This document shows positions 1-64,000 of a DNA stretch of 64,000 nucleotides, in pieces (position 1 is the first letter of the stretch; each line of letters begins with the position of its first letter). The DNA is from Nymphaea colorata (taxonomy: Eukaryota > Streptophyta > Magnoliopsida > Nymphaeales > Nymphaeaceae), in NCBI RefSeq assembly GCF_008831285.2, contig NC_045142.1:8162713-8226712 (forward strand). The letters are read 5' to 3'. The notes under the pieces were generated by a model, which was not told the DNA's origin, ran no database searches, and saw only the letters and a program-made list of their open reading frames with translations. The translations under genes and the position numbers were made by a program.

Positions 1-2100
1 TAAGTGCAATTTGATTGCTTAGTAAATCAAAATCTTTTGTTTTGTTTGAGTTAGATTATGTGATTACATACTCTAAATTGTTTAAATTTTCTTGAGATAA
101 CCTTAAGGCTATTGTGTTTTGGAATTGTCATGGACGTTTTAGTCCAAAATTTCAGTAATGCGGGATTTGACCAAGTTAAATTTTTAATTTTCAGCTTGGA
201 TTAGGATTTCAAATCCACATTGAAATTGAATGTTGGACTTTCCTCTTTGGCTGTAGCCCATATTGATTTTTGGAGCTCTGTGTTAGTTCTAATTGAATTT
301 CGATTTGTAATCTTGTTTCAAATTTGATAGGAAAGTTGATTTTGCAATTCAAAGTTCTAAGTTTGTTTAGAGCTGAGATTGCTATTGATTCCTAGACTTT
401 AGTGCAGGATTGGATTGGGTAGACATCAAAGTGCGTTCCTTAAATTTTGACTGAAATGTTATTGACCTATTAGAAATAATGGAGATAAATCCGAAGATTA
501 TAATCATGATATGAGAAGTTTTATATAATTCTTTTTCTAAATTTCAAATAGGAGATGCTATAGAAGTCAAAATATCGTATCATGTGATTGACAATCATGA
601 TCCAAAATTCAAGGTCAAAGATACAGTAAATTTCATCTTTTATTCATGCCATTTGATGTTTTATTCATGTCACGTGAACCCAAAAATATGCAATTAATTT
701 TAGCAATTATCTGAAATTCCTTTTCGAGGATATCACTTGATTTGATTTTAAATAATTGAAATTGACTTGAAAATGTTTAAAATTGATTTTAAAGTAATCT
801 AAAATTGATTTTAAAGTCATCTAAAATTGATTGAAAATCATTTAAAAGCCCTTGAAAATTGATTTAAAAATATTTAGAAATTTCTCTTGATTAGCTGAGA
901 ATTAATTGAAAATTCTTGAAAATCAATTTTGAAGTTATCTCAAAAACTTGGGTAGTTTTGGAATTGATTATCTATTATTTGAAAAAAATGCTTCTATAAA
1001 TCATTTTAAATTTCCATTGAATATCCACCGAAATTGATGGATAGTTATCCAAAATTTTGGATTTTAACATAAAAATCCTTTAGCTTTGTAAAGTGGTAAT
1101 TTTCTGCTTAGGTGACTTAGGTGATCTAGGTCTAGGTGCACAATGCTAAAGTAAAATGTTTTTGTTTGGTTCAACAATGAGCCATGTTCTTGAAATTTGG
1201 TTTTTGAGAACCAATGTAGAAATTCCTTGGTGAAGGGTAAATTGGTCTTTTTACTTGTGCAAGCTTTGGGTTTTAACAAGATCTAAGTTGATTTAATATG
1301 GTATTAGTCAAACAAAATGTAGCTCTTCAATTTATTTTATAGATTCTATTTTCTACAAATTTGAGTGTCTGTCATAAGTTTTTGCTCCTATGTCATCAGA
1401 TAAAAAAGGTTGAGTTCTACAATTTGGAGCTGGTTGTCCCCTTTATAGAGAGTCTTCTTACAAATTTTGTATCAATCCAACATAGTTGAGATAGTTTTTG
1501 GGCTAAGCAAATTCAGCTACCAAGTCCAGTTGTCATGTTTTTCAAACATACACAAATTTTCATGTTTCAGCTTGTTAAGCTAAGTTAAATCTGAATTTAA
1601 CATCTAAGCTTGACTTCTCTTAACATCAGCTTGTTAGACATAATTAGGGTTTGTTTAGGGTCTCTTAATATGTCATCACCCTAGTCTAAGGTCTCTAGGC
1701 TAGCCAATCATAATTTGACATATTAGTTTGTATTTTTCTTATTATAAATATTGTTTGATTTTTTACATTATGATGCAGCATTTGGTCATCAAACTAGCAT
1801 TTGAATCCGCAAAGGCACTTGAACTGCCTCATCACATGAATTCATAATCTAGCTGGCCCCTACGTAGATTCTATTTTTAAAAAATATCCATATTATACTT
1901 AGATGCTTTGTTATGTTTTGTAATGTTTGACATACATTTTTATAGTTTATTTTTGCTTTAGATCGTACATTCAACTTCAAGGCATACACTTAGAATTAGG
2001 TTTACGTGAGAATTGAGTTGGATTAAATACATGCATGCCACAATAGTCCTTGCACGCGCTTGGTCGTAACTGACTTTTATAAGGATAGTTTTGAATTGCA
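1..2100. other. AT-rich DNA without a recognised gene
   Basis: Dominated by short TTGAAAATTGATTT-like words, especially 740-1,000. Its style resembles the non-coding DNA at 28.2-29.8 kb. Open frames are short and unlike known families. It may be the flank or internal leader of the LTR-type repeat that follows. Confidence 0.4.
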
Positions 2101-2109
2101 TATTGTTCG

Positions 2110-4620
2110 CATCCCCAATATTTGGTTTTTGGTTTTGGGTTTTTGGAGTGGTTTTGTTTTGAAAATGAGAAAGAAAGGGACTCGTCCGTCGGTACGAGGA
2201 TCGACCGTTCCTGGCACCTTTACCGGGGGTAATCAATCCGGCTACTTTTATTATTGATGCATTTCATCTTGGCTTAAACATCTTTTTCATTTTATATGCG
2301 GTGTAGAAAAATATTCAAAGTTTGATGTTTCAAACTTTTGAAAAGGTTCTTGAAGAATTACTTGAGAATGTAAAATATTTTAGAGAAAACCAGAATTGAC
2401 AAATTTTTGTAAATATCATTTGGAAAGCTTGGGAAATCATTTTGAAGTCATTTTAGTGTTCTTTTAAGACTTTAATTAGGTTTGAGATTTTGCTCTAATT
2501 TGGTTACTACCTAGTTAGAGTTTCATTTCATCTACCTTAAGTTCTTTTAGAGATGTGATTGTGCTCCTTTGTGCTGTTAAGTAAATGTGGATACATAAAT
2601 GCATTGATTCTACAAGATTCATTCCTACCACAACATTCGTCTAAATGCATCCTACCATAACATACATATATGATTTTTGTAATAAATTTTTTTTATGAAA
2701 GAGAAAAGTTTTTGAAAATAGAATGGGATTGTAGACCCTCAAGCATGATTCCAATATTGAGTCATTACTTGATTTTTGGTCTTGGTGAAGTCAGCAAATG
2801 AAAAATTAAAATCTTAAATCATAAGAGGAAAATATTGAAAGAATAGAAAAAATAAAAGACTTTCATAGAGAGAAATATCGAAGAGAGAGAGAAAGAGATC
2901 TTGAAAATCATAAAATCAAATATTTAAAAGAAAGAGAAATATATATATATATATAACCTTGTGAAAAATGATGTTTAAATCAAATAGATAAGAGAAGATC
3001 ATTTTAAAAAGAAAGAGAGATTTTAAAATTCAATATACATATATATATTTATATATACGTATATAAGAGTTTGTAAAAACATGTTAAATTATGAAGAGAT
3101 AATGACAAAGAAAGATATTTATGTGCATATATACGTACATAACATATATATACACATATGTCTTCATGAGTATCAAAATCAAGAAATGACTTGAAAATAA
3201 CCGACTTCAATTTTTTATATTGGCCGGTGGGGAACTTGAGCTCATGCAAGAACCTAAGTTAAGTCTTCAAGGCCGCATTAGAGAGGGTATATGGTTTTGA
3301 AAATTTTTTGGAAAACATGCTTTCAGATATGAACATAAAGTCATAATTAGTTGCTTCAAGAAAATACATTTCTTCCACCATTGGGTGTGGAAGAAAATCA
3401 AGTATTCATTAAAAGACGCTCATTAAGGTTCCTAATCAGATTATTAGAAAAGAAAGTAACTCAAAATGATATGAAAATACATATTAATATATACATATTC
3501 GTGAGGAATTTACTTGGGTTAGACAAGTCCCAACCTCAAAAATTAGGATAAGAATAAAGAGTCTTAAACCATACTCTCATTCTCTGGACATTCACGTATA
3601 AATGGAAAATCAAACAACTTTGCATGGATAATATCAAAGCAATATTTAAGGAAAGAAAGAGAGCATGATTCAATCATAAAATGAAATATCATTTCACCTT
3701 CTCATGCTCCCGGAGCACTCGAGCATAGCTTCTTGACTCTAAAATAGAGATTTGAGAGCTATCTCATATGACCATGGAGATATGAAGAAGAGAGAAAATA
3801 AATGAACCAAAACAAGACTACATTCAAGAAAAGATAGAACATGATGCAATTATAAAATTAAATATCATCTCATCTTCACATGCTTCCAGTGCACTCGAGC
3901 ATAGCTTATTGACTCTAAAATAGAGATTGAGAGCTATCTCATATGGCCATGGTGAGATGAAGAGGAGAGAAAAAAAAAATGAAAGAATAAAGATGAATGT
4001 TGATTACATACCTCTAATGAGAATGGTTTAAGGGAAAAATGATCACATTTGCTTCTAATGATCCTAGACTCACTTGAATAGAGCTCCAAGATGATGAAGA
4101 GGAGGCCACTAAGAAATCTTTGGTGCTCTCTCGAAGAGTTGTAGCTTTCTCTAAGTTGGAGAAGAAGAAGATAAATGAGAAAGAAATGAAAGAAGAGAGC
4201 TAAAAACTTTAAGTCCTCAAGTATGAATGCACTAGAGCTTCTCCAAAGACTAGCTCCTTGCCGAAGAGGGGATAATGGAGGTTTTTATGGAGAGTTTTGG
4301 AGCCAAAACTTAAAATTCAATTTTTTTTTTTAATTTCACAACATTTTCATACGAATTTCAAATAATTTTGATTTTTTTTTTTTGAAAAAGAAATAGGTTT
4401 GAGTGAGTAGGATTGGCCATTAGGCCTGAGAATTCATTTTTGAGGTGTAGGGAGGGCTAATGCCCACTTAAAATGTCTAAAATCGCCCCTAACGGTTAAT
4501 TTTTTGAAGTAAAATGAGGCTTCGACAGTGCGTGCATGCGGCCGCATGAGCACTGAGCACGATCGCGTGTGAGGCGACCGCGCTCGGTGGTCGCAATATA
4601 TAATGGTGATTGCTTCCTCT
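2110..4620 (+). repeat. Long dispersed repeat, copy A (LTR-like), plus orientation
   Basis: This stretch is colinear with the reverse complement of 59,550-62,190. Matching anchors include GTTCGCATC near 2,106; a GACTCGTCCGTCGGTACGAG block near 2,180; TTGATGCATTTCAT near 2,255; CTCATGCAAGA near 3,241; TTGGGTTAGACAAG near 3,514; GAGAGCTATCTCAT near 3,754; and GGTGTAGGG near 4,444. It holds no gene. AT-rich stretches with short TA runs occupy 2,940-3,060. The size, lack of coding capacity and a CGACTCC motif further on (5,128) suggest an LTR of a large Ty3-gypsy element of the Tat/Ogre kind. That identity is inference; the homology is seen. Confidence 0.6.
3655..3990 (+). repeat. 177-bp tandem duplication inside repeat copy A
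   Basis: Two head-to-tail units share CTCGAGCATAGCTT, GACTCTAAAATAGAGATT and GAGAGCTATCTCATATG. GAGCATAGCT begins at 3,721 and again at 3,898. Copy B at 59.5-62.2 kb shows one unit only, so the duplication arose after the copies split. Confidence 0.8.
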
Positions 4621-6247
4621 CTAGTCTTGTCGTTATTGCTAATGGATACGCACTTCCTCCCTTTTGATTACTGTTTTGTTTTTGGCGTCTCTTTCTATTT
4701 ACTTTGATGTACTAAGTTTGAAATTTTGAGTTTAAGAAGGTCAAAAAGATCAGTACTTACCTGCTGATTTTGAGGGGAACTTATAAGATTCCGAGCGACT
4801 ATTGTGAAAAGGAAAAAGGGCAAATGGGAAAGGTGACATTTTCTTACAATTTTGAGAAGGCAGGCTGGTCCTTATCCAAATTTTGAACATTTTGGGGTGT
4901 TTGGTTAGCCACAATTTCTCCACAAAAGTTTACTTGCTTTTCCACTTTTAAAAAAATGACGAAGAAATTCTATAAACACTTCAACTACCTGCTTCGCATT
5001 AACGGCTTTTTTTTTTATTTTTTTTAAAATTTAATAAAATGATATAAAATAAATAAGAACTGCTTATAAAATAAAATTATTATTTTTTTATCTAAAAAAT
5101 GGTTTTTTTTGTTACAAATGGGTGGTCGACTCCGTTTCAAGTGACTCCAGACTCAATTCGATTTTAATTTGAAAACACGTTTTGGCGTGAGAAATGGGTT
5201 CTTAAAACAAAGGGAAGGCCCGTGCACGCGCGACGCTCAAATTTTGTCGTTTCGAATTCGATTCGAATTTTGGGTTTGAAATGCTTGATTTGAATCTGAA
5301 TTGGGTTTTGGATCTGATTTAGATCCAAAAATTAGGTTTTGTGTTTTGGACAAAAAGAGTAGCATTTTGGAAAAATTTGAGGTGATTACACATATTTTCG
5401 AAATTGAACATTAGTTTGTTCAAACATGATTGAGGTGCAAACCTTAGACTTGACTTACCTAAACCTTGTTAGGCTTATTCGATATCTCAACTCGGACCTA
5501 ACATCAGCCTGATACAATAACTACAGCGCGGATCTTAGCTGGTTTATCTAAGTTAGCCCCTTTCACATAAGATAGGTAGACAGACCGTATGACTGTAGAA
5601 TTGTTCTAGACGTCTTGACTTGGATATCATGTCTTTGAATTTGGATTCATAAATAATCATCTTGAATCACATTTTTGATGTCCAATTTGGAGCTTTAGAT
5701 GTAGATTTAAACCAATTTGAACCTTGTATCAGATCATATCGGAAACCAGAGCGTTACCTAAATTTTGAATCTTACATCTTGAATTTTTTATCTTAGATCC
5801 TGAATATTGGACAAGGATTTCATACTTTACAAAACTATATCATAATTTGAATTTTTAATTTCAAATCCCCATTAGTTGGATCAAGAACTCAGATCATACA
5901 AGTTTGGATTTCAGAATTGAACTCAAATCTCAATCTTAGTTGCCCCATTAAATCCAAAACCCACCATTTCAAAACTTATATCTCTGAATTAGATCATCAA
6001 GAGTAAATTTGGATTTTTTGAGTGAAATCCTGAACTCAAATTTGGATCTTAATGTTTTGGATTTCAGAGCCTAGAGCGGCTGGATGCCATGGTCGAGGAG
6101 GGAGATGGGATCTGACATGGTGGTGAGAGGAGGGAAGAGAAGGTCGGGTCGAGAGAGAGCAGTAAAAAGCAATACCATCTAAACGGCTTAAGGGGGCATC
6201 TGCTCAAATGATTTTGTAGTTCTAATGGGTAATCTCTAAACCTAGAC

Positions 6248-6251
<4 letters not shown>

Positions 6252-6292
<41 letters not shown>
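6252..6292. repeat. (TA)n microsatellite
   Basis: Uninterrupted TA dinucleotides, about 20 units. Confidence 0.95.
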
Positions 6293-6296
<4 letters not shown>

Positions 6297-6916
6297 TGGT
6301 AATCTACTTTTTCAGGGTCAACTAGTTATCAAGGCTGTCCGTCAACCAACCATTTGCTTTAAATATAGCACGGTTTAAAGGTTATAAGCATTTTCTACGT
6401 CTAGCATTAGTTCATATTTTTTTCCTCTTTGTTTTTCGTTCAACCAACCATTCATCAATTTGCTTTAAATATATAACCCTAATTACAGGACTGGGTGACT
6501 CTTTCACTTATTATGTGAATATACATATAGAAATAGGAAAACAACTGTGACTCCACCTTCCCCATGGGACACCAAAGCCAGACTGTCCATCAAAAGTGAT
6601 GGATGCCGTGCAAATAATTTTCTTTCAATTTTTTTTTCATGGAGGAATGGGAAGAAGGGAGAGAATTCCAACACCCCCAACTGCCTCACCTCTGTCATGA
6701 TGGATAGATGATGGATAGAGGCAGTGAGAGCACTGGCCGCTCATTCTTGCAAGGAGAAATGAAGAGAGAGTGGAAAAGAAAAGAGGGATCGGAAAGAGAG
6801 ATGGAGAAGGAGAGTGAGGGAAGGAGAAAGGGATTGAAATTTGGACCGTTCAATTTTTAGATCCACGGCCCAGATTTGATGTCCTCAGATGTGTAGGTAA
6901 ACTTGGAGTTATTCAG

Positions 6917-6918
<2 letters not shown>

Positions 6919-6975
<57 letters not shown>
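6919..6975. repeat. (TC)n(TA)n compound microsatellite
   Basis: About 15 TC units run directly into about 13 TA units. The same compound arrangement recurs at 24,582-24,624. Confidence 0.95.
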
Positions 6976-6979
<4 letters not shown>

Positions 6980-9045
6980 GCATGTCCATAAGTTGGATTC
7001 TAAGTTTGCTGGACCGCAATTTCCAGCTAGTATGAAAGGGGGCCTTGGATCTAGTAGACACCTTCTTATATTGGACAACGTGGCTCCGGCTGTTGATTTA
7101 CATTCACATTCAGAAAATGGACCGGCACAGGGCAAGCAAGCTTGGAGTCCTCGCATATTAATATTTTCCGGACTTTCGGTCAGTGTGTATTGGGTGTCAG
7201 CTCTACAGTTGGACATTTTGCATCTCGTTCTGTTATTGGCGCATAAAAAGGCATAACACGTACCGTTTATTGACGCATGATACACTGGACAAGTGGCCCG
7301 ACCTGATATATACACCTGCGAAAGTAAAGGGTTAACGTTTGCCACGTTCTATTTAAAATATTCTTCAAAGTAAAACACCTCCTTGTTTTCATGCTCATGT
7401 TTAACTAGTCAAATTTGAGATATTCTTTCCAGTAATTTCATGGAAAATGATGCTATGTGAGTCCAAATATCTAAAGCAAATTATATACAAAGATCTTGTA
7501 GTTCCAAAGTTGTTATTTCCTTTCTAATATATCTTGAGGCCGAAAATTTTATTCCAAAGGTGCATCTTTTGGCAAGCTTAAGAGAGCCACCTGAACCTCA
7601 AGTAGTGATTATATGTAATCGTCTAAGTAAATAGTAATGAAATTAAATAAAGTTGATGCGTTTTGATATTTTCTCAGTTCTGCAAGGACATATGTATCAA
7701 CATTAAGTGTTGTTTGACAACAAGGACACTCTATGAATGTCCCATAAATCTGCCTTAAGAATTGAGTGGTTAAGAATTGAGTGGATGGGACACTAGCTCT
7801 AGTGTTTTTGAATCTGCACTATCTTTGGGGCAGACGTGCACAAAGGACAGTCACAGGTTGTTCCTATAGCCAAAGCACACTTCAAGAGTCATTTGGCAAT
7901 GAGAACAATAACATATTGATCATGACTAATGGTTGAGTGTTTCTTAATCTGACCTGAAATTGGGTCCTGGATAAAATGTGGAAAGTACAAAAACCACATG
8001 AAAATTTTTGCTTTGTAAGCAGATTTGAATGCCTGTGAAAATCTAGCATAGATCAAGTTCAGTAAGAAAAGGATAATCTTTGCTGTATCCACATCGAATT
8101 ACTAATTGGATATGCGAATTTTCTTGATTAATCCAAATGCCAGAATATGGATTCAAATATAATATCAGATTATATTGGAATTATATACAGACCCTTGACA
8201 AGTTGTTGTTCACCAGCTGATGTTATTTCTGGGTATCTAGCAGCGGAAGCGGGATATGTGCATACCCCTGTGCACGAAAAATTATGCACAATAGCATGCA
8301 ATGATCAAAATACCCCAACAAAAAAACTTTTCAAAAAGGGTAAAAAAGAATTGTGAAAAGAAAAAGTTTAAAATGCCCATTACTTTATAAAAGGTTTCAC
8401 AAATATCCCAACTCCCTTTTGTGCACGCAACTCAATCTTTCTAGCAGCTGCCTCATCCGCACAAGCAAAGTTACTAAACTCATCTTTCCCTCAAATGGTT
8501 CAAATGGCTTTTCCGGTTTGGGTCAAACTCACCTCTATATGTTAATGTGTTCCCTTGGCCTGTTCAACAGCTTGAAGCTGACCCTCCTTTGTCTCTACCA
8601 GGCGGCCATTCTCTTTCAAAGGCAACAAATGAGGGCTGAACTCTGCGAACGTGGGCCTTTTAAGCAGAGCGAACATGCAAATCATGCTTTTCATGATAAA
8701 GCACTAGCTGCATTATTCAATTGAATCCAACTCTATCTGAGCTGAGACGTGATAGTTGGAAAGAGAATACATCAAGATGCTAGTAAAAGGCCAAAATTAA
8801 AGAAATAAACTGATAAAATAGTGGTGAATGTCAATAAAGAAGTTAAAACCAGACTACCTGTTAGTTCTACTTATCAATGTCCAGTGCCAAAAAGCATAAT
8901 TCATTGCCACCATATACTATTGCCAGTACGTTGGTAAAACTGGTAGGGAAGAGATTAGATTAGAGTGCTCGAACCAAATAGTTCTAGTTCCCTCCCTTTT
9001 GGAAACAACGGACTAATGTGCATGTGAACCCTATCAAGCACAAGT

Positions 9046-9395
9046 ACAGATAAGTCTAGTCATCGGGCCAGCCCGGCCCGATAAGGAGTTTGGCTCGGGC
9101 TGGCTCGACACTCGAAAATCAAGCCCGAGCCCAGCCCGATTAAATTAAAAAACCTTTTTTTAATATAAAATAATATATAAATATAATTAATCTTAATAAA
9201 AAATTATAATTATACATAAAAAATAATAAAATATGTATTAAAAATTTATCGGGCTGAACTGTGCTCAGTCGGGCCTACCCGCGTCAGCCTGATAACTTAT
9301 CAGGTCAGCCCGGTTCCTTTTTTTGGGTCCAAGCCAAGGCCCAAGTCGGGCCGGGTAATGGGTACCCATCGGGTACCCGACCCGATGCTCAGCCT
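9046..9395 (+). mobile_element. hAT-like MITE, GGGCCAGCCCGG family, copy 1
   Basis: GC-rich ends (ATCGGGCCAGCCCGG near 9,062; inverted ACCCGACCCGATG near 9,380) enclose an AT-rich core with TATAAATATAATTAAT. The same layout and core words are found at 35,617-35,932. AGCACAAG at 9,038-9,045 is nearly repeated as AGCACAAA right after the element, as expected of an 8-bp target duplication. No coding capacity. Assignment to hAT is by ends and size. Confidence 0.6.
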
Positions 9396-9399
9396 TAAG

Positions 9400-12110
9400 C
9401 ACAAAGTGCTTCTGTAGAGGGGAAAGGTACTCATTCGAATACTTTGTTTGAATTAAGCACTAAATCTAAATCTCGTATCTACTTAGGAGTTGTTTGGAAA
9501 ATGGAACATTTTGTGAGCGCCACTTGAATTTGCTCCAATCGTTGGGGTAAATTCATCAAACACTCATAAGATATTCCATTTGACAAACGATCCATGGGAG
9601 CTGTTTGACAAGAACACATTGTTATTGATCTATGTATCTATTTCAAAAATTGTAGCAAATTCACAATATACTTAAACCAATCTTTTCTAAATCTATAGCC
9701 CCATTTTCATTCATGGGACAGCAATAATATATAACTGTCGTTGGTCATACATGTTCCAATTTAGTGGTTAAAGAAAACATCAAACAGTGGTCGGAAGGCA
9801 TCCAAAAAGGAAAAAGAAAAATGGAACGTGGTTTGGCAACAGCGCCCACTGACTCCAACTATTGCCAAATTACAGTTCCTTAAAACGATCATTTCCAGGC
9901 ATGCAGTCAGTTTTGTGATGAAAAGATGCTCTTGGCTGTCAAATCCAGCTGGATCCTGTTGAAGAAGCGCAATTGAGTTGATGGATTGAAGCAAGCTAAC
10001 TTGGAATCTAGCTTGACGTCCGGTTTATGATTCTCATGATCTTAATGCATTTTGATTAGTACTGTGTCAGATTTCGTTGTTTGAACTAGTTGGACGCATG
10101 TGAAGCCGTCTACGCTAATCTTCTAGATGTCAGTTTACCGTCGTATTGCAAGCACTAATTAAGATGCCATATCGGCCGAAATTCATACTATCCTATATGC
10201 AACCATTTTTATAACGGAAAGAGGAAAGCAAAAAATTAACATTTACTGTTACATTATTAAAATTACAGCCAATAGGGGGCTGAAGTTGCTAGCATACATG
10301 CCTATATGGCCTGATATTGGCTGGTCTTTGCAAGGACATGATTTGGCCTCTGTGTCATTGCAGGAAGGAGGCAATTCTAGGCACAACATGATTTGCCATT
10401 TGCTTAACATTAAGTACTGTCACAATTCGAGGTGAAGTTCTATTTACCCATTCAACGATAAAATTTCCGTCAATCAGATGGAGCAATCGGCAATGCCATG
10501 CAAAGATTGTGATGACCAGACGTCGTTCATTCATGATCAGTACCTTTTTGGTAACGAAGGAAAAGCCTCTCTAGAGTTCCACGAAATGGATCCACTATTT
10601 CAACGTTCACTTTGGCACTGTTTCTTAGAGGATGTTTGATAAGATGAACATTGCATTTCCGAAGCACTTGTTTCAAAATTGTGCCATGCATTTGATCTAG
10701 AGAAACATAATTTACTTAGATCTATATCCAGAACCAACAACTATAATGGCTTAACATTTTATTTCTTAGAATAAGAACATGATATTCATATATAGAACGT
10801 GTTCTAAGAATATGTGCCTAATGAACACAATAATGATTTTATCAAATGCCTTTGGAAAGTATATATCCTACAAACAAAGTGAATTCAACCATTTTTCAAA
10901 CGTATGTACGATTATTCAGCGAATTGGTTGTTAAATTAAAAAAATGCCTGGTCAAATATTATTACGACATGCAATTAATGCTAGGGAACACTTTTGGGAA
11001 AAATTTTGTCCGACTCATTTTGCTATGTTCTGCCAAACAAGACAAGTTTTGCCTAACTAGAAAACCATCAATAAATTGGAAAACAAGATTGTCACCTTGC
11101 CAAACTAGAAGAAAACCATCAATAAATTGGACAAGTTTGGCAAGGTGACAAGTTCACCAGTCCACAATGAAGGTGGAAAGGTGACAATCTAACAATGCAT
11201 CATGGAAAAACTGGAAACAAGGAGTCGTGTGTCCACAACGAACATGTTATGTACAACCTATGGGAGGCAACAGCTTTAGAGTGTTTGAAGCAGGCATTCC
11301 AGATGTAGGTAGATCGTTTATGGTAGAGCCCATGCTAATTAATCAAAATGGAATGCAAAGTCATGACAGGAAACAATGCTTCAAAAAGATCAAAAACTTG
11401 AATATAATAAAAATGGGGACATGAAAATAACAAAGGTTGAAGATCATATGCATTTAGTGAAGATTGAGGAGCAAATGTCTGAGTTTAAAATGGAAGCATC
11501 AATAAATGCTGATGTATTACTACCTCTAGCATGCCCTGTCAGTCTGAAATTGCTTCAAGTACCCCTATTTTTGCCTCATTTGAGGGCTTATGTTATTCTA
11601 TTTACTCTAATTCTTGAATGAAACCATACTTTCCCATGTTATTGTTGAATGTGAAATACCTTTGTGCCCTTTACATTTAGTTCTGAATGTCTTAATCATA
11701 AGATTGAAGGTAGGGTGCAAGAGGAGAATGGAAACTCAATATTTTGGGTAGCAGCTTCCATTCGTGACAGAATATCTAACTGCCACTTAGAATTAGACAA
11801 ACTGAGAAAGAGCTGATATTCAAACCCTTATCTTGCGAGTTCCATGAAAAGGAAAGAGGCCCAGATAAGGCAAATATTTTTCAATTCTGATGTTCAAGGA
11901 GACACTTGTGAGAAGGAGTCAAGGAAGCTTGAAAGAGAAAATTACGATAGATTGGAAGTAATGGCAGATAAAGAAGGTACTATTAGCTAATTCCAGCTAC
12001 AATGTAATGGAAGAAGAATGTGTTGGAAAAGATAGAACCATATCAGAGTATTTTAGTCATTGAAAAGTTTCAAATTCTTTCAACCTAAAACGAGAAGTAT
12101 TTAACTAGAA
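9400..12110. other. Unassigned DNA upstream of the LINE remnant
   Basis: No protein family is recognised on either strand. Plus-strand open frames at 10,846-11,621 have no known motif. Those after 11,230 could be a decayed first reading frame of the LINE beginning near 12,120, but no zinc knuckle or other marker is seen. A short direct repeat (AAACCATCAATAAATTGGA) occurs at about 11,061 and 11,113. Confidence 0.35.
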
Positions 12111-12119
12111 GTATAGTTA

Positions 12120-14012
12120 GAATAAAAATATTTTTGTAGAATCTTAGAGGTCTTGACTGTTCATCTGCAAAGAGGGAAACAGTGAGAGGTTTGCATGAAT
12201 TATATCTTAATTTGCTATTTTTATGATTGGATGTTTGTTCAAATGAAGTTTGACTAACATAAATGTAAAATGACCAAATTCACAATAATGATAAGCTTGC
12301 CTCACGAAAATAAAATAGCATGTATGATTGTGGGTTGGAATAGATCACATGTGGTTGTGTTAGCAGTTACCTTGGAGAAATTTTCAATTTTGATTAAATG
12401 CAGAATGAGAATTGCTAATATGGTTTTCGTGGGTATATATCCATGCAAACTATTTGATTTGATTTGGTTTACTAAAAAAACCTTTTTGATGTTAAAAAAA
12501 TCTGTCTCCAGTGGTGTTAATAGGTGAATTTAATGCAGTTAGAGGGATAGATGATAAAACTAGATGTGAACCTAATAAAGTGAGCTATTCATACTTTAAT
12601 GGGTTACTAACTGATGGTGGATTCATTGTGATACAGGACTCCAACAGCAAGTTATCTTGGTCGAACAATAGGAAAAGATGTGATAATGTCTGTGCTGTTT
12701 GGACTAGGTTTTGGTGAATAAAAAATTGTTGGGAAGAAGCATATGTAAATTTTCAGCTAAAGATGCTTCCTAGAACAAGTTCTTTAATTTGAAATCAATA
12801 ATACACAACATTGGGAAAAGCAGATATTTAGATTTTGTAATTGTTGGTTGGCTTGAGCAAATTGTGAAGATATAATTAGGAGAAGTAGGAAGGCTAGAAC
12901 TTGGTGATGTCCTATGATGCAACTATTGGAGAAGCTATAGTTCACTCATAAAAAATAGGCCTGGTGGAATAGAAGTGGCTATGTGATATTTTTCGGCCCT
13001 TTTTTTTTAAGCAAAAGTTAGAAAGAAATAAAAGAATGGTGGACAACACAAGTATATTTGACTTTGATTATGAATAGATATTAAGGGAAGAGCTTAATAA
13101 AACTCTCCTAGAAGAATATATTTTATGGAGACAGAAATCATGGTGCATTGGCTCAAAAGAGAGCTAAATTTAGCTTTTCCCAAGCTTATGTTGGGAATAA
13201 TAGGGTAAAAGGAAGATATCTGAGATTGCGATTCATATACAGGTTGAGCAAAACCATAGAAGCATTAATATGGTAAGGTGCACTGAATTTTAGATGAATT
13301 CTTCACTAATATTGATGCAAAAGGAGAATTATTCAATGACTCAAGTGATGGCCCAAGACTGAGTTGCAAAAGAGGGTTCCACATGACGAGGTGATCAAGA
13401 AAGCATTCTTTATAATGAAGAATGCAAAAGCACTAGATCTAGATGAGTTCAATTCTAACTTTTTTAAGAAATATTGGCATGTGGTCAGCAAGGATGTCAC
13501 TTTGGTGATGAAAACCTTTTTTTTACCAATGAAGTGGTTAAATCATTTAGCATATCACACACCTTTCATTCATTGATCCCAAAGTTTCCAGACTCTAGCA
13601 ATATACAAGTCTTTTGACCTATGTCTTTTATAATGGAATTTACAAGGCAATTATTAAATTGATTGTAAACATGACAATACCAGTTCTAGATAGGATCATT
13701 GGTTACAAGCAGGTGCCTTCTTGCTAAACAGAAATATACATGAACATATTCATTTTGTGCATGAAGTTGTGAATAGCTTTTGTAATAGTAGATACGGCAA
13801 TCCCTTCTCCAAAAGTTGGGTCATCAGTCATCCAAAGGTGTACAATAAGGTTGGATGGTCGTTTCTTAGTGCTGCTCTTAGTCACTCGAGATTTGGAGAA
13901 GAATGGGCGAAAAAGATTATGAAAAATTATGAAGTGCATCATCCCTTCATCCTTTGCGTCGGTGATAAATGGGAGAGAAGTCATGTCAAAGTGGGGATTC
14001 GTTAAGGAGATC
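12120..14012 (+). pseudogene. L1-type LINE ORF2 remnant, 5' part (endonuclease and RT)
   Basis: A broken non-LTR retrotransposon pol read across several frames. The endonuclease starts near 12,135 (a WN-RGL-like start, then KRETVRGLHE); LIGEFNAVRG (GDFN with D changed to E) lies near 12,514 and LSWSNNRKR near 12,654. The reverse transcriptase follows: NAKALDLDEFNSNFFKKYWH (13,417-13,476), a VLDRIIG block near 13,685, and KVYNKVGWSFLSAAL near 13,835. It ends at GIR-stop-GD (13,995-14,012), the GIRQGDP box of LINE RTs. Stops and frameshifts are frequent, so it is dead. The reading resumes at 19,118 beyond a nested copia element. The enzyme family copies its own RNA at nicked chromosomal DNA. 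Confidence 0.82.
14008..14012 (+). other. Target site duplication, left (AGATC)
   Basis: AGATC abuts the 5' LTR and is repeated at 19,118-19,122 after the 3' LTR. Confidence 0.9.
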
Positions 14013-14289
14013 TGTTGAAACGGTTCTACAGGAGGCCCGTTATGGCAACACTATTCATGGTATTTCCATGATATTAAAAGTTCCTCAACATGGATTGCCA
14101 TTAATTTTTCTTTCCATGATTTCTTGCTTTGTAACTTTTGTACTCACTCACGTTAAATAGTGATTGTAAAGTGAAACAATGATATAGAGAAAATATACAA
14201 TACGAGCTCTCCCTTGCTTCTCGTGGATGTAGGCATACATGCCAAACCACGTATATTCTGTGTTTTCTCATTCCTCTTCCTAATATTTA
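14013..14289 (+). repeat. 5' LTR of nested copia element
   Basis: 277 bp, starting TGTTGAAACGG and ending TTTA directly before the primer-binding site. It matches 18,819-19,117 throughout but lacks about 22 bp (near 14,071) present in the 3' LTR. The end is TA in place of the usual CA. Confidence 0.93.
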
Positions 14290-14301
14290 TGGTATCAGAG
14301 C
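14290..14301 (+). promoter_or_regulatory. Primer-binding site for initiator tRNA-Met
   Basis: TGGTATCAGAGC starts one base after the 5' LTR. This is the standard minus-strand primer site of plant copia elements. Confidence 0.9.
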
Positions 14302-14507
14302 CAGGTTCCTATTGAAAGGGAGTATTCCATGTCGTCCACTGCTTAACAGCATTTGTTGTTTTCTAAAGGCTCCGTTGATCGGAGGTGTTGCCGGAAAAAC
14401 GGCATTTATTTCATTGCGGGAGGCTCAGCAGAAACCAGAGTATATCTCTGTGATCGATTTGGGGGAAGCCCCAATTTCTGGCGAAGGAGAATCTTTAACG
14501 CTGCTGG

Positions 14508-14880
14508 ACTGTTCTACTGTAAACAAAGACTGTGATTTCCAGCAATATTCAGACGGGGCACATTTCTTCTTGGAGGCTCCATTGGGGCTGATTTTTGGTG
14601 TGTCCTTTCCCCTTCATCTTGTCGATCTTCAGTCCAAATTTCAAGGCAAACAGAGGTCTGGTTGATTTTCTACAAATTTTTTATCATGAACGCCACCAGA
14701 GTACTATGTTCTACTATAACAGAGACTGTGATTTTCAGCAATATTCAGACGGGGCATATTTCTTCGTGGAGGCTCCATTGGGGCTGATTTTGGGGTGTCC
14801 CTTTTCCTTCATCTTGTCGACCTTCAGTCCAAATTTCAGGGCAAACGGAGGTCTGGGTGATTTTCTACAAATTTTTTAGT
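14508..14880 (+). repeat. 196-bp tandem duplication in the copia leader
   Basis: Two head-to-tail units between the primer site and gag share GACTGTGATTT, CAGCAATATTCAGACGGGGC and TGATTTTCTACAAATTTTTT. ACTGTGATTT begins at 14,529 and 14,725. The units differ at scattered bases. Confidence 0.88.
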
Positions 14881-15065
14881 GTCGCTATATCCTGAGTATC
14901 ACCAGAAGACTTCTATGAGACGCGCGACTGCAAATTCAGTAGGAAGCAGAGTTTTGTCCCTTCCATCTAATTCCAGGTTCGTGCGATATTGAAGGTTTCT
15001 CTCATCAGGTTATCATGGCAACTAGCTGTCGGTCACAAGGAGCAGGGGATTGGCCTCAGCAGTAG

Positions 15066-15590
15066 TTGTCGGACAGTGTCAATCCTACACTCAAAATCAC
15101 CATTGAATCCTTAAATGGGTTCAATTATATTAGCTGGACAAAATCTGCTAATCTTTTTCTAAGCGGAATGTCTAGACTCAGTCACGTCACCGGCAACAAA
15201 CCAAAGCCTGCTGAGAATGATCCGAAATTTGTTGAATGGGAATCAAACGACCACACTGTCATGTCGTGGCTCTTAAATTCCATGGAGAAAAAAATTGCTC
15301 GTGGATTCTTTTTTCTTGAAACTACCAAAGATGTGTGGGAGGCAGCTTGTGATCTCTACAGCCAGCAATACAATATCACTCGATGTTTTCAATTAGCGCA
15401 AGAAATCAGCAAGCTCAAACAAGGAGATATGACCTTCACAGAATATCTAGGACAACTTCGCACCTTATGAGATGAATGAGAATCCTATACCCCTGTAGCC
15501 GACACAAGGCAGCTCAAGCTTTTCACGATGATCAGAAAGATACTCTGGTGACCATGGAAAAGCTGACCCAATTTTTACAGAATTTTGTGA
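15066..15590 (+). pseudogene. copia gag remnant
   Basis: An open stretch of 134 codons begins at 15,066 and shows the copia Gag layout: NGFNYISWTKSANLFLSG near residue 17, VMSWLLNSMEKKI near 65, and TKDVWEAACDLYSQ near 86, followed by the LAQEISKLKQGDMTFTEYL helix. It stops at 15,468. The frame then drifts and the expected C-terminal half with its CCHC zinc knuckle is missing before the protease at about 15,600, so a deletion lies here. Gag proteins package element RNA in cytoplasmic particles; this one cannot. Confidence 0.82.
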
Positions 15591-15597
15591 GCTATCC

Positions 15598-16100
15598 TTG
15601 CCACTAACAAAAGTGGTGATGATGCAGGTACGTGCAACTTTTTTGTCTTGTTTAGACGAGAAAACTTGGATAATAGATTCTAGTGCATCAGACAATATGG
15701 CTGGTTCCAAAAAAATTTTAACCAACATTGAAGGTGTCTCTTATATGAAACCTATTTCTATAGCTAATGAGGGCAAGGTTAGCATCACATGAAAGAGAGT
15801 TACACAATTTTTTGAGAAGAAGGGTCATATTGATGTTTTATATATGCCTCATTTGGCTTCCAATCTCATGTTTGTCAGTAAGATAACCAAGACTTACAAC
15901 TGTAATGTTTTTTTGCCCTCAAAGGTTGTGTTTCAGGATCAGATCACTGGGAAGACGATTGGTGAAGGGGACGAATTTCGCAGTCTCTATTACTTGAATG
16001 GCAGAAATAAGGCACTTGCTACCACTACAAACAAGACTGAAGGAGAAAAATAGCATTTGAGGTTGGGGCATCCATCAACACAGGCTTCTACCGGATATTT
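15598..16100 (+). pseudogene. copia protease and GAG-pre-integrase remnant
   Basis: WIIDSSASDNM (near 15,669) is the aspartic protease box, with the Gly of DSGA changed to Ser. MPHLASNLMFVSKI (from 15,846) follows in the same order as in other copia elements, after one stop at 15,790. HLRLGHPST (16,054-16,080) is the start of the pre-integrase zinc-binding region. Copia sequence on this strand then ends abruptly where the inverted segment starts. Confidence 0.82.
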
Positions 16101-16790
16101 AACCATACTGCTCATAGCAAAATCTTTGTATCGTTTGGGCTATTGGCGAAGTCTTTCCGAGCGCCGAAGAATGTTCTCTTGATGTCTCTTAGTTGCAGTA
16201 ACTTGCCGGGAATGATGTTGTCGAATCCTTTCCGATCGCCGCAGGGTATTTTTTGGTTGTGTTTCAGTTGCAGTGATTTGTCGTGAGTCACTATCAACTC
16301 TTTCAATGATAGGAGTGGTATCTTCATTATTTTGTACTTGAATAGAAACTTTACCATTCTCAACGTGAGACATAGGAAAAACAATAGGAAGAGGGAGATG
16401 CTGAAATTTTGAGTTTATTTTCTCCCTTTGAGGATGAACTCAAGTCTCCCCCTGAGGTCGATTTTCAAAATATGCTTGCGACTCATCAAATTTAACATCA
16501 CGAGATATATACATTTTCCTTGAAGCCACATCAAAGCATCTATACCCTTTCTTGGTAGGAAATATCTGAGAAACACACATTTTATGGCACGAGGCTGTAA
16601 CTTGTTTCGATGTTTTGGAGATTTCCAAACATAAACAATGCATCCAAACTTTCTAACATGATCAATAGTGTGTTTCATTCCTTTAAGAACTTCAATGAGG
16701 GATCTATTTTCAAGATAGCGTCTTTGTTGCCTATTTATAATATAGTTGGCTGCTTTCCCTCAAACTCAGACAGCCTTTTTCATGCAATTA
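16100..16790 (-). pseudogene. Inverted segment: integrase tail and pre-RT spacer of the copia element
   Basis: Inside a plus-strand element, this stretch encodes copia protein only on the minus strand. Reading down from 16,790: GKAANYIINR (end of the integrase core), HVRKFGCIVYVW, KGYRCFDVASRKMYISRDV near 16,530, then RRSERIRQ and RRSERLRQ typical of the spacer before RT. The plus strand picks up again at 16,791 with the start of RT. The segment is where it belongs in the element but flipped. The integrase catalytic core between HPST and GKAANY is absent. Confidence 0.85.
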
Positions 16791-18135
16791 AACGAAGCCT
16801 CTGAACCAGGGACATTTGAAGATGTTGTTCAAGATCCTTGTTAGAAAAACGCCATAAGAGAAGAACTAGATGCTCTAACAAAAAATGACACATGGTAACT
16901 TGTCTCTCTTCCTCCAGGTAAAAAACATGGTAGTTGCAAATGGGATTTTAAACCGAAATTTCATAGTGATGAAACTCTTGAAAGACATAAAGCTCGTCTT
17001 GTTGCTCGCGGCTTCTCTCAAACAGAAGGGATTGACTATACAAAAACATTTGCTCCAGTGGCAAAGATGACAACTCTTTGTACCCTTATATCTATTGCCT
17101 GCAATCATGAGTGGGATTTATTTCAGTTTGATGTAAAGAATGCTTTTCTTCAGGGTGATTTACAGGAAGAAGTCTACATGAAAATTCCTCAAGGCCTCAA
17201 TTATGAAAACCAGAAAAATCTTGTTTGTAATTTGAAGAAGTCGATCTATGGACTTAAACAATCCCTGTGAGCTTGGTACTCAAGGCTCAGTTCTGCCTTG
17301 ATCGATTTTGGGTACAAACGCAGTGTTTCAGACAACTCTTTATTCATTCATCATTACTAAAATAAATTTTTTTTTGTTCTTGTTTATGTGGGTGATATTG
17401 TCATCACAAGCGATTCCAAGAATATAGTTGAGAAGACAAAATGATATCTCCATCAATAGTTCGAGATAAAAGATGTTGGAAGATTGAAATACTTCCTAGG
17501 AATAGAGGTAAGTCACTCCAAGAAAGGTTTATATTTATTCCAACGAAAATATGCTCTTGATCTATTGAAGGAAATAAGGAAACCTAGAGTGAAGGCAGCA
17601 GTCACACCAATAGAGGTAAATTACAAACTTCACAAGATAGATCGTGAAGAACCAGTACAAGATGCAAAACAATATCAACATATTGTTGGAAAATTGATAT
17701 ATTTGACTTTTACAAGGCCTAACATTACCTATGCATTTAGTGAAGTTAGCAAATATATGCATGCCCCCCAATGAGCTCATTTCTCTGCTATTGATAGAAT
17801 TTTAAGGTACTTAAAAGAAGCTCCAGGACGTGGTATTTGGATGAAGCAAAATGGAAATATCGATATAGAAGGTTTCTCATATGCAGACTGGGCTGGAAGT
17901 GTATCAGAAAGAAAGTCAACTACATAGTTTTGTGTTATGGTTGGGGACAATTTGGTCTCATGGAAGAGTAAAAAATAGAAAGTGATTTCAAGATCCTGCG
18001 CCGAGGCTGAATATAGAGCAATGACAAACACTAAATGTGAATTCATTTGGCTCAAAGCGATGCTAAAAGAAATAGGCTTTGAACAACCTGTCCTATGAAG
18101 TTGTCATGTGATAATTAAGCTGCAATACATATAGC
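16791..18135 (+). pseudogene. copia reverse transcriptase and RNase H remnant
   Basis: RT motifs in order: KARLVARGFSQTEGIDYTKT near 17,010, FDVKNAFLQGDLQEEVY near 17,128, KSIYGLKQSL near 17,240, YVGDIVIT near 17,384 (the catalytic YVDD with Asp changed to Gly), GRLKYFLGIEV near 17,476, and GKLIYLTFTRPNI near 17,690. RNase H follows: YADWAGS near 17,880, VSWKSKK near 17,957 and AEAEYRAM near 18,004. Several in-frame stops and frame changes interrupt it. Inactive. Confidence 0.88.
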
Positions 18136-18831
18136 CGCAAACTCAGTCTTTCATGAAAGGACAAAACATATTGAAATTGATTGTCACTTTATACGCGACA
18201 AGGTTCAAAACAAAGAAATCATCACTCCTTTTGTCAGAAGTGAAGTGAGGAGCAATATGTTGATATCTTCACCAAAGCAGTTATGAGAGAAAAACTTAGA
18301 AGCACTATGATCAAGTTGGGAGTCGTTAACATACACTCCCAACTTGAGGGGGGAGTATTGAAACGGTTCCCGCAAACTCAGTCTTTCATGAAAGGACAAA
18401 GCATATTGAAATTGATTGTCACTTTATACGCGACAAGGTTCAAAACAAAGAAATCATCACTCCTTTTGTCAGAAGTGAAGTGAGGAGCAATATGTTGATA
18501 TCTTCACCAAAGCAGTTATGAGAGAAAAACTTAGAAGCACTATGATCAAGTTGGGAGTCGTTAACATACACTCCCAACTTGAGGGGGAGTATTGAAACGG
18601 TTCCCGCAAACTCAGTCTTTCATGAAAGGACAAAGCATATTGAAATTGATAGTTACTTTATACGCGACAAGGTTCAAAACAAAGAAATCATCACTCCTTT
18701 TGTCAGAAGTGAGGAGCAATATGCTGATATCTTCACCAAAGCAGTTATGAGAGAAAAACTTAGAAGCACTATGATCAAGTTGGGAGTCGCTAACATACAC
18801 TCCCAACTTGAGGGGGAGTGTTGAAACGGTT
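18136..18831 (+). repeat. Three tandem copies of the copia 3' end, running into the LTR
   Basis: Three units of about 234-235 bp begin at CGCAAACTCAGTCTTTCATG near 18,136, 18,371 and 18,605. Each holds the RNase H tail, the polypurine tract and the first 14 or so bases of the LTR (TATTGAAACGGTTC in units 1 and 2, TGTTGAAACGGTTC in unit 3). Units 1 and 2 share a 6-bp insertion (GAAGTG) that breaks the frame; unit 3 lacks it and still reads SEEQYADIFTKAV. Confidence 0.9.
18810..18818 (+). promoter_or_regulatory. Polypurine tract of nested copia element
   Basis: GAGGGGGAG directly precedes the 3' LTR and is where plus-strand priming starts. Two further copies sit in the tandem units upstream (about 18,346-18,355 and 18,581-18,589). 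Confidence 0.88.
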
Positions 18832-19117
18832 CTACAAGAGGCTCGTTATGACAACGCCTATTCATGGTATTTCCATGATTAGTTGGATGGTGTTACCTAT
18901 TTTAAAAGTTGCCCACCATGGATTGCCGTTAATTTTTCTTTCCATGATTTCTTGCTTTGTAACTGTTGTATTCACTCACATTCAATAGTGACTGTAGAGT
19001 GAAACAATGATATAAAGAAAATATACAATACGAGCTCTCCCTTGCTTCTTGTGGACATAGGCATACATGCCGAACCATGTATATTCTGTGTTTTCTCATT
19101 CCTCTCCCTAATCTTTA
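18819..19117 (+). repeat. 3' LTR of nested copia element
   Basis: 299 bp, starting TGTTGAAACGG straight after the polypurine tract and ending CTTTA directly before the AGATC target duplicate. Confidence 0.93.
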
Positions 19118-19122
19118 AGATC
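19118..19122 (+). other. Target site duplication, right (AGATC)
   Basis: Second copy of AGATC. Keeping only one copy restores the GD-P-L reading of the LINE RT. Confidence 0.9.
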
Positions 19123-19275
19123 CATTGACCCCTCTTCTATGCACTGTAGTAGTGGAAATTTTATTTCAAAGATTGAATTGATGGGAAGATTATGATCGCA
19201 AAAAGCTAACCTTCTTTCATTTACTCTATGGGCATTTATTATGCAAATGATGCAATGTTTTTTTTTTCATACCAG
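19118..19275 (+). pseudogene. L1-type LINE ORF2 remnant, 3' continuation
   Basis: Directly after the copia 3' LTR the frame reads DPLTPLLCTVVVEIL, continuing the GIRQGDP box cut at 14,012. YANDAM follows at 19,240-19,257, the catalytic YADD box with one Asp changed to Asn. Similarity fades after about 19,275, so the 3' end of the LINE is lost or too decayed to read. Confidence 0.8.
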
Positions 19276-19379
19276 CTAAGACAAACTCCATAAATCCTGC
19301 AAATTCAATTTCGGTTGATTTCTGCATTGGTGAATATGCTTACCGCACAGAAGGAAATATTAAGAGAAAATTTTAAGTA

Positions 19380-20545
19380 TCCACCAATTTGCAAGGCGAC
19401 AGTTGAGGAGACAAATCTATCTCCTCGTTGTAAAAGCATAACATAAATATTTAATGCATTCCCCTCTAAGTGGTGATTAAGTTGAATAGAGAGACTGTGG
19501 ATGTAGAAGCGTTTCTCCTCTGAACAAAATTAATATTGTGCTTTAGTTCTTTACCCGTCACTTTCTGTGGTTTTGGTCAATACTTGAATTTTTTACGGTA
19601 TCAAAGCTATTCGGAAATCCTGGTGGACGTCGCCTTGTGATCTCCAGTTCATGGTGTGGTTGCATGGTTCATGTCAATGTCATCAGTAACTCAGCCTTGC
19701 TCCACATATATGATTCGACATCCATTGGTGGTCAGCTAAGTTCTCAACTTGCTCTCCCTGCTCCTTCAAACCTTCAGCAGTTTTTAAGTGTACGTGAAAT
19801 TCAATTCAAAATCTTTGCTATGGTAGTCACAATTAACTCCCCTGTTATTGTCATATGACTTAATGGAGCCAGTGGATGTGTCCAAATAGCCCTCCACGAT
19901 TTATTGGAGAAAAAGAGAATAAAGAGATTAATTGGATTCATCAGGATCAACTCCTCATGAGTTGGATTATATCCTCCTCATGTGTTGTTGGGCTCAATTC
20001 GTCGTATGATGTATGGAAGGTATTCAACTAGACATACGCGCACGTTCAAGGTCCTATGTAATGCAACTGAAAAGAGCAATTAGATGGTAATTTCTTAAAA
20101 ACAAAATGATCATCAGCAAGTGCCCCTTAAATATTTAAAATTTTATAAATGGTACCCCTTAACCAGAATTTTCTGCCCCTGCCCCTGAATATTCCCAAAA
20201 TCTCTTGATGATCAATAAGCATTGTCAATTGGGTGTCCAATGACTCGTTGTTCTACTACTACTACTCAAATTTGCACTTCCTTTGTTAGCAATTATATTG
20301 CTTGAGCCTTGAAGTGCAATAAGCAACTATAGTCGCTTAGAAGCTAAAAAATTATGCGATGGCCCCTACTGCTGCTGAACCTCCAGGTATATATATTATT
20401 TTTTAGGCTCTATGATCTTGAACCACTTTCTCACACTCCAATTCTTTATTGTGACAATCTAAGGGTGTCGCACATGACTACTAATCTGTTTGTCACCAGA
20501 AATCTAAACACATTGAGGCTGATTTTCATGTTGCATATTCCAAAA
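19380..20545 (+). pseudogene. Shredded second copia relic (PBS, gag and RNase H fragments)
   Basis: GGTATCAAAGC at 19,597-19,607 resembles a copia primer site, so 19,380-19,594 may be LTR. At 19,860-20,095 several frames together read copia Gag: a WIHQDQLLMSWI-like block, LNSSYDVWK and TYAR. At 20,335-20,545 comes RNase H: APTAAE, then HTPILYCDNLRVSHMT, then a decayed TKHIE-type region. Protease, integrase and RT are missing, so an internal deletion removed most of pol. It lies just past the LINE remnant and its right end is 240 bp from the LBD copy 1 stop codon. Confidence 0.7.
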
Positions 20546-20787
20546 CTTGATTTGCACAGTGAATTCCCGTTGGCATCCAACATGAAACCATCCCATAAAG
20601 TGATCGGTCAAAACAAATACAAAACGTAAATTCATGATTTGCACAATAAAAAGAAAAGCAATCAAATAGATCAAGATCTCACTCTCTTTAAGAAAAACAA
20701 GATAAAAATAAACTGTTCCTGAATTTTAGTCGAACTAACTCGGACTGTAAAATGCTTTCATATGAGGGAAAACATTGAAGGTCTAGA

Positions 20788-21653
20788 TCATGTCCAAAGG
20801 ATATCAAAGAGGGAACCAATACTAGCATCAGCGAAATTTCCCTGCTGGAGGTAGGGTTGGCAAGCTATGTCATTGGATGCTACAAACATCTCGGTTGGTT
20901 GGAACGTGGGTTCTTTCGACTCTGTCTTCTGCATGCACAACAGAGCTGCCAAATGCGCTTGCTGGTTCCGCATGTTGTGGATCTTAGCTTTCGCCGCAGC
21001 CAACTGCGATTGTAGCTCGCTCAGTTGCTTCTGCAACTGAAAGATCGTCCCAGCACAACCATATACACGATTACTGCTTCGGGCATTTGCTTCATAAACC
21101 AAGCTGCTCGCTGCATCTGCTCTCTGCGACTGCGGAACTTCCTGAACAAAACACCAAACATTAATTCAACATAGTTAAAAAGAAGATCTGGGCCTGATTC
21201 CTTAAAATTCGATACTTTGAATTGTGAAGAGATATTCACCAAAAGTATGTTGAGATTTCACAAATTCACATACACTCAAGCCAAAATTAATCGGAATTTG
21301 TTGTGTTAGATTGTAAGGCTTTAGTTTACTATATTCGAATCCAGTGCTTGCTTACTGAAAGTATGGTGGTCTAACATGTTTCATGCAGCCAAAAGAAGTA
21401 GAAGAGGAGGGCGAACTATTGAAATACCCACCTGGAGGAGCTTGACGATATTGCTAGCACCAAAGACCCGATGAGCCGTAATGAACTTTTGGGGTTCTGA
21501 CGGGGGAAAGTAGGGTGCCAAGGCGCACTGTTTGGAACAACGACGCCGAAGGACCTTGCAAGCGGCACAGGGAGAGGCAATGGGTAGTGGCTTTGGGGAA
21601 GACGGTGAAGAAGAGGAAGGAAATGTATTAAATGGATGATCAGCCGATTGCAT
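20788..21653 (-). CDS. LOB-domain (LBD) transcription factor, class I, copy 1; two exons
   Basis: Two exons: 21653-21432 (74 codons) and 21141-20788 (117 codons plus TGA), joined across a 290-bp GT-AG intron (21431-21142) in phase 0, giving 191 residues. The start is the ATG at 21653; upstream in-frame sequence lacks family similarity. Visible: the CX2CX6CX3C zinc-finger-like block (Cys29, 32, 39, 43), the GAS block (FGASNIVKLL) ending at the exon junction, and in exon 2 the LX6LX3LX6 zipper-like spacing (LQKQLSELQSQL, last position Ile). These mark class I LBD proteins, nuclear DNA-binding regulators of plant organ boundaries and lateral organs. The sequence is nearest in style to the LBD1/LBD11 group. 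Odd: the usual DP before VYGCAG is NR here. It is a paralogue of the gene at 51748-52926. Gene identity is secure; subgroup and activity are inferred. Confidence 0.92.
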
Positions 21654-21747
21654 CTTCTCACAGGCAAAGGAAGGGAGCTCTTTGGGTTTTGGTAGGAGAA
21701 GAGAAAGGAAAGCTGGGGTTGCCACGATGAAGTCCAAACTCAAAGAA

Positions 21748-21756
21748 TTTATATAG
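21748..21756 (-). promoter_or_regulatory. TATA box of LBD copy 1
   Basis: The minus strand reads CTATATAAA about 95 bp upstream of the ATG at 21653. A GGAA microsatellite (21792-21813) lies just upstream. Position and sequence fit a plant TATA box; use is inferred. Confidence 0.6.
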
Positions 21757-22084
21757 GGCCGGCTAAGGGTAGAACCATCACGTGTGGTAACCGAAGGAAG
21801 GAAGGAAGGAAGGAGAGAGTTTTTGAAAGTCTTAACGCCACCCCCCATCAGATGATCTACTCAACGTTTAAAACCCAGCTATGTCGGCAGGGTTGTTTAC
21901 GGGCCAGCTTCTTTGATTCTCAACTTTCGCGGCAATCGCCTTATTTAAGAAAATAATTTTTTTTCTCGAATTTATCCGTGTGTATATATATATATAGAAA
22001 CTTATTTCCTTACAAAATGTTATCTGAACCATCATTGTGGATGACCAAGATGAATAAAAGGCAAATAACAAAGAAAAGATGGAG

Positions 22085-22505
22085 GATCAGGTAAACGCCC
22101 GACCCTGCCGTCGGCAGGGAGAAAGTTTCCACTGGCAGCCGATCCTCCACTCACAGGCAGGCAGCCGCCACCCCTGCTGGTGAGTGCAGTGGCAGTGGGG
22201 GAGGCGACTGCCTCCTCCTCTCTAAAGAAAGCCTCGAGGCGTGAAGGCTGCCGGTGGCCCCTCCATGTGAAAGCACGACAAGGACATGTCTGGCCTCCTC
22301 CGTCGTGTTTTGAGGAGGGTCCACCGGCAGCTTCCCCGCCACCCCCTCTTTCCGCTGGCGGGTAACTGCGGCCTTGCCGCCCAGGCCGAAGGCAGCCCCT
22401 CCTCCTCAAAACAAGAATGCGTATATCTGCGAGAGAGAAATACTGAAATAGGGGCACGGCCGAAAGAAATTTCAGCCACCAGATCTTTAGACGGGCGGCT
22501 GAGAT
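22085..22505. other. GC-rich island upstream of LBD copy 1
   Basis: About 420 bp that are much richer in G+C than the surrounding DNA, with open frames on both strands. The longest is on the minus strand (22,032-22,562, 176 codons, Gly/Arg/Pro-rich). A small palindrome (CTGCCGTCGGCAG) lies near 22,107. No family is recognised. It could be a captured gene fragment, a GC-rich MITE or a decayed exon. Confidence 0.45.
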
Positions 22506-22793
22506 AAGCAGACACAAATGCTCGGCTGAATATACATGTTGTTCTTTTGTATGTACTTTCATGGGTTATTTTAATAATAACAAAAAATACCTATGATTAA
22601 TATAAAAAAAACTTTTTGTAAAAACAAAAAAAAATTGCAAAAACAAGATTTGAAATTGCTGAAGTTAATGACCTGACCTGATTCAGGTCAGAGCAAAGCC
22701 CTCTTATGAAGTCCATATATATATATTGTTATAGTCAATATACTCTTTTAAACAAAAAAAAAAACGTTTTCGTTTTTTGTCTTCCTCGTATCG

Positions 22794-23095
22794 TTATTTC
22801 ATTATCTCATAAATATTTAATTATCTTATAAATATTATTTGATACTTATGTTTAAAATTACCTCGTACATCTATCTATTTTCTCATAAACATTATCTCAT
22901 ATTTATGTTTAGCATTACCTCATACATCGGTCTATCATTTCATTATCTCATAAATATTTTGTTATCTCATAAACATCATCTCATAATTATATGTATCGTT
23001 ATGTCATACATTCATCCGTCCATTATTTCATTATCTCATAAATCTTTTGTTATATCTTAAACATTATCTCATACTTATTTGTTATCTTATGGATA
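22794..23095. repeat. Satellite-like imperfect array of CATTATCTCATAAAT units
   Basis: Degenerate units of 66-88 bp built from TTTCATTATCTCATAAATATT and ATTATCTCATA words. CATTATCTCATA starts at 22,800, 22,941 and 23,029. The same core word is found in both orientations at 34,931-35,155. Confidence 0.75.
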
Positions 23096-23534
23096 TGCAG
23101 ATGCAATGTTTGGACATAAAAATAAATGTGCATAATATTAGTAGGGTTCACATTCGATATACATTTGTTACATAGATCAGAGCAGTGTATAGAACTCAAT
23201 CTCTTCCGTCAGATGGCACTCTACAATATGATAGAGCCTTAGTGGGGGGGGGGAAGGGAGTTCGGGGCAAAGATGGAGACTAAATAAATAAATAAAATGG
23301 ACAGCTTTAGGGCCATCCGTCAATCAAAAATTAATGGATTTGGTGTTCACTAATTTGGTGTTTATCTGCGTCCCAATAGAACTCCACGCTGGGGGTCCTG
23401 ATGCGCTCAGTTGAGGAAGGGATGAAGAGACTCGGAGAGAGAAAAGCATACTAAAAAATAAATAAATAAATAAAATGTACAACACTATAGCCGTCCGATC
23501 AATCTCATTTCATGGGCAAAAAATTATCGTTAAC

Positions 23535-23540
<6 letters not shown>

Positions 23541-23587
<47 letters not shown>
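23541..23587. repeat. (TA)n microsatellite
   Basis: About 23 uninterrupted TA units. Confidence 0.95.
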
Positions 23588-23589
<2 letters not shown>

Positions 23590-24581
23590 TTATGCTTAGA
23601 TGCCAAGGATATTGTAAAGATTTTAATTCAACATCCAAATTTTCTCAAACTTACGAATCCGGGGTTCAAAATCCCACTTTATGGTTAGCTTTATGAAATA
23701 ATTCATGTACGTTAGCATTACAAAATGATACGTGTAATAAGGGAAAATCACGTGATTTCATGCAGGAAAAATCCGTCTGCTTTTCCCTATCAACCAATAC
23801 AAGTGAGCCATCAATTTTGATTATTTAGCCGGCGGTCGACGGAAGGACTGGACAGACGTTCTCAATCTGCCAAAGAAAAGGGTTGAAATTGAAAAATTGA
23901 AAAGTACCACCCATTTGAATATGAGCCAATTGGGCAAAAAAAAAAATAATAATAATCGCCTCCCAATGAACGAAGCCTAGCGTTCACGAAGTGATGTTCT
24001 TATTCTTGTCAGTGTTCTTGCTAAAAGGTTATAATTGTTTAAATTTTAGAATTTAAAGTACACTTATTTATAAATGAATAAAAATTAATGACATAAAAAT
24101 AAAGCATATACAAAGAAGGCAATTTTTATGAACTGGTATTATAAGCAACTGCCCACGTCAAGCCCGATCGGAAATGAGGAATGGTCGAGATGCTCATGGG
24201 CGTCTAATGAAGCATTTATGATCACTTGAGCTTCCACAAGGGTACCTCAGCTCCCATTAGAAGTGGCCAATTGGAGTACTCAATATTATCAATGTCAGAT
24301 ATCAGCTTATACTACCCTGTATGCTCTTAGAGTTTGGAAGGATAAACAAGATGATCTGGTTAAGTATCCCATGTATGGTTTAGTAAAGGTGATCTAACCA
24401 TAATTTCAAACTTTCGGGTGTCCGTGCCAGGTTCGTTTCGGAGTACTTTTAATTAGTTTACCTAGCTATGTTTTTGTATATGTTGGTCCAATAGAACCCC
24501 AGATCCAGGTCTTACTCTGACTATTCCTTCCCGACCTAATCTCTACCAATCAAGTTTAGTGATAATCAAACCCTGGAAAAG

Positions 24582-24624
24582 CTCTCTCTCTCTCTCTCTT
24601 TATATATGTATATATATATATATA
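24582..24624. repeat. (TC)n(TA)n compound microsatellite
   Basis: TC run followed by a TA run with one TG interruption. Confidence 0.93.
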
Positions 24625-25384
24625 ATGATTCATGGCTTAAAACAACCATCAAACGTTCGGTCTCGTTCTGTTCTCAATATTAGTTTTGGTTATTATGCGT
24701 CCATGTCCTGGCCCACCTTTAATTTGGACATCAGCAAGTATGATGTATGACAAGAAGTTGGTTGTTCAATAAACATCTGCATGTGATGTGCTGTTGTTCG
24801 TTTTCTGGGAATATACACGATCTTGTACTGTTGTTCATTTTTCATGTGACCAAATTCGGTCTGGCAAGTAGTTCCCTTCCCCTGTTTTGAGTAAACCTGT
24901 TGAAATTGAATTCGGCGTTTTCATTTCCTACATGGATTCAATAAGAAAGGAAAGTAAAAAACACTCCACCAAAGGAATTACTTAAATACTCCACCAAAGG
25001 AATTATTTAATTCCCTTATGTAGTATTGGTTCCACGCACATAAGAAGACTGAAGAAATAAAAAAGGGAAAGTTACATATCTGCAGGACCCATTTCTTGCC
25101 GTCTCCTTTATGGTTGGTTTTACCCTTGTGCAAAAACTGTTTAGTGGATCTACAATTGCTTAATCACATCAAACTATTGCTTTCTCATGGACGCCTGGAA
25201 AAGCTTGGTCTTTACTCAACAGCCAGACTGTCTTAAATGTTTTTACCGAATGGAGGAATTAGACTCATGCTATTACAAACCAAGACAAGGTTTCAAGTTG
25301 ACGAGGGAGATGGGAAAAGGTGAGAAAGCAGGTATTCTTTCTATATTTTTCTTTGAAGAATTTTCACAAGAGGTTATGTAGTCA

Positions 25385-25660
25385 ACAAAAGAAAAATTAA
25401 CATCTAGAAACAACTTCTAAAAATACAACGGGCATGAAACTACTTTTCTTCTTTTGTGGTTGCTACTCATAGACGTTGCCTCACGTAGATAGGGGAATGA
25501 TATGGAAATACCAGACTTTATTCTATAGACACCAGCTTCCAATGGTAACCACGTTACAACGTTCGACAGTGGCCATCTTGCAATCTGCGATGGTTGCCAT
25601 CTTGCCATAATGCATAATGCAATAATTCAAGACAGTAACGGGTAACTTTAGCTCTTAACA
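25385..25660 (-). repeat. 3' LTR of minus-strand copia relic
   Basis: On the minus strand the LTR begins TGTTAAGAGC at 25,660, directly after a polypurine tract (GAGGGGGAGTCA, 25,672-25,661). The other end is set loosely near 25,385 because no second LTR is available for comparison. AATAAAG inside could serve as a poly(A) signal. Confidence 0.65.
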
Positions 25661-27620
25661 TGACTCCCCCTCAAACTGGAGTGTGGAGGTTCAGAACACC
25701 CAGTTTGTTTAGTAAATGATGGAATGCCTCTCGTCTAAGTGCCTTAGTAAATAGATCGGCCAAATTGGTCCTTTCTGCGAATGTAACATGTTAATATTAT
25801 TCCTTGAAGCAGTTTTTCTCGAACGACATGACAATCTAGCTCAATGTGTTTTTTTTATCGCACAGAACAGTAATGGGTTGTGTTTGATTTACTTCTAGAT
25901 CATGTAATAAATTCTTCAACCAAGTAATCTCGCACACCATGTTAGCCATTGACTTGTATTCAGCTTCGGTGGATGTTTAGGACACAGTTTGCTGCTGCGA
26001 CTGAGCACCTCGGCTTTTGACACGCTACCTAATCTGAGTGACAGAATGCACTTAGGTGCATATTGTTTTGTTTGCTCATTAGAATGTCTTGTCCATGGTT
26101 CAACTTGAGTTCTGTCCACAGAATGCACTTAGGACATGCACAGTGAACTGTATATCCGATCGAGTAATGCTGAGATAAATCAACCTTCCTGCTAGATGAC
26201 GATAATGAGTAGAGTCTTGGCCACGCCTTGGCTCCATTGAAAATTCAACTGGTTTGGCTTTCAAAAGACCTGCTTCTTGAACAATATCCAACACATATTT
26301 TTGTTGTGATAGATAGCCCTTAGATGAGCAAGCAATTTCAATACCTAGAAAACAATTTGGCTTTCCCATGTCCTTCATGTGAAATTTTTTGGCAAAGGAA
26401 GGGCTTGAACTTCATAGCGTAAGCTTCTGCATTTCCTACAATTAATAAATCATCAACATATGTCAAAACAGCAAAAAAAATATTACCTTGTCAATACATG
26501 AACAAGGAATAATCTGCCTTAGATTGGATGAATCCAAATTCTTCTAGGGTTGTTGAGTGTTTGTGGAACCAGTTTTGCGGAGACTGCTTCAAGCCATAAA
26601 GTTAATCTATTTACACACTTGTTTCTCCCCCCGTTTGGTATATCCTGGTGGCACCTACATGTAGACTTCTTCTTGGATATTGCCATGTAAAAAAGTCATT
26701 GCTCACATCCATCTGGCATAAAATCCCATCGTCCTTGGTAGCAATTGTCAGAGGCATTCGAACTATTACAATTTTCACGACTGGTGCAAACGTCTCATTA
26801 TAATCGATGCCATCTTGCTAGAAGTAACCCTTGGCCATTAATCTAACTTCATAGCATTCTATAAATCCATTCAAGTGGTATTTTATTTTATATACCCATT
26901 TACACCTGAGTAACGTCATTCCTCTAGGGAGGTCTACCAAAATCTAGGTCTTGTTTTCTTGTAATGCACATACTTCAGTATCCATTGCGTCTCGCCATTC
27001 TTTATGCTTGATTGCTTCTTCAAAACTCTTTGGTTCTACCATGGCAATCAGAGATGAGAGAAAAGCCTCATGTCCAATAGAAAAGTGTTGGAAAGATACT
27101 ACCTTGGACAATGGGTACGAGTACCTTCTTTATGTCCTAGTGTGAAACTGTGATTGGCTGAGGGTGATGCAATCCAGGAGCAATAGAAATCATTCAACAA
27201 GGTAGTCGGTTTTCTAGTACATCATGTGGATCTCCTAATGGACTCAGTTGTCATTGGGTTTGATCCTCCTATTTGAGTGTTGTCAAGTATCTATTGGTGA
27301 GGATCTAGACTCGCCTAAATGAGTGTGCTCTAGGTGATTTTGACATGGTTCTAAATGAATGCTTGGATCCACGTTTGGATCTGATCTAGGGTTGATCGGT
27401 TGACTAGAAACATAGTCTTCTTCTTGAGTGTAAGGCATAGGCAAGACTATCTTGTTTTTCTCTTATTTTTATTTTGAAATGGAAAAATCTGTTCATAAAA
27501 AATGAAGTCATTAGTAGAAAAAACTTTGTGTTTCTAAATCATAAACTTTGTAAGCTTTTTGGCCATCTATGATTTAGGGCTCTCTATTTCTACTATATAT
27601 CAAGGACTATTTTCTGTTTC
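25661..27620 (-). pseudogene. Minus-strand Ty1-copia pol relic, 5' truncated
   Basis: Reading from 27,620 downward: the spacer before RT (KAYKVYDLET near 27,560), the RT start (WRDAMDTE-like near 26,990), the FLHGN/EEVY block near 26,670, an intact YVDDLLIVG near 26,455, then the long open stretch 26,378-26,100 with KDMGKPNCFLGIEIA and AGRLIYLSITRSDIQF. RNase H is cut down: after HVLSAF the text jumps to AEYKSMANMVCEITW-like sequence near 25,930, then ITVLCDKK near 25,865 and LADLFTKAL-like near 25,745. Gag, protease and integrase core are gone. Frameshifts are frequent. A target duplication cannot be sought because the 5' end is lost. Confidence 0.85.
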
Positions 27621-28029
27621 ATACTAATGGAAGGACTTTTCAGTCCAATTGGTTGGTTTAATTGTAATGCTGTATCTTAGATTGGGTCCTCAAAACAGCC
27701 CAACAACGTGATGACTAGGACTTGATAGGTAAGGGGATTATTGCAAACTTGAATGCAGAAATAAATGTCTCTATTGCATCCATTTCTAATAGTTGAGTTT
27801 TGAAACTTATATAGTAAACATTGGCCTCATATAAACCCTAGATTGAAGAGGGGTGCGATTAGGATGAAGGAAGCATGCTTCTTCTCCTCAGTTAGTCCTA
27901 AATGCATAGAATCATACATGATTGTAGTACTTGTGCTTGAGAAACTAGACAAATGATGATGGGTCCCACTTGGTGTGTCATCTGTTCACACCCTTCCCAT
28001 GAAGTGATGAGTCATGCAAAGCAGCAAAA
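27621..28029. other. Unassigned DNA
   Basis: No gene or repeat recognised. The copia similarity ends near 27,620 and nothing resembling its integrase follows. Confidence 0.4.
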
Positions 28030-28105
28030 TTTTCATTTTGTTGGAAAATAGATTTTAGGAGAGAGGGATCCACCCATCGGCATGAGGATTGAATGTTCTT
28101 GCCGC
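28030..28105 (+). repeat. Fragment of the long dispersed repeat, copy C
   Basis: GAGAGGGATCCACCCATCGGCATGAGGATT-type sequence matches the GGACTCGTCCGTCGGTACGAGGATC area of copy A near 2,178 and the corresponding block of copy B. The similarity stops at the poly-T/poly-G tract at 28,108. Confidence 0.4.
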
Positions 28106-28107
28106 CA

Positions 28108-28175
28108 TTTTTTTTTTTTTGGGGGGGGGGGGGGGGGGGTGGTGGGGCGGTTGGGGGGGGGGGAGGGGGTGGGGT
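28108..28175. repeat. Poly-T followed by poly-G tract
   Basis: Thirteen T, then nineteen G, then further G runs broken by single T, A or C (TGGTGGGGCGG and so on). On paper the G strand can form a G-quadruplex. An assembly or sequencing artefact is possible in such a tract. Confidence 0.9.
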
Positions 28176-31100
28176 GTGATTGATCTAAGGTCTAGTTTCC
28201 TCAAGCTTGATAAGTAGTTTTCCCTATATGCTTGGGCATGGATTGGATTTTGGATGTTCAAATTTCATTTTCAAACAAATATTTGAAATTTCAAGAGCTT
28301 TGAAGAAGTAGAATTTGTTTTTAAAATTGGGATTATTTGAATTGTTCCCAGTTTTTGGTAGTTGAATTCTGGTAATTTCAAGGTTTCAAAAGTAGATTAG
28401 ATCCCAAAATTAGAACTTTGAATTGGAAATTTAGAGTTTTGGAAATATGATTCTAGCTAAAATTATGGACTGGCTAGTTGAAGTCTAGCTAGAATTTTGA
28501 GAATTTGGATTTTCAGAGGAACAAATAAGATTCGACCAATTTGAAAATGTGTTGGGATTTGGAAAAGTTCTTGAAGGTTTAGAACTGCATTCGATATTAG
28601 GATTTTAGAGTCGAAATGTGGTTACGTTTAAAAAAAAATTGATTTGATCTGGAGTAGTTTTGGTTGGGGCTTGAACCATGATTTGACACTGGTTTTAATC
28701 CTACAGCGGGAATAGTAATTGAAAAAAAAAATCAAAAAAACTGGAATTCTGGTTTAGGAATAACCATAGTTGGGGATTTTGTAAATCTCGCTTGATCCTA
28801 GATAGAATTTTGTAAATAACCATAGTTGGGGATTTGTAAATCTCGCTTGATCCTAGATAGAACATCTGTGCTTCAGATTTTGGTTTTGAATTGGAAATTT
28901 TGGAGATCCATAAATGATCTTCGGATTTAGACATTGGAACCAACATTTTGATTCAAAATTGAAATCATGTCGATGCTGGTTGGACTTTAGGAATAGTTTT
29001 GATTGGATTTTTAGAAGAATCTTCCGTTTGTTTTGGTTGAAATATTAAAATTTTGGCCAAGGTTACGTGAACTTGCTTGATGTTTGGGTAAGTTTTGAAC
29101 TGAAAATTGGTTTCAAGTTTGGCTTGAGAAACACCCAATCATGAATCCACTTGAAATTGATTTTGAAACTTTCTAGTTTGTAGACATTTTTTGAAATTTT
29201 GTGTTTACACCTCAAAATAAGTGAGGTGCCCACGTTTTTTTCAAAATATGACTTAGTCACATTAGCGACTCCAACTTGACTCACTTAAATCTTTGTGAGG
29301 GTGAGTAGATGCATTTGTGTAGTGACTGCACGCATGCATTCACTATGTGTTCATCCATGCTTCACTCTCTTTCTGTGGCACAACTTAAATGGATTCTCAT
29401 ATAGACATTGGCCTGCATTGGGAATGTCGGACGACTTGGACCATTGGAGTAAGGTCCGTAAACTTAGTTTGGTTTTGAAATCTTGATTTTATAAATTCAC
29501 ATAATAACAAAATTTATTTGACTTGAATAAAGTCGCAATGAGTTGATTTCAACCTATTTTGGCTAGAACGTAGGCAAAATGGGTTAATTTGATCCAAAAC
29601 CCAATATGTGAGAATTTTAGGGATCGAGTTTTGGGAAATTTTCTCTCTGAAATGAAAATCATTTTGATTCCTCTAGGTTTCCTTGGTACGAAGCACTTTC
29701 TTTTAAAAGCTTGGTTTTGATTAGTATACTTGGATTTGGTAAAGTTGATAGATTTTGATTTTGGAATAGCTTGATTTTGGACTTGGAAGTACACATTTCC
29801 AAATAGACTTTGTAAAAATCAGATTTTTGTGGCTGTTGGTTTTGACTTCCTATTGGATCAAGATCCTTGTAGTTTGATCAGGAGATTTTTTTTAGAACCT
29901 AACTAGATTAGGCATTCTTGTTAATCAATGGTTTTTTGAAACCTTAAGAATTTCTGAAAATTTCTGAAATATATATATATATTGAAATAAGCCCAATTTG
30001 ATTGCTTTTTCCATTGCCAAGATAGACTGCAATCATGATTTGAGTAGATCGGATCCTTAGTTGAATTGATTTGGTGGGTTATAGAGTTCGGCTTGCCGTC
30101 TATTCATAGAATAAGAACACCACTCATACTTCACTCGTCCTCCTCTTTTCACATCCATCACATAGACGAAGAAGCCAACTTTTCTTCCAAGCTATGATGA
30201 TCTTCTCATTGCAACTTCATACCTATGGGACTCTTTTAAATCAGATTTTAGTTTAGGAGATGGACTGGTTTTGAAAATACTATTTTCTAATTTTTAAAAC
30301 AAAAATTTTGGTTTGAAATTATTGTGAAAATCATGAAAATGCATGCGCGTATGCTTTTAACATGTACATGTTGCGTGGCAACCCAGATGGACATCATTCC
30401 AGCTTTTAAATTGAATCAAGAACCCCACCGCCGCACGCGTTGGCCATTTTCATCCATCATTCTTGAGAAGATTTGGCATAGTATACTCACTGTTTTCCTG
30501 CAAGGTTGTAGTGTGTTTAAAATCGGGATGTTTGATTGCAATGCTGTAGCATTTTGGGGGCTACAAGCCTCTGGAACTAGAGGAATACATGCCACAATTT
30601 TAGTTGGAAGAAAGCAATAGGGGCTGCCAATTTTGGGCAGAATCCCACCAGTTTTGGTTAGGGACTTCTTGATGCAATGCTTATTTTGAAGCAAATGAAT
30701 AAAGTGAGGCCACAATGAGTCGCAGGGTAAGAACAGCTAAATGTACGTGACTATTCCTAATCAAGGTTGAAATTGGATCAGCAGAACCATCAAAATTATG
30801 GATGCATAGGCCGCAGATTTGGGTGACGCCGACTGTCACAAACCAAAACCGTTTGGCCGGTTATGGCGTCATACCATAGGAGTTCTGAAATTAGATAACG
30901 ACCAATCCTTTTGCTAGTTAGAATCTGCTTACTACCGAAGATAGTTTTAGGCCGCAGGCTGGAACGTCCATTTTCCTGCAAGGTTAGGAATTTGGGGACT
31001 TTGGACCCTGATTTCAGTTCAATAGAAGGCAGAGACTGCACCACTGTGATGGCTGCAAATTAGGCCATGGGTGAGGAGCAGTCTAGTCACGAACGCAGCC

Positions 31101-31350
31101 GACCTCTTGAGGGGCTGTTCGGCAGGACCAGCTTCCCTCTTTTCTCTTTTTTTGGACTCAGTAACAACCACAAGCTCAAACCCAACTTGTTCAACCGTTT
31201 AACTTGTAATAAATATTAAGATGAGAAGGCGGACCTGAGTGATTGAAGGGCACGAGCTGGAGGCTGGGGACACCTGGTTTGATGGAGCCGAGATGCCCCA
31301 AGCTGGAAGTTGGAAGCACCTGAAATGAGGCTCAACTTTCATGGCAATGG
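28176..31350. other. Unassigned AT-rich DNA
   Basis: TTTTGGATTT/TTGAAATTT-rich text like that at 1-1,050 and 5,260-6,070, possibly leader or internal DNA of the same LTR element family. GCGACTCC occurs at 29,263-29,270. A 56-bp tandem duplication lies at 28,760-28,865. After 29,300 no structure or coding similarity is recognised up to the copia relic. Confidence 0.35.
28760..28865. repeat. 56-bp tandem duplication
   Basis: ATAACCATAGTTGGGGATTT and AAATCTCGCTTGATCCTAGA occur twice, starting at 28,760 and 28,816, nearly identical. Confidence 0.9.
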
Positions 31351-34228
31351 TTCTTAATGCCAACAAAAGTGATGATGGGTCTGCAAGTTCTTCTACCCAG
31401 ATACCGCTGTCACTCACCATGTGACAATTCATGCCAGAATCTGCAAAGTAAAATTCTTTACTTGGCATCCAATTGTGTTGTTGGAAATTATAATCAAATG
31501 ACTATCAAGCATATTGTTCACTTAACATTACCTTCTTTTACTACAACTCCCCTCATCTTAAAATATGTGATTCATGTGCCCCAAGTCCAAAAGAATCTTC
31601 TCTCTGTGGCAAAACTCACCAAGGACAATAACTGTCAAATGGAATTTCCTACTAATAAGAACATGCAGATGGCCAATAAAGTATTGATCAAGACTAGTGG
31701 AGTACCTTTGGCGACTAAAGAACTTCATAGTTTGACAACAGCTTCTGAACCAACTTTTGGTTTATGGCACTTTAGTCTGGGACATGATAATTTTCAGATT
31801 TTGCATGAGTTGCAATGTGGTAAATTTATTGACTCTCATGATAAGCGACATTGGAATTTTGTTCTGTTTGTGCCCTCAATAAGATGCATAAACTGCCTTT
31901 TTCTAAGGCTGAGCTCCACGCCCCCAGGCCTCTAGATATATTACACGCCGACCCAAGTCTCTATGGAAATTCACACTGGTATTACTTTTTTATTGTGGAT
32001 GATTTTTCCTGATTTTCCCGGATTTTTCGCCTTACCAAAAACTCTGAAAATTCTCATGTTTTTAAGTTTTTCATATACAATGGTGAATCATCAACTTGAT
32101 CACAAAATTCAGATTTTTCATACTGATATAGGGGAAATGTAGACTAAAGAATCTTTCTCGTATCTTGAGTTACATGGTATTTGATGTTGGCTTTCTTGTC
32201 CATACACGTTGCAACAAAATGGGATTGTTGAATGAAAGCACCATCACCTTGTTGAAATGAGATTGTGTATGCATGCTTCAATGCTTTCATGTTTTTTGTT
32301 TGATGCCTTTAGAATGGCCATACATATTACCAATCGTCTCCCTATAACTGAATTACAATTCAAAACACCTTATGGAAAAGTTTTTGGTAACCCCTCTAAA
32401 TATGATTATATGAAAGTTTTGAGTGCATTGTTTATTCTCTCATGGGACCACACTGTCATTCAAAACTTGCACAAAAATCTCGGGCGTGTATTTTTATTGG
32501 TTATGAAATTCATCACAAAAGATACATTTGCTTAAATCCTGTTACTGACAGTCGTATTATATGCCATGTTCTATTTGATGAACACTTTTTCTTGTTTTCT
32601 GGGTGTCGATCTCCTGTTAGTGCTAACGAGGTGTCCAAATGGCTTGTCATTCACCAACAAACACCTTCCCCTACAAGTGGTGATAATCAGCAGTCAGCCT
32701 TGAGCTGTATTCTACACATTACTTATCAAACCCATTCCTTCAAGAAGAGCTGAATATGTTCCCTAGTAGCCATTCTATAGTTTATCTAGATTTTCCTATA
32801 TCACATAAGTTGCCTACTGAAAGAACTCCTTCTCGTGAATCTCATGTAACACCACCTATATCATCCAATGCCTTGCCATTCCTTAAAAGCCACTGAAGAC
32901 TCAAAATATATACCATTGTTACAACCCCTGGTGAAACTGAACCATCTTTTAAAGAAGCCCAAACCAAACCTCAAATGTGTCCATGCCATGCAAGAGGAGA
33001 TTCGTGCTTTGCACAGTGTGGGAATTGGTTCCTTACAACTCACAACTTAACATTTTTTGATGTTCCTGGTTATATAAGATCAAAAGACATGCCAGGGGAC
33101 CATTACCAGGTACCATGCTAGACTTGTTGCAAAGGGATTCAATGAGTGCCAAGGGATTGATTATTTTGATCATGTTAGTATGCCCATTACGAACCAACTA
33201 GTATGCCCATTACGAACCAACTAGTTCTCACTATAGCTCATAGTCATGGGTGGCACATACATTAATACGATGTCAGTATTGTTTTTCTTGATTGCGTCAT
33301 AAGAGAAGAATTATATATGGATCACCAATTAGGTTTTAAGAATCCAAATAAGCCTATACATGTTTGTAAGCTAAAAAAAGGCTTTATGTGGACTCAAACA
33401 GGTACCCTGCACATGGTTTGTTAGTCTAAAGACATTTAGAATCCAGAGGATTTACTGTATCACAGTCATATTCATCATTATTTATTCGATCCAATTTGTC
33501 ATTTATTGCTATTTTCTTATATATGTGGATAACATCATCCTTACAGGAGGCTCAGAACATGAAGTGCAGAATTTCATGGATGAGATTGGGAGGAATTTTC
33601 CATCAAAGTATTGGGATACATTCATTATATCCTTGGGATGGAAGTGATGCATACAGTTACAAACTTGTATCTTTCACAACAATAATATAAGTTTGATATT
33701 TTGAACCAGGCCAATACGTCAAATGCAAAACACTGTTGTCACTCCTACGGCCCCAAATGCACCTCTATCCAAGCATGAGGAAGAACCCTTGACTGATGGA
33801 ACCCTTTATTGAAGCATAGTTCGGGGCCCTACAATATGCCACTTGGAAATGCGCATATATCTCCTTTGCCATTACTAAAGCATGTCAGTTTACGCACCAA
33901 CCGATTGATGCACATTGGACTCATGTCAAACGAATACTTAGATATTTGCAAGGAACTATTTCCTATGGAACTAGAATTCAAGCATTGTCAAATTGAAATC
34001 TTGAACTACACAGACGAGGATTGGGCAGAATGCCTGATAACATGAGATCCACCAATGGTCAAATTATATTTGTTGGAGGCAACACTATATCATGGGGGTC
34101 AAACAAGCAACACATTGTTGCTATATCAAGCACCGTGGCAGAATGCAAGGCCATGGCTAAGGCCGTCTCAGAGTTGATTTGATTGAAATCTCTTCTTAAG
34201 GACTTGCATGTTCCTCATAAGGTATTCC
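31350..34228 (+). pseudogene. Plus-strand Ty1-copia pol relic (protease to RNase H)
   Basis: Protease box PDTAVTHHVT at 31,397-31,426 (DTGATHH type, Gly lost); then a long open stretch to 31,935 with VPQVQKNLLSVAKLTKDNN and the pre-integrase LWHFSLGH near 31,762. Integrase: FIVDDFS near 31,990, a degraded DNGGE box (HTDIGEM) near 32,117, a CPYT-QQNGI block near 32,197, and NRLPITELQFKTPYGKVFGN near 32,333. RT: AMQEEIRALH near 32,985, KGFNQCQGIDYFDH near 33,130, YVDN (from YVDD) near 33,520. RNase H: DEDWAEC near 34,013 and AISSTVAECKAMAKA near 34,112, then loss of similarity at about 34,228. A 23-bp exact tandem duplication (TGCCCATTACGAACC...) interrupts RT at 33,181. No LTR is found on either side. 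Inactive. Confidence 0.87.
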
Positions 34229-34930
34229 AATACTAAAATATGAATTTTCTTGAGATTGGTACCATAGAACCGGTCACCATTACTTAGCTACTTTGTAATT
34301 GTTCAATCAGCCGGCATTTTATTGAACAGTTATAAAACTGCGATGGAACAGTCACCGGTAAATTCTGTGGTACCGTTCTCAGCCACACGGCTGAGCCCAG
34401 AATTGTTCAATCAGCTACATACGGTAGCTGCCACTCTAAGTTTGACCTGCTGAATTGGATATTGTGGTTACGAAAGTACCTGTCAATGGATTCAGGTTCA
34501 TTGGCAAAAACACAACCCGATTCAGATGGACCTATTATCAAAATCTTGTTGGCAGACATCGTTAATTTCATGCATATAAGAAAGGTTTGATTTCTTTGGA
34601 TTGGATCTGCTGATTGTAAATAAAGATAAAAACTGGTTGTAAGTTTCAAATGCCCCTTATAGGAGCTGGATCCTTTTGACGGCTTGTTCAAAAGCCTAAT
34701 GCTTGCCCATTAATGTTTGGATCAATTCTGAACACATGAACAGGTTCGGGTGTTTAAATCACCGGAACATAGACACTTTAATATAAGTGTGAAAAGTGGA
34801 GAGTATTGCAGCATGCATGCCGCCCCGTGTACATAACGAGCGTAAACTAAAGGTGGACCCTACTATCAATATGCATATTTACTTTAATGCATTAATATTA
34901 CCCGTGCACAATGAACATTCTTAACCCAAT
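34229..34930. other. Unassigned DNA with a small inverted repeat
   Basis: GGTACCATAGAACCGGTCACC at 34,257 is partly mirrored by a segment ending GGTACC at 34,373, so a roughly 120-bp imperfect inverted repeat is visible. TTGTTCAATCAGC occurs twice (about 34,299 and 34,406). A minus-strand open frame at 34,407-34,691 (94 codons) has no known similarity. Confidence 0.4.
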
Positions 34931-35155
34931 CATTATCTCAAACCTCTATTGTTATTTCATACCCATTATCTCATACTCATGCCATTATCTCATATCCATA
35001 ACATTTAAGCTAATCGCAGGAGGTGGTATGAAATAATAGTGGGGCATGAGATAATGACAAGGGTATGAGATAATGGGTATGAGATAATGACCAATGTATG
35101 ACATAAAAACAAATGTATGAGATAATGGTAGGGGTATGAAATAATGACATGAGCG
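34931..35155. repeat. Foldback array of the CATTATCTCATA word
   Basis: CATTATCTCATA-type words run forward at 34,931-35,000 and as the complement (TATGAGATAATG) at 35,026-35,155, with about 25 bp between. The transcript or single strand could fold on itself. Non-coding. Confidence 0.75.
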
Positions 35156-35234
35156 GGACAAAAAAAATGAAGATTCTTTTTTCACTGCTTAGAAGAATAT
35201 ATTGGTCATAACAATATGCATATATGAACTGACA

Positions 35235-35365
35235 CAATTCATTCAATCTCAGCTTTATCAACTCTCAAAACTTACTCTTTTTTTTGTTTCTTTTTTTCCA
35301 CAAATCATTCGATCTCAGCTTTACCAACTCTCAAAACTTACTTTTTCAGGTTTCTTTTTTTATCC
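35235..35365. repeat. 66-bp tandem duplication
   Basis: ATTCRATCTCAGCTTTAYCA and ACTCTCAAAACTTACT occur twice, starting at 35,235 and 35,301, each followed by a T-rich stretch. Confidence 0.85.
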
Positions 35366-35616
35366 ATACAAAAAGTTCTCTTTTTCATCATAACTATATT
35401 AGCGCACGAAAATTTCATACACGTTGGTGGTGTATATAACCCACTTCACTTTTCCTTACCCACTTCTCTTAGACCTTTGAAATTAACTGTACTTGTCTAT
35501 ATATCACCTGCCCTATGTGTCACCTGATCCTACATAGGTTGGAGTGTTGCAATGGGAACCGGCTAATGAATCGATGTCTACCATACCAAAGGCCCAATGA
35601 GGGCACCCTAAAACTA

Positions 35617-35932
35617 GGGCTGGGCATTGGGCAGGGGCAGAACACAGTCCATGCTGGGCAGACTGCTAAAAACCTAGGCCCAAGGTCCAGTCCAGTCCAA
35701 TTAAAATGAAATATATTTTTAATATAATTTAATGTATAAATATAATTAATTACAACAACATACATACAATTATATATATAAACAAAATTATACTAAAAAT
35801 AAGTTATCGGACTGAGTCAAGCAGATCTGGCCTGACAAGTTATCGGTCCTGCCCAGGTCTCAATTTTAGGGCATGGGCTCGAGCCGAATTGGGCCAAGTA
35901 CCAGGTACCCAACCCCATACCCAGCCCCTAAC
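35617..35932 (+). mobile_element. hAT-like MITE, same family, copy 2
   Basis: Begins TAGGGCTGGGCATTGGGC and ends with the inverted ATACCCAGCCCCTA, so terminal inverted repeats are visible. The AT-rich centre shares TATAAATATAATTAAT and GTTATCGG with copy 1. Flanking octamers CCTAAAAC and ACTGGAAC agree at 5 of 8 positions. Non-coding. Confidence 0.65.
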
Positions 35933-38160
35933 TGGAACTTAAAGTCTAGAATAGGGTCTAGGGTTTGGTGTATATACTTGATCATTTTTCTTCCCTTCGA
36001 GCACGTGAAATGACTTTTATAATCCATGTGCATGTGATGTTCTCATTCCTCCTCCGGCACCAATGCAGAATGGTAGAGTCTTAAACCTGGTGTGAAACAA
36101 CTTTCTCCTTTTCTTACCATTAAAGAGGTGAGCAAGAAACCTTTCTCCTCGATCTGCAGGGTTTTTCTTCGCTAGCAGCCTTCAACTTGATAAAATTTCT
36201 TTGCCGGTCGCTATCAACTACAATGACTTCTACACTTGCTACAATAACTAGAACATGAGAGCATTAGGAATATCAGGAATATCATAGTATTATGTTGCAC
36301 AAAAAGTCTCGGATTTGATTACTATGTTGGAAGAAAGTTAACCTCTTTTGTTATATTACCTAAGAAGCTAATTATTGTCACTTGATCCAATACAGTATTG
36401 ACAACGTGTGAAGTCATTCTGCCCGACAATATATTTGGATATTAGCTGGGTTCAGGGCCAGATCCAGCTAGCGTTAATGGTTTCCACGGCTTCAATCTAA
36501 GTACGAACGAAGTTACTTAAAATATTATTTTATTTATGATCAATGCAATAAAAATTTGAAAAAATAAAATGACATATAATACAATTGAGGAATAGAAAGC
36601 CTTGACTTGAGTTGCCCACAATAAATTTCAAAGGAAAAGCTTGGCATTACAAGACCTAAATTAAATAATGTGAATGTGCAATAGCAATATGTTTTTTCAT
36701 ATATAATACTAAACATGGTGGTTTCGAAAGAATCCACCGGTGGGGGTTGTCTTCTATTTCTGATTTGGTCCTTTTCTGCCTAACAAGTACAAAAATGTTG
36801 TGGAGGGCAATGAATTAGACTGGCATCAAGACTTGTCAATTTCACCGGCAGGTGTAAATGGATGACAATGGATTCAGCCGTCATAGTTAAATTAAAAACC
36901 TAAAACTTCATCGTGAATATATTGAATAACTAAGCGTGAGTCTGATGAAAAGGGAAGAGAACATTGAAAATACAAGAATCACGTTTTATTTGATTGTATC
37001 TTTAAAATGCTAGGTATAGTATTCTTTTGTCGCATATTTCTAAGTTTGCCCAAAAAGTCTTTCAATTTGTTTGAGTTTCCCCATGTTCTGCACAAATTTC
37101 AAATTTAATTATACTTACAAATTACTCGAGGCAGTTGATAAATTGACACAGACTTCATATATGTCCCCCACGACGATCTCCACATGCATATACAAAATAA
37201 ATCCCGCAGGTTAACTTTGTCGACCTTTCATAACTCGAACTTCTATCCACATGTTTAGTTAATGTCTGGTTGGCCACGGCATTCTGTCAGAATAGCTGTC
37301 ATACAAAGTTTACATAAATTAAACCTTTACTTGCTAGCTTATACCGTCCTTTGCACTCCTAGTACCTTTTTTTTCTCAAAAATCTCAAGTCAACAAGCTC
37401 TATGCGCTTTTGCCAGTCTTGAGATATTCCTTACATATCAAAGGCGAGGAACTTCAAGCATTGTCATGATAAAGTCCTGATTTTCCCAACAAGTGATATT
37501 AATTTCACATCAGCTAAGCTCTCAGGACTAGCTGCTGGAGGTCATGCCTCCTCATTAATTTCATTAAAATGGATCACGAGAAAATGATAACAGAAAAGAA
37601 ACGGCAGAAAGAAAACCGATCATTCAATCTGAGGAGCACAGAAAGCAACCTCCACACAGGGATATTCCCTAAAGCTCTTTACTGCTTCCTATTAAACCTG
37701 TCGACATAGAAAGGGAAATTCTTTGGCTCCCACAACCACGCTCAATTATCATGGCATCTTAACAGCGCCATCTTTGGCCTCTCCTTACGTGACCAACTAG
37801 CTTTCTTAGTGCATGGGCCCAATTTACTAGATTGACAAGTGAAATGACATGTCATATTCACGATTATAATGTTTTCAAATATTGACATTGACATAAGTTA
37901 ATTGGGTCCACAAGACTTCATGACAAATCCATGCTTAATTTATTTGTTTATCATTTGGGAAACAGTACTACACAGTCTTTCTGCAACTTGGCTAAAAAGC
38001 CTTCTCTTGCAGAGAGTCGGTTGCATCCATGCACCACGCAAAAGAAGGTGGGAATTTGGGTATTTTAGGAATTTAAAAAATGTTCTTTTACTTTTAACTC
38101 TTTCACTATTACTTTATCCTTATCAAAAAAGATGTCTTTTTCCTTAACGTGGGTTATTTT
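35933..38160. other. Unassigned DNA
   Basis: No family recognised. A CAGGGCCAGATCCAGC word near 36,455 resembles the end of a hAT MITE, but no partner end is visible. Small open frames such as 37,262-37,480 have no similarity I can name. Confidence 0.35.
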
Positions 38161-38385
38161 GATCATTATAAAATTAGGTCATCTTACTTGTGACTAGAGA
38201 GCCAACATATGAAGGAAATGCAATCGCGAAAAATAAACAAGATGGGGTAACTAACGAGACAATACAAAAAAGCTTGTTTCTTTATCAATGGAGGTTAAAG
38301 AGGAAATTAAACAAGAAAGACATAATTTTGCTCATATAAAATCTATAAAAGAAAAAAAAAAGATAAGATCAATTACCAAATTGAT

Positions 38386-41165
38386 TGGATAACTGATTTT
38401 GGATGCTCAAATCATATGACCAGTGATAAGAACAAATTGTAAAAATCAGAGAATATGATGAAAATCAAGTTGTTGTTACTACTAAAAATACAAAGCTTCC
38501 AGTGGCACATATTGGAGAAGCAGAGGTTGTAGCTAACTTTGGTAAAGACCAGATTTTACAAAATGTTTATCATGTTCCAAGAATGACTAAGAACTTATTA
38601 TTTGTACCACAATTTACAGCTTTATGTTACTATGTATTGTTCGGCCCAAAAGATATAAAAGTTTATAGAGACGTAGAAGTTCAAGAAACTCTCATATTTG
38701 AAGGAAGAAAAGTTCAGTTAATCTCTGTCTTTCAAGAAAAACAATATATATTGACAAAGTAAGGAAGCATGACACGAGAGACTCGCTCATGTTGATGTAA
38801 CAAATCCAGGAGATGTCTAATAAAGGGCAGCTGCAAAAGCTTTAAGGTAGAAATAAATAAAGTATACCTAGGATATCAATATGAAAAGGTGCATAGGAAA
38901 CCATTCAAAGAATCGAAGTATGGAGCTAAACCACCATTCAAGATTGTACTTTTAGATGTATTCGAAAAAGTGCCAGATCCATAAGTTGGAGGTAGGTGGT
39001 ATTTTATCACATTTATTGATGATTTTTTGAGATATACTTAGGTCTATTTCATGAAAGAACAATCTAAAGCATTTGAAAAGTGTAAGGAGTTTCACCAGAT
39101 GGTGAGAAAATAACTTGGGTATAGAATTCAGTGTTTATGAACTGGTAATGGTATCGAATATACATCTGACACGTTTACGGCATACATGAGGCAATATAGT
39201 ATTTGAAGGCAATTTACATGTGTCTATACGCCTTAGCAATATGGAGTGGCAAAACAGAAGAATCATCACATAGTAAAAACATACCAAATCATGATGCATT
39301 ACCATTGTTGAGAATTAATTTTAGGTCTCCATATAAAATGCTCCATAAAAGAAGCCACCTACTATGTGCTTGTGTATGCTACGTGTTTTTGTCCGAGCAA
39401 TACAAAACTAAGTTCGACAAAAAGGCACAGGTGTGTATCTATCTTTACTAGATATGATCTATACATGAATAGATGGAGATGTGCCAATTCTAGCACTGGA
39501 CAATTTCATGTTTATCGCAATCTCATCTTCAATGAAGTGTCATCCTGGTGGTCAGAAAAAAAGAAGACACTTCTAGTCACTCTAGTTTTTGATAGAGATG
39601 TTCGAAACATAATACAATTTGAGATGAATCAATGAGAACTAGATCACACAAAAGGAAGGCAATCTAAAAACAAGTTCAAATATCTGAACATAGAACAAGA
39701 CAAGAAGAACAAGTAATGGAGAACAAGAATTAATTTTGTTCAACATCAAAGTATAGAAGAAGAAATACCATCACAACTTGAAGAGTGAGAAGGAGCATCT
39801 ATAACACTAAGAAGATCAACAAGAGTGCCAAAATCAAATCCCAAGTGTAAAAATGCAAATTGTGCCATCATTGAGGAGATTGAACCAGCTTCTTCTTAAG
39901 AAACAAAAGATGTTGGAAAATGACAAGCTGCAATGAATGATGAAATGAAGGCATTGAAGCATAACGAAATCTAGAAACTTGTACCAAACTATAAAAGTAA
40001 AGGTCATTACTTGTAAGTGGGTTTACAAAATAAAAAGAAAGACAGATGACTAAGTTGAAAGATATAAGACTCGACTGGTCACGGAATATTTTCACAGCAG
40101 TATAGCATTGATTTTGAAGAAACTTTTAATCATGCTACAAAAATCACATTTGTACGTATGTTGCTAGCTATTACTGCAAGTAAGTCTTAAAAGCTATGGT
40201 AAATGGATGAGAACAATGCTCTCTTACATGGAGATCTCTATCATAAAACCTATATAAAGCAGCCTGAATGATTCAAATCTCTAGACAAGTCAGACTACGT
40301 CTGCATGCAAAAGAAAGCACTCTATGGATTGAAGCAAGCACCCAGATCATAGTACGAAAAAATAGCTGAAAGTTTTTTTGTGTTCATTAGATTTCAAGTC
40401 GCCTCAACAAATTCGAGTCTCTTCGTCAAGACAATGGTTATGTAGATTACTATTATTTCAATCTATATTGATTATTTAATTGTTACTAGAGATGACAAGG
40501 AGGAAATTCATCTCATTCGTGAGCATCTCACAGTGAGATTCAAAATGAAAGAGCTGGGGGAGTTACGACACCTCCTTGGATTGGAAATTGATTATGGATC
40601 TAAATGATTATTTTTAAGTCAAAAAAAGTATGTTCACAACTTGCTACATAAGTATGGTATGCTTGATTGCAAACTTATCTCAATACCAATTGAGATAATT
40701 GTGAAGCTTAGAATTGATGAAGGCGACAAGGTAGAAGATGTCACTATGTACTGACAAGAACTAGTTGGAAGATTATTCTACATTGCTTATACAGTGGTGT
40801 TGTGAGTAGATTCATGCAAACTCTAAGGAACCCACATTTAAAAGCAGTGAAAAAATATTAAGGTATGTCAACGGAACTCCTAACTTTGATATGCTTTATA
40901 AAAAAAGACCAACCTATCAAGTTGTTGGTCATTGTAATGCAATTAGACTTGCAGAGAATCCTGACTTATATGTTTGAACGAATCATATAGAGGTGGAACA
41001 TCATTTTATGAGAAAAGGTACTCAAAGGAAAGATTCAGTTGTGGTCAATCACTTTAGAAGATCAAGTCGCTGACATCTTAATCAAATGTTTGCCAATGCA
41101 AATATTCACCAAGGTTTAAAGAATATGAGGAGTCATGAGTAGAAAGTCGATAATGAGGGGGAGAT
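38386..41165 (+). pseudogene. Third plus-strand Ty1-copia pol relic
   Basis: Starts with a protease box WITDFGCSNHMTSDKNK-like near 38,388 (Ser of DSG replaced by Phe), then VYHVPRMTKNLLFVPQF near 38,563. Integrase: FIDDFLRYT near 39,013, TGNGIEYTSDTF near 39,136, and a YTP-QYGVAKQ block near 39,223. RT: KKALYGLKQAPRS near 40,310, YIDYLIVTR near 40,464 (YVDD altered at the second Asp), KELGELRHLLGLEIDYGS near 40,549 and VGRLFYIAY near 40,766. The RNase H core is deleted: the sequence passes from AIRLAENPDLYV near 40,939 to NHIEVEHHFMRKG near 40,982. A polypurine tract (GAGGGGGAGA, 41,155-41,164) and LTR follow. Many stops. It differs in sequence from the other relics, so it is a separate lineage. 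Confidence 0.85.
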
Positions 41166-41730
41166 TGTAAAGAGTCAACATCGACTCTATTCGAAGAGTC
41201 ATGAAGATTCAAGAGGCTTTGAGCCTTTCTTTGTATGTTGGTGCTTAAAGAGACTAAAATTTAAAAAAACAATAAAATAAAATGTGGTGGGACCTTCACT
41301 GCGGACCTTCACAATCTCTATAACTAGGGGCATTGGCTGTTGTGTCTAGCATCAAGAGAATGGTGAGTGTCTTGAGCAAGAGTTTAGTGAGTTTGTGTGC
41401 TTATTTCTTGAAGAGTTTAGTGAGTTCGTGTGCTTACTTCCTGGAGTGTGAGAGTTTCAAGTGTGTCCTCCAGTGCAAGGACATTGGTTGCTTGGGTTAT
41501 AGCTCACTACCTGAGCCTGTTGAGGTGAGGTCTTCTACCTCACTTTTGTAAGTTTATGTTGACAAATAATGCAAATATATTATTTAAGTGTACTTGGTAT
41601 ATTCAGCTAATTATTTGTTAGGATCATTTTGTGAACTTTGTTAGTTTGGTGACTAAGCTTTTATTAAGTACACTTTGTCAAGTTTATTGTTGAGATTGTT
41701 TCGGACATTGAGACTGTCGGATTTTCTCTG
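41166..41730 (+). repeat. 3' LTR of the third plus-strand copia relic
   Basis: Begins TGTAAAGAGTCAACATCG right after the polypurine tract and probably ends near CTCTGCA at about 41,730, which gives roughly 565 bp. It contains an internal 33-bp duplication (AGAGTTTAGTGAGTTYGTGT at 41,379 and 41,412). There is no 5' LTR in view, so the right end is approximate. Confidence 0.6.
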
Positions 41731-41760
41731 CATAAATTATTTGGGTTTGAATATAAATTA

Positions 41761-41820
41761 TATCTATGATCCACATTTTCACCAAAGCTATATCTAGGAT
41801 CCACATTTTCACTCAAGCAA
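41761..41820. repeat. 30-bp tandem duplication
   Basis: TATATCTAKGATCCACATTT plus TCACYMAAGC, two adjacent units. Confidence 0.93.
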
Positions 41821-42406
41821 AAAGAAAAAGAAATAATTATCCATATGTTAAAAAACTTTCATCCCCTACCTTCTTCGTTGAGGCATAATCGAGCTAACTT
41901 CACCTTGCACGGTTCTTCTATGTCATTAATGCTTGCAAGCCAACTTATGCCATTTTCTAGTTTTGGACAATGAATTGAGAGGTATGCGGCACTTGTGGCT
42001 ATTGCTTGAATGGAAGGATGGTCTTGTCAAATCATTGAAAAGAAACACATCAATTTGAAAAATTAAAATGGGAGGGTGGATTGGGAAAATAGCTGATAGA
42101 ATATGGATTACATGCGAAAAAATCTCTTCTAATTCCCGGTTTTTGTGGATATGATCATCAGTTAAAAGTACGTTGGCCGCAGGCCACGCGCCTTTAATGT
42201 TCCCGACATCCCTGAAGTGTACCCGGCCCGCTTTTACTATCTAGCTAGGCAGACAGTGCACTAGCGCCGGTTCTACCCACATTCCAAAGCGACTTGTTAG
42301 TCCAACAAAATTGGGATTTGTTCCTTGACGACGCTATTTCCTAGAGCCTCAATATTGCATTAAAAATTGCTGCCTTTTTACTAGGATAGCCTCTTTAATT
42401 GTTCTC

Positions 42407-42535
42407 TTCATTACTATTTGCTTTTATTTTTATCTCTTTCTCTACCGTACCCCACAAGAATGTGGAGAGATTCATTACTATTTACTTTTATTTTTATCTC
42501 TCTCTCTCTACCGTACCCCACAAGAATGTGGAGAG
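42407..42535. repeat. 64-bp tandem duplication
   Basis: TTCATTACTATTT and CCGTACCCCACAAGAATGTG occur twice with units starting at 42,407 and 42,471. CCACAAGAATGTGG is itself a small hairpin. Confidence 0.92.
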
Positions 42536-42873
42536 ACACCCCGCGAAGATAAGACCTGTTTATTCTATTTACAAAAGAATGTAAGTTATTATAAGGGCTA
42601 CTAGAGTCTAAATACTCATGCGCGCACAGCGAAGTAGATAAAGCTTCTCGTGAACACAAAGTCTTTTATTAGGTGGTAAGTGAGTCAACTGTAATCAATG
42701 GCAGAGGCAATATTTCTTGGCTAAGGAACACTAATGTTCTAAATTTTAATCTCGAACGGACACTGGTATATAAGTAAGTAAAAATCAATAAGGTACCGGT
42801 ATATAAATAACCATGATTTGTATAAACTGGTGTGTGAAATGGACTCCATCAGCAGACTTGTACCTCCACAACT

Positions 42874-43251
42874 TAGGGGCGGGGCCACGGGGGGTCGCAC
42901 TAAAAAAAAAAATACACATAAATTTTTAAAATCTTTATGTGTCTTATATAAAAAAATTTTAAAAATGATATTTCAGCCCTTGTTACGAAATTGAAACTAT
43001 AATTTGCCCTCCCTGATGACAAAATCCTAACCCTACTTATGCGATAGTGTAGCCAACCTCCAATTCAAAAATATTAATAGACCCTTCAAACACATGTAGT
43101 AAAAGAATTGAGGGGCATTACATATAAATAAGTAAATGATTGAGGGCACCAATGTATAAATAAGTAAATAGTTTGAGAACAACTAATATGCAAATATTTT
43201 TTCTATGGGACTGTGTGGGCAACTGTCTGCAGGAGCTCAGTTCCGCACCTA
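42874..43251 (+). mobile_element. hAT-like MITE with GGGGCGGGGCCA end
   Basis: Starts TAGGGGCGGGGCCACGG and ends GAGCTCAGTTCCGCACCTA, whose complement TAGGTGCGGAACTGAG matches the start at 10 of the first 13 or so bases. The inside is A/T-rich with short gene-like scraps (TTTGCCCTCCCTG) typical of this plant MITE type. No convincing 8-bp target duplication was seen. Confidence 0.5.
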
Positions 43252-43548
43252 GTAAATTGCCCCGGTTTTACCTGAACGATGAGTACTACAGACCGCCGTA
43301 AGCAAAATGCAGATTCGTCTGACTGTAGTCTGTATATGATATAAACCGAAGCTCGAACCTTCACATGCGAGGACAAACACAACGTTTATGTACGTGTGAA
43401 ATTTAATTGGAAGAGACATGGCTTGTATATTGAACACTAGCGCACCCAAATGTACTTGAAGCTCATCTGTAAGCAAGCTTCCTACTTGCTCCACACTTGA
43501 GCTAATACCAGCCCGTATAGCACGGTAGCAGGGTCTCGTTTTCATTCA

Positions 43549-43550
<2 letters not shown>

Positions 43551-43585
<35 letters not shown>
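43551..43585. repeat. (TA)n microsatellite
   Basis: Pure TA run; followed by a GA-rich stretch near 43,678-43,704. Confidence 0.95.
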
Positions 43586-43586
<1 letters not shown>

Positions 43587-44157
43587 CCATCTGCATCTTA
43601 GATTTGATGCAGAAATTGGGTATAACGATACGTACCAGGGTGGTCTTTTCAGCATTTAGAATGAGGGAGTTTATCAAGAGAGAGAGAAAGAGAGAGAGAG
43701 AGTAGCTGAAATCTTTCAACCATCAATATAATCCATGCGGTCTCTCAAAGCTGATGTAATGTATTGGACTGCATAAGCTCCCAAACATGTCCACAAATTG
43801 AAAGAAAAATGTATGCAGTTGTTAATTTGCATGCTTGAGCACGCACATGCATGGCACGCTTCTTTTGTTCTTTTTTTGTAAATGGAACACTAGCTGACGA
43901 TGCAGACGAATGTTCAGTTTCTAAGCATTTAGCCAGGGTATTGCACATATCCGATCGCTGTTTTTGTGGAACTTTCCCTGTTTCTTCTTATTTAATTTGT
44001 ATCTAGGCACGACATTTGCCGGTCTTCCAGCCCTAGTTTCCTATATGTAATGCCTTCATCAGCAGTGTTTTTGGTAGTGTGAGTTAGGCAGAAGTCTAGA
44101 ACTACTAGATTATCCGTACCAATTAAATAGGCTGATCTTGATTATAATTTGAAGGCA

Positions 44158-44160
<3 letters not shown>

Positions 44161-44212
<52 letters not shown>
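44161..44212. repeat. (TA)n microsatellite
   Basis: About 26 uninterrupted TA units. Confidence 0.95.
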
Positions 44213-44214
<2 letters not shown>

Positions 44215-45168
44215 GCCAAAAGTGTCACCCTTTTCTCAGGTGTGGGATCAATTAAAGCAAAAGGTTTGAGGAAGATGGTTAATGAAAAATGTGAGAGGTA
44301 TGCCTATATTCCCAATGCAAAAGCCAACTATCATCTCAAGAAAACAAACTGCAGTTTATGAAAATAAAAGAAACATTCTTTTTCGATTTTTTTTCACCTT
44401 TTCTGATTGACATTTTAGAGTTAGGCAGATTCCTACCAACTGGGTAAAACCGTAAAAGTAGGGTTCTTGTACACATAAAAATCGTTGAGCTTGAAAATTA
44501 GTTCATCAATCGGTTGATTTGTCCTTCCTTTTACCTTCACCAAGGGTACTACACATTTATATATTCAAATTAATTTGAACTTCTTTGCATTGTTTTGGAA
44601 TCCAAACACACGCATTTGATTTGTTTATCTGGAAGACGAACTTTATCAGATCTTTCTCTTTATGTATGTTCATTCCAGCAATCCCGGAGTAGCGATGCTT
44701 TCTTAATTTTCCTCTTAAAGCTCCAACATCCTTCCGTCGATGGCCTGGACGGTCTTGAAACGCATGCCACTTTTCTGGTAAACTCTCATTTAAAATTCCA
44801 AATGCCATAGTAGATATTTATGCAACCACTATTCATCTTGTTAAGAACGAGTCCCTCTCTCCGTCTCTCACGGCACGAAGAGTAGAAACCGAATAAGAGG
44901 AAAAAGAAGGAAGACACAGCGATTCTACATTATTGAGACCTGCATAAAAGTTTCTTGTTCACTATCATAGAAAAGAATCGAAGAATACAAAAGAAACAGC
45001 CTCCCTCATATATTTTAAGAGAACCTCACTGCTGTGCGACTTCTCCACCCTACATTTTTACTCTTATAGCTTCACGGCCAACAAGAAGTGACATCTACGG
45101 AAGATAAACTGTAACGGCTAGACAGACAGACAGACCTCTCAACTCGCACTATCTGGCAATAATTTAGC

Positions 45169-45171
<3 letters not shown>

Positions 45172-45229
<58 letters not shown>
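45172..45229. repeat. (TA)n microsatellite
   Basis: About 28 uninterrupted TA units. Confidence 0.95.
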
Positions 45230-45230
<1 letters not shown>

Positions 45231-47730
45231 TCTACAACGCACGACTTCGACGTCTATGTACAATAAGCATAGGATTTAACGTGTGAAGGCTATCAAGTTA
45301 TGTCTAGTTGCAAAATACAATAAATTAAAACGCAAATTTGGCGATTGACTAGGTTAGGCAAATTGAAGTAGACATCTAATTAAAGTAACAGTGTTTCAGT
45401 GTGTGGCCGTGGCTGTAATATTGTTTTCATTGTTCCAATGTGTGTAGGATGTGACCGTTCTTATTCTTTGTTCATTCCTCCAACGTGTCCAGGTATAGCG
45501 CCCTCGTATCTTAGTAATGCCTTAATTTTTGGTCAAGGAAATACTATATTTTTTGGAAGACACGTTTTTTGAGAAGGCATAAAATAATATTTTTTAAAAA
45601 TATAATGCAATTGTGATTAATATTTTTTTTTATAACCAACAATCAAAGATTGAAATAATTACGCATTGTTATTCTACAGAAACACAGTATTCTTCAAAAA
45701 CATGTCACGGAAACGTCTTCAAAATACCCAATGTAAGATTGTCATGGAACTCACTGCTCCTCGTCAAGTTCCTGTGAATTGTGGAGTGACTCATATGCAT
45801 GACGCCTACACTCAAGAAGTGGGCTAAAAAATCATTGAGAATGGGTTAGGGGAACACGTCATGCACTAAGGGCTGTGTGCTCATTACACCCTGGTGCACA
45901 TGACCACCTCTTTTTATACCCACCATATTAATTATATGCTATAAAAAGTAGAAATATTTGGTTCATACACGACTAAGGCAATGAAAACTCCATAATAAAA
46001 TGTAAGTATAGAGTTGCACATGCGCAAATACAAGGGAAGGGCTCATCACTTTGACATGTTCATATTTTTCTTAACTGTTTAAAACAATTCCAACATTTCC
46101 ATAGAAAACCCATCTTTCTTTTAAAAAAAAATATATTCTATGCCTCAAAACGTGTCCACCCAAAAAAGGGCAAAAAGAGTGGTTTTGTTTTTTTAAAGAG
46201 ATTCCACGAAGGAAAAAAATATGTTTTTAAACATTTTTTAAGTTTTCCAAAGTCTTTTACATTTTGTATTGTTCTATTTTTTGCATTTCATTTTTAAGAT
46301 AGCTTCTTAAAATTTGTTTAAAATTTGTGAAGATTTCTCAAGAAAAACCTCACCATTTAAAACCAATAAAATTTGTGACAATAAATTCTGATAATAAGGT
46401 GCTGATTTTCAATCCTCAATGTCTCTATGGGATCCAGATTTGTCTAAACACAGAAACGAAATGACAAGTGGTAGCTTGTGCGGGGGTTTTCTTGATTAAC
46501 TCTGAAGCTGCATGGACTCGGCAGACCAATCCACACCAAAGAAATTGTCGGCAAAACTCTTGAAAAATTAGCCTAATACAATTTGAACGCTCCAAAATAA
46601 CAGCCTCGTCTGGCGGAGCGAGCTCTACTCGGCCTGGTCCACCCAAAACGGCACCAATTGTCAACTGCATGTGAAAGTTTGGACTTATTCACATATTAAT
46701 TTGAAGATTCAATCATCTATCTATACAATGGACTAACTATTCTTACATCAATGCAATGACAAAATTTCCGATGGAGCTCCTAAGCGTGTGTAACATATTT
46801 ATCATGTTTTTTCATTTATTTAACTGTTTATGAATGATAATTGATGCCAATCATATCAACTGTGACGACGAAGCACAATTGCGCACTGTTAAAGAGTATT
46901 ATATCCAGTTGTAGCGTACAACTAAAGTATGCGTTACTTTGTCGGAGACGATGATTGCCAAGATTACGAAATGTGGTAGACGGGATACGTCGAAGTTGTT
47001 GAAGTCTGTGAACACTTATGTATCTGTACATGTATATCTTATGAACCTTTCCAAAAAATTGGCCAAGTTTATGGAATAATAAAACTAGAATTTCATGAAT
47101 CTATTTTACTGTTTGGGGCAGATTCTTGAGACAATCGATATTGAGTCCTTGTTGACAAACAACTCCTACGGTAAGAGGGGAGGTCTGCCCTCGTGCAAGT
47201 AAAAGCAGGTTAATCTCACCACAACTTAGAATAAACTTAATAAGAATGGGAAAACATACCCTCCTATTAGATGATATCAGAAAGGATGAAAAAGAAAATC
47301 TTTCCGGAATTATAGTTTTACCTTTTTTGAAAGTGACAAGTACAAAAGGTAGGAAAGTGCACATCTCAGTACATAATGGTATGTAATGACCAAAATATTA
47401 TTGGCTAAAGTAAAATAAAAAATTCTAAAAGGATGAAAATGAATTATGAAAAAAGTTTAAAGTGTGCATTTGTTATAAAAAAAAATCTGAAATACCCCAG
47501 CTTCTTTTTTTCTGTATATATTTATTCTGTGCAAGCAACTTTCCAAAAAATAGAATGGGTTCTGCCCTGTCTGAACGAAGTGGATCCTGGAAGCATCGAT
47601 CAACCTCGCACTGTCAGAAGTGAAAAGGTTGTGAGACTCACCAGATCACTTGGTAACACATAACACATGGCTGATGTACTTAAATTTATATGAGGAAGAT
47701 TCTGCCTGAGTACTTGACTGGATGGTGGCC

Positions 47731-47860
47731 GGAAAGAGAACGCTTCTCATACAACAAATTTAAATATGGGAAGTTGCTCGACAGAGGGAGAGACAGTGGA
47801 AAGAGAACGTATCTCATACAACAAATTATGCAAAGTTGATCGAGAGAGAGAGCCTAGTTT
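47731..47860. repeat. 67-bp tandem duplication
   Basis: GGAAAGAGAACG and TCTCATACAACAAATT recur with units starting at 47,731 and 47,798; GAGA repeats follow. Confidence 0.8.
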
Positions 47861-48439
47861 GGAATAATGGATCCGGGAATGCGGGAGCGATTGTTGTTGT
47901 GTCTGTTGGGTTATAGCAAAATAAAACAAGAAACATGCTAACCCATTAGTCAACAAGCAACCTAACTTTTACACACACCTTATATATAACACTCATTAAA
48001 CTAGTTCCAAACTCGATATATTTGAGTTAAACTAGTTTGGTCGAGCTTGATAAGAACTGATGAACATGTGTTTAATAAGATTAACTGTATTAGATACTTA
48101 GGCGCAATAGATATTGTTCTATCATTATATATATATAGATATTCGTATCGTATATTATTGCCGAAACGTTAGAATATGTTGCCTATTCTTTGGTAGAAGC
48201 TGTTTGAACGAGCGGTTTATTTGGGAACATATAGATAAGAAACTTGGTGACGTTTCAGGTTTAATGGACTTTAAGTGCACACCGGAGAATTTAGAGTTCC
48301 ATTATGAGTTCGATTCTAAATTTAAAACATCTCGCAAAATTTGTTAGGGTTTTCTTTGGACTTTAGAAAGAGAAAGAGGAGCCACAGCCATCGTCGTGCA
48401 CCGCCACAGCCACCGTCGACCTCCTGTCCGCTGCCTTTG

Positions 48440-48615
48440 GTCCTTCCATCCCCTCGGTTCCTTTTCTTCCTCACTTCTTTTTCCTCTTCGCTTACGCCTC
48501 TTTCCTTCCCTTCGGTTCGTCTTCTCCCCCATTCTTCCCCAACTTCTTCTTCCTCTTCGTTTCCCCCTTCTTCCTTCTCCTCGGTTCCTCTTCTTCCTTA
48601 CTTGTTTCCCCACGA
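48440..48615. repeat. Polypyrimidine tract
   Basis: About 175 bp almost purely C and T on the plus strand, with recurring TCTTCCTC/CTTCGGTTC words. The open frames here, such as the Arg/Gly/Lys-rich one on the minus strand, simply translate this skew. Confidence 0.85.
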
Positions 48616-48639
48616 ATTGGATCCGGATCAAATGTCCCG

Positions 48640-48800
48640 GCCCAGCCCGCCCGGCTATCAATTTAAAAACAGGCGGGGCCGGGGCTCGGACTAGGAAAAC
48701 GAGGCCTGGTACCCAGGCTAGGCCCGTTAACAAATGGGCCAGGTAGTGGGCTTGTTAGATCCAGCCCGCTTTCTTAATGACGCCTCCAAATCAGGACAGG
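48640..48800. repeat. GGCCCAGCCCG-rich patch, possible third MITE relic
   Basis: CCCGGCCCAGCCCGCCCGGC and AGGCCCGTTAACAAATGGGCC resemble the ends of the MITE family at 9.06 and 35.6 kb, but the AT-rich core is missing. Confidence 0.35.
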
Positions 48801-51740
48801 CCGTCTCTGCCCTATGCCTAGGCCTATACAAAACTATGAAACAGTAGGACCTGAGATTGAATGGTTCTCAATGTTGCGAGCTGAAAGGTACTGTAGGTGC
48901 CAAAGGCTGTTCCTGACTTCTATGTTCCCCGACTATATGCCATTGTATCGTTCAATCAAAATTCAGCCATTTTCATGATCCAACGGAATAGATGAGTTGA
49001 AAAAAATGGAAACACAGTTCTATTTTTGAGAGACCAAAATACCTCTCAAAGGAAAAAACAAATGAGTTTTTCTCTTGCCTTGTTTGAGTGATATTTCAAT
49101 CTTTTCAAATACAATTAGATTTGTATTGTTTTCAACTTCATCTCCACCATTGATGTTTGGAAAGTCAATGGTTCAAACAATTCCATCAAGTTTGGTATAT
49201 GATGGTTTGATGACTCAGGCCTAGTTATACGCACACCTTAGTGTACAACCAACATATTTATGCCCTTGTTAATAAACAAAATGGAACTTTTTGTAACAAT
49301 AAAAAAGGTAAACAAAAAAGTGAAAAGACTAAAAAAAACATTTCTTTTTAAATAATTTCAAAAGTTCCTCGACTCTTTCCTTTGATGTATAGGGAAAGGT
49401 ACACGCAACTCACTCTCTTGGACTACCTAAACTCGGTTATACGTACATGGTTTTGAGTACTTTATTCTCTCTTTTTATTCTTCATCTTTCCTTTTCAATT
49501 TTTTCCTCTTCTTTTCTCTAAGGCACAGATGTCATTTTAAATGAAGTGCTAATTAATAAAAGGCTGGAATGACATGTCTACAGGGAGGCTGAAATCAATG
49601 AGAAAAGCTCATCAAAACTAATAGACGCCAAGTGTCAAAAAAAAAACGTGGGTCGGCAACTAATTTTTGAATTCTAAATTCCTATCCATAATGGCAGGTT
49701 CGGTAGCTTGGCATCATCAATTTCCAATAGAAACAGGATGGCTCGCATTTATTTTTGTCGGTTAATATTCCTACAACCTGTAAAAGGACATGAGAAGGCA
49801 GAAGCCTTCAACTTCGAAATAAGCAATAAAACATTATTTTAAGTCAACAATATGCTTTGTGGTAGTTATCCTCTTAAAATTGCTGTTTGCTGTTCAGCAA
49901 GATGGTGATGTTCTCCAAACTCGAAATATTATTTTCAAGTATAAATATGAAGCTTTGACTAATATATGTGTGCGTGTTCAAAAGATATGTGTGAAACTAG
50001 GAAGTTTCTGAAGATTGGAAGATATTGGTTCTAATTGAGAGTTCCTCAAAAGTATCGTACCGTGCATGGCCAAATTCCTGTGTGTCTGACATGACTAGTA
50101 AACTGTTTCTAGATCCTATCCTGACCAGCAAAATTGATAGAAACATTTAGTGCGAAATAAGGATTGGTTATTGGACACAATACAGGTCGGAATTGGACAC
50201 GGAGTGGATTTGTTATCGAACTTTCCATATAATTGTTTGTAAGCATGATTTTACGTGAAATCTCTTGCAGGTTTCCTAATTGACCATTTCTTAGATTACT
50301 TGAATAATATGCTTTCACTAATGCAAATAATGAGGCTGTGTTGTTTGATGCCACGAAGGATTTTTTACTACTTAAAATAAATGTTTGTTCATCGTATTCG
50401 ATGAGACAACAACACCAAGAAACATAGTATAGCTGAGAACTTGGACTATTTTGTGGTGCTTTATAGTGTTGTCTCGTTATGCTTCAACTTGTATATTAGT
50501 GTCTTAATATTTGCAACATAAAAGGTTGATGCTATGATAGTTCAAAACGAACAATGACCACCTACTAGCCCTCGTTTCAAGGAGTTACACCAACCCTATT
50601 GGAGATGAAGACTTTAGCTTTTCCTGTGTCACCCCATATAATGAACAACAAATACCCTCTCACTAATATTTTGCTTCGGACTAACATCCAATAAAAAAAA
50701 GTGGTAAGTCCAACCATTTTTTTTCGTTGGTTATAACCTAGACTATGGTAAGCCCATCCTAGCTATCAGTAGCCCAGGTGCGTGGTGCGTGTAAGGTGAT
50801 TTGAGCCATTTTCCACACGGGCTTACAAAAACAAACCTTCATAATTTTTATATATTTATATCAAGTGCTTAACAAAAGAATTTGTGGCTTGACCGATGAT
50901 TTAGGTCCTTGGGTCATCGATTACCCGCGTAAAGGTGGGCTTGAGGTTGACGTCAACTAAAATATCCCAAGCTACTTTTGATCGACTGATGGCTGTGGGT
51001 ATGTCTGCAGTCTGGCCAGCTTGCCCATATGAGTACTTGGCCAACAATCTCCCCTTTTCTTTTTTTTTTTTTTTTTTTTTTTCTTTTAGTAGGTGCTTGA
51101 AAATCATAGAACTGAAATTCGACTAAGTTCATTCACATATAGAGGTAGCATATGCGATTGGTATGCTTATAGCTGTGGAGGTCTTAAATTTGCACCACGA
51201 TGTTTAATTCATATGATTTCAATGCATGTGAAAGGTTAAAGGGACGTAGCGCAGCTAGTCCAGATAGGCGTTATTTAAAAAAGTTATCTAGTTTGATCAT
51301 TGTGACCATTATTTCTTTGAGTTTAATATCAGAACTGAAGGGTAGTGCACCGTTGTCATCACTAACACCTTAAGCAACTCAGAATCCTGAAAGTGAGGGA
51401 ATGAAGAGGTCTTTGGGGCCTGATTTTCGAGAGTAGTCACTCGAGACAGTTAATTACCCGCATCGCTATCAGTACTAGCGACGATCTTTTCTTTTACATG
51501 GAGGTCAAGTTATTGCCTTTATTAAAATTCAGTAAATGGCTTCTCGCGTACTTTGTGAATTCTGCAAGCTCAATGATTTATTCAAACGGAATTGAACATT
51601 AAATTTTTCGACCAACTAAGTGACATGGGTTTAGGTGTACTACTTGTATGGTCATTTAATACAATGGCGGGTTAATGACAGCAACTGTAATAAATTCCTG
51701 AATTTTGGCCACCAGGGACTCCACAGTGAAGAACTCCCCA
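48801..51740. other. Unassigned DNA downstream of LBD copy 2
   Basis: AT-rich with no recognised gene. It holds a 22-bp poly-T run at 51,061-51,082. This is the 3' flank of LBD copy 2 on the minus strand. Confidence 0.4.
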
Positions 51741-51747
51741 TGATCGA

Positions 51748-52926
51748 TCATGTCCAAAGGGGCTCCAAAAGAACTCCAATGTTCGCATCGTCAAAGAATC
51801 CGCCATATCCCTGCTGAAGCTGCAGATCGTAATCGTTGCCTGTGAATGAGTCGCTTGGAGGGGAGATTGGTTGCAGTGGTTGCGCCATCTCCTTGCACAG
51901 GAGAGCCACCATGTTCGCTTGCTGCGTCTGCATGTTGAGGATCTCCGCCTGCGCCATCGCCAACTGCGACTGCAACTCCCTCAATTGTTTCTGAAGCTGG
52001 AAGATTGCGCCGGCGCAGCCGTAGACGGGGTCCCTGATCCGGGCATTTGCTTCGTACACCAAACTGCTTACTGCATCTGCTCTCTGTGACTCCGGAAGAT
52101 CCTGAAAAATTAATGACATGAGAAGTTAGCAATCGAGAATAGAAGCGGTACAACAGCTCTTCCACTTGAGGGAGAAGCTAAGAGGTTCAGCACAAAGTTC
52201 TTATAAGAAGAGGTCTTGCTAAATAGACGGGTGCCTTCAGGTTCCAAACTTCAATGTGGTCACCTGCCCACTTGGACAAAGTTCTTGTTGTTCAAGTGGC
52301 ATTCGAACTAATGGCGGTGTCTCCATGAAAAGTAAAAGAATGTTTAAGAAATTCAATCTCAACTTGTAAGAAGACCAAAAGACACGGCTATCAATGAAAT
52401 TCTACATTTGAAAAGATGGCACCACAAACCAGAATTTGTCTTATTAATATACTGTCATCAGTTGGCAACTTGGATTTTGGATCAAAATATTAAGGTGGTG
52501 GGGAGCTACGTTTAAGTTAAATGACATACTGCTGCTATTGTTAACACCGAATAATCAACAGAGCTCAGGACCTTAGAGGCAGGATGAATATATATGTCGT
52601 AAGCACTCTTGATTTTTTTATCACGCCTAATCTCCAATAGGAGTAAACGGAAACGATTTTGGTAGAAGGAAAAGCCGAGAGAGGGAGATCAGAACCTGAA
52701 GGAACTTGATAATGTTGCTGGCGCCAAACACGCGGTGAGCCGTAATGAACTTTTGAGGCTCTGAGGGGGGAAAGTAGGGAGCTAGTACGCACTGTTCGAC
52801 GCATCGCCGGCGGAGGATCTTGCAGGCGGCACAGGGAGACGCAATGGGGGCATGATAAGGCGGAGAACGTGTTGGAGAAGAAGAGGAGGAGGGAGAATTC
52901 GTGAGCGAGTCACTTGAGTACTGCAT
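51748..52926 (-). CDS. LOB-domain (LBD) transcription factor, class I, copy 2; two exons
   Basis: Exon 1 is 52926-52696 (77 codons) and exon 2 is 52101-51748 (117 codons plus TGA). They are separated by a 594-bp GT-AG intron (52695-52102) in phase 0, for 194 residues. Start ATG is at 52926; further upstream in this frame the only start-like codon is TTG. Seen: the zinc-finger-like Cys32, 35, 42, 46; the GAS block with FGASNIIKFLQ and an intact RDPVYGCAGAI; and a zipper-like LQKQLRELQSQL repeat. The N-terminal 25 residues are Ser/Pro-rich. Known role of the family: plant-specific nuclear DNA-binding proteins acting in boundary, vascular and lateral organ development. The text resembles the LBD1/LBD11 clade. 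Exon 2 matches the length of the copy at 20.8 kb and both end LWT, so they come from one duplication. No stop or frameshift is seen, so it is probably functional. Confidence 0.95.
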
Positions 52927-53036
52927 CTTCCAAATTGAGGGAGAGGGAAAGTCTTCTTGCAAAAGAAGAACAGACTACAAGAAGGTGAAGGGAAAAAGAG
53001 CGGAGACCTGGCCCTCCTCTGCTCTGAAAGTCGAGA

Positions 53037-53044
53037 TATATATA
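53037..53044 (-). promoter_or_regulatory. TATA box of LBD copy 2
   Basis: The minus strand reads TATATATA about 110 bp upstream of the ATG at 52926, at a distance like that of the paralogue's TATA box. The leader between is purine/pyrimidine-skewed. Confidence 0.55.
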
Positions 53045-53731
53045 CAAGGGGGAGGAAGTAGGGCCACCTTCTAGTGACGTCATGCGCAGAAAGAACCTTG
53101 TTCACACGTCAGGGAGGAAGGGACGTCGGAAGGTCCAACACGTTTTTATTTTGGCTCACAGTCGGTCCGTCGCCGACTTCGGAGGCTTGGCGGGGTCAAA
53201 CAATGGGGACACGCACACGGAAAGGGTCCCCGAATGAGCGAGCAGGAGCAGATTTCTGATTTCCTCTCGGGCGGACCCAAATGAGATTTGTTCGGATCGG
53301 TTCTCCTCTGGTTTGTCACCCTGATCCAGTGCGTATCTACGATTTGGATCCGGGTTTGGATTACTTTTCCTTATTCAAACTTTGGTACCATGGTCATGTT
53401 GGATCCAAAATAGCCTTAGTCCTTTCTGGCAGTTGGGTCCGTCTTCTTTTGCATGGACAGACCGTTCTGCATGTAAGGAGTTCAGTTTGGGAGTTTATTT
53501 TCGGATTGCATGGGTGAGCCCCGACCACTTAATGTTACTAAGGCTTTTGAGAGTCAAAATTAAATCAGTTCAGTATGAAACTTATCAATCTCAGCTTTTG
53601 ATCATTTTTTTTCAAATCACTGTTGAAAGAAGGGGCTGTCAATTAATACTAGCTGATGAAAATACCTTTTTTTTTTCTCTTTTTTTTTATCTCAACCACC
53701 AATCTCAAACAAAAAATAAAGGCTGAGACAG

Positions 53732-53766
<35 letters not shown>

Positions 53767-54800
53767 CATTATTGTTATTATTATTATTATATATAAGGAA
53801 CAAAATCCAAACCCATTCGAATTGATTATTGAAGTATTTGTTTGGCAATCTAACATTCTAAATATAATCTTAGGAATGGTTTGGTGAGAAAGATATATAT
53901 ATTAAGTTATTAACACTTACATGCATGCTCGAGAGATAAGAAACAATTTAAACTTTTGATCTTTTTCAGATTGGCAGTACTTGAGAGAAAAACAAGGCAT
54001 GAAAAATGTAAATTAACTAATAAAAGATGATAAAACTGCCCTATTGCAATTGTTTTTATGTTTTTCTTTCAACTTCTAATCTGAAAAAGATCAAGGATTA
54101 AGATTATTTATACACAGAATTTTGGCGTACTTTGCATTTTCTTCTTAACTTACCAGCTGCTCAATAAGCCAGTGGTGGTTCACACTCTAAAGTTGCTGCA
54201 AAAAAACAAAAAAATCCAAATTTTAATTGCTGCCGAACGCCAAAAGTGCCGAGTCTGCAAACTCAGGTACCAAAATGGTCATCGGTTGGATCAAAGACCA
54301 CAGAGTCCACCAATCAAAGCATATGATGTCCTTAACAAGCTTTCATCAAGAAGGGGAAAATGAGAAAGCTAGGAAGATAATTGTTTGCGAAGGATATTGG
54401 GTCACTATAAATTGGTGTGATTGGAAAGCGTGTGTAAATTGTGCAGTCAAGCGAGCATGAAGAAAAGGAGAATGTAGCCAAAGACTTGACGGGTTCCAAC
54501 ACCAGAACTCTAAGAACAAATCAGATTGGCATAATCTGCGGTAGTGGCTGGAAATGAAAAACTAGGGACGATGACTGACCGATCCGTCGACCCTCGGTCC
54601 GGTCGCCACTTGACTTGCATGACCAATATTGACCGAATGATATTTGAGGAAATTATTCCCGTTTGAGCGTGACTTGCTTTTTCAGGAAAAGCATTCAAGG
54701 AATGTCGAGGGAAGGAAGCACTGGTCAGGAAAAATTTATTGCGGGGCAGTTTTCAAAGTTTCTCTATTCTAAGAAGTAATCATATCTATGGATAGATAAT
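53045..54800. other. Upstream region of LBD copy 2
   Basis: Contains the presumed promoter region of LBD copy 2. The first 300 bp are relatively GC-rich. A TTA trinucleotide repeat occupies 53,732-53,790. Open frames at 53,074-53,726 and 54,172-54,460 have no similarity I can name. Confidence 0.4.
53732..53790. repeat. (TTA)n microsatellite
   Basis: About 19 TTA units, with single-base interruptions (ATC, TTG) in the middle. Confidence 0.93.
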
Positions 54801-54808
54801 AGGAGCAG

Positions 54809-55150
54809 AGTCCAGCCCGAGTCAGCTTTGACTAATAAAACCTCGAACTCGAGAATAGCTCTACGGAAGTAGGTCGAGCTCGACTCGGCAATTACGTGTT
54901 GAGCTTGAGCTCGACTTGACTTAGACTCCATAAACTAGTTTGAAGAGAATTGATATTCATCATTACTTGTTGAGTTTGAGCTCAACTTAATTAAGGCTTA
55001 ACAAATTCGTTTGAATAGAATTGATATTCATCGTTATGTGTTGAGCTCGAAATCAACTCAATTATTTAAACAAGTTGACCAAATGATTTGACTCAAACTC
55101 GTTTACGAGCCGAGCTTTAATGAGTGGAGCTCAACTCGTTGTTCACCCCT
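54809..55150 (-). mobile_element. hAT-like MITE of the GAGCTCGA type with 71-bp internal repeats
   Basis: The right end reads GTTCACCCCTT (complement AAGGGGTGAAC) and the left end TAGGAGCAGAG, weakly inverted to each other. Inside are three units of 71 bp (TGTTGAGCTTGAGCTC, AATTGATATTCATC) starting at 54,897, 54,968 and 55,039, and GAGCTCGA words throughout. Non-coding. The 71-bp array is seen directly; hAT assignment is inferred. Confidence 0.5.
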
Positions 55151-57530
55151 TATTCATATCCATAAATAAGCAAATATTTAAAAGTACACGCATACCAGCC
55201 CACAGCCCACATGTTGCTTCGTCACTGCCGAGCCATATTTCACTAAAAGGAAATCCTTTTAGAGAAAAGGAAACTCAACCGAGTCAGAAAGAAATTTAAA
55301 GTTTGAGATGGTAAAATAAAAAAACAGTTACGTCCACGAAGAATTTGGATAATATACATTTGGCTGCTTTGAGGGTCTGCGTCGCGTGTTTGTTTCCAAA
55401 GACAATTCGTCTCTTCGAGGTGGAGATGGTGGGACCCACGGAACATATTGTTTTCCCATTGCCCATAAATTAAAGAAAAAAGAAAAAAAAAACTAAACTT
55501 AGATAAATTAATGTCTTCTTCTTGAAGGGTGTTTACATAAAGACTCTTTATGGAGAGAAATTGACTTATGTTGGGGCTTGGCTTTGAAATGACCAAAATG
55601 CCCCCTTCATTTTATAAGGGAAATATACTTTATAAAATGACAAAAATACCCATCTAATTAAACCGTGGCAACATGGCTTCTTCTAGTGTTAGAGACATAA
55701 TATACAAAGCCTTCTATGCATATGGGTAAATATGCATAAGCCAGAAAAACGAAAAACAGGAGCTACTCTGAAATTATGCACCGAAGGTGGGCTCATAAAG
55801 AGATTAATTCGTAAAAGGAAAGTTCGAAGTAAGTTATCCACGTGAGTAAGTTCCTTTTGGGGTTGATAGGTGGCTTAACTAGGTCCGAAACTTCGCGCCA
55901 GCTCTTGATAAACCCATTGAATTTGCAGATAAAACTGTGATTTATGTGAACGCTAGCTTGGCTGCGTCCGGGGCTCGGTAGGTTTGGCCGACCTAGACCG
56001 GCTGGGTCACACCTTCCGCCAACCCTATTATGTCACACTTATCAACCGAATGACAGGAAGAATTAGAAGAGCGGAAAAGGACTACAATCTCGTACGAGTC
56101 AGACTTCGCCCACCTAGCACCACCTACCAGCCAACACTACTCCTGGTAGGTTCGCCATGAAAGCGTTTGTTTTGTAGCTTTCCCCTTCCACTCTTGGGAT
56201 CATATGGGTCGTGTTCAATCCAAGGGTCACTATAGACATTTGTGTGTTGAAGAACATGTGCATATTTTAGAAAGTTTCGCGACATGTTTTGGTAGCTTTG
56301 TGGAGGAACTTTCGCCGGCGGCCCATTCGCTTGACGGCCTTGGCCGGCGGCGGTGACATTCCGGTGCATGGATCTGTTACGGATTCGATCGATCACAAGA
56401 AAACAGCGGTTTTAGGTGCTCTAACTTTGTCTCTGCTCAGCCAATCTGGTTTTAAGTCAAACACGATGAAGGGGAATCATCCACGCGTTCAACATGGTTT
56501 CCTATGATCGGACCATGATGCTTTCAGTACCGGATCTGTTACGGTACAAAACTGCCTTTCGTTTTCCTGGCTTTCAAAGTCATGCCAGAAACGAGAGAAC
56601 AATTTCTCAGCATGTCTGGTTCGCAAGGAACCGGTCAGCAATAAAATATTGAACCAAAAAAAAAAAAAAATCAACAGCAGACTAGTTGTTTAAAACACTT
56701 TTCAATACGAATTTAGGAGGTCCGGATTTTACCCCTTACCCAAGTAATATATATATATATATATATATATAAAGATAGATATACACGCACACTATTGCAA
56801 GATTAACCTAGGTAATTGGGTCTCACAAACAGACCCAGTCGTTTATGTCTTCTTAAATTTTATTCCTCAGAATCTATACTGAACGTGTTTTATTACATAT
56901 TTTGCCTTTGAAAGCTACGAAGAGGCGAAGCACTGACTTCACAAGCACGTAAACTTGAAGCTGTTAAAGTGTACCAAAAAAATGAAATATGAACTAAACG
57001 TGGAGAGAACATATGAAAAGAAGACCATAATATATAAATATATATGTGCGTGTTCGTGTAAATGGTGAAAGATAAAGGTAGACAAAGTTCCAAAACATCA
57101 GCAATTAAAACTGAAAAACTGAACATCTTGGAGTTTTACAAATCAGTTTCATGCATTGAAGATTGCATATGAAAGGAAGATGATGACAGCTTGCATATAT
57201 ATGTGGTGAATGAAGGTATCTCCAAAATAAAGATGGCAAGGTTTCGACAAAATCTGCAATCAAAACTTAAAATTTGAATGTCATGGAAATTGTCAACAAA
57301 ATGAGTGCAAGCAAGGGGAAAACAAAGGCGTTAGAGTGGTTTGGCCTCCGGCCACATCCACTATTTCCCGTCTCTCGGCAAATTCCTTGAGAAAGAGTTT
57401 CCATTTCATGAGTATATGAAGTACAATCAGATCCCATTTTAGTGGATTAGGATTATAAAACTTTCCAGCATGAAGTTCTATAATTTCAGTTGTGATTTTC
57501 ATTTCGCTCATACATAGAAAAAAGAAGGAC
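55151..57530. other. Unassigned DNA
   Basis: No gene is recognised. Open frames overlap on opposite strands at 56,124-56,507 in a slightly GC-richer patch, without a family motif. A TA run is at 56,748-56,771. Confidence 0.35.
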
Positions 57531-57539
57531 TACTTCCTA

Positions 57540-58006
57540 TCTTCAGTAGATCTTCATGCCCTTGAGTATTGAAACAGTCTTCATCATCCTTATTCCATGA
57601 GATTGAGTTTGGTTCTCAAAAAGATGAAATTGGATCTATGAAGAGGTTTGCTGAAGTTATAAGCAATTTGGAGGCCTATTGTAACATCCTCCTCCAATAA
57701 TTTGTGATGGATAAGCCTTTCTCCAACAAAATGATAGTCAATTGCTAGTGGCTCTTGCTCACATAAAAATATAACTCTTTGACTATAATTAGCTTCCAAA
57801 TTAACACATTCTAAGACTAGGTTTAGCCCTCCTAGATGCCAAGCTCCTTTAGGAGATATTTTATCCAAAAGGGCACTAAAGCAACTCCTGCACTTACTAT
57901 ATATTCAGCCTCAATGGACGAATAGGATATGTTTTCTGTTTTGAAGATGACGAAGATAATAGCAAACATATCCACTTGTTGGTTGTCTGTGTCATCAGGA
58001 TAGCCT
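57540..58006 (-). pseudogene. Minus-strand copia RNase H fragment
   Basis: Reading down from 58,006: a TDNQQVDMF-like block, then an IEAEYIVSAG-type sequence near 57,910 (the AEAEY box of RNase H), LLKEL, and the open stretch 57,868-57,590 containing EPLAIDYHFVGERLIHHKLL and FSKPL, which is the usual C-terminal end of copia pol. Gag, protease, integrase and RT are absent. Its left border (58,006) coincides with the edge of a MITE-like element. Confidence 0.75.
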
Positions 58007-58441
58007 CATCACAAAAAAAAAAAAAAACCATTTTTATTGACACTAAAAAAACATAAGAAAAGCCTAAAAAAATGTTAGTATAACATTTATTATGTTCGTT
58101 CTAATACTAAACAAAACATCACTGAAGACTATGCTGCTAATGCCTTTACTGACTCTCCTCACAGCATCAACCAATATTAATGTTTTTGGAGTCAGAAACA
58201 CCTGTCGGAAAAAACCATGGCAAATAATTTAGTAACGGAAACTAATGGCACTAAATATCTTTTATTTAATAAAGCTTTATCATCACTGACATTTATGAAC
58301 ATCAGAAAAATATTTTCTTTTCACTGACATCCTCCTTAGTGTCAGTAATTGTTCATCATCACTGATGCGTCTTTACACCAGAAAAAACATTTCACTCACT
58401 TCTTTTTTAGTGTCAGTAAATTTTTTTTTTCAATTGTGGTG
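58007..58441. mobile_element. CACTA-like non-autonomous element
   Basis: The left end CATCACAA plus an A run, then TATTGACACTAAAAAAA; the right end, read as complement, is CACCACAATTG plus an A run, then TTTACTGACACTAAAAAAG. The 435-bp element thus has inverted ends with matching sub-terminal ACTGACACTAA words, and further ACTGACA words inside. No 3-bp target duplication is seen (CCT and TAT flanks). Non-coding. Confidence 0.5.
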
Positions 58442-58482
58442 TATTTTACGTATAATCCTCGTATTGGGAACATACAAGTATA

Positions 58483-58704
58483 TCAAATCTTACACCAAAA
58501 ATGGAAGCTGTATACATCAATAAGCATATAAAAAGATGTGATGTATATTACTAAAATAGTGTGTACAGCCTCAAAAATAGGAGCTATACTTGCTTCCCTT
58601 TTCTCATGGTATAACTTCAGAAGCTTCTTTGCTGGTGTAGTTCCTACAACCAAAGAATTATGAATGAAATGAAACACAATGTCAGGGACATGAAAGTCGG
58701 CCAA
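58483..58704 (-). other. Small open frame of unknown nature
   Basis: 73 codons starting MADFHVPDIVF on the minus strand, between the MITE-like element and the 50-bp repeats. No family recognised, no context to suggest a role. Confidence 0.15.
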
Positions 58705-58793
58705 ATTTTACCAAGAGACTGTACTCATTTTCAATCATTTTTGCAGCGGTTTGGATCTAATTTCAGACCATAAGCCTAATCTCACCCCAAAAT

Positions 58794-59095
58794 AGACTTC
58801 TAGATCCAAATCCAAATCCAAATCTTGACCCTAAATCCAAATTAGACAACTGGATCCATATCCAAACCCAAATCTCGACCCTAGATCCAAAACAGACTTC
58901 TAAACCCATATCCAAATCCAAAATTCGATCCTATATCCAAAACAGACCTTTATATCCATGTCCAAGTTGAAATCTCGATCCTAGATCCAAAATAGACCTC
59001 TAGACCCATATCTAAATCCAAATGCAAGGTTTAAATATAAAATCAGACTTAAGATCCAGATTTACGTCCAACTCTACATCATATATCCAAAAATC
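58794..59095. repeat. 50-bp minisatellite, about six units
   Basis: Successive 50-bp units start AGACTTCTAGATCC or variants at 58,794, 58,844, 58,894, 58,944 and 58,994, with a weaker sixth. Each contains CCAAATCC and TCGACCCTAGATCCAAAA-like words. Scattered substitutions but constant length. Confidence 0.88.
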
Positions 59096-59549
59096 ACACC
59101 TTAATCCGAAATACAAAGCTAAAGTTTGTAATTGAACCCAACAGGCAAAATCAAGTCCGAATCAGGATATCGAGCAATAAAGCTGCTCTCTGGCTCAAAT
59201 TAGATTTAAAACAAAAGTTTGGCTCCAAATCAAAAATTTCAACTCAAAATGTAAAAAGTCGAGATCAAAATAACAATTTCCAACCTTATTTAGCACCGCA
59301 TGTGCACTCATAAACCTATGTTTTGTTTTGCGCCTTAATTTGAGCCTTGGACTTCGATCTAAGCGCTTTCGCGACCAAGCAAACTCAATATGGATCTAAA
59401 ATGAGCCCCGAAACCCAAATGAATGCTGGACTGATTTATTTTTATTAAAAGAACATTTTACCCTTCAAAATGTACATTTTACAAATAAATTTTATATATT
59501 TGTGGGTGGACCCCACCAAAGGCAGCATAAACCCTCCTCATTGGCCCAT
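59096..59549. other. Unassigned AT-rich DNA next to repeat copy B
   Basis: Words such as ATCCAAA and TTTGGCTC resemble the leader-like DNA after copy A (5.2-6.1 kb). No gene. Confidence 0.35.
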
Positions 59550-60935
59550 AACTGGGCTAATAGAGGGGGGAGATGTGCCTTGGCCACCTGCTCTGCCACG
59601 ACAGCACCCAGGTGCTATCAAGTTAGGCTCTGTCACGCCAGATGTGCAGCTCATGGGGTCAACCCTGGCCGCGTGGATTGAGCGGGGCTGCACCCTATCT
59701 GGGCTGCGGCTTTTTGGCATGTTGAGTGGGCTCTAGCCATGCAAATACCCTACACCACCTAAAAGGTATTTGTAAGGTTAAGAGCAACTCCTTTTTGGTC
59801 AAAACTTATTTTAAAAAAAAAAATAAATTTAAACAATTTTAAAATTTGCACGAAAATCTTGTTAAATTAAAAAAAAAAAAATCAAAATTTGTATTTTAGT
59901 TCCAAAACTCTTTATTTCTTTCCCAAAAAGACTTAGAGTGTTTCTCCCAGTTCTCCCTCCATTTCTCTCCTCTTCTCTTTTTCTTCTTGTCTTCGTCATT
60001 TCCAACTTTGAGAGCAAACTTCTTCTTCAACTTCCACTCTTCAAGGGAGCACGAGAAGATCTTTTAGGAAGATATTTTCAATACATTGGAAGCTCATTTG
60101 GGGAGGCTTGAAGAACGTATGAGAAGAAGATTTGTTCCCTTCAACCACTCTACTTAGAGGTAAATATCCTATTTGTTTTTCCTACCTTTACAATTACATA
60201 AGATAGCTCTAAAATCTCATCTCTGGCTCTTGGGTGTACCAAGTGCATGAGTAAGGTAAAACAAAATCTCATTTTTTTTCTAGGTTTCAAGTATGTTTCT
60301 TTCTTCGCTTTGCTCATTGAATGTGTGCATTGTTCATGTTTGAGATAATGTTCATGCATAGTTCATTCTTTTTTAATAAATATGTGAATGAATGGTAAGA
60401 ACTAGTGACTCGGTAGAGATTCCTTTATTATCATATAAATTTTTGAGGTTAAGATTTGTTCAACCCAAGAAAACCCTTACGATTATATACATGTTAAAGA
60501 GCAATTTCTTGAAATTCTTACATTTGTTATTGATTATTTTTTTAGTCATTCAATTAGGGTTCCCAAGGTGAGATTTCTCATATTTTTCTTATACTCAATG
60601 ATGGAAGAAATAAGTTTCCTTGTAATAAATGAAATAATTATTATTTTAAATACTTACATGAAAATATTTTTGGGACTTGTTTTCAAAAGAATTTCAAAAG
60701 TAGGAACCTTACTCAATGAGGCTTTAGAGACTTAGCATCGGCTCTTGCATGAGTCTAACTTCTTCTCCAACCTACATAGAAAAGTCAAAGTCGAAAAAAG
60801 CTCCAAGTTATCTCTTGATTTTAATTTTCATATATGCATATGTGTACGAATACATATATATACTATGAAAATGAATCTCCTCTTGCTAATCTCTCTTTCT
60901 CTTTTCCTCTTTGATTTATAATCTTCTTTGCTAAT

Positions 60936-60981
<46 letters not shown>

Positions 60982-61033
60982 TCTTCTCATTCTCTCTTGC
61001 TTTGATTTAAAATCTTCTTTATAAATTTTCATA

Positions 61034-61080
<47 letters not shown>

Positions 61081-61150
61081 TTCCCTCTTTCCAAAATCTT
61101 TCTCACTCTTCACTTTAAAGTCTTTTTTTATAAATTTTTACTTATGTGTG

Positions 61151-61181
<31 letters not shown>

Positions 61182-62190
61182 TCTATAAATGTATACACGT
61201 ATGTAAAAATTTATAAAAGAAGATTTTAATGTGAAGGGAGAGAACTTTGAAAATCCCTTTTTATTTCTCTTTTGACGTAAGGTCGTTTTTTTTATGAATG
61301 GTCATACATGTAAGTGCACTTGCATAAATGTATATATATGCATATAGATATATCATTTTCTCTAAAATCACTTTCTTTTTCTTTCTGTCACTCATCCAAA
61401 TATCTCCTTCTAAGACTTAAAAATTTTAAATTTCATGTGTCGATTTCATTAAGACAAAACTCTAGTAATGACTCAATGTTGAAATCATGCATGATGGTTT
61501 GCAACTCCACTCTACTTTAAAAAACTTTTCTTTCTTTACAAGAATATTTATGACAAAATGGTAAAAAAATATATAAACTAGTGTGAAAATGAACAATTTA
61601 TTTCGATCATATAGAATCCATATCTTCATGCATTCACAATCATTTATGGAATTTATAAATAAATATAAACACTTCTCTAAAAATATTTAAACAAGATGAG
61701 ATGAAGCTATAGCTAGATAGTAACCGAATTAAGCAAAACCTTAAACTTACTTAGGATCTTAAAAGAACAATAAGTTGATTCCAATTCCAAAAGACATTCA
61801 ATATACCAACATTGGTTTCCAAATAATGTTTGCAAACACTTTTTAATTTCTCAAATCAAAATAGTTTATTCTCTCAAACGATACTTCAAAATTTTTTTAT
61901 TCAAAAGTCTTTAAGATATCAATTTTCAACACCATTTTCAAGCACCACACCGCATTTATGATGAAGAAGATGTTTAAGTAAAAATGAAATGCATCAAGAA
62001 TAAGCATAGCCCATTGGATTAGTTGCCACTGGTAAAGGCATTGGGAACGACCAATGCTCGTATCGATAGGTGAGTCTTTTCTCTCTCTTTTCAAAACATA
62101 ACTTTATTTTTTGGAAGCACTCTATAAACCAAGATAAATTTTAGAATGCAAACAAATGACGATTGTGATGCGAACCATCATCATTTCGCT
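59550..62190 (-). repeat. Long dispersed repeat, copy B (LTR-like), minus orientation
   Basis: Inverted partner of 2,110-4,620. Read on the minus strand it shows the same order of anchors: a GTTCGCATC block near 62,170, GACTCACC near 62,075, TTGATGCATTTCAT near 61,995, CTCATGCAAGAGC near 60,755, TTGGGTTGAACAAATC near 60,460 and GGTGTAGGG near 59,750. It contains three TA microsatellites (60,938-61,181) where copy A has short TA runs. The copies are clearly diverged, so this is an old family and not a recent inversion. Its 3' half runs on into the Pro/Gly-rich GC patch at 59,540-59,740. Confidence 0.6.
60938..61181. repeat. Three (TA)n runs inside repeat copy B
   Basis: Pure TA runs at 60,938-60,979, 61,038-61,078 and about 61,153-61,181, separated by related TTCTCTCTTGCTTTGATTTA-like text, as if a small unit with its microsatellite had been copied. 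Confidence 0.9.
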
Positions 62191-62849
62191 ATGTTTATCA
62201 TTGGTGCATTTCTATTAACTTGAGCATTATCTATACTACATCACGTTGCATGGTAGACATGTTTGCTTTCTTGCATATATGACTAATTGAGGAGGATCAA
62301 TCATGTTCACATAAATCTATGATCGAATACAACCCTCATTAATTTAAAACTTGATAAAAAACAATGTTTGTTCTTCTATCTTCTTTTAATCAACATTTTA
62401 TATAATATTGCAGTAGAGACAACCAATTTTGCATGTTTGTTCATATTTCAAAAATTTCTTATACCTATTTGTCCCGGTCCACATATTGATAAGCTTGAAC
62501 TTAGGTGGTAGCACATGGTTAGGCCCAACAACTAGACCATATCTTGGGCGAGAAAGCCTCTAGTTAATACCATGAGTGGTAATTTGTGGTAGATTGAAGG
62601 GTGATCAAGGAGAAATGGAGAAAGTTTACCTTAATTTTCTAAAGAAGAATTTATGCTAATACAAAGTCATTTGGCTAGAATATATAAACATACCTTGATA
62701 TTGGATTATCATGAAACAAAATTATCTCAACCGGACCCCTATACCTCATTTCAAAATTTAAATGATAGATGTATGTGGTTTAGGGAATGTTTGATGTACA
62801 GACACCTTGTTTGGTGATTTACAACCTCATTATGTACTTCATTCCCATG

Positions 62850-63954
62850 TGATCCTTGTTAACTCTATCAATCATTTCCATTAATTTACCCTTTATCATT
62901 CAGAGTCTATACTCAATAAGTATTCTTTCCAACATGGTGTCACCTTCTTTTATGAACACATCCTTTTCGAATAAGGATCTAAATGGTCTATTTATGTCTC
63001 CCTTGAGTCCAGACCCTTGTCTCCCGAATGGTATGAGTCTTAGCTTCTCACCTTCTTATGGATGTTTCCTTCTTACTTTAAAGAGTGTGAATTAGAGACA
63101 ATGGTAGCTGGATGCATACAATCAGTGAATGAATATTTGGTGCATGTTATTGCCAACGATGGAACCCAAGGACCTCTTTTTTTTGTTTCATTAGGGGAGA
63201 TGACTATATTATTAGACAAGTTTGCTGAAATAGTAAGCTTTTCTACTCCAACTTGTGATCCAAATGACTCCTTGGAGAAACAATTTCTTATGAACCCAAC
63301 CAAACTTAAAGCCAATCACCTTATGGCTCACTTTATTGGACGGAATACCTAGCCCCTAGGAGAAGATAATGAAAATCAAAACATCTACTTAAAGGGTCTA
63401 TATAAAGAGTTTAGAGCATATGTTAAGCGTCCAACTTTATCTTGAAAAGCCACAAGAAAAATCAAACACTACATGATACTTTGTATAGGTGGGGTGACCC
63501 TCTTCATCAATGGGACCGACCTCCTAGATGTTTACATTGCCGAACTTTTCTGGATATGGGGGTATAGTGGACCCTGACACTTATTAGTGACAATGAAGGC
63601 ATCGTCCTTCTTTTACCATGGGCTCATCCATTTCACCATCGAAGATATACACTATAAGGATGGATGCACATATGTATTGCAGTCCTTGTTTCTCAAGCAT
63701 GCATGACCTCGAGCCAATTTATTCAAAAAAACACTAATGGATCACTAACAGTCTTAGAGCAATACTGCAGTTTGATCGAACAACTAGATGAAGAAGAAAT
63801 TATTTGGGATTATTATAGTCGTCGCCTCAATCTACCTAGATATACTGTCTTGGCACCTATTTCATTATTGATTAATGTGTTGATAGATGCATGTGATAGT
63901 TCTGTCAAAGAGAGAAGATTATTTATGTACATATACCAATCAGAGATATTTTAG
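62850..63954 (+). pseudogene. Broken coding relic, possibly plant mobile domain-like
   Basis: Plus-strand sequence reads like protein in pieces that change frame: 62,856-63,095, 63,062-63,352 (96 codons) and 63,664-63,954 (96 codons), with further protein-like text between (VTLFINGTDLLDVYIAEL near 63,490). PLFFVSLGEMTILLDKFAEI near 63,172 recalls the start of the plant mobile domain (a transposase-associated family), and LDEEEIIWDYYSRR near 63,784 fits the later WxxY-type part. The resemblance is by eye and weak. It lies antisense to repeat copy B just to its left and may continue past the window edge. Confidence 0.35.
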
Positions 63955-64000
63955 AATGCAACCACAACATTTCTTAATGGGCACCATTGTTCACAGTAGC

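Follow-up and report, generated by a model that had tools for sequence, protein, structure and literature searches.

The 3' end of a decayed retrotransposon in Nymphaea colorata is present three times in tandem, which raises the question of whether the array was inserted with the element or was formed afterwards in the chromosome. The window analysed here is a stretch of 64,000 nucleotides (contig NC_045142.1, positions 8,162,713 to 8,226,712 of the forward strand), and the coordinates given below refer to this window.

The host element

The array is part of a decayed LTR retrotransposon, which occupies 14008-19122 on the plus strand. Two copies of the target-site duplication AGATC were found at its ends, one at 14008-14012 abutting the start of the 5' LTR and the other at 19118-19122 directly after the 3' LTR; both LTRs come from one insertion because these flanks match. 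The 5' LTR (277 bp, 14013-14289, plus strand) starts with TGTTGAAACGGTTCTACA and was aligned to the 3' LTR (299 bp, 18819-19117, plus strand), the first 14 bp of which are also the end of the third array unit. A 21-bp block of the 3' LTR (about 18878-18898) is missing from the 5' LTR (about 14071). The sequence directly 3' of the 5' LTR is TGGTATCAGAGCC, and the primer binding site at this place (14290-14306, plus strand) reads TGGTATCAGAGCCAGGT, which we take to resemble the complement of the end of the initiator tRNA-Met.

A Pfam scan was performed on 11 of the 41 stop-to-stop pieces (at least 50 residues, both strands) over the element. On the plus strand, a gag fragment (15066-15467) matched Retrotran_gag_3 (PF14244, E 2.8e-07, above the curated cut-off), and reverse transcriptase fragments with stop codons between them (16899-17771) matched RVT_2 (PF07727). 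The RVT_2 match at 16899-17267 had an E value of 1.1e-35, and the one at 17460-17771 (E 5.5e-04) was under the curated cut-off, as were two weak Pol_BBD matches (E 0.034 and 0.0015). An integrase SH3-like domain (PF25597, E 6.7e-13) lies at 16415-16759, upstream of the RVT_2 region starting at 16899, yet on the minus strand; no match to the integrase core was found among the 11 pieces scanned. Four pieces from 17775-18821 were compared with Pfam, of which three had no match at E 1 and the fourth had a weak, unrelated match to YmgB (E 0.0051, under the cut-off). An RNase H following the reverse transcriptase is presumed from its position and from characteristic motifs.

The host element is a Ty1/copia-type LTR retrotransposon. 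Similar to the plant Ty1/copia elements (Pseudoviridae), it contains copia-type gag, integrase SH3-like and RVT_2 pieces, with the integrase piece before the reverse transcriptase, and also has LTRs, a primer binding site, a polypurine tract and a 5-bp target-site duplication; whereas its decay, the inverted integrase segment and the triplicated 3' end set it apart from them. A Ty3/gypsy identity of the Tat lineage was ruled out by the RVT_2 and copia-type gag matches. The minus-strand C-terminal part of the integrase, between the plus-strand gag and reverse transcriptase, represents an internal inversion of about 0.7-0.8 kb (about 16054-16880, with the ends estimated from the reading frames).

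The array and the relationships of its units

Tandem Repeats Finder reported a tandem array at 18135-18832 with a period of 235, 3.0 copies, 97% matches and a score of 1310. Within the element, exact repeats spaced 20-399 bp apart reach 186 bp, whereas none in 50 order-1 resamples exceeded 13; chance is therefore excluded for the array. The triplication of the 3' end put forward in the original prediction is thus real, with 18135 as its first base instead of 18136. Each unit begins in the last part of the pol frame, crosses a GAGGGGG(G)AG tract and ends after 14 bp of the LTR head. The junction had also been placed inside the LTR start, and alignment of the units to the LTR agrees with this, locating it 14 bp in.

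Unit 1 (235 bp, 18135-18369, plus strand) is the one continuous with pol; it includes the polypurine tract GAGGGGGGAG and the LTR head TATTGAAACGGTTC, and its pol end carries a frameshifting 5-bp tandem duplication. Unit 2 (234 bp, 18370-18603, plus strand) is like unit 1 except for one substitution and one G fewer, and its LTR head also reads TATTGAAACGGTTC. Unit 3 (229 bp, 18604-18832, plus strand) contains the polypurine tract GAGGGGGAG and the true LTR start, TGTTGAAACGGTTC; its reading frame is open up to a stop codon within the LTR head, at LTR positions 4-6. At the unit junctions, GGTTC of the LTR is joined to the upstream sequence CCGCAAAC, and no microhomology was found there, as no base is shared on either side of the break.

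In the three-unit alignment, unit 3 stands apart from the other two at five substitutions and a 5-bp indel, and unit 1 is the odd one out at one substitution and an indel of one G; there is no column where this holds for unit 2. The extra 5 bp of units 1 and 2 (columns 103-107) are a tandem duplication that shifts the frame. An insertion shared by these two units had been correctly recognized in the original prediction, but was described there as a 6-bp GAAGTG. Their LTR head has TA where both LTRs of the element have TG, and the TA is therefore derived. Since units 1 and 2 are closest to each other and have derived changes in common (the LTR-head TA and the 5-bp duplication), they are sisters and one was copied from the other, in agreement with what had been proposed. 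Site 32 is the only substitution site at which unit 2 is like unit 3 and unlike unit 1; this pattern could stem from a crossover between sites 32 and 48, and just as well from a private change in unit 1.

Three candidate sites for plus-strand priming had been suggested to result from the array. The tracts are indeed present three times, but their use as priming sites is not supported, as the element is inactive. Stop codons occur throughout the pol region, the integrase segment is on the opposite strand, and the two inner LTR heads are without the terminal TG, which is used by integrases of this class. Three working priming sites are not expected, because the element is broken and its inner LTR heads do not have this TG. 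Moreover, the 5' LTR has its start where it is normally expected, abutting AGATC, and so the present insertion shows no sign of inner-tract priming. The three polypurine-like tracts are real, yet there is no reason to regard them as functional.

Age and origin of the array

The LTRs of an element are identical at insertion, and units that had been inserted together with the element should therefore be no less diverged than its LTRs. The LTR pair has 23 differences in 277 positions (K2P 0.089). By comparison, units 2 and 3 differ at 5/228 positions (0.022; Fisher p against the LTR pair 0.0029), units 1 and 3 at 6/228 (0.027; p 0.0067), and units 1 and 2 at 1/233 (0.004; p 8e-06), the three unit comparisons being mutually non-independent. 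The 95% binomial intervals of the LTRs (5.3-12.2%) and of units 2-3 (0.7-5.0%) do not overlap, and that of units 1-3 (1.0-5.6%) overlaps slightly with the LTR interval. Extra change in the LTRs driven by methylation was also considered. Transitions in CpG/CHG context account for 8 of the 23 LTR differences; when such transitions were excluded, the p values became 0.034 (units 2-3), 0.068 (units 1-3) and 0.0007 (units 1-2), which weakens the contrast between LTRs and units and leaves it good, not overwhelming.

Because the units are less diverged than the LTRs, the array is probably younger than the insertion. It most likely postdates the integration of the element and probably never passed through reverse transcription; its replication by that route, one outcome considered in the original prediction, is disfavoured by units that are far less diverged than the LTRs. 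The frame-breaking 5-bp duplication in unit 1, which is continuous with pol, also speaks for a post-insertion origin. Gene conversion between units could, however, make an older array seem young.

A second tandem duplication was found in the leader of the element (14510-14878, period 195, 1.9 copies). Its copies show 13/172 differences (15/187 with other boundaries), with a p value of 0.86 against the LTRs, and it is possibly of insertion age or older. This LTR-like divergence indicates that not every duplication in the element looks young.

We consider it highly probable that the pol end, polypurine tract and LTR head of a decayed Ty1/copia-type element were tandemly duplicated in the chromosome after the insertion. 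The first step would be a tandem duplication of chromosomal DNA across these three parts, and the lack of microhomology at the junction is compatible with repair of a break or with a chromosomal template switch at the wrong place. In the upstream copy, the 5-bp duplication and the change from TG to TA in the LTR head would then have arisen. A further duplication of this upstream copy, through slippage or an unequal crossover involving both units, would have been in register and would have produced the present order A, A', B. As to the choice of mechanism among break repair, slippage and unequal exchange, we infer rather than observe. Overall, the locus is a case of ordinary retrotransposon decay.

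Error-prone double-strand break repair is one proposed route to tandem duplications. As stated in an excerpt of PMC8355091, analysis of natural insertions in humans and plants hinted at this route, and Vaughn and Bennetzen 2014 is the source cited there for plants. The duplications studied in PMC8355091 itself are small (<100 bp per introduction) and were examined at induced breaks in cultured cells; whereas the unit of the present array is larger. For maize, an excerpt of PMC2686159 describes tandem arrays that change in size through unequal crossing over, as well as end joining with filler DNA.

Alternatively, reverse transcription itself might have produced the duplication, through a jump within or between templates close to the 3' end; the duplication would then have been inserted with the element and its units later homogenised by gene conversion. 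An abnormal strand transfer between co-packaged copies has been hypothesised for the Ogre-type 3' UTR arrays, according to part of PMC7004042. Moreover, with the stop codon at LTR positions 4-6, a duplication running from pol across the stop would be expected to keep the polyprotein intact. However, units 2-3 and 1-3 have only about one quarter to one third of the LTR divergence, where at least the LTR divergence would be expected without homogenisation, and the leader duplication in the same element does show LTR-like divergence; such an origin is considered unlikely. It is very unlikely that the array is older than the insertion, had passed through reverse transcription and has its age masked by homogenisation, in which case a copia lineage with two or three polypurine tract/LTR-head cassettes would exist or have existed. 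An assembly artefact adding one near-identical unit (1 or 2) is the least likely, for although these units are just one substitution and one homopolymer G apart, unit 3 shows 5 substitutions relative to unit 2, 6 relative to unit 1, and the 5-bp indel, so that at least two units are likely real.

Comparable arrays and the surrounding sequence

The array, taken as a post-insertion duplication, is probably private to this locus; its absence from other copies of the element is suggested by the divergence values. On both strands of the window, the 31-mers of the array are confined to the array itself. When the element was compared with the remainder of the window, a single 71-bp match (76%) was obtained, which belongs to a second copia-type reverse transcriptase remnant on the minus strand (26100-26408 and 26658-26728; RVT_2 E 6.3e-07, just under the curated cut-off). 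A collection of viral contigs, which holds no plant genomes and thus says little, gave five pattern matches and no confirmed relative for the 72-residue product of unit 3, and no match for the unit junction. Among the matches listed from the open-licence literature, judged by title and start of abstract, no copia element whose polypurine tract/LTR head is triplicated was found, which is no proof of absence.

The nearest published cases found, judged from excerpts, are the CRM1TR/CRM4TR repeats and the Tat/Ogre/Retand arrays, and the present array is smaller. CRM1TR and CRM4TR are tandem repeats that originated from LTR-UTR sequence of centromeric retrotransposons in maize, and intrastrand illegitimate recombination together with gene conversion was proposed by the authors for their origin (PMC3648361, in part). 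As in the present case, their tandem units cross the LTR-UTR boundary of a single retrotransposon; whereas the excerpt describes long arrays of Ty3/gypsy origin in the centromere or pericentromere, and the array here has three units, is of Ty1/copia origin and spans the boundary of the pol end and 3' LTR. The 3' arrays of the Tat/Ogre/Retand elements also consist of repeats in tandem, situated between pol and the 3' LTR. However, in the portions of PMC11963269 and PMC7004042 dealing with them, they occur in many element copies and lie in the region from pol to the 3' LTR; in contrast, the units here include coding sequence, the polypurine tract and the LTR head, and seem of more recent origin than the insertion.

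Taken alone, the array is of little import, as one further case of a dead retrotransposon with a local tandem duplication. It provides a small example of the LTR clock being used to date a duplication within an element, and shows how a retrotransposon end might begin to turn into a tandem repeat. If the array were common to several insertions, it would bear on how far extra polypurine tracts are tolerated in reverse transcription.

Other features were observed near the element. About 1.7 kb past its right end, pieces of a LOB domain (PF03195) are located on the minus strand (20788-21848), where two open frames jointly cover most of the domain. LOB proteins are not known outside plants, and these pieces mark the host as a plant. 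Moreover, degenerate repeats of the ATTATCTCATA type form two clusters, at 22795-23099 and 34964-35149, and the second cluster contains them in both orientations.
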